Source: Megamerina dolium (taxonomy: Eukaryota; Arthropoda; Insecta; Diptera; Megamerinidae). From it: DNA of 64,000 bases. The DNA is taken from positions 14,978,220 to 15,042,219 of the forward strand of contig OY978530.1 of assembly GCA_963854835.1 (NCBI GenBank), read 5' to 3'. The position numbers and the translations under genes were made by a program. The notes below the pieces were generated by a model. The model did no database searches. It was not told the origin of the DNA and saw nothing but the letters and a program-made list of their open reading frames with translations. Positions 1-64,000 of the stretch are shown piece after piece. Positions within the stretch are counted from its first letter, which is position 1. Every line of letters begins with the position of its first letter.

Positions 1-1167
1 ACCTTACCTAGAATTGGGAGAACTAGTCTAAAGCTAACTGAATAGGCGAAATACATGGGTATAACTTTAGATAGGAAACTAAGTTGGAAACAAACAAGAT
101 GGAAAGGGTTCGTAAAGCAACTGTAGCACTCTGTTCCTGAAAATAAGTAAAAGATGGGGGATGAGTCCTACAATCGTATCATGGCTATACTCTGCGGTTG
201 TGAGACCAATTCTTTTTTACGGTGTGATAGTCTGGTGGGAATCCTTAAATAAGGAGGTTCACAAACGACAAATAGATAAGGTTCAAAGACGTCTTCGGTG
301 TTGACAACAGGCGCTCTAAGAACCACCTCGTCAAAAGCGCTCTACTCGCTACTGCATCTACTCCCCGTAGATTTATTTGGCAGGCAGAGAGCTCTGATAT
401 CAGCAATTAGGCTAAACATACCTTCACGCTGGACTCAACCAGGATACGGGCATTCAAGGATCCTGGGGGAGTGCACTACGATTCCGAATGACATCGACTA
501 TACCATCCCCTTATCATGCTTTGACAATAGTTTCTCAACCCATATACCTTCAAGGGAAGAATGGAATAGGGGTATTGTCAACGAAACTGGAGTTCAATCG
601 GTAAAATTCTACACAGATGGCTCCAAATTGGAGGGTAGGGTAGGAGGTGGCGTCTTTCCTGATTCCTTACGCGTTAAGCTCAAGTTCCGATTACCCGACT
701 TTTGCAGTGTTTTTCAAGCCGAGATAATGTCTATAAAGGAGGCGGCAACATGGCTTCGCTGTAATATAACATCCTTCAAAGATGTTTTTATCTACACCGA
801 CAGTCAAGCTGCCATCAAATCTCTCGCAGGAGCGTTCTCCAAATCGGCACTTGCCCTTAAATGCCGCACAGCTCTTAACGAGCAAGCGGAGCACTACAAT
901 GTTCACATTGTATGGGTACCGGGGCATAGGGACATTCCAGGGAACTGTGAGGCAGATGAATTGGCGAGATCGGGCACTAGGTTGACAGAGATCTATCCAT
1001 CTCATCAAGCCGGAATTCCGCTTGCAACATGCAAGCGGAATTCCGGCAACATTATCTCACCATAACCAACAGAAGATGGCGGGATGAGAGCTCTTTTGCT
1101 ACCACTAGGAAAATCTGGCCAACCCTAGACAATAGACGAATCCGTTCACTGTTGTCACTGTTGTTTC
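1..1167 (+). pseudogene. LINE fragment: RT thumb region, RNase H and C-terminal tail
   Basis: This is the 3' part of ORF2 of a non-LTR retrotransposon that encodes RNase H (I/LOA-like group by inference). Bases 161-297 read as the end of the reverse transcriptase (VVRPILFYGVIVWW). The frame then shifts at about 298 and continues through 1065 as the junction LTTGALRTT and an RNase H domain. RNase H shows the acidic residues in YTDGS (about 613), AEIMS and YTDSQ, and the closing motif WVPGHRDIPGN. After the stop at 1063-1065, bases 1075-1167 still read as the family's tail (RWRDESS, TTRKIWP). The copy is 5' truncated by the window edge and carries at least two frame breaks, so it is dead. Confidence 0.85.
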
Positions 1168-1214
1168 TATATGTATTCTATATTGTCACTAATTATTTTG
1201 ATTAGTAGGGTGTC

Positions 1215-1640
1215 TTAGTAATTGCCTATGTAAGTCGTAGTTATTACTTTGATGTAGTTGAGTTTTAGGATTATTTGTTTTCTATCAGACTCAATCGTGT
1301 TTTTAATGTTCTGGAAAGTTCTATTGAAATGATCACTAATTTGAATGTTTTTATTGATGGTGTTTGTGGCTATGTGGTTATTTGCATCTACAAGTCTAAG
1401 GTATTCATCTATATTTTGCTTATCGTCGTCGTCCTTTGCTACGCACAGGCATTTCATTGTAGTGCCTAGTATATTTAGTAGTCCTTTTTTCTGTCCTGAG
1501 TGTCTGGAATTCGTATTTTAGAGTCGGTTCTTTTTTTAGTAATTTTAATAGTCTTTGCGTAGCCTTCTAATGTGTCTATGATGTTTTCGATTTCTTAAAG
1601 TCTAATTATATGATGAATGGTATCAGAATCTGTGACCACC
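1215..1640 (-). pseudogene. env: Env-like N-terminal fragment of the errantivirus-like remnant
   Basis: Downstream of the integrase, the minus strand carries a short reading frame with a basic, cleavage-like stretch followed by a hydrophobic/helical segment (visible at 1215-1457, about 80 residues). Position and composition fit the N-terminal part of an errantivirus envelope protein, which in the family mediates membrane fusion. The assignment rests mainly on context after integrase. The piece is far shorter than a complete Env and has stops on both sides. No transmembrane anchor is seen. Confidence 0.4.
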
Positions 1641-2064
1641 CTGTAGTTATTTACACGTCCCTGATTTCTTTCTTCCTTATAATCTTCTCTTTTTACATTG
1701 GCTTTATTTATTAGTTTCTCTTTCTATCTTTTATTCTATGTTTTTCAATTTTACCTAACGTCACGTCTGACGGTTTTTCCTTTGTACTTTGAATGGATAC
1801 TATTGTTGCAGATTTGGACGCATTTGTACAGTACAACAAAGGAGAACTTTGTTGCTAAATTTGGATGTTTCAATTCCATTATTCAGAACTTTTCACCTAT
1901 TGTATTGTGCAGTATTTCGACATCGGACTTTCCTGTGTGGCTATTTGGTTTGGTGAAGTGGATGACGACTTCTTCATTTCTAAGAAATTATTTTATATTG
2001 ACTGAGTTGAATTCGTTATCCGCCACAAATAATTTTGGTTTTCCTTTCAATGTGAAGTACATCT

Positions 2065-2079
2065 GTAATATTTATACTA
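2065..2079. repeat. Target-site duplication of SINE copy 1, left
   Basis: The 15-mer gtaatatttatacta is repeated at 2442-2456 with one mismatch (gtaatatttctacta). The two copies bracket the SINE at 2080-2441. Confidence 0.85.
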
Positions 2080-2441
2080 AAATAAATAAATATATGGCAC
2101 TTAAAGCCCCAAAAGACTCATTGACCGAGCTTCTCTTCCATTACTGTTGTGCGTCCTAAATTTTGGACAGTATTAGAATGGACCTACTTATTTTAGCTGG
2201 TTCCGAACGGCAGAACACTTGTGACATCACTTTTTCTGAGCTTTGTCACAGAGTTCTTTTTAAAAGCTTTTTCATGGCAAGTTGTTACTGTCGGAAGAAT
2301 TGCCAATTGCTTGCCGACAGGTGGGTACCGTTCGAAAGAAAAATCTTTTCGATATTAAATTTGTTATGCATCAGCCGGGTATTGAACCACGACCTACAGA
2401 TCAGAAGGCGAACACACTAACCACTGAGCTACGGCACCCAC
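2080..2441 (-). mobile_element. tRNA-headed SINE, copy 1 (full length)
   Basis: The minus strand begins with a tRNA-like head (A box within TAGCTCAGTGG, B box GGTTCAATACC) near 2441. A unique body follows, and the element ends in TTTAAGTGCCA plus an AT-rich TTTATTTATTTT tail. The element is about 360 bp. It interrupts integrase coding sequence of the errantivirus-like remnant, so it is younger than that element. The imperfect 15-bp target duplication (2065-2079, 2442-2456) supports LINE-assisted retrotransposition. Confidence 0.9.
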
Positions 2442-3828
2442 GTAATATTTCTACTAGTGTAATGCTATTTTTATCTTCTAAGAAGAGCGCCACAGCAAAT
2501 TTAGAGAAATTATCAATAAACGTCATGAAGTTGTGTTTCTTTATTACATATGTGTCTAGGTGTACGATCTGTTTTATATATTTTGGTGTTTCCGTTATGT
2601 GAAATTTTGGTTCGATTGGATTTTTATCATATTTAGTATAGTTGCATATGTAGCAGTTGTTAATAAATTTTTGGATTAGTACCTTTAAATTGTTAAAATA
2701 TGTTAATTTTTTTAATCCTTCATAGTTTTCGTTAATGCCTGAATGGCCTAAAGTGGTATTTCTTTATCTATCGTAGAGCCTCATCTTGGTCTTATATGTC
2801 CTTTGCATGATATGAGCATTTGTAGAATTTTATGCTTCTATTGAATAATTTCTAATTTTTGTTGTACAGTATTATATTCTCCATCATGAAGTTCAGAGAA
2901 TATTCCCACTTTATCTGTTTTACGGAATCTTCGGAAGATGTCTGACATGAATCCGCTTCTAATGTCATCTATGCTGATGAATATTTTCCATTTTTGACCG
3001 AGTATTTCTATTCTATACACTTGTTTTCTGTCAATATTAATGGAGTATGGAAACGATTAAGTAACGAGTCTAGGATTGAAAAGTGGTCATTGTTTTCCTC
3101 TTAAATATCGCCGGTTTCATTGTTTATTCTGATAAGGAAACCAGCTAGAGTATTTTCCTTTCCTTTGATGTATCCTATATTGACATCATATTCTCCTAAT
3201 TTCAGAATCCATTTTTGCAATATGGTATTTATGCCGTCCCTCTGTAATTTGTTTGTAGCCACTTAAGTGGTTGGTGATCTGTTAATAGGTCAAATGTCCT
3301 GCTATAAATGTAGGATCTAAAAGAAGTTTACCGACCATGCGATGGCTAGAAGCTTATTTTTTCTTCGTGAATTTGTGGGTAGCGATATATTTTAGAATAT
3401 AGCGGTTTGTCTGTTGTAGTGACGATTTCGTAGTTTACTTCATGAGTATGCGACAATAGTTCTCATTCATGAAAAACCAAATCCGCATTTTAGTTATTAT
3501 TTTTAATAGTGACCTTACGAGGGTTGTCCCAAGAAAACACAACAACTTTGGGGAATTTTTTCTTTATTTCGCAACATAATCTCCTTTTAGCCCTGTCCCT
3601 ATCCCAGCGATATTCTATAGCTTCGATACTCTGTTTATAGTATGAACTGTCTAGCTCATTAAAATAGCCATCTACCGCAGGCTCCACCTCTTTATTGTTT
3701 GCAAATCTTCTACCACCAAGCCATTTTTTCAAATTTGGTAATAGAAAATAATCCGAAGGAGCTAAATCTGGCGAATAAAGTGCGTGCTGAAGCAATTCGA
3801 CCTTTAACTCATTGATTTAGGCCAACGC

Positions 3829-3843
3829 AATAGCGGATGTGTG
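3829..3843. repeat. Target-site duplication of SINE copy 2, left
   Basis: aatagcggatgtgtg is repeated exactly at 4201-4215. The two copies bracket the SINE inside mariner 1. Confidence 0.95.
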
Positions 3844-4200
3844 CCGTAGCTCAGTGGTTAGTGTGTTCGCCTTCTGATCTGTAGGTCGTGGTTCAATACC
3901 CGGCTGATGCATAACAAATTTAATATCGAAAAGATTTTTCTTTCGAACGGTACCCACCTGTCGGCAAGCAATTGGCAATTCTTCCGACAGTAACAAATTG
4001 CCATGAAAAAGCTTCTAAAAAGAACTCTGTTACAAAGCTCAGAAAAAGTGATGTCACAAGTGTTCTGCCGTTCGGAACCGGCTAGAATAAGTAGGTCCAT
4101 TCTAATACTGTCCACAATTTGTGACGCACAACAGTAATGGAAGAGAAGCTCGGACAATGAGTCTTTTGGGGCTTTAAGTGCCACATATTTATTTTATTTT
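3844..4200 (+). mobile_element. tRNA-headed SINE, copy 2 (full length)
   Basis: The plus strand starts CCGTAGCTCAGTGG (A box), with a B box GGTTCAATACC near 3890-3900. The body follows and the tail is ACATATTTATTTTATTTT. The length is 357 bp. An exact 15-bp target-site duplication flanks it (3829-3843, 4201-4215), making it the cleanest reference copy in the window. It lies inside the mariner transposase gene. Confidence 0.95.
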
Positions 4201-5180
4201 AATAGCGGATGTGTGAACTGGTGCATTGTCTTAATGAAACAACACTTCCTTTTTCGCCAAATGCGGCCACTTTTTCTTTCTTCTTCTTTTCGAAGATAAT
4301 CAATAAAACTTATCCCACGTGCATACCAAAAAACAGACGCCATAACCTTGCGTGTAGATGGAACTGTCTTCGCCTTCTTTGGACACGATTCTCCCCTTTC
4401 AGTCTACTGTTTTGACTGCTCCTTTGTCTTAAGTGTGAAGTGGTGGACCCATGTTTTATCCATGGTTGCGAACCGACGCAAAAACTTGGTTTTATTACTG
4501 TGAAACATCGCCAAATTTTCTATAAAAACATCTTCACGATGTTTGTTCTATTGTGAGCAAACGCGGCACTCATCTTACACACAACTTTTTCATCTCCAAA
4601 TTTTAGGTCAATATACGATATATAATACTTTTTGAAATGACTGTAATTTCACCTAGCTCACGCACCTTCAGCCGGCGATCATCCAATACCATTTTGTGGA
4701 TTTTCTTAATTGTTTCTGGCGTGTTCGTCTTGGCAGCTCGTACGACCTTGTTTAAACTCTGCCACCCAATATTTTATGGTCGTAAAAGAAGGAGCAGACT
4801 ACCACAGAGTAGAATCTAGTTCGGCTTTAATATTCGTTGGACTGAGACCTTTCAAATGAAAGTATTGAATTACATAGCGGTGACCAATTTTTGCCATGTT
4901 TACAAATTCACTGAGGTCGTTAACTTTCGATGGCTCAAAAAAAAATATACTAAACAACATTGCGCCTTAAAACTTAAAACATAAGTTGTATAAGGTTGCC
5001 ACTTTTCACCAAAGTAATTTTTTCCAAACTAATGCCTCGATCTATATGTCAGGTTGGGTAGTTCGGGGACCGCCCTCATGTTTCGTCGTTCATATCTTCG
5101 CGTATAAGTTTCTGATATATTACGCTGTCAGTTTGTATTGATTCGAGAATGTGTATGCCTTCATATTTATAAGGGCAAAG

Positions 5181-5193
5181 ATCAATGAATTTT
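5181..5193. repeat. Target-site duplication of SINE copy 3, left
   Basis: atcaatgaatttt recurs exactly at 5514-5526, on the other side of the SINE. Confidence 0.9.
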
Positions 5194-5513
5194 TGAGGTG
5201 CCGTGGCTCAGTGGTTAGTGTGTTTGCCTTCTGATCTGTAGGTCGTGGTTCAATCCCCGGCTGATGCATAACAAATTTAATATCGAAAAGATTTTTCTTT
5301 CGAAAGGTACCAGCTTGCCATGGAAAAGCTTCTAAAAGAATTCTGGGACAAAGCTCAGAAAAAGTGATGTCACAAGGGTTCTGCCGTTCGGAACAGCCTA
5401 AATTCGTAGGTCCCTTCTTATACTGTCCAAAATTTAACACGCACAACAGTAATGAAAGAGAAGTTCGGACAATGAACTCTTCGGGTCTTTAAGTGACAAA
5501 TATCTATTTTTTT
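5194..5513 (+). mobile_element. tRNA-headed SINE, copy 3 (internally deleted)
   Basis: The tRNA-like head is present (GCCGTGGCTCAGTGG, GGTTCAATCCCC). About 40 bp of body between GGTACC and CTTGCCATGG is missing relative to copy 2. The tail reads AAATATCTATTTTTTT. A 13-bp exact target duplication (5181-5193, 5514-5526) flanks it. It interrupts the protease-to-RT region of the errantivirus-like remnant. Confidence 0.9.
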
Positions 5514-5526
5514 ATCAATGAATTTT

Positions 5527-6110
5527 ATTTAGTTACCACTTATTTCGATGAACTCTTCGCCTAAATCTATGTTAGCTTGAAATTGCCTTAGAATGTTAAA
5601 TGTAGTAAGTTTCCATGTTATTCGGTTTGGCTTATTGAATTCTTTTGGCAATTCTGTGATTACCTCGTATTCTACAAGTGTTTGCCAGTTTAATGTCCTG
5701 AATGTTATAAGTTTGTCAATTTTGTTCCTTTTATAGTTAGTTAAAGCGTTTTTATCTTTCAAACTTATCGAATCTATTTCTTTGTTTGATTAGCCCTCTT
5801 TCCTCTTAGGTGTGATATGCTTTCCAGGTTTGGCTCGATACCACTTAAATAAACCTATAATATGATTGATTCATTTATTTTTGGCATTTGCTACACCTCT
5901 CTGATGAAGAATGATAGGTCATAGCTTCTGTCACCTCTAAACTCTCTAATTCAAGCCGCTTCTTTTATGAGTTCCGTTACCGAGATTACTGGTTGTGATA
6001 GTTACTTTTTGCTGTGGTTCTTGTTGTTGTGGTTCTAGTTGTTCTTCATCAGTATTGTTCATATTGTTGCTTTTTCTTGTAGGGTACTTCAACATTTAAA
6101 CAATTCTGTT
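5527..6110 (-). pseudogene. Gag end and protease region of the errantivirus-like remnant
   Basis: Minus-strand 5762-5529 reads as a 77-residue open segment (LPKEFNKPNRITWK, NIDLGEEFIEISGN) that fits the C-terminal half of an errantivirus aspartic protease region. Upstream (5763-6060, minus) the translation is rich in Gln and Glu from CAA-type repeats, as in a Gag C-terminus, with several stops. The catalytic Asp-Ser/Thr-Gly was not found. Order and orientation agree with the pol pieces at 1640-3480. Confidence 0.5.
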
Positions 6111-6129
6111 CATTTGTATGCTTTATATA

Positions 6130-6465
<336 letters not shown>

Positions 6466-6469
6466 TAGG

Positions 6470-7593
6470 GATTAGCCGAATCAGACCACTTATCTGGGTA
6501 CCTTTTCGTTCCTCAAATCTTGTGTTAATTATTTGTTTGGTTGCAGAATTCTTCTACCTCCTTCATCATAATAAAATCACGCGTCTCTGTGGGGTATGTT
6601 CCACATTTCAAGTTCATCAATAAATTGGCGACCCAGTGTGGGCATCCTTCTGCTTGCCAATGCAGGACTCTCGCACGCTATGCGCTGTTGTCTCTGCCTC
6701 TTCCATGAATAATCTGCAAATATCAGCATCCTCCCCTTCAACAAGACCCATCTTGTCGAGGTGGTACCTAAAATTGCAATGCCCAGTTATCCCGATTCAC
6801 TGCCCTTTGATAGCCTCAACGAAGCCTTTACCTGTCTACAAGTGGATAAGTTCTCCCATCTAGTCAGATGGAGTTCTTTTATCCACACTTTGACCTTTGC
6901 TTTCGCCGTCCCGTTGCACCTCTCATGGTATTATAAATAAAGTCCAGGAACTTACCGCTCACCGTTACCGCTATGTCATCTGCATACCCAACGGTGTGTA
7001 TGCCTTTAGAGTCCAGAAGCTGGAGTAGGGAATTCTCCGTGATGTTCCCAAGGATGGGCGATAGTACGCCTCTTGTGGACACCCTTTGACTACCCTACCT
7101 CTGAGTCTGTAACTCTAATTTTGAAAGTTTATTGCCCTTTTCCTCAGCATGCTGTCCATCCACCTTATAATGGATGGGCTGACTTCACGAGTAGCAAGGG
7201 CCATCTTTAGCATATCGAAACCTATCTTATCGAAGGCACCTTCTATATTCATAAAAGTAGACATAGATATCCCTCCACAAGACAGTTCTCCTTCCTCTAC
7301 GCGAACGAGTTCGTGGAGGGCCGTTTCAGTGGATTTGATAGCTCTGTATGCGTGCTGACACCTGCTCAGTGGTTTTGTCAGAAGCGTTGTCCTTTCCATG
7401 TAGTCCACCAGTACTCTCTGCATACATTTAAGCAGAAAGGAGGTCAAGCTAACCGTCCCGAAAGATTTAGCATCTGAGTAGTCCTTCTCTCCCGGCTTTG
7501 GAAGAAAGACAACCTTAGTCTCTCTCCATTGAGTAGGCATATACCTTGTAGCCAGACAAGTAGTGAATATTCCCAGAAGCCTGTCTACTAGAT
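6470..7593 (-). pseudogene. LINE fragment (RNase H-type LINE): RT core and C-terminal tail
   Basis: On the minus strand, 7540-7115 gives the RT fingers and palm (PTQWRETKVVFLPKPG, then SLTSFLLKCMQRVLVDY, then FMNIEGAFDKIGF). Bases 7082-6879 carry GVLSPIL and the catalytic YADD box. A deletion then removes the thumb and RNase H. The last part (6870-6550) is the C-terminal tail with CESPALASRRMPTLGRQF, typical of these LINEs. It appears to belong to the same broad family as the fragments at 1-1167 and 59838-61210. The copy is 5' truncated at about 7593 and has several breaks. Confidence 0.8.
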
Positions 7594-7899
7594 GTTACGA
7601 ACCAAAATATGAAATGTGCACATATGCATATTTTGCCTCGCGACATATTTTACGAAATTGTGAACTACATATTTATACATACACATACCAACATTGCTCG
7701 AAGTTGTGATATACACAATCCATAATAATATTATTTATAATTGTGGAATGCCAGAACATTGAGCCAATTGAGTTGCAGTTGGGTGTGGAAATGCTGACAA
7801 AGCACTTTCCCACACAATTCGTAGTTCTGAACTTACTTAAGCATACCTATGTAAGCATACATGTTTAGACATTCCATGATAATTAAAATCACGTGTGCT
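7594..7899. other. AT-rich stretch without a gene, possible LTR
   Basis: It begins TGTTACGAACC at the LINE truncation point and runs into BEL/Pao coding sequence. That position would suit a BEL LTR, but no second copy was found in the window, so it is left unassigned. Confidence 0.3.
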
Positions 7900-8496
7900 A
7901 CTCGACACAGTTTCTAAACTTTTTGATCTGAGAAGTATTCAAAACCTATCTGCTCTTTCATTGCGCACAATGATAGATCGTCTTATGTTGGTTACAGCCG
8001 TAGTCAACTTTAGCAATAGATTCCGTAGTCCAAAGATTCTGGGCGTTGAAAGGATTACCTTCAGAAGCAAGTTCCAAAAACTTACACTTGAGCAAACAGA
8101 GTGTGAAAAAGTTGTCGTTAAAACTATTCAAGTTTTGCCGTCAGGAAGGCTTCAAGTCAGAATGCCTTTTAAAGCTAACCGTAAACTGCTCAGTCATTCA
8201 TATGAAATCGGAACTCGGCAGTTTCAGGCTCTGGAGAGAAAAACATTGAAAAATCCAGACCTTCGTAAAATGTATCTAGACTTCATGAATGAGTATATTG
8301 AATTGGGTTACATGCGCTCAACTAATAATAAGATCCCGAGTGAGTCACACTACCTCATTCCGCATCTATGCGTTTTTCGGCCTGATAGTACGATGGCAAA
8401 ATAGCGTATTGTTTTCGACTCGTCGAGTCGTACTTCATTTCAAATTGCAATGAATTAATTAATTGATAGTTAGGCCGAACATTCAAGAAGGACTGT

Positions 8497-8735
8497 ATTG
8501 GCAATTGGAAATTCTTCCGACAGTAACAACTTGCCATGAAAAAGCTTCTAAAAAGAACTCTGTGACAAAGCTCAGAAAAAGTGATGTCGCAAGGGTTCTG
8601 ATGTTAGGCACCGGCTAAAATAAGTAGATCCCTTCTAATACTGTCCAACATTTAACACGCACAACAGTAATTGAAGAGAAGCTCGGCCAATGAGCCCTTC
8701 GGGGCTTTAAGTGCCACATATTTATTTTATTTTTT
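8497..8735 (+). mobile_element. SINE, copy 4 (5' truncated)
   Basis: It lacks the tRNA-like head and starts within the body (TTCTTCCGACAGTAAC). It retains the 3' part through GGGGCTTTAAGTGCC and a TTTATTTTATTTTTT tail. It sits inside the BEL/Pao remnant. Confidence 0.85.
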
Positions 8736-9065
8736 AAAAGGTGCTCCATTATATAAATATTTGTTTTTTTTTTTTCTCAAGGGATTTGTGTGAAAATATT
8801 TAAAAAAGCTGATTTATAAGATTTAATGACAATTGTTTTGAAAACCTCTAAAAAAAGATTTTGGTAATGGGCTAAAATATATCATTTATGTAAGAGTATT
8901 GTATAGTGTATATATACCAGGTGTACAAGCTTAAATCCACTGTTTGCTCGTAGATGGCGAAACGAAAATTGATCAAATTTGCATTTTAAAATATTGATTG
9001 TAAACTGAGGTTACTTAATAATTTGTTATAAATATTTAAATTTGCTGTAGGAAAAATTGTACAGA
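8736..9065. other. AT-rich stretch with a mariner-type terminal repeat
   Basis: No coding signal was found. At 8917-8945 the sequence reads taccaggtgtacaagc followed by ttaaatccactgtt. This closely matches the terminal inverted repeat of the Mos1-like mariner at 46095-46128. The partner end is absent, so this is a solo or truncated mariner end. Confidence 0.55.
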
Positions 9066-9479
9066 TGTTCAAAATGGGTTAAGCTTCAATAACACAGACT
9101 CTACAAAAGCACTGGGTATCAATTGGTTGCCGAAAGGGGATTTGTTTCGATTCGTTTTACACAACAATTTTAGTGATCTACGAGCAACTAAAATAAATAT
9201 AGTATATGTTTCGGGTCGTCTTTTTGATCGTCTTGGTTTTATTGCCCCACTAGTCACCAAAGCAAAAAGCTTGCTGCGAGAACTTTGGCTTAAAAAAAAG
9301 GAACCGACGGCTGAATAAAAAAACTTGAGTTTTCTAAATATTTTCCAAGTGATTCAACACACACATTCTAAAACTTACTAAAGGTGTCATCCTACCCGCA
9401 AATTTGCAAAAACTAAATCCGTTCTTGCGTGGCTACTCGGAACTGTCGCTTTCGTTTAATTTACACTGAGTATGAGCTC

Positions 9480-10625
9480 AGTGGTCTGGTGTTGTTTTCC
9501 CAAGGTAACGTGTCTAACTGCCTCAACCGGGTGGAGCCAGCGCAATCCTGGTTGAACTCATCGCAAGTCAACTCACTGGACGTCATGTAGTTTGTTCTGC
9601 GCGCTATGTGATGGTACCTTCATTTTTCAGTAGGAGTCCTCCACGTACCGACCACCGGTCAACGCCTTCCTGGCACCCGCTGGGAGGCAGTTAAAGTGAG
9701 TGGCGAAAACATCCTCGGTTAAAGGTTGTGCGCTGGGCTTGGGACCTACCACATTAAAACTCTCAGCCAATGAAAACTCAAACCGTGCCTCGGATAAGGA
9801 CTACTCCTTTTGTTGACGATGCCCGCAAATTAAATAAGGACCACGATTTACGGGAAAATTCAGCCTCCACCAGAGCACTTCCGATAACGGAATGAGGCCG
9901 ATCAACTTATCCGCAGCACGAAACATGGTAATTAGCAGTACTAGATTTCAACATCTCGACATCCATAAAACGACCTGGCTGTCTCCAGATTATAGAACGA
10001 AAAACCAAATTGATCGCGTGATGATCGACGAAGGCATGCTTCCAGACGTTAAATCGATCCCTGGTGCCTGGTGCCTGGTGGTGATTCGGATTACTACCTT
10101 GTTGCAGCTAAGATGCTAACTCGTTTATGTGTCGCAAAGAACAAACGAAGTCCCACACAGAAAATGCTTGACGTCAATAAGCTGCAAATGATTTTGCCAC
10201 TCGATTATCGGATCTACTTATGCAGAACACTCCCCCTCTTAGTGATACATGCGCACAGTAGACACATATATCCCACTCCATGACTACTGTTGCCGAGGCG
10301 GTAATCGGTTTCTACCGGCCTCTGAGGAATGAGTGATATAATCAGGAGTGTCGCGACGCTATGGCGGAGAAAGAATGAACAGGAATGAGATGTCCAGAGT
10401 GTACTGAACTTAACGAACGGCGACACTTCGAACAATTCCGCCAGTGGAGGAGATTTCCAGAACTCTACAATTACAGATAATGGCGTAGAACACCACCCGA
10501 TCATGATGAGGTCAGAGAGGCCATTTCAAGACTAAAAAACAACAGAGCTGCAGGTGCTGATTACCTGCCTGCCGAGTTGTTTAGGACCGGAGGTGATGAA
10601 CTGCTCACAACTCAAAAGAATGTCA
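9480..10625 (+). pseudogene. RTE-like LINE family b, copy 1 (5' region and endonuclease end)
   Basis: Bases 9480-9890 look like the untranslated leader of the family (CAACCGGGTGGAGCCAGC, CACCCGCTGGGAGGCAG) and lack an ORF. Bases 9892-10030 encode the end of the apurinic-type endonuclease: RNMVISSTRFQHLDIHKTTW, then NQIDRVMIDEG. The frame then shifts, and LVAAKMLTRLCVAKNKRSPT follows at about 10091. From 10300 to 10620 are the linker and the first RT motif (EVREAISRLKNNRAAGADYL, PAELFRTGGDELL). Most of the endonuclease is missing, and the copy ends at about 10625 against a minus-strand LINE. It is related to the copies at 18600-32415 and 51240-52522. Confidence 0.75.
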
Positions 10626-11205
10626 CAAGTGTGCCGTTTTCCTTATTTTTATCGTTCTCAACAACTTTCTTTCTTGACACATTCTTCTAAGCACCTCCAT
10701 ATTGGTTGATTCTGTCGGTCCAAAGTATTTGTAGTAAGCGGCGAAAACACCACATCTCAAAGTAGAGGCCTTTGAGGTTTGTTCATTGTAGAGATTTTCA
10801 GTGTCCATGTTTCCCTACCATATAGTAAGACTGACCATACGTAGCACCTCATAAATCGCTGCCTTTGCTTCAGGTTAAACTCTTGGTTCGTTAATATCTT
10901 GGCATATCGCAGAAATATACTTCTGGCCATCTCTATTCTGCATTTTATTTCAAGGTCTGGATTCCACCGCAGTCTAACTCACCTGTTAATGGGAATCTGG
11001 TCAGTTACCTTGTCTCCGAAGCGAACACTAGCTGTTTGGTTCCAGTATAAGTTTACAATGCATTGAATATCCTTGTCATCTATATCCATAGTCCTAAGAA
11101 TATCAATTAATTTATTGTGTTGTACTTTATCAATAGCTTTTTCGTAATCTATAAAGCATAGGAATACGTCTTCTTGTATATCTTCAATTAATCATAAACC
11201 CTTCA
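10626..11205 (-). pseudogene. RTE-like LINE family a, copy 1 (RT and C-terminal part)
   Basis: Reading the minus strand with frame changes gives DVFLCFIDYEKAI, then NKLIDILRTMDIDDKDIQC, then VLRRMCQERKLLRTIK. These match, motif for motif, the better preserved copy at 58590-59765. The copy is truncated at both ends, lacks an open frame longer than about 60 codons, and meets a plus-strand copy of the same family head to head at about 11210. Confidence 0.7.
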
Positions 11206-11214
11206 GAAGAAGGA

Positions 11215-12315
11215 AACCACTGAAGTACAACTCCCTAGAAATCTCCCTACAACCTAAATTTACGGCCCTCAGTATCCGGCAACACGAGGGTGCTTAGAAT
11301 CCCAGGAGGTAAAACGAAAATGAAAACCTATAAATATTCTAGGTCTGAGTGAAACATGGTGGCCGAGTTCTGGCCACTTGATATCAAATAAATACAAAAT
11401 ATATTACTCAGGAAATAACACACCAAAGCATAGAAAAGGTATAGGAATAATAGTATCGGAGAAAATGGCAGCTGCAAACAGAAAATACAATATGTCCATA
11501 CGGCCTCGGCGATAGAAACGAGCGTGGAGACCGCCTGGTTCAGTTTTGTTAAGAAATAAAGTGCTAAATTATGAAATTATTAATTTCTTTTTAATTAACA
11601 GACGTTATAGTACATCTGTTTCAAATTTAGTACGTACGTAGAAGTCTCAATAATGAAAATATATGTAACGCACTATCAATAGAGGTTAACAGATATGTGT
11701 ACAAATAACTTACAAATAAACGAATGTAATGTACAGGATACAAATAATATTTGTAGTCAAACCGCCACATCGCTAAACGCAATAGCGATAAAGAAACTGG
11801 GTCTGAAGAAATATAAACCGAATGAAAACTGGATGATAGAAAAAAATTTGACCTGATGAATCAAAGAAGAGTGTATAGAAGTAAAAACCAACATGAATAC
11901 ATTTGCTGCAGAATATCATAAGAACTAAAATTCGGAAAGCTAAGATAACATGGGTGGAAAATGAATGTCGTGAAATAGAAAGACTCCAAACCATTTCCGA
12001 CGACTTCAGTGTTCACAAAAAAGTTAAAGAAGCAAATGGAGTATATCACAAACATCAAGCTTCATATATGATAGTCATTAAAACCAGATTATCAGTTCAA
12101 GAGCAGAAGTCTCACGTTTGTGGGAAAAATATATAGAAGAACTATTTAGCGACAATCCAAGAACGGCCAGTTGCAACACAGAATGATTGATGCATATGTC
12201 AGGTCCACCTATTAGTACACCAGTAAAAATAATCTAAAAATAATCTCCCCGCTTAAAACTTAAAATTATTTGAAGACGAAAGTAGTGAAGTCTTACGGAA
12301 AGTGTTCAACAATAT
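11215..12315 (+). pseudogene. RTE-like LINE family a, copy 2, first half (endonuclease and linker)
   Basis: Bases 11330-11480 give the endonuclease start: INILGLSETWWPSSGHL, then HRKGIGIIVSEKMAA. After a deletion, GLGDRNERGDRLVQF appears near 11495-11535. Bases 11870-12170 are the linker before RT (WVENECREIERLQTI, SRLWEKYIEELFSD type). Bases 12215-12315 enter RT motif 1 and stop at FNNI, where Gypsy-1 is inserted. The frame resumes at 18314 as YDSSNYPNDWLQSTFIAR. Many stops make it non-functional. Confidence 0.8.
12312..12315. repeat. Target-site duplication of Gypsy-1, left
   Basis: atat occurs here and again at 18314-18317, immediately outside the two LTRs. A 4-bp duplication is usual for Ty3/Gypsy integrases. 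The interrupted LINE frame confirms the junctions. Confidence 0.85.
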
Positions 12316-12753
12316 TGTTACGTTTTTATTCTGTGAACGTTTAATTCTATTTGAATTACCTTGTTCGATCACTGGATTCTGTTAATGATAACTGCAACAC
12401 TTATTTTATACAACTATATACAGCAACAATTTATTTAATAATCTCTATTTACAATCAACACTGTTTACAATCAACTATTTACTATAACACTTAAATGTAC
12501 TTGCAACTTTTGCCTCTGTATCAATGTTTTCGCAATCACGTTCGGAAGTAGATTGATTGTCAATTCTCAACACTGGCTCTATTTATACTCTGTTGGCAAC
12601 ACCCCAGAATCTTCCTTTATCGAGATTCTTCTCTTCCTTTCTCGTTGGCTTGTTCTGGTTATCGCTTATTTCTTTTTGTTGACATTCGTTTCGATGCTGC
12701 CAATAGAGTCAGTCACAATAGTGATGAGTAATCAACTATCGATACTCTTTACA
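12316..12753 (-). repeat. Gypsy-1 3' LTR
   Basis: 438 bp, tgttacg...tttaca on the plus strand (TG...CA ends), read on the minus strand as TGTAAAG...GTAACA. It reads the same as 17876-18313 throughout, by eye. Confidence 0.97.
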
Positions 12754-12766
12754 CTGCCCTCCTCTT
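12754..12766 (-). other. Gypsy-1 polypurine tract
   Basis: The minus strand reads AAGAGGAGGGCAG directly before the TG of the 3' LTR. It lies 25 nt after the integrase stop codon and would prime plus-strand DNA synthesis. Confidence 0.85.
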
Positions 12767-12791
12767 AACCTTGTTCGTCCCGAACAAGTTT

Positions 12792-14275
12792 TTATACTTC
12801 CCCTCGATATGGCGCAAGTCGCTCCAAGTGCACTACTTTAAACTTTGCTCTTTTATTCCAGGCACGTTGAATGCGATACACTACGTCATTTATCTTTGCT
12901 ATAATCTCATATGGTCCTTCCCAATGAGTCTGTAGTTTAGGAGACAGGCCTTTCTTTCGTTGTGGATTATGAAGCATTACAAGCTCTCCTTCATAGAACC
13001 CTTTTGAATTTGCTTTCAAGTCATACCTGGCCTTCATCTTATCGCTTATCATCTGCGACCGCTCTCTGATGAACCGATGTACTTCATCCAACTGTTCCCG
13101 CTTTTCGCTAGTATAATTACCTTCGGTTGATCTCGTTGGTGTTACGACTCCAAATTTTAAATCAGCTGGCAGTCTTAACTCGTTTCCAAAAATTGCCATT
13201 GCCGGTGTAGTAGCCATCGTATCATGTTGTGCGCATCGATATGCCATGAGGAACATTGGTATATGTACATCCCAGTCTCTTTGGTATTTATCTACGACTT
13301 TTCTCAAATATTCCTCCAAGGTACGGTTAAATCGTTCTACCATGCCATCAGATTGTGGATGCAAAGGTGTTGTACGAGTTTTGTATATACCCAGCATACG
13401 GCATATCTCTTGGAATACAACTGATTCGAAATTTCGACCTTGGTCTGAGTGTAACTCCATCGGTACACCAAAACGAGTAACCCATTGGTTGACGAATACA
13501 TCCGCAACTGTACTAGCTTCCTGATTTGGAATGGGGTATACTTCAGGCCATTTACTGAAGTAATCTATAACCACCAGAACATACTTGTTTCCTGCGTTGC
13601 TTATTGGAAATGGCCCAGCTATGTCCATAGCAATTCGCTCAAATGGAGCACCCACGGTGTATTGGTGCATCTTACCACGACTTTTCTTAGTGGGACCTTT
13701 GGCCATTGCACATTGTTTACACTTCCGAATCCAATCAGCGACATGGTCATGACATCCAACCCAATAAAATCGTTTCTTTATTTTCTCGACGGTTTTGGTG
13801 ATTCCCAAATGCCCTCCACTGGAGGCATTGTGATACTCAGCTATCACTTCATTTATTCTTGCCTTGGGTACCACTAGCAGATCATAAGTGATTTTTCCAT
13901 CTTCGCTTTCCCATGTTCGGAATAAACATCCGTCTCGTAAGTGCAGGCTTTGCCACTGCGCCCAGTATGCCTTTGCTATTGGACTCTCATTAGCCATTTC
14001 TTGCCAATCTGGACGTATGCCCTGCTCCTTGTATTCCATAATCTTTACGAGATCTGGGTCGTTCCGCTGATCTTCTTGCACTCGTTCGGGGGTCCATGTC
14101 TCCTCCGGCAATATATTCGTAAGTCGTATGTCGACAATGTGCTCCTTGCTTTCCACTCGAGAACAATGTTTACATTCCATTTTGCAAGGACGACGAGATA
14201 GAGCATCCGCGTTGCCGTGATGTCCTCCTTTACGATGTTCGATGGTAAAATGATAACTCTGCAGCCTTTCAATCC
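12792..14275 (-). CDS. pol: Gypsy-1 integrase (C-terminal part of Pol)
   Basis: The frame runs from about 14275 (end of RNase H, DWIERLQSYHFTIEH) to the stop at 12792. Numbered from the Met at 14180, the zinc-binding HHCC is H117, H124, C154 and C157. The catalytic triad is D186, D246 and E282, with 35 residues between D246 and E282 as in DD35E integrases. A C-terminal GPY/F-like module has HWEGPYEII. It joins element DNA to the host chromosome. It should be continuous with the upstream RT frame, but a frame change of +1 (probably a small deletion in the NPEGQ..W region) separates them at about 14275. The Met at 14180 is not expected to be a natural start. Confidence 0.95.
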
Positions 14276-16368
14276 AGTCCTTCTGGGTTTTTAAATTGTA
14301 ATAACCACCTTAGCGCTGAGTGGTCAGTTCGTAGATGAAATGACTGACCGTACAAGTATTTATGGAAATACTTTACACATTCCAGTATTGCGAGCAACTC
14401 TCTTCGTGTGACACAGTAATTTCTTTCTGGCTTCGACAGGATTTTACTGTAGTATGCTATTACTTTTTCTTGCCCATCTATGATCTGAGAGAGCACACCA
14501 CCTATTCCATAGCCACTCGCATCTGTGTCCAACACAAACTTTTGACCAGGTACTGGATACGCTAATATTGGTGCTGAACAGAGTTTTTCTTTCAGCTGTT
14601 CGAATGCTTTCTGTTGGTCCTCGCCCCACACAAATGGTTTGTTCTTTCTTGTCAACTCATGCAGACTGCTGGCGATGTTTGCAAATCCAGGAACAAATCG
14701 TCTATAGTAGGTGCATAAGCCTAGGAAGCTCCTTAGCTCGTGAAGATTCGACGGAATAGGCCATTCTTGAACTGCTGCTACTTTCTCCTCGTCGGTATGT
14801 ACCCCTTCTGTTGTTACTTTATGACCAAGATATTTAACTTCTCGCCTGAAGAGTGAACACTTTTTCATATTCAGTTTAAGCCCTGCTGATTGTATACGCT
14901 CAAATACTTCTTTCAACTTTTCCAGGTGGTCGTTAAAATCTTTTCCCATCACAATAATGTCATCGAGGTACACCAAGCACGTTTTCCAGTGTAGTCCTCT
15001 GAGTACACGCTCCATCAAACGTTCAAAAGTAGCTGGCGCATTGCATAAGCCAAATGGCATAACTGTAAATTGCCATAGACCATCGCCAATACTGAAAGCT
15101 GTTTTCTCTTTGTCTTCCTTACCAAGTTCCACTTGCCAGTAGCCACTTTGCAAATCAAGAGTTGAGAACCACTTCGCACCAGATAGTGTGTCCAGAGTGT
15201 CATCGATTCTTGGCAGTGGATAGCTGTCTTTTTTCGTAATATCATTTAGCTTTCTGTAATCCACACAGAATCGAGTACTTCCATCCTTCTTCTTTACCAG
15301 CACAACTGGTGAACTCCATGGACTCGCTGATGGTTCAATAACACCTTGTTTCTGCATATCGGAAATCAGCTTAATGGCTTCGTCTCTTTTGGCCAATGGA
15401 ACTCGTCGTGGTGTTTGACGAATTGGTCTAGAATCACCGGTGTCAATGTGATGCTTCACGATGGTTGTTCGTCCTCCAGTTTTTCCATTTGAAGAAAAGA
15501 TTGAACTGTACTTCTCCAATAGTTGTAAAGCCTTTTCTTTTTGCTGGTTGGTAAGCCCGCCTGCCCATTCTTCCATCTGTGCTTTTATTTCCACTCTGAC
15601 AGTTCCTGATCTTCCACTTTTTATCGACGAACCCTTTTCGCAGTCTACTATGGCAGTAACTTCCTGGCAATGACCAATCACCATTCCTTTCTTCACAACT
15701 GTAGATGTATTAGTTGGATTTAAAATTCGCACCGGTACTATTCCATTTTCTTTAGGTTCTACTAACGTCCTACCAAGTATGATGTTTTTATTCGTTATTT
15801 CTTTATCTGCTTCCACCAGCCACAACTTGCCTGTCCCATCATCCACATTCATCTGTGCCCATATCACCGCTTCTGATTTTGCTGGAACCTCTTGGCGTTG
15901 ACATGCCAGTACTCGTTTGATGTTCCCACTACGCTTGTAACCGATGTTCAATGGTAGTTCGACATTTGCATAACGTAGTATCCGTTGATTCAAATCTAAC
16001 GTAAATCCGTTGTCAATCATAAAATCAACACCAATTATTACGTCATCGATGATGTCGGCCACAATGAATTCATGTTCCCATGTGCAATTTCCAATAGATA
16101 CTAGTTTCTTTATCTTACCCAGAATTTGTGCATCCTCACCCGTTGCTGTACGCAATTTTATTCCCATTAAAGGCTCAAACCTCTTTACCAAATCGCTCTT
16201 GATTATAGAATGTGATGCACCAGTGTCCAGGGTTAACATGAATTCCATATTGTCCAATTTTCCATCAATAGTCAAGCTGCTTGGCACACGCTGTAGTTGT
16301 GAAATGTGAATGATGGGGCAACCCACTGTTGGAGTCAGTTCACGCCCCGCTGAACTGACTCGATTTAG
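14269..16368 (-). CDS. pol: Gypsy-1 protease, reverse transcriptase and RNase H
   Basis: This frame is entered by -1 frameshifting from gag and lacks its own ATG; the first in-frame GTG is at 16326. Counting from that GTG, the protease active site DTGA is at 34-37. RT spans about 320-500, with the box FSTLDLQSGYWQ near 387-398, MPFGLCNAPATF near 423-434 and the catalytic YLDD at 453-456. RNase H carries D600, D602, E643 and D668. The frame ends prematurely at NPEGLD (14269), where the integrase frame continues one base over. The enzyme copies genomic RNA into DNA inside the virus-like particle. Apart from this lesion every catalytic residue I looked for is present. Confidence 0.97.
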   Translation of the reverse strand, partial: LNRVSSAGRELTPTVGCPIIHISQLQRVPSSLTIDGKLDNMEFMLTLDTGASHSIIKSDLVKRFEPLMGIKLRTATGEDAQILGKIKKLVSIGNCTWEHEFIVADIIDDVIIGVDFMIDNGFTLDLNQRILRYANVELPLNIGYKRSGNIKRVLACQRQEVPAKSEAVIWAQMNVDDGTGKLWLVEADKEITNKNIILGRTLVEPKENGIVPVRILNPTNTSTVVKKGMVIGHCQEVTAIVDCEKGSSIKSGRSGTVRVEIKAQMEEWAGGLTNQQKEKALQLLEKYSSIFSSNGKTGGRTTIVKHHIDTGDSRPIRQTPRRVPLAKRDEAIKLISDMQKQGVIEPSASPWSSPVVLVKKKDGSTRFCVDYRKLNDITKKDSYPLPRIDDTLDTLSGAKWFSTLDLQSGYWQVELGKEDKEKTAFSIGDGLWQFTVMPFGLCNAPATFERLMERVLRGLHWKTCLVYLDDIIVMGKDFNDHLEKLKEVFERIQSAGLKLNMKKCSLFRREVKYLGHKVTTEGVHTDEEKVAAVQEWPIPSNLHELRSFLGLCTYYRRFVPGFANIASSLHELTRKNKPFVWGEDQQKAFEQLKEKLCSAPILAYPVPGQKFVLDTDASGYGIGGVLSQIIDGQEKVIAYYSKILSKPERNYCVTRRELLAILECVKYFHKYLYGQSFHLRTDHSALRWLLQFKNPEGLD

Positions 16369-16374
16369 TTTAAC
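16315..16374 (-). promoter_or_regulatory. Candidate -1 programmed frameshift signal (slippery site plus pseudoknot)
   Basis: The minus strand has heptamer GTTAAAC at 16374-16368, phased G TTA AAC in the gag frame and followed directly by the gag stop TAA (16367-16365). After a 6-nt spacer comes a perfect 11-bp stem (16361-16351 with 16342-16332). Its 8-nt loop contains GGGGC (16348-16344), complementary to GCCCC at 16319-16315. This gives stem 2 of 5 bp, loop 1 of 2 nt and loop 2 of 12 nt. The -1 frame opens into protease-RT. The geometry follows known viral -1 frameshift pseudoknots; activity is inferred. Confidence 0.85.
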
Positions 16375-17846
16375 GATGGATTTGTGTTAGTGGAGCGATC
16401 GCTATCCACCTTATTCTCCTTCTTTTGTCTTCCTGGAGAATTGGATCTTGATCGCTTTCGTCGTAGATGGCAGTCACGCGCCATGTGTCCTGGTTTGTCA
16501 CAAATGAAGCACTTACCAGTAAACTTGTTTTCGCGTCGACCTGTTGTTCTTCCTTCAGGCTGAACTACTGATTTTACTGCCTGACGCACTACTTCAACCA
16601 GATCTGTTGTTTCTGTTTCTAATTGGCGTACCCGTGGCATTGGTCGACACATGAAACTGGCGGCTTCAAACGTCAAGGCACTACTGACTGTTTCGGCATA
16701 AGTATTCCTGGGTGACATGACTAGGGCACGCTTTGTCTCTCCATCACGTATGCCATCTATGAATGCCTCTATTTTGATTTTTTCGACGAACTCTTCCGAA
16801 TTACCGGAGAACGCTAGATGACATAAGCGCTCAATATCGGAAGCGAATTCCTGAAGGATCTCATTACTCCGTTGCACTCGCGATCTCAATTCCACTCGAT
16901 GTAATTGACTCTTGTATTCATTTCCATATTTTCGCTGGAGTGTGTCCATCAGTGACTGATAGCTACCACGATCTTTCTCTGGAATCATCTGTAACACCTC
17001 GGAAGCATTACCTTTTAATGCGACTATTAAAGCAGCAGTCTTGTCGCTATCATCCCATTGATTCTTCGACGCTGTTGTCTCGAATTGAAGCTTGAAGATA
17101 TTGAATGGCGTGCTTCCGTCAAATGTTGGTGACTTTAGTTTGATTGTACTTGAATCTCTAATCACTGATGTGGCTGGTCCATTTATTTTTAGTTGATTGA
17201 GTTCGTGCTGTAATTTCTCGAACTTATCTTCCCAGTCGTCGACATGTTCCTTCAGCTTATCATCCAACTCATCCACGTGTTCTTTCAGCTCTGTGACTTT
17301 GTCATTAATAGCTCCGGAAATTTCCTGAAATCTAAGTTCAATTCCTTTTTGTAGATTTTCGATGACGTGTTCTTGGCGAGCCGAATGTTCTTGAAACTTG
17401 TAGTCAATTGTTTTCTGGAATTCTCCCATAGCGTTTTCTTGGCGGGACGAACCTTCTTGAATTTTCATACGCAATTCAGCCGAATGTTCTTGAAGCTTGG
17501 AGTCAATGCGAGACGCATTTCCTTGAATTTCCGTACGTAATTCAGCCGAATGTTCTTGTAACTTCGCATTAATTCCTTGCAGTTGCTGCTGCTGCTGTTG
17601 CATCATGGATTTCATAAATTCCATGAGTTGACCACTCGAATCTACCTTGCTCTCTTCCTCGGCGTGCACAACTGCATGTATATCGTCTTCCTCAAAGAAC
17701 TCATGTTCTTCTACATTAATTCCCTTAGCCTCCATGGCTTTCCTCAGCCTCACCAGCAGTTCCGCCTTTGCACCTGATGACGATAGATTCATCTCTACCA
17801 ACAGCTTTTTAAGCTGGTCCACTTTTAGTTGGTCAATTTTCACCAT
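16365..17846 (-). CDS. gag: Gypsy-1 Gag (SAP-like motif, coiled coil, capsid, zinc knuckle)
   Basis: 493 residues from the ATG at 17846, about 10 nt after the PBS. Residues 5-40 resemble a SAP motif (QLKKLLVEMNLSSSGAKAEL). Residues 83-88 are polyGln. Residues 90-220 form a long predicted coiled coil with three EHSA repeats (LQEHSAELR twice, then FQEHSARQE) and several EHVD-type units. Residues 235-400 match a retrotransposon capsid (KAALIV-like core, RKYGNEYKSQL). One CCHC zinc knuckle is at C446, C449, H454 and C459, and the tail is basic. It would assemble the particle and package RNA. The frame is fully open, and its stop overlaps the frameshift region. The SAP call is by eye. Confidence 0.95.
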   Translation of the reverse strand: MVKIDQLKVDQLKKLLVEMNLSSSGAKAELLVRLRKAMEAKGINVEEHEFFEEDDIHAVVHAEEESKVDSSGQLMEFMKSMMQQQQQQLQGINAKLQEHSAELRTEIQGNASRIDSKLQEHSAELRMKIQEGSSRQENAMGEFQKTIDYKFQEHSARQEHVIENLQKGIELRFQEISGAINDKVTELKEHVDELDDKLKEHVDDWEDKFEKLQHELNQLKINGPATSVIRDSSTIKLKSPTFDGSTPFNIFKLQFETTASKNQWDDSDKTAALIVALKGNASEVLQMIPEKDRGSYQSLMDTLQRKYGNEYKSQLHRVELRSRVQRSNEILQEFASDIERLCHLAFSGNSEEFVEKIKIEAFIDGIRDGETKRALVMSPRNTYAETVSSALTFEAASFMCRPMPRVRQLETETTDLVEVVRQAVKSVVQPEGRTTGRRENKFTGKCFICDKPGHMARDCHLRRKRSRSNSPGRQKKENKVDSDRSTNTNPSLN

Positions 17847-17855
17847 CTTTACAGA

Positions 17856-17873
17856 ATCCCACTTCTGACACCA
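17856..17873 (-). other. Gypsy-1 primer-binding site
   Basis: The minus strand reads TGGTGTCAGAAGTGGGAT starting 2 nt after the 5' LTR. It is complementary to a tRNA 3' end ATCCCACTTCTGACACCA, probably a leucine tRNA (from memory). Confidence 0.8.
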
Positions 17874-17875
17874 AT

Positions 17876-18313
17876 TGTTACGTTTTTATTCTGTGAACGT
17901 TTAATTCTATTTGAATTACCTTGTTCGATCACTGGATTCTGTTAATGATAACTGCAACACTTATTTTATACAACTATATACAGCAACAATTTATTTAATA
18001 ATCTCTATTTACAATCAACACTGTTTACAATCAACTATTTACTATAACACTTAAATGTACTTGCAACTTTTGCCTCTGTATCAATGTTTTCGCAATCACG
18101 TTCGGAAGTAGATTGATTGTCAATTCTCAACACTGGCTCTATTTATACTCTGTTGGCAACACCCCAGAATCTTCCTTTATCGAGATTCTTCTCTTCCTTT
18201 CTCGTTGGCTTGTTCTGGTTATCGCTTATTTCTTTTTGTTGACATTCGTTTCGATGCTGCCAATAGAGTCAGTCACAATAGTGATGAGTAATCAACTATC
18301 GATACTCTTTACA
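17876..18313 (-). repeat. Gypsy-1 5' LTR
   Basis: 438 bp, with the same sequence as 12316-12753. On the minus strand it contains a TATA box TATAAATAG (18147-18139) and a polyadenylation hexamer AATAAA at 17995-17990. Confidence 0.97.
18139..18147 (-). promoter_or_regulatory. TATA box in Gypsy-1 5' LTR
   Basis: TATAAATAG on the minus strand, about 165 bp into the LTR. It is suitably placed to start the genomic RNA near 18110. Confidence 0.7.
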
Positions 18314-18600
18314 ATATATATGATTCTAGCAATTACCCAAATGACTGGCTGCAATCAACGTTTATAGCAAGACCAAAGAAAAATAATGCTAAAAAAGTCA
18401 AGCTTTTCTTTTGATTAGCTTAATGAATCATAGTCTGAAATTATTTTTAATAATTATACACCCGAGAATATATAAAAAGTGTGAAGCGGCGATGGGTCGT
18501 ACGCAAAACGGTTTCAGAGAAACAATGGGAACTCGAGAAGCTATCTTTAGCCTTCAAGTCATGATTTGAAATTGTATAGATATACAAAAACTCCCGTTGT
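18314..18600 (+). pseudogene. RTE-like LINE family a, copy 2, second half
   Basis: This continues the LINE interrupted by Gypsy-1. It reads YDSSNYPNDWLQSTFIAR directly from the atat junction, then NGFRETMGTREAIFSLQVM (RT motifs 1-2). The copy ends near 18600 where family b sequence begins. It is broken by stops. Confidence 0.8.
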
Positions 18601-19206
18601 ACAGTTAAAATTGGAAAGGATCTCACCCCGCCGTTTAATGCCGAACGCGGTTTCAGACAAGGTGATTCGTTATCGTGCGACATCTTCAATTTTGTTATGC
18701 AGAATGTAAAAGGAGCTGCTTCAACAAAAGTGTCATGCTGATATTGTATGCCGATGATATTGACACAATTGGCATGAACATGGTAGAAGTCAGTGACGCA
18801 TTCTCTGATTTGGAAAAAGAGTCGAGTCGAATTGCGACGAAGACCTTAGTGACAAAGAGTCCCGGCGTCTTGGATAGGACATAACTGTTGATAACTATGC
18901 TATATAAAGAACTTTGTTTATCTTGGAACTAGCATTAACACCAGTAACGCCGTCAGTCTGGATATATTGCGAAGGATCACTCTTGCTAACAGGTGCTACT
19001 TTGAGCTAAGTAAGCAATTGAGAAGTTGGGCAATCTCTCGAGCAACGAAAATCACACTATACAGGTAGTTCATCGTGACTGTCCTTAGATATGGCGCCGA
19101 AGCTTGGACAATTTGAACCTCAGATGAGAGAATACTCAGAGTTTTCGAGAGGAATGTTCTGCTCAAGATTTTTGGTATGTATTGATATTTTTGAGTGGTA
19201 GGTGAG
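18600..19206 (+). pseudogene. RTE-like LINE family b, copy 2, first half (RT)
   Basis: It reads PFNAERGFRQGDSLSCDIFN, then YADDIDT-like sequence with NMVEVSDAFSDLEKESSRI, then FVYLGTSINTSNAVSL and ITLANRCYFELSKQLRS. It stops at FERNVLLKIFG, exactly where Gypsy-2 is inserted (19207). The rest of the ORF and the tail resume at 32090. It is 5' truncated and has stops. Confidence 0.8.
19202..19206. repeat. Target-site duplication of Gypsy-2, left
   Basis: gtgag here and at 32090-32094, directly outside the two LTR ends. The LINE frame continues across (GEYRIWYNHGLYEL after 32090). Confidence 0.8.
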
Positions 19207-19469
<263 letters not shown>

Positions 19470-19471
19470 AT

Positions 19472-19489
19472 TGGCGATCCTGCCAGGAG
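19472..19489 (+). other. Gypsy-2 primer-binding site
   Basis: TGGCGATCCTGCCAGGAG begins 2 nt after the LTR. From memory it is complementary to the 3' end of an arginine tRNA. Confidence 0.75.
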
Positions 19490-20479
19490 AAAATAAACGC
19501 AATAGATATATGTTTCGAAGGCAATAAATATATAAAAATACGAAACCGTGACGCGAGAAAAATTATCTCCTATAGTTCTTCAATACGTACACGACAACCG
19601 AGCAACCAAAAAGTAAAAATAAAAATGGACATTGTACATGTACTCGTATGTGAATTAATACGTGCAAACATTAAAGAATAATATATTAATGTGTGCGCGA
19701 ATAATTATTAAAACACAAAAGCTTAAATACCAACATATGTGTAGATGTGTAGATGTGAGTGAACATAAATATGCGTACAAAATAATCAATAGTTCATAAA
19801 AAAAAAACAAAATAATAAGTATTTGCTAACAATAATGCAACAAATGCAAATATAACCGTTTGATAAAACGAATTTAATGAAAAGTTATAACTGCGATAGA
19901 TGTGCATGCTTATTGAATATTTCATAAGAATTTGACAATAAATTGTATGATTTGTGTAAATGTTATATGAAACTATAAGTTCATAAAGGCGTGTGTAACA
20001 TATTCATACGAACATTTAACAGTGGATAGAACACTATAGAACTACAACAACAACAGCGGTATACAGACCAATAAGAGGAGCGCCTACAAGACCGAAAGAA
20101 AAAGAATAGAAAAATAAAAATCAAAACAAGTAATAACAGCAAGATATTCAAAAAAAGAAGAGAAAAAGAAATATATAATCAATAGAAAGCAAGAAAAGAA
20201 AGAAAACACCAATCAACATTTTAAAAAAAATTTAAGCTAAGTTATTTGAAATTACTATTTACATTAATTTATTTACTTACATAATTTATTTACTTACATA
20301 TTTACTTACATAATAATAATAAATTACTATTTACATAATTAATATTAACGTTACATAATCTTTTTGTGATCTCTTCTCCAAAATCTATACACTTATTCAC
20401 CTATTTTAAACTTCTTAATTTTAAAATTCAAATCTTAAATTTAAATTAATTTAATCTAAAATATAAAAATTTTGATCTC
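19490..20479 (+). other. Gypsy-2 leader, A-rich, no gene
   Basis: About 1 kb of A-rich sequence with no open frame and no recognised motif. It lies between the PBS and a (TA)n array. Confidence 0.5.
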
Positions 20480-21811
<1,332 letters not shown>

Positions 21812-22456
21812 ATGTTACGTTCACCAACAAATACTGATGGAGGTGATTCTAACATTAGACCTCTTATAGATATGGGTCCAGAGGTAAACATTATATACTT
21901 ACCCAATCCGTTTAGTCATAGACCAGACCTTGAAGCAAATTCAGTGAAGTTACCACAATTTTGGCAAAATTGCCCAGAAGCATGGTTCATCCATGTAGAG
22001 ACACAGTTCTCAACAAAAAAAATAACTCGTGACATTACAAAATATGAGTATGTCATAACTGCATTACCGCAGGAAATTATATCGAACGTACTCGATATAA
22101 TTCAAAACCCACCAGAAAATGACAAATACGGAAATTTAAAGAAAGCCTTGATAGATAGGCACTCTCTAAACGAACAACGTAAGTTAGACAGAATCTTAAG
22201 TGATTCTGAAATATGAGATCGTAGACCTTCAGAATACTACAGATCATTATAATTATTAGCTGGGAATTCTATTGACAATGATTTCTTAACAAAACTATGG
22301 CTAAGAAAATTACCAAGGAATTTATATGTGGCTCTTGCAGGAGCAAATACACATAATACCACGGAGTTATTACGTCTAGCAGATACTATTTGGGAAGCAA
22401 CTTGTGGACGCGAGGTATTTTCTATTAAAAATAACGAAAATACATTCAACGTATAG
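21812..22456 (+). pseudogene. gag: Gypsy-2 gag remnant
   Basis: The ATG at 21812 opens 134 residues containing VKLPQFWQNCPEAWFIHVET, the capsid entry of gag proteins in this group. After a stop at 22214-22216 the capsid continues in another frame: NDFLTKLWLRKLPRNLYVAL and TELLRLADTIWEATCGR. No zinc knuckle is seen. It would form particles; it is inactivated here by a stop and a frame change. Confidence 0.75.
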
Positions 22457-22524
22457 TTGAAAAAGTAGTTGAAAATCTAAAGAAAGTTACTTCAACTATA
22501 TGTGAACAATTCTAGAAATTACAA

Positions 22525-23960
22525 TTGGACATTTGTGAACGTAAAGGACAAATAAATTACAGTAATCGAAATCCCAAAAATCACTCTCACGAAATTGGAT
22601 CTGTCACTACCTTTATAAATTTGGTGATAAAGCACGAAAATGCGAACAACCGTGTGCTTATGGCGACAGACAATGGAAACTTAGAATATTCTACTCGTCG
22701 CCTATTCATTAACGATAAGACAAATAAATTAACCTTTTTAATAGATAGTGGAGCTGAAATTTCAGTTCTACCAGCATCAAAATTCAGAAGCTATAAGAGA
22801 TCGTCAGATATTATTTTAACTGCAGCAAACGGCACTCATATTTCAACTTACGGCAAAAAAAATTTTAAATATAAATTTAGGGTTACGAAGTGAATTTCCT
22901 TTCACATTTCTTATCGCTGATATAACAAAACCTATAATTGGTGCTGATTTTCTAGAAAAATACGGATTGTTAGTAGATGTTAAACATAAACGTTTAATTG
23001 ATAATATAACAACTTTATCAGTCAGTGCAATATCAAGTTATTGCAATATTCCTTCACCTAAAATATTTTGGGTAGATAACAAGTACACAGAACTTTTAAA
23101 GAAATTTCCAAATTTAATCGCAGAACCAGATTATAACAAACACGTTAATCATTCGACAATCCACCATAGAAGGGCCTCTTTCATTCTGCAGACCAAGACG
23201 TCTCGATCCTATTAAATATAAAATTGTAAAGTCAGAATTTGAAATGTTAGTTAGAACAGGCGTTTGTCGTCCTTAGTACCAAAAAAAAGAACCAAATGAC
23301 TGGAGACCTTGTGGAGATTATAGAAGATTAAATTTAATCAAGGTATCTGACCGATATCCATTACCACATATTCATGATTTACATATAGATTTTCAAGATA
23401 AACATATATTTTCCAAAATTGATCTAGTACGTGCTTACCACCAAATTCCGGTTTCAGAAGAAGACGTACATACGACTTCTATTACAACCCCTTTTGGAAT
23501 GTTCGAATTTACAAGAATATCTTTTGGTTTACGTAATTCTGCACATATATTCCAAAGTTTTATTAACGAAGTTACACAAAATTTTGATTTTACATTCGCA
23601 TATTTGGATGACATTTTGATCGGAAGTAATTTTGAATCAGAACATTTGCAACATTTAACTATACTTTTCAAACAGTTAAATAAATACGGTTTAAACATGT
23701 AAAATGTATTTTCGGAGTCGAAAACCTTGACTTTCTAGGATTTCTAGCGTTGGAATTTGTCCATCTGATGAAAAAGTCAAAATAATTAATTTTGGTAAAC
23801 CAACATCGGTCAAACAACTTCAGAAATTTATCGGAATGGTAAATTACTATCATAGGTATATACCAAAGTTAGCCGAATTACTCAATCCATTACATGACAT
23901 GCTTACAAAACCTACAAAAAAATAAAACAAAAGTGCTAGAATGGACAGATAAAACAACAC
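22525..23960 (+). pseudogene. pol: Gypsy-2 protease and reverse transcriptase remnant
   Basis: The protease at about 22735-22900 has FLIDSGAEISVLPASKF (active-site DSG). After a frameshift the RT begins at about 23175 with PRRLDP-type sequence, then DWRPCGDYRRLNLI (23300) and the palm entry FSKIDLVRAYHQIPV (about 23410). It continues with TPFGMFEFTRISFGLRNSA (about 23488) and the catalytic YLDD (about 23600). The connection LQKFIGMVNYYHRYIPKLAE follows near 23820. Several stops and frame changes occur, although the catalytic box is preserved. Confidence 0.8.
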
Positions 23961-23969
23961 AACTTTTTG

Positions 23970-24536
23970 AAGCTGTAAAAGATAATTTTGCTCAATCATT
24001 TCAAGAGTAAAGCAAAATTATCAGTTACAACAGACTCTTCAAATATCGCTATCGCTGGTGTTCTGCAACAAGAATTCAAAGGACGTAAAGAACCGTTAGC
24101 GTTTTTCTCAAAAAAGCTCAATCCATCTGAATACAAATATAGTACATTCGATAAAGAGCTATTAGCCATTTATTTGACGATAAAACATTTTCAACATTGG
24201 TTAGAAGGTCAGAATTTTACGGTATTTACAGACCACAAACCATTAATATTTGCTCTAAATTCAAAAACTGAGCGTAGTCCTCGACAAACAAGACATTTGG
24301 AATATATCTCACAATTTACAAACGATATACAACACATTCGTGGTGAATCAAATATAATTGCGGATACACTTTCTAGAGACCCAGGTATAGCAGTTTTAGA
24401 AACAGATGATATTAATTTACAAACTTTATATCAGCAACAACAGAATGACGAAGAATTGAAATCACTTATTACAGACACAAACAGTAGGTATAAACTTAAA
24501 TTAATCAAAATTCCTTCAAATCGAGATTTGGTGTGA
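23970..24536 (+). pseudogene. pol: Gypsy-2 RNase H
   Basis: Bases 23988-24536 form one open frame. It contains TTDSSNIAIAGVLQQEFKG, then EYKYSTFDKELLAIYL, FTDHKPLIFAL, and IRGESNIIADTLSRDPG. All four RNase H acidic positions are visible. It is followed by a frame change into integrase at 24533. Confidence 0.8.
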
Positions 24537-25272
24537 GATCACATGGTGGAGTAAAAGGTACCCGTCATTTGATATCAAATAGATATTTCTGGCCTGGAAT
24601 AATTAAAATGGTTAATCAATGGACAAAAGAGTGCATAAATTGTCAGAAATCGAAAATTAATAAACACACCAAGTCTCCGATCACAAAAATCCCGATTCCA
24701 AAAGGAAGATTTGAACACATACATATTGATATTGTCGGTCTTTTACCTTCTTCAAATGGCTATCGTTACTTACTAACCCTTATTGATAGAAATACACGGT
24801 GGCCAGAAGTATATCCAATTAAAGATATATCAGTAACTAGTGTTTCTGAAATGTTTTTCCGTGAATATGTTCCTGGTTCTAGAGTACCACTTAATATAAC
24901 TAGTGATCAAGGTACACAATTCATATCTAAACTATTTACGGGGTTGACAAAATTTTTAGGTACTCATAAAATAGTTACTACTCCATATCATCCTCAATCT
25001 AATGGAATGATTGAACGTTTTCACAGACAGTTGAAATCATCAATAATAGTCAAAGACAATAACGTTAGATGGTACGATGAGTACGATGATACTTTTAGGG
25101 TTACGATCTGCTTTTAAGGAAGATAATAATTCAACTGCATCTGAAATGGTTTATGGACAAAGTTTAAGACTACCATGTCAGTTAGTTGTTGAAACAGAAC
25201 AAAATTTTGATCCAATTGATACATTAGCTAGATTTAAGGATAATTTTCGTAACAGTCGTTCAAATATTGGGT
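24533..25272 (+). pseudogene. pol: Gypsy-2 integrase (zinc finger and catalytic core)
   Basis: It reads HGGVKGTRHLISNRYFWPGI and CINCQKSKIN (HHCC), then HIDIVGLLPSSNGYRYLL (first Asp) and NITSDQGTQFISKLF (second Asp). Next comes HPQSNGMIERFHRQLKSS (Glu). After a frame change at about 25090, the frame shows ALRSAFKEDNNSTASEMVYG. The C-terminal part lies beyond an inserted DD41D element, at 26150-26487. Confidence 0.85.
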
Positions 25273-26150
25273 GATCCAAGTAGACATACTTTTTTCAATA
25301 GCCTTTTTTTGACAGATCACGTGTGAGTCGTGCCATGCTGTCATGTGATTTTTGTTTAGTATTGTTTGGCATTTCATCATGGAAAGACTTACTCCTGAAC
25401 AACGTTTACAAATCGTTGAACTTTATTACGAAAATTCACGTTCTGTGAGGAATGTGTTCCGTGCACTTCGCTTGTTCAGCGATGAGGCCCATTTCTGGTT
25501 CAATGGGTATGTAAACAAGCAAAATTGCCGCATTTGGGACGAATAGCAACCTGAAGAGATTCAATAGCTGCCACTTCATCCAGAAAAAACAACGGTTTGG
25601 TGTGGTTTGTGCGCCGGTGGAATCATCGGTTCATATTTCTTCACAAATGATGCCGGTGAGAACGTAACCGCCAATGGCGACCGTTATCGTGCCATGATAT
25701 CCGACTATTGAAGCTCGTGATCTTGGCGACATTTGGTTTCAAAAAGACGGCGCCACTTCTCACACATCGCATTAATCAATGGATTTATTGAGAGAACACT
25801 TTGGTGAGCAGATAATAACACGTTTTGGGCCGGTCGATTGGCCACCAAGATCGTGTGATATCACACCGTTAGACTTTTTCCTGTGGGGATATGTAAAGTC
25901 TAAAGTTTATGCGGACAAACCCGCTTCGATTCAGGCCAGTAGCAAAACATCACGCGTGTCATTCGCCAGTTACCAGTCGAAATGCTCGAACGAGTCATCG
26001 AAAATTGGACTCAACGGATGGACCATCTGAGACGTAGCCGCGGCCAATATTTGAACATTTTCAAAAAATAAATGCCAAAGAATGTTCTTTCAAATGATAA
26101 TAAACATTCCCCATTCAATTTGAATTTTCTGTGTTTTTTTCTTTAAAAAG
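25273..26150 (+). mobile_element. DD41D Tc1/mariner-type element, subfamily A, copy 1 (internally deleted)
   Basis: It interrupts the Gypsy-2 integrase. The transposase starts at the ATG at 25379 (MERLTPEQRLQIVELYYENS). An internal deletion then joins FRALR directly to the first catalytic motif LFSDEAHFWFNGY. The second Asp is in KDGATSHTS and the third in SCDITPLDFFLWGY, with 41 residues between them by my count. Stops are present near 25548 and 25776. The exact ends are uncertain because no clear terminal repeats were matched. Confidence 0.8.
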
Positions 26151-26487
26151 TAGGAAACCTCGAAATCGATCACGCTTTATATCACATCATAAGGATTCAC
26201 CAGTATTTGTTCCAAAAGATTTATATAGTTGTAAATTTGTTTTTATAAGAGTTGACAGGAAGAAAATTGGGTTACAAGAACCATATGAGGGGCCATTTGA
26301 GGTGATTGAAAAGAATCCAAAATGGTTTAAATTAAACGTCAATAAGACATATCAAAATATTTCTATAGATATAATTAAACCTGCTTTTCTAGATAATGCC
26401 ACACAGATACAGATCATACCAAATAAAAATAAAAAAAAGAAAGTTACATTTAATTTACTTAAAAATAAATATATATGTGGCACATAA
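26150..26487 (+). pseudogene. pol: Gypsy-2 integrase C-terminal domain
   Basis: It reads SHHKDSPVFVPKDLYSCKFV, then FIRVDRKKIGLQEPYEGPFE. The PYEGPF motif is the GPY/F module of Gypsy integrases. It ends in a Lys-rich tail with a stop at 26485-26487. It continues the integrase split by the DD41D element. Confidence 0.8.
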
Positions 26488-26605
26488 AGCCCCAAAGGGC
26501 TCATTGCCCGAGCTTCTCTTCCATTACTGTTGTGCGTCTTAAATTTTGGACAATATTAGAAGGGACCTACTTATTTTAGAAGGTTCCGAACGGCAGAACA
26601 CTTGT
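26470..26605 (-). mobile_element. SINE, copy 5 (outer, split by copy 6)
   Basis: This is the 3' part of the SINE (minus strand) up to CGGCAGAACACTTGT. It is interrupted by copy 6, and a few bases continue at 26987-27003. The head is missing, so it is 5' truncated. Confidence 0.85.
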
Positions 26606-26971
26606 AAAAAAAAAATAAATAAATATGTGGCACTTAAAGCCCCAAAGGGCTCATTGGCCGAGCTTCTCTTTCATTACTGTTGTGCTTCCTAAATTTGGAT
26701 AGTATTAGAAGGGACCTACTTATTTTAGCCGGTTCCGAACGTCAGAACACTTGTGACATCACTTTTTCGGAGCTTTGTCACAGAGTTCGTTCAGAAGCTT
26801 TTTCATGGCAAGTTGTTACTGTCGGAAAAATTGCCAATTGCTTGCTGACAGGTGGGTACCATTCGAAAAAAAAATCTTATCGATATTAAATTTGTTGTGC
26901 ATCAGCCGGGGATTGAACCACAACCTACAGATCAGAAGGCGAACACACTAACCACTGAGCTACGGCACCCA
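26606..26971 (-). mobile_element. SINE, copy 6 (full length, nested in copy 5)
   Basis: 366 bp with tRNA-like head (A box near 26960, B box near 26915), body and AT-rich tail. It is flanked by an exact 15-bp duplication, cggcagaacacttgt, at 26591-26605 and 26972-26986, which is itself SINE body sequence of copy 5. Confidence 0.95.
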
Positions 26972-27033
26972 CGGCAGAACACTTGTGATATCACTTTTTT
27001 ACACTTTTTTAATTTACTTACAATGAATTAATT

Positions 27034-27050
27034 TGGAGGAGGAGAGTAGT
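27034..27050 (+). other. Gypsy-2 polypurine tract
   Basis: TTGGAGGAGGAGAGTAG lies next to the TG of the 3' LTR (27051). Confidence 0.75.
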
Positions 27051-27078
27051 TGTAGTGTTATATTATTATTATTATTAT
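27051..27078 (+). repeat. Gypsy-2 3' LTR, first part
   Basis: TGTAGTGTTATATTATT matches the start of the 5' LTR at 19207. It runs into a (TA)n array and a SINE. The last part of this LTR is at 31941-32089. Confidence 0.8.
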
Positions 27079-27080
27079 TG

Positions 27081-27141
<61 letters not shown>

Positions 27142-27144
27142 TAT

Positions 27145-27228
<84 letters not shown>
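27079..27228. repeat. (TA)n microsatellite
   Basis: About 150 bp of TA abutting the 3' end of SINE copy 7. Confidence 0.97.
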
Positions 27229-27233
<5 letters not shown>

Positions 27234-27568
27234 CTTAAAGCCCCGAAGGGCTCATTGGTCGAGCTTCTCTTCCATTACTGTTGTGCGTCTTAAATTTGGA
27301 CAGTATTAAAAGGGACCTACTTATTTTAGCCGGTTCCGAACGGCAGAACCCTTGTAACATCACTTTTTCTGAGCTTTGTCACAGAGTTCTTTTAGAAGCT
27401 TTTTCATGGCAAGTTGTTACTGTCGGAAGAATTGCTAGTTGCTTGCCGACAGGTGGGTGCCGTTCGAAAGAAAAATATTTTCGATATTAAATTTGTTATG
27501 CATTAACCAGGAATTGAACCACGACCTACAGATCAGAAGGCGAACACACTAACCACTGAGCTACGGCA
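27229..27568 (-). mobile_element. tRNA-headed SINE, copy 7
   Basis: About 340 bp, complete from the head (TAGCTCAGTGG on the minus strand near 27563) to GGGGCTTTAAGTGCCA. The usual TTTATTTT tail has been replaced by, or has grown into, the (TA)n array at 27079-27228. Confidence 0.92.
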
Positions 27569-27599
27569 AGCTAATAATAACAATAACTGCTACTGAGCT

Positions 27600-27627
27600 A
27601 TTATTGTTATTGTTATTATTATTATTA

Positions 27628-27692
<65 letters not shown>

Positions 27693-27710
27693 GTTATTGT
27701 TATTATTACT
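27600..27710. repeat. (ATT)n microsatellite
   Basis: About 110 bp of ATT/TTA repeats with some TTG, part of the interrupted Gypsy-2 3' LTR. It directly precedes the R1-clade LINE. Poly-Leu or poly-Asn 'proteins' here are artefacts. Confidence 0.95.
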
Positions 27711-28965
27711 CAACGCCTACGCCTCCGACGCCAATGGTGCCGGAAGTGCTGTAAGCAGTTCTACGACCAGAAAAGCAGCATGTGCGTCGGAGACTCAAAC
27801 GGTGAAAACCGCTCAGGTGAACGGATCCCCTAGATTAGAGCTAATTCTCAAGATGAGAGTTCTTGAAGAGGATTCCTTTGCGAAATGCAAAGGAAAGACG
27901 TGAAAGACGGAGTATCCGAACTAAGCGAACTGTTTGACGTAATAGAAAGTTATAGGAAGAGCTGGAAGGCGACAGAAGTAGAAAAAGAGAAAGAGCGGGA
28001 AGTTAAAGCTTCTCGCTTAACTAATACAAAAGTAGCCGATGATAGTACGCCGTTAACATGCCTTAACAAACGCGTCGCAACAAGCCCTGTTGTTCCCGAA
28101 TCCGGCAAGAAGACAAGGTCCAAAGAGCCAGAAGGTTGGTTGACGGTAAACCGAAGAAAGCCGAGATCTAAAGAACCGAAAACGGTGTGTAGTGGTACTC
28201 CAGCACTAAAAGAGGGCGACAAAAAGAAGCAAGTTGTGGTAAATAAGAGCAAACCCAAGATACTGAGGGATCGCCCAGAAGCTGTACTTGTGAAGCCGGC
28301 AGAAGGTACCAGTTAAGCGGAAATTCTTAGAGACCTCCGTCAGAAGGTAAAACCAGAAGAAGCTGAAATCGCAATACGTTGTGTTAAGAAGACAAGAGAT
28401 GGATCCATACTACTAGAGCTTGCAAAAGGAGGGAAGAAAGAACAGTTCTGCGAAGCAATAAAAAACTCGTTGAAAGACACCGCGACGGTGAAAGATCTCA
28501 AAACGAGGGCCACTATCGAGATTCGAGATTTAGATTCGTTCACGGACTCAGAGGAGGTTTGCGCAGCAGTTAGAGAAGCCAGAGGAAGAAGTTGGAGTCC
28601 GGTTGACAAAAGCAAACAGTAGGGAACAATGTCGTGCGTTTGTGACTTTGTCAGTAGAAGCAGCAAATATCATCCTTAAAACACAACGCATAAAGATTGG
28701 ATGGGCCAGATGTAGGGGGAAACAGCTGGATGAAATTAAACGCTGTTATAGATGCTTCGGGTCTGGCCACCTCCAAGCAGACTGTAATTGGCCAGATAGG
28801 AAAGGCCAGGGGTTATGCATACGTTGCGGAGAAAGCGGACACATGATACGAGATTGCATAAATCCCCCAAAATGCTGTCTCTGCGCACATGAAAATTTTA
28901 AGGAGCTAAATCATATACCAGGTACGAGCAAATGTGCGGCTTATAAGAAACCAGCGAAGAGATGA
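27711..28965 (+). pseudogene. R1-clade LINE ORF1 (Gag-like, triple zinc knuckle)
   Basis: The coding sequence begins right after the (ATT)n array (NAYASDANGAGSAVSS), shifts frame at about 27890 and has a stop at 28314-28316. It continues with a region rich in charged residues and shifts again near 28610. The C-terminal part has CYRCFGSGHLQADC and CIRCGESGHMIRDC (both CX2CX4HX4C), followed by a third Cys-rich unit, CCLCAHENF. Such ORF1 proteins bind the element RNA and direct it to the nucleus. The stop codon overlaps the ORF2 start as ATGA (28962-28965). Confidence 0.85.
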
Positions 28966-31875
28966 TGAAGATACTTCAAGCAAACCTACATAGAAGTAAA
29001 ACAGCTGATGCGCTTTTTCCTCAGATAGTCGCAGAACATGAAGTTGATGTGGTGATTATCAGTGAGCAATACAAGAAAATTGAAAGCGGAACATGGCTTG
29101 AAAATGACGCGTCAACAGCAGCCATTTGGATACCTATAACCAGCAGCATTCAGGTCACTGACAGCGGCAGAGGATCTTGTTACGTTTATGTACGTATTAA
29201 GAGTGTTACATTGGTGAGCTGTTATCTTACTCCGAGCGATGATATAATGACCTTCCAGGATAAACTGAATGACATCGAAGACAAGGCTCTAGAACTCGAA
29301 GGAGCTTTAGTTGTAGTAGGTGATTTTAACTCCCGTGCTCCGGAGTGGGGTATGCCAACGATGGACGCCCGAGGTCGTAGGGTAGTGGACATGGCTTCAA
29401 GGCTTAGCCTTATTGCTATAAACACGGGCACAGCAAGGACGTTTAGACGGCCAGGCTGCGAGAGCACCACACCAGACATAACGTTTGCTACAGAATCAAT
29501 AGCTGGGAAAATTATTTGCTGGAGGGTACTAGAGGATTTCACGGCCAGTGACCATCAGTACATCTCCTACTCTTATCAGTTTCAAGGCCAAAAAGATGCA
29601 CCAGTGGATGGCGTCAAAATACCGCACAAATGGAATGTGGATAGATTGAACAGAGACGTATTGGTTGACCAAACCCATGCCGCTAGGGAAATAGGTACTC
29701 AAACAATGAGCGCGATTAAAAAGGCTTGTGATGCTTCCATGCCGAAAACGGGATACAGGCGACACAAATCGGTATACTGGTGGAATGAAAAAGTTGCAAA
29801 ACTGAGACGAATCTGCCTGCAGTGTAGACGCATTCTAACAAGGGCCAGACGTAGAGAAAACTTTATTATAGAGCGTGCAGCATACAAGAATGCAAAGGCA
29901 GAACTCAAGTCTGCTATTTTCCGCAGCAAAAATGAAAAGTGGGCTGAACTATGCAAAGACGTAAACAACGATCCCTGGGGACTAGGATACAAAATCGTTA
30001 TGAAGAAACTAGGTAGCAAAGTTGTGACAAATGATATGGATGAAGAAACAATGGAGAATATAGTCTCGACCTTGTTTCCACAACATCCCTTACGGCCGGA
30101 GGATGCAGTTAGAGAACCAGGAGAAATTCTGCTTTTCAGCGAAGAAGGACTAGAATATGCAGCAAGTACGCTTAAAAATAAGAAGGCACCAGGCCCCGAC
30201 AAAATCCCAGGAGAAGTATTAAAGGAACTTGTACACCACCAGCCGCAGGTACGGTTAGATATGTACAACGCATGTCTCAAAGAAGGGATATTTCCAGAGG
30301 TGTGGAAGAACCAACAACTAATTCTGGTAAGCAAAGGCAAAGGTGACCCAATGACACCAGGTGCATATCGCCCACTCTGTATGCTTGATACAGCTGGGAA
30401 ATTATTAGAGAAGCTTCTTAAACCTCGTATCACAGCTGCATGGTTTTAGAAAAGGGTGGTCTACCGTGGGAGCGATTCAAGAAGTGGTGGAAGCAGCCTC
30501 GATAACAAAAATAGGTAACCACTATTCTAGACCAGTAGTCTTGCTAACGACCCTAGATGTTAGAAACGCGTTCAACAGCGTGAAATGGTCGGACATGATA
30601 GAAGCCTTAGAACAACGCTTCCGGATACCTGCATACTTGAGTAGAATGATACGCAGCTATTTATGTGACCGCGTACTCACATACAATACAAACGCTGGAC
30701 CAAAGATGAAAAAAATAACGGCTGGTGCAGCCCAAGGTTCAATCCTCGGTCCAGATCTCTGGAATATAAGTTACGAAATACTACGCATAGAAATGCCAGA
30801 CGATACATTCCTAGTGGGCTTTGCAGATGATATAGCAGCTGTTATAACTGCGAGAAATACAGTAGAAGCACAACGAAAACTCAATCAGGTGATAATACGC
30901 ACGCAAGGATGGCTAAATTCCGACGGACTTCAGTTAGCAACGCAGAAAACTAAACTGCTGCTCATAACGGGGCGTCAAATTCCTTTGGAGGTAGATATGT
31001 ACATAAACGACGAACAAATAACTACACAGAAGGTGGTTAAATATCTAGGAGTTAGATTGGACTCCAAGCTCACATATACGGCACAATTGCAGTATGCTAC
31101 AAACAAAGCAGCTAAAGTTACAGCATCAGTAAGCAGACTGATGGCAAACATCGGTGGACCGTTGCCTAGCAAGCGTAAAGTCTTAATGGCGGTAAACCAT
31201 TCCATCCTACTATATGGATGTGAACTATGGGCCGACACACTCAAAACGGGTTGCAGAAGGAAAATTATATCAGCTGTACGAAGGACTATGGCCCTACGAA
31301 TAACATGTGCCTATCGCACAGTGTCGTATAGTGCGGTGCTGGCAATAGCGGGTGTAACACCAATTGACCTGCTAGCAGAAGAGCGAAAAAAGTTGTACCT
31401 ACTAAAAAAATCTGGAGGCTATACACCACAAGCTGAAAAGCAAATAAGAGAGCAGACAATTAATATCTGGCAAGAGAAATGGGAGAACCACACGTATGGC
31501 AGATGGACCATAAAAATTATACCAAGCATATGTGAATGGATTGGGCGAAGACACGGAGAGGTTAATTATTACCTAACCCAGTTGTTATCTGGCCACGGCT
31601 ATTTCTGTAAATATTTACATAGAATAGGAAAGAGAGCGCATGCCAGATGCGTATACGATGATGCGGAAGAAGACGACGTAGAGCATAATTTCTTCAGTTG
31701 CGAAAGATGGAGTAATGAAAGGAGCGTAATGGAGCAGCAAATCGGGTTATGGACAGTTGAAAACCTGGTCGAAAAACTGTTACACAGCGAAGAAAACTGG
31801 AACGCTATTTCGCGGTATACGGAATGCGTACTCAGAAGAAAGAAGCGGGACCTGGACGCAGGTCAAAACGAGTGA
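28962..31875 (+). pseudogene. R1-clade LINE ORF2 (endonuclease-reverse transcriptase)
   Basis: The start ATG at 28962 overlaps the ORF1 stop. The endonuclease domain occupies about residues 1-220 (MKILQANLHRSKTADAL, then IISEQYKK, GDFNSRAPEWG, TPDITFA, SDHQYISYS). RT motifs begin with LKNKKAPGPDKIPGEVLKE (about 30172). At about 30440 a small deletion shifts the frame: KPRIT runs into HGFRKGWSTVGAIQEV, and the second frame is open at 30466-31875. The catalytic FADDIAAV is near 30820. The C-terminus has a CVYDDAEEDDVEHNFFSC motif of the CCHC type. The protein would nick the target and copy RNA there. Confidence 0.92.
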
Positions 31876-31940
31876 AGTCTAATAAAGACTCACTAGGGCC
31901 CTACCCCGAAGTAATACTACCGTGGTTCCGGTTAAATATT

Positions 31941-32089
31941 GTTAAATATTTTTATTGAAGATCAGTATGATCTCATTTTTATATATCGGAAATTTTCATG
32001 TTTCAATTAATTATAAAATTTTCTCGAAAATAAAAATTCAAATTTTTCTGTTAACGCGTTTTAATAAAATGTAGATATCAAGGTTAATA
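31941..32089 (+). repeat. Gypsy-2 3' LTR, last part
   Basis: It starts TGTTAAATATTTTTATTG, as at 19398 in the 5' LTR. It ends GTTTTAATAAAAT ... GGTTAATA, with the terminal CA mutated to TA. About 60 bp of extra AT-rich sequence occurs in the middle relative to the 5' LTR. The gtgag duplication follows at 32090-32094. Confidence 0.8.
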
Positions 32090-32415
32090 GTGAGTATCGA
32101 ATATGGTACAACCATGGGCTGTACGAGCTATAAGCCGACTCCGTCATAGTAAAGCGCATAAAAATTCATCAGCTGCGCTGGCTGGTCATGTCCAGCCAAT
32201 GAAAGAACACGCTCCAGCTAGGAAGGTGTTATATTCGGAACCCGTGGACGACGCACACCTAACCTCAGGTGGAAAGACCAAGTAGTGGTAAACTTGACTG
32301 TATTTGGAATTTCTAGCTGGCGTCAGCTAGCGTCGAACAGAGATAGCTAGCAAAACATGATAAATTCGGTCTAAATCAGTCATCGGTTGTAATGGCCACT
32401 TAAATAAATAAGTAA
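32090..32415 (+). pseudogene. RTE-like LINE family b, copy 2, second half and tail
   Basis: It reads GEYRIWYNHGLYEL, then VKRIKIHQLRWLVMSSQ and PQVERPSSG with frame shifts. This is the C-terminal region expected directly after KIFG at 19206. The copy ends in a short simple tail (TAAATAAATAAG near 32402-32413). Confidence 0.8.
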
Positions 32416-33448
32416 GTGGTGTCAAAGCCAGGGACCCAATTTAATAGTTTTTTTTTTTTTTGAGATCCAGAAAGTTCAGTGCAAAATATTGTCGTAGAAA
32501 AAGTTTTTGGTATTTCTGTTATTTTCGGGACCTTCTCTACAAGAATCTTCGGTCTTTTTTATTTTGCGAACTTTTTGAAAAGAAAGTTCAATAATAACTG
32601 ATATTTATTTTTCTATTTTTTCTAGTTCTATAATAACACTTATACTTGGCCTAATATTTTTTTAGGCCAAAGTAAAAGTCCTTGCCAATAATAAACAAAC
32701 TCATATTATCTAACCATATTTTCAATTCTGTCTTTTTATGTGTATAGGCTCATGAATACCTGCCGGGGTAAATATATGAAAATAACTTCAGTAAACATTG
32801 ATCTATCTCAACCAAACACCAGTTATTTTTTTAAGAGGATGGTGTTTGATAACGAAATACAGAAGAGGCGTATCAACACCCACTTTTGCATTGTGATAAA
32901 ATGTAAGTTTATCCCTATATGGTAGATATACTTTTCTGAAATTGTTGCTTCAAAAAAATTTATTTGAAATTAAAATGAAAAATGAAGGAACTTATTTATT
33001 ATTTTGTCTTCAATTTCTAATCAACTAAAAAACAAAAAAAAAAAGAAACAAAAATAAACTTAAAAGATATCATTGGTTTAAAAATTTGCTATTGCCATAT
33101 AATATGAACAGTATTTTATGTGCGCAAGTTGTAATGTGTGTTGATAGGTCCATATAAAATTGTTGACATTTTATCTGTGTTAGGCTATGTTCCACACACA
33201 TAGGATTCTTATATTTAACACATGCTCACCATGTAGCTCTGTTACTTTTCGAAACTAGGTAGCACATGTAAAAACGACACTTTTGCTTAATGCGCCCACT
33301 GGAATCTCGGTGATCATCATCAGCCTCAAATACTTCCTAAGAGTTCGACACAGAGATTGACTCACATACAAAATTAAATAAGACATAGTATATACATATA
33401 CACACATATTTCTCCAACGAAATATGTTCAAAAATATATGTATGCATA
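32416..33448. other. Unassigned AT-rich DNA
   Basis: Oligo-T, oligo-A and no coding signal, repeat or element end that I recognise. Confidence 0.5.
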
Positions 33449-33450
33449 TA

Positions 33451-34693
33451 CGAGGGCGGATTGATAATAAAGCTACCTAAGTAGGAAAAAAACATTTTGT
33501 TTTTTTCAAAAACCATTTATTTCTCAACATAGTCTCCTTTTACTTTGACACACTTAGTAAGACGATATACCAACTTTTTTATACCATCTGAATAATACGA
33601 TTTCGGGAACCCCTCAGAATACGCGTTAATTTCGGTAATCACTTCTTCGTTTGAGCTGAATCTTTTTTCTGCGAACCATTTTTTCAAGTTTGGAAACAGG
33701 AAAAAGTCACTTGGAGCTAAATCTGGACTATAAGGTAGATGATCAACCAATTCGAAGTGTATTTCACGTAATTTTAGCATCGTATCTAATGCTGTGTGAA
33801 CCGGTGCGTTGTCTTGAAGAAAGAGTATTTTTTTCTTCTTTAAATGTGGTCGTTTTTTCTTGATTGCATCATTCAATTGATCCAATAATGCACGATAATA
33901 CTTTCCTGTGATTTTGGATCCTTTTTCAAGATAATCGATAAGCAATATTCCGAGTGCATCCCGAAATACGGTGGCCATAACCTTGCCAACCGATTTCACT
34001 GCCTTCGCCTGCTTCAGAGCACTTCCACCAGCTTCCACCCATTGCTTCGATTGACCTTTGGTTTCAGGTGTGTAGTGGTGGACCCACGTTTCATCAACAG
34101 TTACTAATCGACGCCAAAAATCAACAGGATTACGCTTTATCATGTCCAAACACTGCTGTGAAGTGGTCTCTTGAACTCGTTTTGGTTCGACACTGAGCAA
34201 ACGCGGCACCCATCTTGCCGATAGCTTTTTCATATGCAAATGTTCATGCAAAATGTTGAACACACGTTCATATGAGATGTTTACCATTTCAGCAATCTCA
34301 CGCCACTTGACTCGGCGATCATTCATAACGATATCGAGGATTTTCTTGATGTTTTCTTCAGTAACCACCTCTTTTGGCCTTCCTGTTGATGGTATTGTTG
34401 CAGTGCTTGTTCGGCCGCGTTTAAATTCAGAAATCTACTGTAATGTTTATCGAGCTCTTCTTTTGTCTCTTTCGCCATTTTCCCCTTCAAATAATAGTGC
34501 CTAATCACTGCACGAAATTCGCTTTTTTCCATATTTCAAGAAACACAAAAGTTCGTTACTTCAAACGACTACAACAAGTAAACTAATCAATGAATTTGGG
34601 TGAAATTTTAACAGCTTTTTGAAATTTCAAAAAAAATAGTTTTTGTGTTTGTGCTGCCTTTTTCGTACTTAGGTAGCTTCTTTATCAATCCGC
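33451..34693 (-). mobile_element. mariner element 2 with terminal inverted repeats
   Basis: The left end follows TA (33449-33450) with CGAGGGCGGATTGATA. The left repeat (about 33456-33490) is matched by an inverted copy at 34660-34693, sharing GCGGATTGATA, CTACCTAAGTA and GAAAAA. The right end lacks the terminal CCCTCG and runs directly into another mariner. Inside is one minus-strand transposase pseudogene. Confidence 0.92.
33517..34532 (-). pseudogene. mariner transposase 2 (DD34D), one frame lesion
   Basis: It starts at the ATG at 34532 (MEKSEFRAVIRHYYLKGK), the first helix-turn-helix. Near 34437 a small deletion removes about a dozen residues and shifts frame, so the rest reads from about 34437 down (ISEFKRGRTSTATIPSTG, then 34368-33517). 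WREIAEMVNISYERVFNIL is the second helix-turn-helix. The linker has WVPRLLS. The catalytic Asps are in VDETWVHHY, LQDNAPVHT and SPDLAPSDFF, with exactly 34 residues between the last two. Total length would be near the usual 345 residues. The 283-residue frame is otherwise open. Confidence 0.95.
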
Positions 34694-35790
34694 TGTTTTT
34701 CGGTAAAAAACACATTTTTTTTCATAGAAAGCCAAAAATTAATTTATTCAAAGTATTTGCCCTTACTAGCTATAAAATTTTCCCATATCTCGGGCAATTT
34801 TTGTATACCATGCCAAAAGAATTCCTCATTTTTCGAGGCAAACCACTCGTCAAGCCATTTTCCGACATCTTCATACGAATCGAAGTGCTGTTCGGCGAGC
34901 GCGTGACCTATCGACGAAAACAGGTGATAGTCAGAAGGTGCCAGGTCTGGTGAAAACGCGGGATGAGGTAGCACCTCGCAATTGAGTGTGTCCAAGTAGT
35001 TTTGGACCAGTTTTGACGTGTGCAATGGGGCGTTGTCGTGGAGAAAAATCAGCTTCTCATGTCTTTGTTCATAACCAGGCCTTTTTTCTCCCAAAGCACG
35101 GCGCAATTTCACTAGTTGTTGATGGTAGCAGTGAGCATTGACAGTTTCTTCAGGTACCAACAGCTCGTAGTAGATGACACCCTGCTGATCCCACCAAACG
35201 AACGGCATCGTCTTTTGTCCAAAGCGATGTAGTCTTGGAGAAGAAGTTGCTGGTTGGCCGGGATCGACTAACGATTTTTTTCGTTTAGGATTCTCAAAGT
35301 ATATCCATTTTTCATCGCAAGTCACCACAATTTGCAGGAACGACTTTCTTTTTTGTCTAGCAAGCAAGATTTCGCATGTGTTTTGGCGTCGCTCCATCTG
35401 CCTATCGTTCAATTCATAAGGTACCCATTTTCCAAATTTTTGAACTTTTCCCATGGCTCATAAACGTATAGAAATGGCTTGTTGAGTAACACCTAACTGT
35501 TCGGCAAGAAATTTTTGCATTTGGGTGTCGTTCTCATCCAAAAGAGCCTGCAAATCATGGTCCTCAACTTTTCTGGGTCTATTTTCACGCTTCTTGTCAC
35601 TCAAGTTAAAATGGCCTTTTTTGAACCGACGAAACCAGTCTCTGCAAGTGGTTTCCGATAGCGCACTGTTTCCACGAGCATTCGATGCGACTCAGCAGCA
35701 AATTGAAACAAAAAAACAGAGCTTCCCGCATATGCTCTTTTTCTTACACGAAACTAGACATGATTTACGAGAAAAAATGTATGTTGTTGT
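34687..35790 (-). mobile_element. Mos1-like mariner, copy 1
   Basis: It begins at the remains of its terminal repeat (ATCCGCTGTTTTTCGG, 34688-34703), fused to the end of mariner 2. Beyond the transposase start region (about 35745) it runs into a (TA)-rich zone. No intact right terminal repeat was seen. Confidence 0.85.
34744..35745 (-). pseudogene. Mos1-like mariner transposase (mauritiana type), N-terminus frameshifted
   Basis: Bases 35454-34744 give 236 open residues. MGKVQKFGKWVPYELNDRQ is the linker, VTCDEKWIYFENPKRKKS has the first catalytic Asp, and FLHDNAPLHTSK the second. The third is in SPDLAPSDYHLF, with 34 residues between the last two, and ASKGKYFE ends the protein. The similarity to Mos1 extends through the whole C-terminal half (from memory). 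The N-terminal DNA-binding part (35745-35455) is present in other frames with stops. The same family occurs at 45130-46128. Confidence 0.92.
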
Positions 35791-35821
35791 ATGAAACCTG
35801 AAGATCTTTTGTATATACAGC

Positions 35822-35851
35822 ATATACATACATATATGTATATAGATATAC

Positions 35852-35947
<96 letters not shown>

Positions 35948-35960
35948 ATATAAAAAAAAA
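35822..35960. repeat. (TA)n and (TG)n microsatellite
   Basis: A TA array with tgta/taca variants ending in (TG)9 and oligo-A before SINE copy 8. Confidence 0.95.
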
Positions 35961-36015
35961 ATTAAATATGTGGCACTTAAAGCCCCAAAGGGCTCATTGG
36001 CCGAGCTTCTCTTCC

Positions 36016-36016
<1 letters not shown>
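35961..36016 (-). mobile_element. SINE, copy 8 (3' end only)
   Basis: Minus strand GGAAGAGAAGCTCGGCC ... TTTAAGTGCCACATATTTAATT. It is about 50 bp of the SINE 3' end, embedded between two (TA)n arrays. Confidence 0.85.

Positions 36017-36106
<90 letters not shown>
36017..36106. repeat. (TA)n microsatellite
   Basis: TA repeats directly after the truncated SINE. Confidence 0.97.
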
Positions 36107-36109
<3 letters not shown>

Positions 36110-36308
36110 TTACATATATACATATATTTTTTCCACGAAAATTGATGCAAATAGCGTTATTCATGTTGTAATAGATCAATTTTGGAGTTGCCACATTTTG
36201 TTGTCTATGTGAAAAATTTAAATAAGTGTAAATAAATTTTTCTGTTCACGTTAAAAATTTGAATGAATTTGTTTTTATCAAAAAGTGAAATTAATGAATA
36301 TTATTATA

Positions 36309-37139
36309 AAGGCTTATCCATTTTGCGGTTTCAAAAGTATAGAGCTAGAATTCGACATCTGTCAAACTGAGTTATTAAAACAATTTCTTTCTTTTTCAGT
36401 TCAAAGTCTTGACATTTGCGAAAATGGATCGCTTAACTATCGCACAATGCATTAAAATTGTAAAAACCTACTACAAAAATGGTGATTCTGCCACAGCCAC
36501 ATATCGTGCTTTAAGAGGAGATTATGGTTTACATAATCGTCCAACTACGCAAGCAATTGGCAAAATTGTGAAGAAATATGAAGAGACTGGATCGGTTACA
36601 GATATTGTAAGTCCTGTGCATCATCTTTTCGCTCGTACCACCGAAAATATCGCTGCTGTAAGTGAAAGTGTTGCCGAAGACCCGAATGTGTCGATTCCTC
36701 GTCGTTCTCAGGAATTAGGACTGTCTTACTGCACATTATGGCGTATTTTGCATTTGGATCTACACCTACATCCATATAAAATCCAGATATCAAGTGGCCA
36801 CCAAGATCATGCGATTTGACACCGCTTGACTTTTTTTTGTGGAGCTACGCGAAAGACCGTGTTTATGCAGATAAACCTTTAACTCTTGAGCACCTAAAAA
36901 CCAACATTCGTCACGTTATGGCTGAGATACCGCCCAATATGTGTCAAAAAGTGGTCGAAAATTACCTCAAAAGAATCGATGCTTGCAACAATTCGCGTGG
37001 TGGTCATTTAAATGATGTAGTATTTCACACATAATGTCAACGTTCAAACTTTATAATAAAAAAGAAATATCATGATAAAAAATATTTTATATGTGTTTTA
37101 TTTACATTTACTTTTGAAACCGCAAAATGGATAACCCTT
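36309..37139 (+). mobile_element. DD41D element, subfamily B, copy 1 (internal deletion, both ends intact)
   Basis: 831 bp. Terminal inverted repeats of 29 bp (36309-36337 and 37111-37139) differ by one base and contain TTATCCATTTTGCGG and GTTTCAAAAG. A TA lies on each side (36307-36308, 37140-37141). The transposase starts at the ATG at 36424 (MDRLTIAQCIKIVKTYYKNG). Near 36785 an internal deletion of roughly 480 bp, relative to copy 2, fuses the N-terminal half to the last catalytic region (TPLDFFLWSYAKDRV). It is therefore non-autonomous. Confidence 0.95.
36424..37034 (+). pseudogene. DD41D transposase, subfamily B, deletion derivative
   Basis: The N-terminal paired-like DNA-binding region is intact (MDRLTIAQCIKIV, RALRGDYGLHNRPTTQAIG, then RRSQELGLSYCTLWRIL). 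The first two catalytic Asps are deleted. After a stop and frame change at about 36819, the C-terminal part is open to 37034 (TPLDFFLWSYAKDRV, YLKRIDACNNSRGGHLNDVV). It could at most bind DNA. Confidence 0.9.
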
Positions 37140-37144
37140 TATGT

Positions 37145-40027
<2,883 letters not shown>

Positions 40028-40040
40028 TTTTTCGATATTA

Positions 40041-40093
40041 AAAAAAATAAATATGTGGCTCTTATAAACCCCAAAGGGCTCTTTGGCCGAGCT
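40041..40093 (-). mobile_element. SINE, copy 9 (severely 5' truncated, with target duplication)
   Basis: Only about 45 bp of the SINE 3' end plus A-rich tail. It is flanked by an exact 13-bp duplication tttttcgatatta (40028-40040 and 40094-40106). This shows that the SINE 3' end alone was retrotransposed. Confidence 0.85.
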
Positions 40094-40106
40094 TTTTTCG
40101 ATATTA

Positions 40107-42360
<2,254 letters not shown>

Positions 42361-42369
42361 TCCATTCTA

Positions 42370-42715
42370 TTTTTCAAGCGTGCCCACCTGCCGACAAGCC
42401 ATTGGCAATTTTTCCGATTTAGCAATTTGCCATTAAAAGTTCAAAAAGAGTTCTGTGAGCATGCTCAGAAAATGTGGTGTCACAAGGGTTCTACCGGCCA
42501 AGTAGGTCCCTCCTAATACTTCCGAAGTTAAACACGCACAACAGTACGGAAGACAAGCTTGACCAAAGGGATCTTCGGAGTCTGTAAGTGTATGGAAGAA
42601 CTTTCAATTACATACCGACAGGTGGGTAACATTCAAACGAAAAGTAGCTTCTAAATGAGCTCTGTGACAAAGCTCAGGAATAATTGATGAGCTTCTCTTC
42701 CAAACGAAATTCCAA
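42370..42715 (+). mobile_element. SINE, copy 10 (diverged, rearranged)
   Basis: Bases 42380-42596 follow the SINE body (CACCTGCCGACAAGCC, CACAAGGGTTCT, AACACGCACAACAGTA) with many changes and no head. Bases 42610-42700 hold a second scrap with CCGACAGGTGGGTA and GACAAAGCTCAGG. This is the oldest-looking copy in the window. Confidence 0.7.
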
Positions 42716-43985
42716 GTGAAATTTTTTGTTAGTATTACTATCGGTATTATTTTCATCAAATTTCATCAATTTCAATTATTTTCATCAATCAACACTGACT
42801 CTTTATCCTTTTCTCAAAAAGAATTTTTTTTTTTACTTTTCACTAATTTATTCATTTTCTGTATTTTCCATATTTCCTCCTCCTTTCATTCTTAATTTCA
42901 ATTATAATTTTTTACTTCTTTTCACGACATTCGCAATTTTCTCACTACCGCTGCAGCTAATTCTAATGTTGTTGCTGTTAGCTCCTTATTTGTTTGATAT
43001 AGAAGAAATGGCAACATTATACTTGTAGCTGCTGCGTGTTTATAAACAAGAATTGTATATAATTCTTATCAAATGGAAAACATAAAACAAATTAGACAGA
43101 AAAAAAAATCAGGTCGTATCATCAATTTATGTGTTTGTTGTTTATTTTTCAGACTAAAATTAAATTAATTCGTTTGTTGTGTAATTGTGTGCTGTGTGTA
43201 ATACCAAGCAATTGTAGATTTATTATGATATTGACTGAATGCATTGCACAAAAATCTTTTGCTGGTTGTCTGGCTGCCGGATAGCTGCTAGCAGCAGCAG
43301 AAGCACAGACAAGGGATATTTTGAAGAAGCAGAAAAGGAAAGCTATGCAACTACATTTGCATTGGCATGCAATTAATAAATTCGTACATAGTCATTTGAG
43401 AGCTTAACGATATGTACCTATCCTCGAGCAGAAATATGAATTTTAGGTTGTTCAATATACTCAGACACATACTCTCGTGGTACATGTATGACAACACATT
43501 TGAAACAACTTCGATCAAGCCTCCATATTCAAAAAAGGCGATTCTCTTAGTAGTGCCCCTAATCGTTTTGCATATTAGTATATATTTGGCTTATATAGGC
43601 TGTCAAAAGCCAAGTTCCTAAAAGTGAAATTTCAAGCGAATAATAATTATTTTTCTCTATGTGGACTTTAAACATGGTACTGTATAAAACGATTCCGAAA
43701 GTACTTTTTCATCGAAATGTATTTATAAATTGATATAACAGTATAATAACACATTCTTATCAATCAGGTACAGACTAATTGTTTTGCAAAGTTGGATTCG
43801 ATTGTATATTGTATGAGAAATCAGTGTTCAAAAGTAGCATATTTTTTTCGTATATATCCCTAATGATTTGTTGTGTACGATTTCTCGTAGCCATTTTCTG
43901 GGTTTGATTGCATGAGGTTATTGCCCCATACCTTCCGAAACAGTGTCGTTTAAATTGCCAAGATACACTTTTTTTGTCTTACGAT
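42716..43985. other. Unassigned AT-rich DNA
   Basis: A short CAG-type run (agctgctagcagcagcag) is near 43283. Nothing else is recognised. Confidence 0.5.
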
Positions 43986-44084
43986 CATTTTCACATTAGC
44001 ATGTTAATTCACAGAATAGAGTTAATTAACAGTTTTGCCACTGAAAACTGGGAGTTAACTCTATTCTATGCTACTGTGAAAATG
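43986..44084. repeat. Imperfect foldback (about 35-bp arms)
   Basis: The left arm (43986-44026) starts CATTTTCACATTAGCAT and contains AGAATAGAGTTAA. The right arm (44053-44084) is its reverse complement apart from one 10-nt insertion and a few changes. It has the structure of a tiny foldback or MITE, without a clear target duplication. Confidence 0.6.
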
Positions 44085-44273
44085 TGCCTTAATCTATTGT
44101 GTTGCAATGTTTTTTTTTTGTGATTTCTCTATATAGATTTTGTTTGTTTTTTCTTATACAATCTAAGTAAAGGCCGTTTTTAGAGTGAAGAGCTTTCCAA
44201 TAAAACGGTATAGCAGTTATCAAATCTGGTAACCCAGAAGTCATTTGTATTCAGTAAGATTTGCAATTTCATC

Positions 44274-44680
44274 ATGGAAATATTTACATCTCAACAATGG
44301 TTGCAAATATTGAAATTTTATTAGGAAAATCGTGGTTCTGTCATCCAAACTCATAGATCGCTACATCCATTTTATGGTCACAGTAATGAGGCTCATTTTT
44401 GGCTCAATGAGTACATGAACAAGCAAAACTGTTGGATTTAAAGTGAAAACAATCCACAAGAAATTCTTCAGACACCATTACATCTACAAAAACTTTCTGT
44501 TTGGTGCGGTTTATGCGCTGGTGGATTTATTGGTCCATACTTCTATAAAAACACAGCTGGCAAAAAGGTAACCCTCAATGGCGATCAGTACAGAGCCACG
44601 GTAACTGACTATTTGTTTCATCGATTGTGTAGTATGAATGTGGAAGAGATGTGCTTCCAGCCAGACGAGTACATATATGT
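44274..44680 (+). pseudogene. DD41D transposase, subfamily A, copy 2 (fragment)
   Basis: The start MEIFTSQQWLQILKFY resembles the copy at 25379. After a stop and an internal deletion comes NEAHFWLNEYMNKQNCW, the first catalytic region with its Asp changed to Asn. LSVWCGLCAGGFIGPYFY and VTLNGDQYRATVTDYLF follow, then CFQPDE. It ends before the third catalytic Asp. Several stops occur, so it is non-functional. Confidence 0.8.
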
Positions 44681-44689
44681 ACATACATT

Positions 44690-45115
44690 TGTGATTTATT
44701 TTTGATTTTATAAATGTTTTTACATATGTAATAATGAAAAATGAAATTAATATTTTTCATTTTTTTTAATAAATGTGAAATATTACACTTTTTGTTGAAT
44801 AATAAAAAACGAGTTTATAAACATCATCACCTTTTACTTCATTAAACACTAAACTTTACAATCTACCACAGTTTTATAGCCAAAATGTTATTATTAATAA
44901 TCTCTATATGTCTCTTTTCCATAGCTAAATATACACATATACTAGAAATATTTATATAAAAAACAAAAATATTATCTCATATTTTTTAAAAATTTACCAC
45001 AAATCTATTTAAACGTAAGCTTTGAAGGCAATAAACCAATAAAATAATTTTGACCGGCTAAATCAGCCAAATACCACAGCGCACGTTGGAAATATAGCTT
45101 TCCGACGACACCCAA
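44690..45115. other. Unassigned AT-rich DNA
   Basis: No feature recognised. Confidence 0.45.
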
Positions 45116-45129
45116 TCGCAAAAAATGTT

Positions 45130-46046
45130 TGCCGAACAGTTAGGTGTTACTCAATAAGCCATTTCCATACGTTTACGAACGATGGGAAGGTTAAAAAATT
45201 TGGAAAATGTGTACCCCAGAATTGAATGATAGGTGGAGCGACGCCCAAACACTGGTGAAACTGTCAATGCTCATCGCTACCACCAACAACTAGTGAAATT
45301 GCGCCATGCTTTGGGAGAAAAAAGGCCTGGTTATGAACAAAGACATGAGAAGCTGATTTTTCTCCACGACAACGCCCCATTGCACACGGCAAAACTGGTC
45401 CAAAACTACTTGGACACACTCAATTGAGAGGTGCTACCTCATCCTGTGTATTCACCAGACCTGGCATCTTCTGACTATCACCTGTTTTCGTCGATGGGTC
45501 ACGCGCTCGCCGAACAGCACTTCGATTCGTATGAAGACGTCGGAAAATGGCTTGACGAGTGGTTTGCCTATAAAAATGAGGAATTCTTTTGGCATAAATA
45601 AAAAAAAAATAAATATGTGGCACTTAAAGCCCCAAAGGGCTCATTGGCCGAGCTTCTCTTCCATTACTGTTGTGCGTCTTAAATTTTGGACAGTATTAGA
45701 ATGGACCTACTTATTTTAGCCGGTTCCGAACGGCAGAACGCTTGTGACATCACTTTTTCTGAGCTTTGTCACAGAGTTCTTTTTAGAAGCTTTTTCATGG
45801 CAAGTTGTTACTGTCGTAAGAATTGCCAATTGCTTGCCGACAGGTGGGTACCGTTCGAAAGAAAAATCTTTTCGATATTAAATTTGTTATGCATCAGCCG
45901 GGTATTGAACCACGACCTACAGATCAGAAGGCGAACACACTAACCACTGAGCTACGGCAGTGCTTTGTATACCATGCTTTTGGCATGGTATACAAAAATT
46001 GCCCGAGATATGGGAAAATTTTATAGCTAGTGAGGGCAAATACTTT
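45130..46046 (+). pseudogene. Mos1-like transposase, copy 2
   Basis: The linker region (ATGGGAAGGTT onward) is degenerate. At 45233 MERRPNT joins directly to GETVNAHRYHQQLVKL, an internal deletion that removes the first catalytic Asp. FLHDNAPLHTAKLVQNYL is intact and is followed by a stop (45426-45428). SPDLASSDYHLFSSMG and DEWFAYKNEEFFWH come next. The SINE (45596-45959) follows, then IQKLPEIWENFIASEGKYFE to the stop near 46047. Confidence 0.88.
45596..45959 (-). mobile_element. tRNA-headed SINE, copy 11 (full length)
   Basis: A complete head, body and tail on the minus strand. The duplication cttttggcat occurs at 45586-45595 and again at 45977-45986. Between head and right copy are 17 extra bases that form a palindrome with the following mariner sequence. 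Confidence 0.93.
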
Positions 46047-46128
46047 GAATAAATTAATTTTTGGCTTTCTATGAAAAAAATGTTTTTTTAATCGAAAAAC
46101 AGCGGATTTAAGCTTGTACACTTGGTAT

Positions 46129-46660
46129 ATATATCACACACGGCGACTAAGTATTAAGAATATATTTGCAATGTTAAAGAAATTTTCAGTTGGTCGCCAA
46201 ACGTGGATGCTTTTTGTCAAACCGTTGCTGAATCGAAAATTCTCTGTTTGATTTTGATCAATCGCGGTGACTTCATCCGAATCTCCTAGAAATTATTTAA
46301 AATGGATTGTATCGGTTCAGTTAAGATCGTGCACCATATATCTGCCGCTATTCATTGATACAGATCAATAATTTCTGTGCAGCAACAACCACCGGCATCA
46401 TTTGAACGAGCTGCATTGGTATTTCAGCTCTTCCACATTTTCCATTTAAAATGCATAAGTTTAACCACAATATTCTAAAGTTTGCTGCTTTCATACGATA
46501 ATCGCCCAACTAGATGGAATTTACTAAAAATACAGCAGTTATTTAAAATTAGTAACGCTGCACATATCCTGCCGAGGCTGGGTATATATCACATGCAGTC
46601 TCGTACATGCCGTATATATACGTATACGTATATAAACACGTACACAAGCACATACAATAT
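46129..46660. other. Unassigned DNA
   Basis: Less AT-biased than its neighbours but without an open frame or motif I recognise. Confidence 0.4.
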
Positions 46661-46682
46661 ATACATATATATATATATATAT

Positions 46683-46758
<76 letters not shown>

Positions 46759-46764
46759 TGTATA

Positions 46765-46833
<69 letters not shown>

Positions 46834-46860
46834 TCATGTGTGTGTGTGCATGTGTATATA
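46661..46860. repeat. (TA)n microsatellite
   Basis: TA repeats with taca/tgta variants, ending in a (TG)n tract near 46836-46854. Confidence 0.97.
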
Positions 46861-48302
46861 TAGAGTGACGTAACAAAACGTGATAAATCTATTTCTCAAA
46901 ATTGTTGGAAAATCGAGAAAAATTTACAGAAGTTTAATTTCGTAAGAGTATGGAGTTGTTATGTGGCCACGTTTTACATTAAATTAATCATTTTACGCAA
47001 ACTAAAGATACTTTAGCAATAAAAGGTTTTTAATTTTGAATGGGATAGGAATGGAAATTGTCTTTATACTGGTTAATAAAGCTACATAATATTATCTTCT
47101 TCCGATAACATTTGTTAAATAAATTTATTTAATATTTATATTGCTATTAGACTAGTTCATGCATACATACTATATTGTATGTTCTATCCAGTATAGAAAT
47201 GAAGTATATAATTTAAAAACATATTCTATTTTCCACAAGATTTCTTATTTCTTATTTCTAATAATGAGAAAAAAGACATACAAATTCGTCTTCAACATTA
47301 ACTAAAAAAATTGGTTATGTTTATTTTGATTTGTATTATTTTTAAAAAATGTAATTTTGTGCATTTCCTTAAACTTAGTAACGTTAATAATATTGTATTT
47401 TATTTTTTAGTTAAAATGGTAACTTTCTACAGTTATGTATATAGAAATGCTTTGTTAAAATTACAATAATATAGCAAATATTAACGATTTTGGGTAGTGT
47501 CGCCAAACACCCCATAGCCAAACCATTTTTTACATAATGTACATGCTATTGAAGCTCTGCTAGTACGAAAATACATTTTTTTCGATGGATTTGTTTGACT
47601 TTGAGACGAAATCAATTTTTTTTTGTTCAATTTTATCATGAAAACAAATTATTTTTGGTTTGCAATGTATATTCAGATAGATTTCGGTCCTCGAATACAA
47701 AAATACCAAAAAAAGCGAAATCGCAGTGGAATGGATTTATCTCGTTTTGCAAAGTCAATCTTCATATAATATATATACTATGTACATAATGATTGGTGGT
47801 TGAAAGATATTATTTATTTTTATTGTTGTTGTTATTATTGTTGGCCTACGCATACGCACATACAGCGACTTACAGAACCAATCCAAACATCATCTCTCCA
47901 TTGAAATGCTACTTTTGCACAGGTATGATGCACTGTTACTCTCAACAAATTGAACACACAGCCGGACTCACACATATGAATAATAGAGAAATATGTACAT
48001 TTATAAGATGCAACAACGATCGATGGCCTCTAAAACAAATGCAATTGCTATTGCATTTGTGATGCATTTTGGTCACAGTAGCAACAACTGTTTTTGTAGT
48101 GTTATTTCTATATAAATGTACATATATATACGGGGTGTTTCTTTGGGTTGATGCACATTAGCCAACTTTGCTGTTTCACCATTATCTCACGGGGTGGCTA
48201 CACGAAGGCATTACTTGGCGAGGGAAGCTTAGTTCAGTTAAAGAAGCATTTATATTACTTAAAGTATCCACCGCGTCCAGAAAGTTAAACTAGTTAACAT
48301 TA
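46861..48302. other. Unassigned AT-rich DNA
   Basis: No supported gene. A sentence of moderate complexity near 48128-48240 (GGGGTGTTTCTTTGGG) is not recognised. Confidence 0.45.
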
Positions 48303-48775
48303 GCCGCATTCTTTTGCACGCGAGTTGCAAAAGAACACTGACTTAATTGCCGAACTGCATGCAAAGCAACTACAAAAATAAGCGACATCGTCTATTTTAA
48401 CCGAGTTCAATTGAAGTTGCTTATATTTTAATCGACCTGAGTTATAGTGTTGGAAAGTAAAAAAGCAGCACTATTGTGAATAGACTACTGGAATGTGTTT
48501 GGGAAATTTCAACAACACGTCAAATTATTGTACATATAAACAAAATAAGCAAAATAAAGCAACTTCAAATCAAAATTCATTTTAAATAAACGAATATATT
48601 TACCACAGATTCCGCAGAATTGTTTCTTTTTTGTTTTTAATTCGTTTATAAATTTCACGAACAACCATATATACCACCAGCGTTGCTAAGTAACCAAATG
48701 GAAATTATATTCAAGTAAAAGGGAAATTAAATGCGAGTTGGTGTTCTTTTGCATTCGGTTACAAAAAAATGCAGC
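48303..48775. mobile_element. MITE with about 40-bp terminal inverted repeats
   Basis: The left end GCCGCATTCTTTTGCA (48303 onward) and the reverse complement of the right end GCTGCATTTTTTTGTA (ending at 48775) align over about 40 bp. The alignment includes a shared TGCAAAAGAACAC block. TA dinucleotides flank both sides (48301-48302, 48776-48777). The 473-bp interior has no ORF. A TA target suggests mobilisation by a Tc1/mariner-type enzyme. Confidence 0.75.
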
Positions 48776-48916
48776 TATTATAACTTATTCCACCGTGGCA
48801 CTATAGCTGAGATAAGCACTTTCTGCGGCCAAAAGTCGACCTGAAGGTAACCCTCTTCCGATTGAAATTTTTACTTACATAAGTATTTTCGCTAAAGTGT
48901 ACAAGTGTGTGTGTAT

Positions 48917-48917
<1 letters not shown>

Positions 48918-49008
<91 letters not shown>
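48918..49008. repeat. (CA)n-(TA)n compound microsatellite
   Basis: About 20 bp of CA followed by about 70 bp of TA. Confidence 0.97.
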
Positions 49009-49010
<2 letters not shown>

Positions 49011-49319
49011 CACTGAAGGAAGCCATATCGAAAATATGACCAAGATTCTTAATTTTTGCTTATTTTTCAAAATTTGTTTGGAGGCAATAAAAACAATGGC
49101 TTGTGTTCAGTAATTAGTTATTGAATATCCCTCTTCAGATAACCGCAAATATATTGACGACACGTCAAGTAAATGCAGAGTTTGATTTCATATAAGATAA
49201 AGTATTGTATAATGAGAGAACGAAAGAGATAGAACGACTGAAATAAACACACGCATACGCGTGTGCTCAAAATTTAAACACATATTTTAGGTACAGTTGC
49301 GATATTGACATTTTTACGA

Positions 49320-50453
49320 TTTTTATACCCTGCATAATGTAATATGCAAGGTATATTAATTTCGGTTAGATGTCTGTAACCACTTGAAGGAATCTCCGGA
49401 GATATAGAAAATTATATATATTCGTGATCAGCGTCGTTTAAATTTTCGATTTAGCAATGTCCGTCCGTCCGTCCGTCTGTCCGTCACCTGGCTGGTTCGC
49501 ACGATAATTTGAGCAAATATTGGGCTATTTTGACGAAATTTGGCATACATAACCTATGATCCAAGGGTACGGAGGGGATTGATTGGGCATGATCGGTCAA
49601 TAACCACGCCCACATGAAGCATACAAAGCGACTAACCTCGGAATTTTCAAAACTTTTAAGTTGCTATAACTCACTTAATATACCATCTGGACCAACTATA
49701 TTTGGCATGTGCAGTTATGTTATACTGCAACCTTGCCAGAAATGAGCGCGCCACGCCTACTTCTTATTGGGGCTCCCATACCAAATCGAGGGAATTAAAC
49801 AAAAACTATTAAGTGCCATAACTTATAAACAACTTAGCGTAGATCAACAAGATTTATGGTATTTAATTGTAAGAGCAACTAGACTCACAAGAAATGGGCG
49901 TAACACGCCCACTGTTTATAGTAGCCCCCATACAAAATGACTGAATTTCTTTTAAATTGAGACAGTGTAACTTCGGCAATCTTCTGTCTAGAACAACCAT
50001 AAATGACACTTATATTAATATCGTTGTCGAAAATATTCTGGCATGAAATCAGTACGCCACACCCACTTCTTAATGGAGCTACCATACAAAGTTGGGAAAA
50101 TTTAAAAAAATTTAAACCTCTTTAAGTTACGAACTATTCAGCGTAGGGTAACCAAATTTAAGGCATGGATTAATATTGCAAAGATAGTTAGATTTACAAG
50201 AAAGAGGCACGCCACGCCCACTTTTTATATAGATTCCATACAAAGCATTAAAACACCCATATTTCAGGTGTAGTTTAGTATTTTAGTATTATAGGCAGAA
50301 ATTGTTCCTAGAAAAATTGGTGAGCCACGTCTGCTTCTTAATGTAGCTCCTATATAAAGTAGTGGAAAAAAAGGATGGATATGCCAGGAAATTTTGATAT
50401 ATATGTCTAAAAATGCAGGGTATAATTTGGTCGGCCCCAGCCGACTGTAAGGT
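49320..50453. repeat. Dispersed repeat with ~153-bp tandem units and short inverted ends
   Basis: It starts TTTTATACCCTGCA and nearly ends with TGCAGGGTATAA (50412-50425) followed by GGTCGGCCCCAGCC. The interior holds six diverged units. Each has CACGCCCACTT-like sequence followed by a TAGNAGCTCCCATACAAA-like stretch, at 49605, 49752, 49904, 50058, 50213 and 50326. Near 49458 is (CCGT)n. The pattern is known as a widespread fly repeat (from memory), but its class is not clear to me. No ORF. Confidence 0.8.
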
Positions 50454-50852
50454 CATTTTCTATTTGTTTTTTGGTTTGAGTGCCCTTGAATAGTCTATAA
50501 TAAGAATGAATGATTGAATATTTGGATAAGAGCAAACAGTAAACTTAGGACTTCGTTCCATTATAGAATGTATGTTGATTGATACCGAATCAATACAAAA
50601 AAAGAACGAGACGCTATTTAGATACTTCGAAAGCGAAATAGTTTTATGCAGAAATCATTACCAAAAGAAGCTACCGCGCAAAACTAAAAAGTTCTTTGCA
50701 AATTGGGGTTTTGTTTCTTCAATCACAAATTAGAGAGAATTTTAGTAAAATAAAACCGTAAAAACCGTACTTAAACGCTATGGTTTACTATAAATGCTAC
50801 ATAATGGCAATACTACTTAGCATCATGTTTGATGTCACCACCTTTTTATATA
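50454..50852. other. Unassigned AT-rich DNA
   Basis: No feature recognised. Confidence 0.45.
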
Positions 50853-50884
50853 GGTATATATGTATATATATATATATATATAAG

Positions 50885-50981
<97 letters not shown>
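50853..50981. repeat. (TA)n microsatellite
   Basis: TA repeats with tgta and taagta variants. Confidence 0.97.
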
Positions 50982-50983
<2 letters not shown>

Positions 50984-51239
50984 GTCGAACTGACGAAGTT
51001 TACGTTTTGAGGACTTTTATTTATTTCAAGCATATACATGGAATGAACCAAAACATAACCATAACAGGTTCATATCCATTTCGCTAGTAAAACCATTTTT
51101 GTTTGAGCCATACAACCTAACACTTGGGGGAATCTTACTTTTAAATAAGAAGGAGATCCCGAAAGAATTGGGAGACACAAAGAAAGGCCAAAAACACGAT
51201 GTGGGTGTGTGTGTGTGTGTGTACCTCTGTTCCGACTGT

Positions 51240-52522
51240 CCAAAATTCAGCCTCCACCAGAACACTTCCTATAACGAAATGTTCAACGAACGAAAAACCA
51301 AATTGATCACTTGATGATTGACTGTAGTCTGATGGACGTGAAATCGATCCGTGTCCAACATCGACTCGGATCATTAGCTTGTTGCAGCTAAGGTGTGAAC
51401 ACGTTTATGAATCGGAGGGAACAAACGAAGTCACACACAGAGAAAGCTTGGCGTCAATAAGCTGCAGTCTCCAGAGACAGCAAACGCTTTTACCACTCGA
51501 TTAGCGGTTCTGCTTATGTAGAACACTTCCCCTCCCGATGACACATTCACACAGGTGGCACATATATCCCACTCCATGACTAGTGCTGCTGAGGAGGTTT
51601 CTGAGGAATGAGTGGTATGACCAGGAGTGTCGTGACGCTACCGCCGCCTACAGAAAAATACTGCGTGCAGGTACCACGCGAGTTGTTAAGAAGCGTTACA
51701 GACAGAAGTGCGTAGAGACATATTTTCATGCGTAAGAAGAAAGAGCTAGAAGAACGCGAGTGTAAGGAAATAGAGATGTGTAGGGGCAGGAGTGAAACTC
51801 GAAAATTCTTTAAGATAAAGCGTCTGATTGGCGATTCAAACCCAGGAGTCTCTTCCTGTCTTGTCAGCAATGGGAATCTAGTTACAGATGTCCAGATTGT
51901 AGTGAGATTATATAGGGAACACTTATCCGTGTAACTGAATGGCAACTCCTTGAACAATCCCGCCAGTGGAGGAGATCTCCCGAATTCACCAATCACGGAT
52001 GACGGTGTAGATGTTCCACCACCCGACCATGAAGAGGTCAGATACGCAATTTCTAGACTGCAAAATATCAAAGCTATAGGTGCTTGCCTGCTTGCCTAGT
52101 TGCTTAAGACCAGAGGCGATGAGCTGCTCACATCCACCCACCAGCTCGCAAGCAGAATATGGTCGAATAAATGCATGCCCGATGATTGGAGGCTCAGTGT
52201 TTTCTGTCCCGTGCAAAAGGCAGGAGACCCCACAATTGAACGACGGCTTGACAAAGTACCTCGTGTCAACAGAAAAAGAGTCCCATCGTCGATGACAGAA
52301 CTTCACTGCTGATAACTACGCTTTTGAAATAGTGAAAGATTTTATCTATCGTGGAACCAGCATTAACACCAGTAATGACGTCAGCCTGGAGATATTGCGA
52401 AGAATCACTCTTGCTAACAGGTGCTACGTAAGCAAGAGTTAAGTAAGCAATTGAGAAGTCGGTCCTCTCTCGAGCAACGAAAATCACACTCTACAAGTCT
52501 CTCATCGTACCTGTCCTGTCCT
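51240..52522 (+). pseudogene. RTE-like LINE family b, copy 3
   Basis: It opens with the endonuclease end in degenerate form. From about 51600 it gives the linker (ERECKEIEMCRGRSETRKFF, then RLIGDSNPGVSS). From about 51990 it enters RT: HEEVRYAISRLQNIKAIGA, then SRIWSNKCMPDDWRLSVF and CPVQKAGD. After a deletion, 52316-52510 carries FIYRGTSINTSNDVSL and ITLANRCY up to SLIVPVL. A DD41D element follows immediately. A (GT)n tract at 51201-51222 precedes it. No functional ORF remains. Confidence 0.78.
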
Positions 52523-53806
52523 GTTTCAAAAGTATAGGGCTAGAATTCGACATCTGTCAAACTGAGTTGTTAAAACAATTTCTTTCTTTTTCAGTTCAAA
52601 GTCTGACATTTGCGAAAATGGATCGCTTAACTATCGCACAATGCATTAAAATTGTAAAAATCTACTACAAAAATGGTGATTCTGCCACAGCCACATATCG
52701 TGCTTTAAGAGGAGATTATGGTTTACATAATCGTCCAACTACGCAAGCAATTGGCAAAATTGTGAAGAAATATGAAGAGACTGGATCGGTTACAGATATT
52801 GTAAGGCCTGTGCATCATCGTTTCGCTCGTACCACCGAAAATTTCGCTGCTGTAGTGAAAGTGTTGCCGAAGACCCGAATGTGTCGATTCCTCGTTGTTC
52901 TCAGGAATTAGAACTGTCTTACGGCACATTATGGCGTATTTTGCATTTGGATCTACACCTACATCCATATAAAATCCAGCTCACACAACAACTGAAGCCA
53001 GCTGACCATTCACAACGTCGTAGATACGTCGAATGGGTGCTTGAACAACAGGCGGTGGACGGCGATTTTTCGAACAAAATTTTCTTCAGCGACGAAGCAC
53101 ATTTCTCACTCGGTGGGTATATTAACAAACAAAATTGTCGTATTTTGGGGTTCTGAGAATCCTCAAGTAATTGAAGAGAGGCCACTACATCCACAAAAAG
53201 TCACTGCTTGGTGCGCTCTTTGGTCCGGAGGTGTGATTGGACCTTACTTCTTCGAAAACGACGATGGAACGACTGTCACCGTCAATGCGGAGCGTTATGG
53301 TCATATGATAACCGACTTTTTTTTACCTGCTATTGAAGAATACGACTTAGAGAATATGTGATTTCAACAAGACGGTGTCACATGCCACACAACTCGAGCG
53401 AATATGGCTTTATTGCAAGAGAAATTTTCTGGCCGCGTAATTTCTCGTCGTGGCGATATCAAGTGGCCACCAAGATCATGCGATTTGACACCGCTTGAAT
53501 TTTTTTTTGTGGGGCTACGCGAAAGACCGTGTTTATGCAGATAAACCTTTAACTCTTGAGCATCTAAACACCAACATTCGTCACGTTATGGCTGAGATAC
53601 CGCCCAATATGTGTCAAAAAGTGGTCGAAAATTACCTCAAAAGAATCGATGCTTGCAACAATTCGCGTGGTGGTCATTTAAATGATGTAGTATTTCACAC
53701 ATAATGTCAACGTTCAAACTTTATAATAAAAAAGAAATATCATGATAAAAAATATTTTATATGTGTTTTATTTACATTTACTTTTGAAACCGCAAAATGG
53801 ATAACC

Positions 53807-53809
<3 letters not shown>
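52523..53809 (+). mobile_element. DD41D element, subfamily B, copy 2 (near full length)
   Basis: The right terminal repeat is intact (53781-53809) and runs into (TA)n. The left repeat keeps only its inner ten bases (GTTTCAAAAG, 52523-52532), joined to LINE sequence. The body is about 1.29 kb, the full size compared with the 831-bp derivative at 36309. Confidence 0.92.
52618..53704 (+). pseudogene. DD41D transposase, subfamily B, copy 2 (frameshifted)
   Basis: Starts MDRLTIAQCIKIVKIYYKNG at 52618. The DNA-binding part is open to about 52845, then a frame change occurs. SIPRCSQELELSYGTLWRIL leads to FFSDEAHFSLGGYINKQNC (first Asp, about 53090). After another shift comes VTAWCALWSGGVIGPYFF, then a stop at 53359-53361, FQQDGVTCHTTRANM (second Asp) and WPPRSCDLTPLEFF (third position, here Glu). 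A T9 run at this site shifts the frame. The tail YLKRIDACNNSRGGHLNDVV ends at 53704. I count 41 residues between the last two catalytic positions. Confidence 0.92.

Positions 53810-53868
<59 letters not shown>
53810..53868. repeat. (TA)n microsatellite
   Basis: About 59 bp of TA starting at the DD41D right end. Confidence 0.97.
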
Positions 53869-53871
<3 letters not shown>

Positions 53872-54193
53872 AGTGTGTATATATATTTTTTTTGTTTGTT
53901 TTTTTTCGAATTTTTCTATACTACAATTTTTTTTTACGCCCATAACTCAAATTCTCAAGCGTTTTCAATCTCCCTATAAAGAATTATATTTCAAATTTTG
54001 TTTCATACCAAGCAAACGCAAAAATGTATTTAGGGGAACTTCCGAATTACAAATTTGATTATAAAAATGAATAAACAGAATGTCATCACTAGAAATGTTT
54101 GCATCAGTTCTCAGTTTGCAGTTAATGTAGAAGCTGATAGCAAGCAAAATGTTGAAGCGTAATTGCATTTCGCTAAAAAACTGTTGATAATCA

Positions 54194-55315
54194 GTGAAGT
54201 TGAAGAGCTTTAAAAGGAAAAAACAAATATCCGCCCAGTTTGAAATTCCTTCAAACAGTTTTTCAACAATTTTAAAAAAAGTAGACGGTGAACCATTGAA
54301 TTCTAAACGCAAAAGAATTTACACCTGTCTTTACGCAGATGTTGATGGCGAAATACCGGCCAAATTTGATACATATGACAAAAAACGACATCTTTAATGC
54401 TGATAAGAGTGGTGTATTCTTCAAGAGTTTATTTAAAAATGAAAAATGGTTTGGTAGAAAAAAGCAGAGAAATGCTAACTATTATGGTGGCTTGTAATAT
54501 GACAGGGTCGGAGAAGCTTAAATTACTTGTTATTGGAAATCAAAAATCTGCGATGCTTCAAGGTCATAAAATCTCTGGATGTAGATTATGAGTTCAACAA
54601 AATAGCATGGATGACAAGCGAAAATTACTTAAAATGGATTTTGAAGCTGAACAAAAAAACCAGTTCTCAAAACAGAAAAATCTTATTTTAATGAATATTT
54701 CAACTCAAATGGAGGAAAAGAAGACTAGTATGTCAATAATTTTATTTGATGTCATTTAAAATTTAAGCAAAGTATGGACTGTGCGTGTAAAAGCACAAAC
54801 AATTGCGAACTGATTCCTAAAGTCTGGTTTTTTGAAAGATGACCTGCAGACTCAAACAAATTTATGGGATGAAGAAGACTATGTACCCATATCCGAACTA
54901 CAGGCTTTATGATCGTCCTACAGAGCAGTAGCAAATATTGACCCATCATTTGATGATTACGTCAATGTTGATGATGGGGCCTGCACCATGGAAACCCCTT
55001 CCGACGAAGATATTCTGCAAAGTGTTCTTGAAAAATCTGGAGTTTCAGATATCTTAGGTCCTATACGTTTAAAATTAAAAAAATAAATAAATGTGTTCTA
55101 AACATTATTTCTTCACTTCCAGATTCAGATGAGGATGAACAAGACATTGTTGCAGTTGTTAAGGAGCTATTCGCAATTCACCGTACTACATCAGCAGTTG
55201 AAGTACTGCGCACCTTTGTGAGGATGAAAGATAACGTGCCTGAAAATCTATTTGCTTTTCTTAAAGTGCTTGAAGTTTTTATTGAGAAAGAAAAGTGGAA
55301 AGTCAAACCCAATTA
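54194..55315 (+). pseudogene. pogo/Tigger-like transposase remnant
   Basis: Bases 54194-54397 carry a CENP-B-type helix-turn-helix segment (KKQISAQFEIPSNSFSTILK). In a second frame from 54387 the DDE region begins DIFNADKSGVFFKSL. The family's acidic/Glu position after NAD is a Lys here. Next is MTGSEKLKLLVIGNQKSAML (about 54508). The middle is degenerate, with several stops, and the expected VDNCPAH-type second Asp motif was not found. The end reads DDYVNVDDGA, EDILQSVLEKSGV and FVRMKDNVPENLFAFLKVLE, stopping at 55315. It is an old, inactive cut-and-paste transposase. Terminal repeats were not identified. Confidence 0.75.
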
Positions 55316-55375
55316 AAAATTACCAATTATTTAAAATAAAACTGTACATAAAAACACAACTTTTTCAAACAATTC

Positions 55376-58300
55376 TTCTTCTTCTTATGTGGCTATAACA
55401 ACCGATGATCGATGTAGGCCGAACATATAATGTGGCGCCAGTCTTCATTGTTATTCGCTCGTTGGCACCAATTCTCATTCCTTAATGGCATTTATACCGT
55501 GTTGTTTCTTCACGAAGACGACCACGATTTCCAATTCCGATGTCACCTGAAGTCTCAAAACAGGAATTCAAATTAAAAATTGTAATATTTGGGATAAATT
55601 GTGCTTCTTACTTTGCTATCAAAAACGCTCCATCAGTAAACTAATGATGATAGAATTATAGCTTGAAGGTGTAGATTGTTAAACCAAAATCTCGTATGAA
55701 ATGAAATCAATTGAAAGAAAATTTACCCGCTAATAATATATATTTTCCCAAAGTTCCAGGGCCACAACAAACAAAGTATAATTCAATTTATCTAGAGGTA
55801 AAAGTTTAATTTGTTTTCAAGAACGGCCTGATTTTGTGCTTCTGCTTCAACTTGTCCTCTCGATGTATTGGCTGGTCTCCCTCGACTGTGACTCCCTTGA
55901 GTATTCCAGTCCAATGCTGTTCCTGTGATGTCATCTTGGGGTCTACGCAGTGTGTGCCCAATCCACTTCCATTTACGGTTACGCACATCTACTACTGACT
56001 CGCCAGATTTTGAAATAATGCTACCGAGATAACAGAATTCATCCACTTTTCCAACGTTGTGCCGGCAATCCGGAGCGCTTATGTTTCGGTGGTGTTGGTA
56101 CCCATTACCTTTGTTTTTGCGATATTGATTTTTAGACGGCTGATATGTTGTAAGAAGTTTCGCTGATATGTGCGAGTGTTATGCGACAACAGACGGATAT
56201 CGTCCTCATAGTTCAGGTCTTCAAGGACGCACAGATCCCAGGAGATACCTGTGTTTACCGCACAAGCTTGTCGCATTACTAGATCCAGGACTAAATTAAA
56301 CAACAGTGGAGATAAAACACATCCTTGCCTTACACCGGTTTGAACCTCAACGCCATTACTCAAATCATTTTCATGTTTCACACGGCAGGTACCGTGTGAC
56401 TGCTTTACAATCTGAAGGTATTTATATGATCGACACATAAGCTGCGTGGGCGAAAGCCAGCTTGTTCTTTTCGTAACACCTGCATGAGCGATTTGGACAA
56501 TCTTTGTGAATTATATGCGCATTAACTTTATTTACCATGCTAAGCAGCGTCATACCTCTTCAATTTTTTTCTCTTCGGAAGAAGAGTTATAATTCCTTCT
56601 ATTAGCTCAGGTGGTATTTTTCCAGAATTCCAAATATTTTTCAGTAATGGTAATAGAATCCGAGCGCTTATCTTAGGATCAGCTTTAAGTAGTTCGGGAT
56701 TGATGTTGTCGACCTGGTAGTTTTGTTTTTTTTTTCAGTGATCTAATCCCATTGATTATCTCACTCACGTCCGGGTATGTGGTTGGAATACCACGTCTTG
56801 TTGTATGGCGTAGACAGCCACGCGGCTGAACGGGCTGCGAGCATTACGCTGAAAGCAACTTTTTGTAATACTTATCCCAGATGTGGATTTGCTTGCCTTA
56901 AAAGTCGTTAACTCGCTACTTTCATCTTTAAGCGGCTTAGTGGTTTTAAATTCGGTGCTCGTTAATTTTTTCACTGTGCGATAGAGATCTCGGGAACAGT
57001 GAGTTTCCGCAGCAGCTTGAGCTTTGCTCGGTAGGTTATCATTCCAGATTCTTTTATCAGTTCTGGCACTTTTCTTAGTTTTCTTATCGATGTTACTGTA
57101 ACGTTGCTGAAACTCTGCCTTACATTGCCTGATTTGTGCGCAGTTTAACTAGTTTTTTACTTTTTTGCCTTTGTTTATTAGGTTCCATGTGTGGTCAAAG
57201 GTCCAGCACTTCCGTTTACTCTTTTTGTAGCCAATGTGCTCTTCAGCTGCGTTTATGAATGATTTTTTTATCTGCTGCCATTCGTCTGTGAGTACGTGTT
57301 CTGAATTGAGGGATGTGCCCAGCGATTCCGAAAATCTTGCACAAGATGCTGCGTTTTTTAGTTTCTCGACATCAAACTCCTTTTGTGGTTAAAGTCTTTG
57401 CTACCGCAGCCACATTGAGCCTAACTACTGCGATTAGAAGATGATGATCGCTTGCCACATCAGCTCAGGGTTTATTGCGCACGCCCATAAGGGAGCCACG
57501 ATTCTTATGGCCTATGTCAATGTGGTCGATCTGGTTTTCGGTAACTCGGTCCGGTGAAGTCCATGTTGTCTTGTGGATGCGCTTGTGATTGAATAACGTG
57601 CCTCCAATAATGAGATTATAGTTAGTGCAATACTCAGTGAACATCTCTTCATTCTCAATAAGTGTTCCCAAGCCGTGCTGAGGAGACCCATGTTGCGTTG
57701 ACCAACCTGCGCGTTCATGTCGCCTATTAAGACGACTATGTTATTTCCTTTGATGTTTGTCAAGACGTTTGAGAGACTGCTTTAAAACGCATCCTTAACT
57801 ATGAAATCTGCGAGATTCTTCTGTGCGTAGCATTGGAGTATGGTCATATTCCGTGCTCTTGTACGCAGTCTTACCGAGATGATCCTATCGGATTGCGCTT
57901 TCCATTCTATAAGAGCGGCTGCAGCTGACTTGGAGAGAAGAAATCCGACACCACACTCTCTTCTTTCATTGGGATGGTTACGAGAAAAGAGGAGTTTTGG
58001 TCAATTGTTGCTGTGATTTCGCCCAAGTCAGCCCATCTGATTTCACAGAGGCCGAGCACGAGAAGTTGGTAACGCTGGAACTCCTTGCATAATTGCGAAA
58101 TAAGGACAATTTTGTTGGTTCAAACAGTGAGCGCATATTCCATGTTCTAATTCGCGATCCTTTTTTCATGCTGAAGGTCGTCATCAGTTTATCGGAATCA
58201 TTAGTTTGATTCAAGATGAGTAGGGGATTTGCTTTCTGCATCCGGTCCTGTATCCGTGGCTGCCAGTTTGCCTCTAGGCTGGCATGGCGTAGGAATTTCC
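55376..58300 (-). pseudogene. EN-RT LINE (RTE/L2-like), full length but decayed
   Basis: On the minus strand the endonuclease starts near 58165 (RIRTWNMRSLFEPTKLSLF). It continues with VVLIGDMNAQVG (about 57735) and IHKTTWTSPDRVTENQIDHI (about 57560). RT motifs lie at 56438-56079: GVEVQTGVRQGCVLSPLLFN, then a YEDDIRLLS box where the family has ADD, then ISRLKINIAKTKVM. The C-terminus (56046-55800) reads VDVRNRKWKWIGHTLRRP, then HSRGRPANTSRG. The 3' end near 55376 is a (CTT)n-like tract on the plus strand. Many stops occur, so it is an old copy. Confidence 0.75.
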
Positions 58301-58331
58301 TCATCGCTGAAGGTTATACCGCCTTTACTCG

Positions 58332-58553
58332 GTGTGACATCACTTTTTTTGAGCTTTGTCATAGAGTTCTTTTAGAAGCTTTTTCATGGCAAGTTGTTAC
58401 TGTCGGAAGAATTGCCAATTGCTTGCCGACAGGTGGGTACCGTTCTAAAGAAAAATCTTATCGATATTAAATTTGTTATGCATCAGCCGGGGATTGAACC
58501 ACGACTTACAGATCAGAAGGCGAACACACTAACCACTGAGCTACGGCACCCAC
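58332..58553 (-). mobile_element. SINE, copy 12 (3' part missing)
   Basis: The head and first half of the body are present (B box region GGTTCAATCCCC on the minus strand near 58490), but it stops at GTGATGTCACA. The loss of the 3' end must be a later deletion, because SINEs are copied from that end. Confidence 0.85.
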
Positions 58554-58589
58554 ACATTACATATACTTATAATTTTTTTTTCCTTTTTG

Positions 58590-59765
58590 TTAGTTTATTT
58601 ATGTTGCAGTTTCATGATATATATCTCTATCTCTTGCAGTTGTTAATAGTGTTCCTAGGTCCTTGATTCCGGTCCAATGCCTTATATTCCTTAGCCAAGA
58701 AAGATGTTTTCTGCCAAATCCAAGTTTCCCTTCTATTTTTCCCTGGAATATTAGTTGCAGTATATAGTACTTATCATTTCTCATAATGTGGCCCAGGTAC
58801 GCTAACTTCCTTCGCTTTATAGTTACAACGAGTTGCCGATTTTTTTGGACTCGTCGCAATACTTCTGTATAAGTCACTCTATCTGGCCAAGGTATTTTTA
58901 AAATTCTGCAATAAATCCACATTTCGAATGCTTCTAATCTATTTAAGTCAGTGGTTTTAATAGTCCATATCTCCATGCCATGTTAAATTCATGATTGCTA
59001 AGAACTTTTCTAAATTTGTAAAAACTTGTTCTTGCAGCTTCTATGCGGGCTCTTATTTCTTTTGTTGGATCCCAATCATCATTAATCCGACAGCCTAGAT
59101 ATTTGAAATTTTTCACTAGCTCTACATTTACATTTTCAACTGTTAGACTTACATTTGTGTAAGTGTTTTTCCTACTAACAATCATAAACTTTGTTTTGTT
59201 AACATTTATTATTAAGCCGAATTTTTTGCTGCACAGCGTAACATCGTCTAACAGTGATTGAAGGCCATTAAGACTGTCAGCTACAAGGGTGGTGTCGTCT
59301 GCATATCTGATATTATTGATGTTAGTGCCATTCACTTTAATGCCAGCTTTTGAGTTGTGTAGTGCTGCTTAGAATATTCTTTCAGAATATATGTTAAACA
59401 GTAGAGGGGTAAGTATACATCCTTGTCTAACTTCTCTTCGTATCCGCACTTCATCAGTAGTTTCGCTGTTAATGTTCACGTCTGCAGTTCGGTTCCAGTA
59501 GAGATTTTGGATACATTGGATATCTTTGGAATCGATATCCTTTGTTTGAAGAATATCAATTAGTTTGTTGTGCTGTACAGTATCGAACGCTTTTTCATAA
59601 TCTATGAAGCATATAAAAATGTCTTTTTGGGCATCTCTGCAATTTTGAACTAGCACATTAATACCAAATAACCCTTCACGCGTTCCCATACCTACTTTGA
59701 ATCCGAACTATGCTTCAGCCATTGCCAACTCACACTTTTTATATATTCGGTTATGTATAATTTTT
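58590..59765 (-). pseudogene. RTE-like LINE family a, copy 3 (RT to C-terminus)
   Basis: Minus-strand 59689-59369 reads MGTREGLFGINVLVQNCRD, CFIDYEKAFDTVQHNKLIDI (first RT Asp) and VRQGCILTPLLFN. Bases 59335-58985 give INNIRYADDTTLVADSLNG (catalytic ADD) and NVELVKNFKYLGCRINDD. After a small deletion, 58976-58599 gives the C-terminal region (AYLGHIMRNDKYYILQLIF, then GRKHLSWLRNIRHWTGI), ending at HETAT. The copy is 5' truncated near 59765 and has two or three breaks. It is the best copy of this family in the window. Confidence 0.88.
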
Positions 59766-59774
59766 AGAAGTGGG

Positions 59775-59836
59775 TACCGTAGCTCAGTGGTTAGTGTGTT
59801 CGCCTTCTGATCTGCAGGTCGTGGTTCAATCCCGCT
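59775..59836 (+). mobile_element. SINE, copy 13 (tRNA-like head only)
   Basis: About 62 bp: TACCGTAGCTCAGTGGTTAG (A box) to GGTTCAATCCC (B box), ending where a LINE begins. It is a SINE head rather than a tRNA gene, since no acceptor-stem partner follows. Confidence 0.8.
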
Positions 59837-59837
59837 G

Positions 59838-61210
59838 TACAAGTAAACTATTAGGAGCACCAAAAGGAGGACTGGAGAAAATTCTGCACGTCCATTGAAT
59901 CTATCAAAGATTCAATGAATATATCATTGGATTAGAAAGCAAGATGGAACTTGAAATATGTACCTACTAGCTGGAGGCTAGTAAAGGTGGTCTTCATACC
60001 AAAAGTTGGCAAGAGAGGACACGAATCCCTGAAGGATTTCAGACCCATCAGTCTAACCTCTTTCGTATCAAAGACGTTTGAAAGTCATCTGGATATATAC
60101 TTAAGGAGTTCTCTGGAGAATTTAGGATCATTTCTATGCTAGTGACTAGGGTCATAAGTGCTAACATGGGCAATATCTCAATAACAAAGCTAGTCAAAAG
60201 GGAAACCCCACAAGTGGGCGGGTGATTTCCCCTCTTCTTTGGCTATGCATAATAAACAACATCCTAATAAAACTGAATAGAGGAGGTGTCAAAGCGGTGG
60301 CGTATGCCGATGATGTGCTGTTAATGGTGTCAGGACTGTCTCCTAGCACGATCAGTGGGATCACGCAAAGGGCGTGCTCTTGGGTTATCAGGTGTGGTCT
60401 AAAGTTGAATCCGGATAAAACAGAACTGATGCTTTTCACCAACAGAATCAAAATACCCAAATTTGACTTGCCTAAACTAAATCATCAAACCTTAACTCTT
60501 TCTTCCAGTGCTAAATACTTGGAGGTTATTTTGGACTTCAATCTTAGCTGGAGGTTAAATACTGAAAACCGTGTAATGAAGGCTTACATTGCCCTCTACA
60601 CCTGCAAAAGAGTAATTGGAAGGAAATGGGGACTCCAACCTAAACTTACTTTGTGGATGTACATACAAAGTGCTTGTACGTCCAATTTTATCGTATGGCT
60701 CGTTGTTTTGGATAAGGCCAGTAATAAACTTGGCAGTATACAATGGTCAGCATGTGCAGCGGCAGCGGAGCTATTAAGTCGTGTCATTGATTTGGGTTCC
60801 GGGACACCGGAGCATAGAAGGAAACGAAAAAGCCGACGAACTGGCAAGAAGCGGATCTGCCATGCAAGAGACTCTTGCAGAACCGGTGTTCATATCGCTG
60901 AGTGAAGCTAAAAGAGTTATCAATACAAAATATCTACAAATAGCGTATTGTAGGTGGAAAAGTCTTACGAAGTGTAAGGTCACTATGGCCTACATACAAC
61001 CCTAAACAAACAACATTGCTGATAACCAGGAACCGAAAGATGTCTCTGGACTGACGGCAGTCATTACTGGCTTCTGGCTCATCGGAGAACAGGCGGCCAA
61101 AATGGCGATGTCCCATAACGATTTCTGTCGCAGTTGTAACCAAGTGGAAGAAAAAGAAACGGTCTTCCACTTTCTTTGTAAATGCCCTGCGCTTTATTTG
61201 CTAAAGTAAT
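59838..61210 (+). pseudogene. LINE with RNase H (I/LOA-like), copy 3
   Basis: Bases 59951-60142 read YVPTSWRLVKVVFIPKVG, then FRPISLTSFVSKTFE (RT fingers). After a deletion, 60222-60780 gives the palm with AVAYADDVLLMVSGLS and the thumb to SACAAAAELLSR. The first part of RNase H is deleted. The domain resumes at 60781 with SLIWVPGHRSIEGNEKADEL and a tail (YCRWKSLTKCKV) to about 61190. It is dead, and it resembles the fragments at 1-1167 and 6470-7593. Confidence 0.85.
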
Positions 61211-62989
61211 AAAGTCAATGCACCTCACTAGTGCTTTTGTTTTTTTGTTTTTTAATTATACTGACTGCAACAATTATGCAACAATCGTAGTCAACGTTCT
61301 TACTATTTTGCTTCTTTTTCGTAATAAGCTTCTGCGCGTGTTTTCCATATGGATGAAATAGTGTGAGTTGTAAACTTCGTGCACCAAAATATGTTGCAAT
61401 AATTATACTTCCATATTTTGACTCACATTCCTCCCCTCTTACAATAAGAAAAAATGTACAATGTGAAAGATTGATGGCTGCTACTGGCAATCGACCATTG
61501 TGGATGTGGAGTTGTTTTCTTTTGCTGCTGTTGAATTGAACTCGATGTGGCCGTTGCTTGATCTTTTACGTTCTATGTTGAAACTATTCTACTGCTATTT
61601 GTGTGGAATATATCTCGCACCATACTCTTTAATTTTTGCGTTTTTGCGTGTGACGTTGGCCCTGTTTCTTTGTAGCGTTAGGGTCGTTGAAGCGTGATTA
61701 TAACTTTATTTTCTTATGATTGTTTCTACTGGTAGTTCTGCTATACTCGTGTTACTGTCGAGGTAATCTGCTTATCATGTGCTTATCTTTGCAACGTGTA
61801 TACTTCAGCTTCAAAATAGAGACAAGATCATAGCGAGTGTTTGTCTGGTATTTACATTTCATCTCGACATACCACATTCAATAGATTGACAAAATCTTGC
61901 AAAGTGATTTTTTATATGCACTACTAAGAAATATCCTTGATGTGACATCCTATAACCCAGCGTCAATTCCTCCACCACTGAGTCAATAATAGGCGTTCAG
62001 CATCCGGTATAAAAACGTAACACATGAGTTTTGTATGTACACCCTGTGTATTGTTGCTGTTATGACAAAATGTCAAAGTATTTCATGACACCGCTGTTTA
62101 TTCTGTTGATTTGATATAACGCTGTCCCACTTGGTTCAATAGAGATTGGAGTTGATGTATGTGTAACTTCATCTCGATTAGCTCTTTGGTCTCTGTTAAC
62201 ATCGCTGTCTAAATCTTTTCCGGTCTATTTAAATCTTGCTGGAAAAGTTGCCTTATCGTATCATCGTTTTCCTATGCTCCAGATAGCGAGATTACCAGTA
62301 ATATACCTATTAAATCATTTTCTACAAACTCTCAAACCCATCTACATAATATTGTAATATATTGTAGTATATTCTTATAAATCAAAGTTTTGTTCTATAA
62401 AATTTGTAACTGTTGTGCTTTTACAAAGTTCTATAAATTTTCTTTAAACAAACGTTTTTAGTGTATTTTCATATATGTATATATGTATACATATGAGTTT
62501 TATGTATTAATTTATCTGCCCCAAAAACAAAAACTGTAAAATTGCATCGTATGTGTTAAACTTAATTTAATAACAACGCTGCAATTTCCTTCTGTTGCAA
62601 TAATCAACTTTTCTGCACTATTCGATTGTGCATATTTTCATCCTAGACCGCGGAAGACGGAAAGGTTACCCGCTATGTGTATTAGCTAGTATTTTCACTC
62701 AATTTATTCTGTCAATTATGTCTCCTATTGCTATACCTTACTTTTTATCTATCTTTCATAATGATTTCCTAAACCTATTTCTATACTGACTCGAATTTAG
62801 TTATTTAAAGTTCTATTATTCTATGATATATCTTTCCACATAGAATTAAAATTCAACGCGATGCATTGCAACATATGCGGTTATAGACATGAATAGGACA
62901 ACATGCTGTGTTCTATGTTCTGAAGCTTATATCTTAACAATAGTTATCCAGCTTGATTTTTTGTTAATTCACCTCATCCTTGGTCGCGT
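61211..62989. other. No gene; possible 3' end of a minus-strand Gypsy element
   Basis: Mostly AT-rich with no open frame. At 61427-61440 the minus strand reads AAGAGGGGAGGAAT followed by TGTGAGTC, which looks like a PPT and LTR start. This would suit the minus-strand integrase at 62990-63417, but no second LTR is in the window. Confidence 0.35.
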
Positions 62990-63417
62990 CGTTATCATCT
63001 TACTTAGGCATATCCATATAAAAACCATTTAAAACCCTAAATGGTGTTCACTTTGTCGAAGTATGTACGGTCATGTTATGTAAATGCATTACCATGAACC
63101 ACTGCGAACCACTGATCTTAATTAGACTCATATTATTTAATACAACTTCTAAGGTATTCTGCTAAAGGTTTCTAAATAACAATTTGCTTGTGGATGATAT
63201 GGTGTAATATGTAATTTTTAACACCTAGCATCTTGCATGTGTCTGAAAACAATTTCGAAGTAAAATACGTACTATGGTCAGTTATTAAAATTTTTGGTAT
63301 ATTATATCTAGTGATAACTATGTTGTAAAATGCTTTCGCTGCTGTGCTAGCTTCCACATCTGGTATAGCTACGCAAATATAAGATTTCGAAAAATCATCT
63401 TGAATTGTAAGTATGTA
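62990..63417 (-). pseudogene. pol: Ty3/Gypsy integrase fragment (Gypsy-3)
   Basis: Minus-strand 63415-63172 reads LTIQDDFSKSYICVAIPD (first Asp), then STAAKAFYNIVITRYNIPK and ILITDHSTYFTSKLFSDTC (second Asp). After a stop, LAEYLRSC and a degenerate region corresponding to the rest of the core continue to about 62990. A DD41D element is inserted at its upstream side (TA at 63416-63417), so the first half lies beyond the window. Confidence 0.8.
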
Positions 63418-64000
63418 AAGGGTTATCCATTTTGCGGTTTCAAAAGTAAATGTAAATAAAACACATATAAAATATTTTTTATCATGATATTTCTTTTTTA
63501 TTATAAAGTTTGAACGTTGACATTATGTGTGAAATACTACATCATTTAAATGACCACCACGCGAATTGTTGCAAGCATCGATTCTTTTGAGGTAATTTTC
63601 GACCACTTTTTGACACATATTGGGCGGTATCTCAGCCATAACGTGACGAATGTTGGTGTTTAGGTGCTCAAGAGTTAAAGGTTTATCTGCATAAACACGG
63701 TCTTTCGCGTAGCCCCACAAAAAAAAAATTCAAGCGGTGTCAAATCGCATGATCTTGGTGGCCACTTGATATCGCCACGACGAGAAATTGCGCGGCCAGA
63801 AAATTTCTCTTGCAATAAAGCCATATTCGCTCGAGTTGTGTGGCATGTGGCACCGTCTTGTTGAAACCACATATTCTCTAAGTCGTATTCTTCAATAGCA
63901 GGCAAAAAAAAGTCGGTTATCATATGACCATAACGCTCCGCATTGACGGTGACAGTCGTTCCATCGCCGTTTTCGAAGATGTAAGGTCCAATCACACCTC
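63418..64000 (-). mobile_element. DD41D element, subfamily B, copy 3 (runs off the window)
   Basis: The terminal inverted repeat at 63418-63446 matches the right ends of copies 1 and 2, after a TA at 63416-63417. The transposase is read on the minus strand from the window edge. It lies inside a Gypsy integrase gene. Confidence 0.93.
63523..63995 (-). pseudogene. DD41D transposase, subfamily B, copy 3 (partial)
   Basis: From the edge it reads IGPYIFENGDGTTVTVNAER, then WFQQDGATCHTTRANMALL (second catalytic Asp) and WPPRSCDLTPLEFF (third position, Glu). A T10 run there shifts the frame. The correct frame resumes as WGYAKDRVYADKPLTLEHL to the end (NNSRGGHLNDVVFHT, stop near 63523). The first half is outside the window. 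Confidence 0.92.

Follow-up and report, generated by a model that had tools for sequence, protein, structure and literature searches.

The gag-pol junction of an env-less Ty3/gypsy retrotransposon of the fly Megamerina dolium carries a slippery heptamer followed by a compact H-type pseudoknot, and ordinary -1 frameshifting driven by this pseudoknot is very likely the means by which the element makes Gag-Pol. The element lies in a window of 64,000 nucleotides, the whole stretch of DNA that was analysed. The sequence, the reading frames, the spacing, a pseudoknot potential above background, and the recurrence of this layout in two related elements, where the stems covary, were all observed directly. 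The junction pseudoknot appears to be real and is very probably functional, because the same arrangement, in different letters, is present in a moth element and in another that is more distant.

The element (called Gypsy-1 in the initial annotation, a name of that annotation's own making) occupies the minus strand. Its two LTRs of 438 bp (5' LTR, 17876..18313; 3' LTR, 12316..12753, with TG...CA ends) are 100% identical; 440 bp are common to both, of which 2 bases (AT) were judged to lie outside, and the LTR alignment output places ATAT on both sides of the element. The primer binding site, TGGTGTCAGAAGTGGGAT (17856..17873, minus strand), was read from the letters next to the 5' LTR, and we take it to be of the tRNA-Leu type. 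The gag gene (16365..17846, minus strand) encodes 493 aa with domain matches to SAP, Retrotrans_gag and one CCHC knuckle, and its product ends in SLN; the middle is coiled-coil-like, as judged by eye and from an apolipoprotein-type match. Starting at the heptamer, the -1 frame of pol (14269..16374, minus strand) encodes protease, reverse transcriptase and RNase H, and in the window copy this frame is broken at its end, between RNase H and integrase. The remainder of pol lies in another frame (12792..14180, minus strand), where open reading frames and domain matches define the integrase (H2C2, rve and p58 C-terminal). There is no space for env between the integrase, which ends at 12792, and the LTR. 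LTRs, gag and the order PR-RT-RH-IN, by which a Ty3/gypsy LTR retrotransposon is recognized, are all present. When the 500.5-Mb genome (8 contigs) was searched with the Pol of a relative, a 1201-aa open frame was found in all 39 of the best copies among 13,927 candidates, and in 35 of these 39 the match was free of stops, so intact copies exist.

The window also holds other repetitive DNA. Long AT-rich repeat arrays lie at 6132-6500 and 37145-37423, the first being an AT dinucleotide run. The plus strand carries fragments of a second gypsy-like element (21812-25117; DUF7041, RNase H and integrase) and an open reading frame of a non-LTR element of the endonuclease/reverse transcriptase type (28962-30449; PF14529), and two pieces of mariner-type transposase (PF01359) are found on the minus strand at 33517-35454.

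At the junction, the heptamer G TTA AAC (16368..16374, minus strand; letters and frame checked) lies in the gag frame and is followed immediately by the gag stop codon TAA (16365..16367), so placed that the gag reading frame ends ...SLN. The initial annotation had put a 6-nt spacer after the stop; the length is right, and the spacer, TAAATC (16367-16362), includes the stop codon. Stem 1 (S1) is formed by GAGTCAGTTCA (16351..16361, minus strand) and TGAACTGACTC (16332..16342, minus strand), whose 11 pairs are all Watson-Crick. Loop 1 (L1) is the dinucleotide GC (16349..16350, minus strand). Stem 2 (S2) joins GGGGC (16344..16348) to GCCCC (16315..16319), both on the minus strand, in five pairs, and it reaches 6 bp only if an optional G-U pair, G16343-U16320, is counted. 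Loop 2 (L2; 16320..16331, minus strand) is 12 nt long, or 11 if that pair forms. The -1 frame reads VKLNRVSSAGRELTP..., is open into the DTG protease, and runs past the heptamer as far as RNase H in the window copy. In each of these respects (heptamer and stop in the gag frame of the minus strand, perfect 11-bp stem, lengths of S2 and both loops, and open -1 frame into the protease) the earlier description was borne out by the letters. The sizes of the stems and loops are normal for frameshift signals.

We infer from this arrangement the folding of the RNA as a pseudoknot in the cell, as well as the occurrence of frameshifting and its rate. Most ribosomes would read TTA AAC TAA and terminate, yielding Gag. 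Some would pause once the pseudoknot has reached the mRNA entrance, when the heptamer occupies the P and A sites; their tRNAs would exchange pairing with TTA/AAC for pairing with GTT/AAA, and reading would go on in the -1 frame through protease, reverse transcriptase, RNase H and integrase. Gag-Pol would thus be the minor product. The same mode of Gag-Pol synthesis had been proposed in the initial annotation, and the covariation found in two related elements, described below, makes it the best explanation.

A pseudoknot of this quality is rare in the window. A scan of both strands of the 64 kb for at least 9+5 bp with at least 8 G-C pairs (L1 1-3, stem junction 0-1, L2 4-20) was passed by a single site in all, the gag-pol junction, in the form of three nested matches at that place. 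When the 2,598 slippery-like heptamers of the window were ranked by summed stacking energies, without any loop penalty and with AT-repeat stretches excluded, the junction (-36.1) came first, 12 kcal/mol ahead of the runner-up at -24.0. Two of 17,699 sampled positions reached -29 or lower, namely the junction itself (sampled two bases off) and one position at 45949. Fold, shuffles and window ranking agree that the structure 6 nt downstream of the heptamer is more stable than background. The 11+5 bp pseudoknot survived in none of 20,000 dinucleotide shuffles and in 71 of 20,000 synonymous recodings, for which the -1 frame and the codon usage of the element itself were used, and its native energy was matched by no recoding and no shuffle among 1,500 of each. 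Since recoding mostly loses the pseudoknot, the structure in the window is poorly explained by the amino acids alone. Rfam gave only four matches over the junction, all below their gathering scores and all on the opposite strand.

The initial annotation had suggested that other copies be aligned to look for covariation in both stems. A 301-nt junction query returned 40 scored copies, the best of 1,516 candidates, and three own-genome searches together fetched 68 loci, of which 58 contain a total of 59 junctions. All 16 pairs are retained in 55 of the 59, and one pair is broken in each of the other four (at L039, L045, L052 and L057). A common variant beside S2, T to G at 16320 in nine of the 59 junctions, abolishes the optional G-U pair and leaves GCCCC intact. 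Among 57 copies that could be aligned without gaps (46 distinct rows), the 42 sites of heptamer, S1, S2, L1 and stem junction have no shared variants and four private ones; 28 shared variants occur in 400 flanking sites (stretches of 120 nt in gag and 280 nt in protease), and the 60 nt that follow immediately downstream are likewise free of them. This own-genome conservation is weak evidence for the signal, because the copies are young, nearly identical and picked by similarity, and because the junction search required the heptamer (TTAAACTRR, together with a DTGA protease).

The ten loci lacking a junction are L024, L044, L059 and a group of seven (L012, L027, L033, L047, L055, L056 and L066) that proved to be deletion derivatives in which Gag is joined in frame to integrase. 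These derivatives have lost the frameshift signal, protease, reverse transcriptase and RNase H, three of the seven have two CCHC knuckles, and their integrase would be produced at the level of Gag. Open frames of 842-1015 aa in 19 of the 91 matches listed from the own-genome Gag search may be derivatives of the same kind. When a Bactrocera Gag and a second Gag were used as queries in the same genome, the 60 loci read were the family of the window element, whose candidates number in the thousands, and its deletion derivatives. Four Bactrocera dorsalis records (P0017, P0020, P0024 and P0034) have a Gag knuckle region fused, at a different breakpoint, to the end of RNase H and the integrase zinc domain; Gag-integrase derivatives may have originated more than once, and the B. 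dorsalis models may include annotation artefacts. Five Eurosta solidaginis records (P0003, P0010, P0022, P0072 and P0073) encode Gag and protease in a single frame and, of the integrase, the C-terminal domain only.

Stronger evidence comes from two elements found in records filed under bacteria. NZ_CP087956.1 (loci L094-L096) is filed as a complete Wolbachia plasmid from the moth Corcyra cephalonica; it encodes retropepsin, reverse transcriptase and RNase H, and by these genes it is a Ty3/gypsy retrotransposon, presumably of the moth host. Its match to the window Pol consists of four pieces that cover 91% of the query at 53% identity (30% for the protease part alone), and it is 34.5% identical to the window Gag over 47%. 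The gag frame of L094 looks broken upstream of the junction, which reads GTTAAAC TAA, with a spacer of 8, S1 arms GCCAGGGCC and GGCGCTGGC (nine positions, including one G-G mismatch), GC as L1, S2 of GGGGC/GCCCC, and a 12-nt L2. Its native score was matched by three of 1,500 recodings and none of 1,500 shuffles. The second element, L087, lies on a contig in a contaminated Limnohabitans MAG. Its junction reads GTTAAAC TAG, with a spacer of 6, an S1 of 10 bp, GC as L1, S2 of AAGGGC/GCCCTT, and a 20-nt L2, and its native score was matched by none of 1,500 recodings and none of 1,500 shuffles.

When the S1 arms are aligned from the loop, two-sided changes are found at three of nine shared positions between window and moth element and at six of nine between window and L087. 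Over the three elements, eight of nine S1 positions differ in this way in one or more of the comparisons, the 27 cells contain a single mismatch, and one of five shared S2 positions shows a two-sided change, in L087. This covariation is drawn from the DNA of three elements only, with most of the two-sided changes coming from the distantly related L087, and the register came from a shape-directed search that favours the shape, a bias that the per-element shuffles offset in part.

There is about an even chance that the L087 layout arose by convergence and not by common descent. The question bears on how old the signal is, and frameshifting fits either origin. Convergence is favoured by the limited protein similarity: Pol of L087 aligns with that of the window in RT/RNase H only (46% over 423 aa), the Gags align over just 29 residues (E 0.002), and a domain search found no SAP or CCHC match in the L087 Gag. 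Furthermore, a similar pseudoknot is present in nidoviruses. Against convergence, the two junctions share an identical heptamer, a near-identical spacer (TAAATC/TAGATC), an identical L1 (GC) and an identical S2 core (GGGC/GCCC).

Among loci L069-L094, seven contaminant loci have a -1 overlap resembling gag/pol, and three of these seven (L071, L074 and L076) have no in-frame heptamer of the type searched for, which speaks against a general rule. Three others are gypsy-like, with GGGAAAC in the overlap at L075 1351 and L081 1690 and AAAAAAC at L084 712, and with possible downstream structures that come from a wider search range without shuffles; the seventh is L087. No relatives turned up in IMG/VR, whether the query was the Gag, a relative's Pol, a Pol alignment or the Pol of L087, or in phage records.

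A simpler stimulator would be the S1 stem-loop alone, with the S2 pairing incidental. Folding without pseudoknots gives a stable S1 hairpin with two further pairs within its loop, followed by a second hairpin, for a total of -24 kcal/mol (z -2.87). The second hairpin, GUGGG/CCCAU, includes three nucleotides that belong to the S2 3' arm and could, according to this model, compete with S2; an extended S1 hairpin can also be drawn in L087. Related elements are described as using either stem-loops or pseudoknots, as in the IS elements covered in PMC5009743. The competing hairpin slightly lowers the odds of the pseudoknot reading and slightly raises those of the stem-loop. Even so, S2 consists of five G-C pairs in the window and of 5-6 bp at the equivalent place in both relatives, one two-sided S2 change has occurred in L087, and the variant at 16320 in nine junctions spares GCCCC. 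Stimulation by S1 alone is unlikely, and a pseudoknot containing both stems is preferred.

Protein databases extend the comparison to other insects. The nearest named relatives of the Gag include many from tephritid flies, and 35 of 81 Gag-type matches end in Leu-Asn, as TTA AAC before a stop would encode. They come from Bactrocera dorsalis, B. oleae, Zeugodacus, Ceratitis, Rhagoletis and Eurosta (five tephritid genera) and from other contigs. The LN dipeptide occurs in none of 2,065 places in the preceding 60 residues of these 35 proteins, and the residue before the terminal LN varies (S, P, A or Q), a variability to be expected if TTAAAC ahead of the stop is all that counts. The remaining 46 of 81 end otherwise, many being visibly partial or joined models (judged in bulk), and in P0028, P0060 and P0095 LN is located before the end of the protein.

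One B. dorsalis gene model, P0031, crosses the site in the -1 frame, reading ...VVKLKRNSSKGREL..., and this reading together with the zero-frame KSLN ending of other B. dorsalis copies fixes the DNA as GTTAAAY T(A/G)A, a deduction that combines two different copies. Judged one pair at a time, the P0031 peptide would allow 15 of the 16 window pairs, as would 20 of 20,000 residue shuffles; the peptide of a Carabus record, P0064, would allow 14 of 16, a value equalled by 27 of 20,000 shuffles. These compatibilities are not independent evidence, because the peptides are homologous. Indeed, the residues encoded by the pseudoknot are themselves conserved (SS-GREL--CP), so that protein constraint accounts for part of the conservation. 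That Pol is expressed by some other route, such as re-initiation or splicing, with the heptamer and stems as by-products of this coding constraint, is very improbable: the conserved residues and the single-frame Gag and protease of some Eurosta models (maybe real fusions or spliced models) speak for it, but Pol lies in -1, out of reach of plain stop read-through, synonymous recoding destroys most of the structure, and the Leu-Asn end is kept while the remaining gag tail varies.

Frameshifting at a pseudoknot thus stays the preferred reading, and the signal is likely shared within the clade and not peculiar to the window element. The initial annotation had considered such a pseudoknot unusual in insect Gypsy elements, a view that finds no support in view of the same layout in the moth element and the LN Gag ends in five tephritid genera. 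Searches of open-licence papers turned up no description of a conserved pseudoknot for gypsy elements of insects. A 2003 survey of animal LTR elements, as described in PMC5009743, placed pol in -1 in 28 of 51, many with heptamers. Among insect Ty3/gypsy lineages the window element may be close to Mdg3/Micropia: Mdg3 of Culex is listed at about 5.3 kb, with a Leu primer site and a 4-base target repeat (PMC3286476), and the window element has ATAT flanks, no space for env and a putative tRNA-Leu site. The word "frameshift" is absent from the main text of that source.

The signal likely works like the H-type frameshift signals of nidoviruses and retroviruses. The use of GUUAAAC by some nidoviruses, as stated in the initial annotation, is confirmed by Table 1 of PMC3835772, where equine arteritis virus has the identical heptamer, with a spacer of 5, an S1 of 10 and an L1 of 2; it differs in its S2 of 7 bp and L2 of 58 nt, and is an unrelated RNA virus. 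The layout had been likened to that of the coronavirus IBV, and S1 (11) and spacer (6) do agree, but of the two viruses tabulated there Berne torovirus (spacer 5, S1 11, S2 6, L1 2, L2 10) comes nearer in geometry than IBV does (spacer 6, S1 11, S2 7, L1 1, L2 32). Both viruses resemble the window signal in a spacer of 5-6, an S1 of 11 bp and an L1 of 1-2 nt, and their S2 is 6-7 bp long; they differ in having the heptamer UUUAAAC, where the window has GUUAAAC, other genes and no known homology, and IBV also in its 32-nt L2 (PMC3835772). The same source gives 6-9 nt as the typical spacing between heptamer and structure and defines the CPK-1 type of H-type pseudoknot by an L1 of 1-2 nt, an S2 of 6-7 bp and no L3; the 2-nt L1 of the window is within that L1 range, and its S2 would reach 6 bp with the G16343-U16320 pair, which nine of the 59 junctions lose. 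Closer to home, the Ty3/gypsy-derived mammalian genes PEG10 (with a pseudoknot) and PNMA3/Ma3 (with a heptamer and a classical H-type pseudoknot) are described as using frameshifting in PMC5009743; these are domesticated host genes, whereas the window element is a high-copy retrotransposon.

It is possible, though we propose it only tentatively, that animal Ty3/gypsy elements have inherited from far back, as one module, GTTAAAC with a stop codon and, behind it, a compact H-type pseudoknot whose 2-nt L1 is GC. If so, the fly, the moth and a more distant lineage would each have come to spell S1 differently within an unchanged architecture, and the module would be the retrotransposon counterpart of the torovirus/coronavirus signal. 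A covarying pseudoknot behind a heptamer would give a very abundant family of insect elements a defined signal for control of Gag:Gag-Pol. It makes a nidovirus-like pseudoknot from a retrotransposon available for ribosome studies, and it suggests a role in mobile gypsy elements, too, for pseudoknots resembling those of PEG10 and PNMA3.
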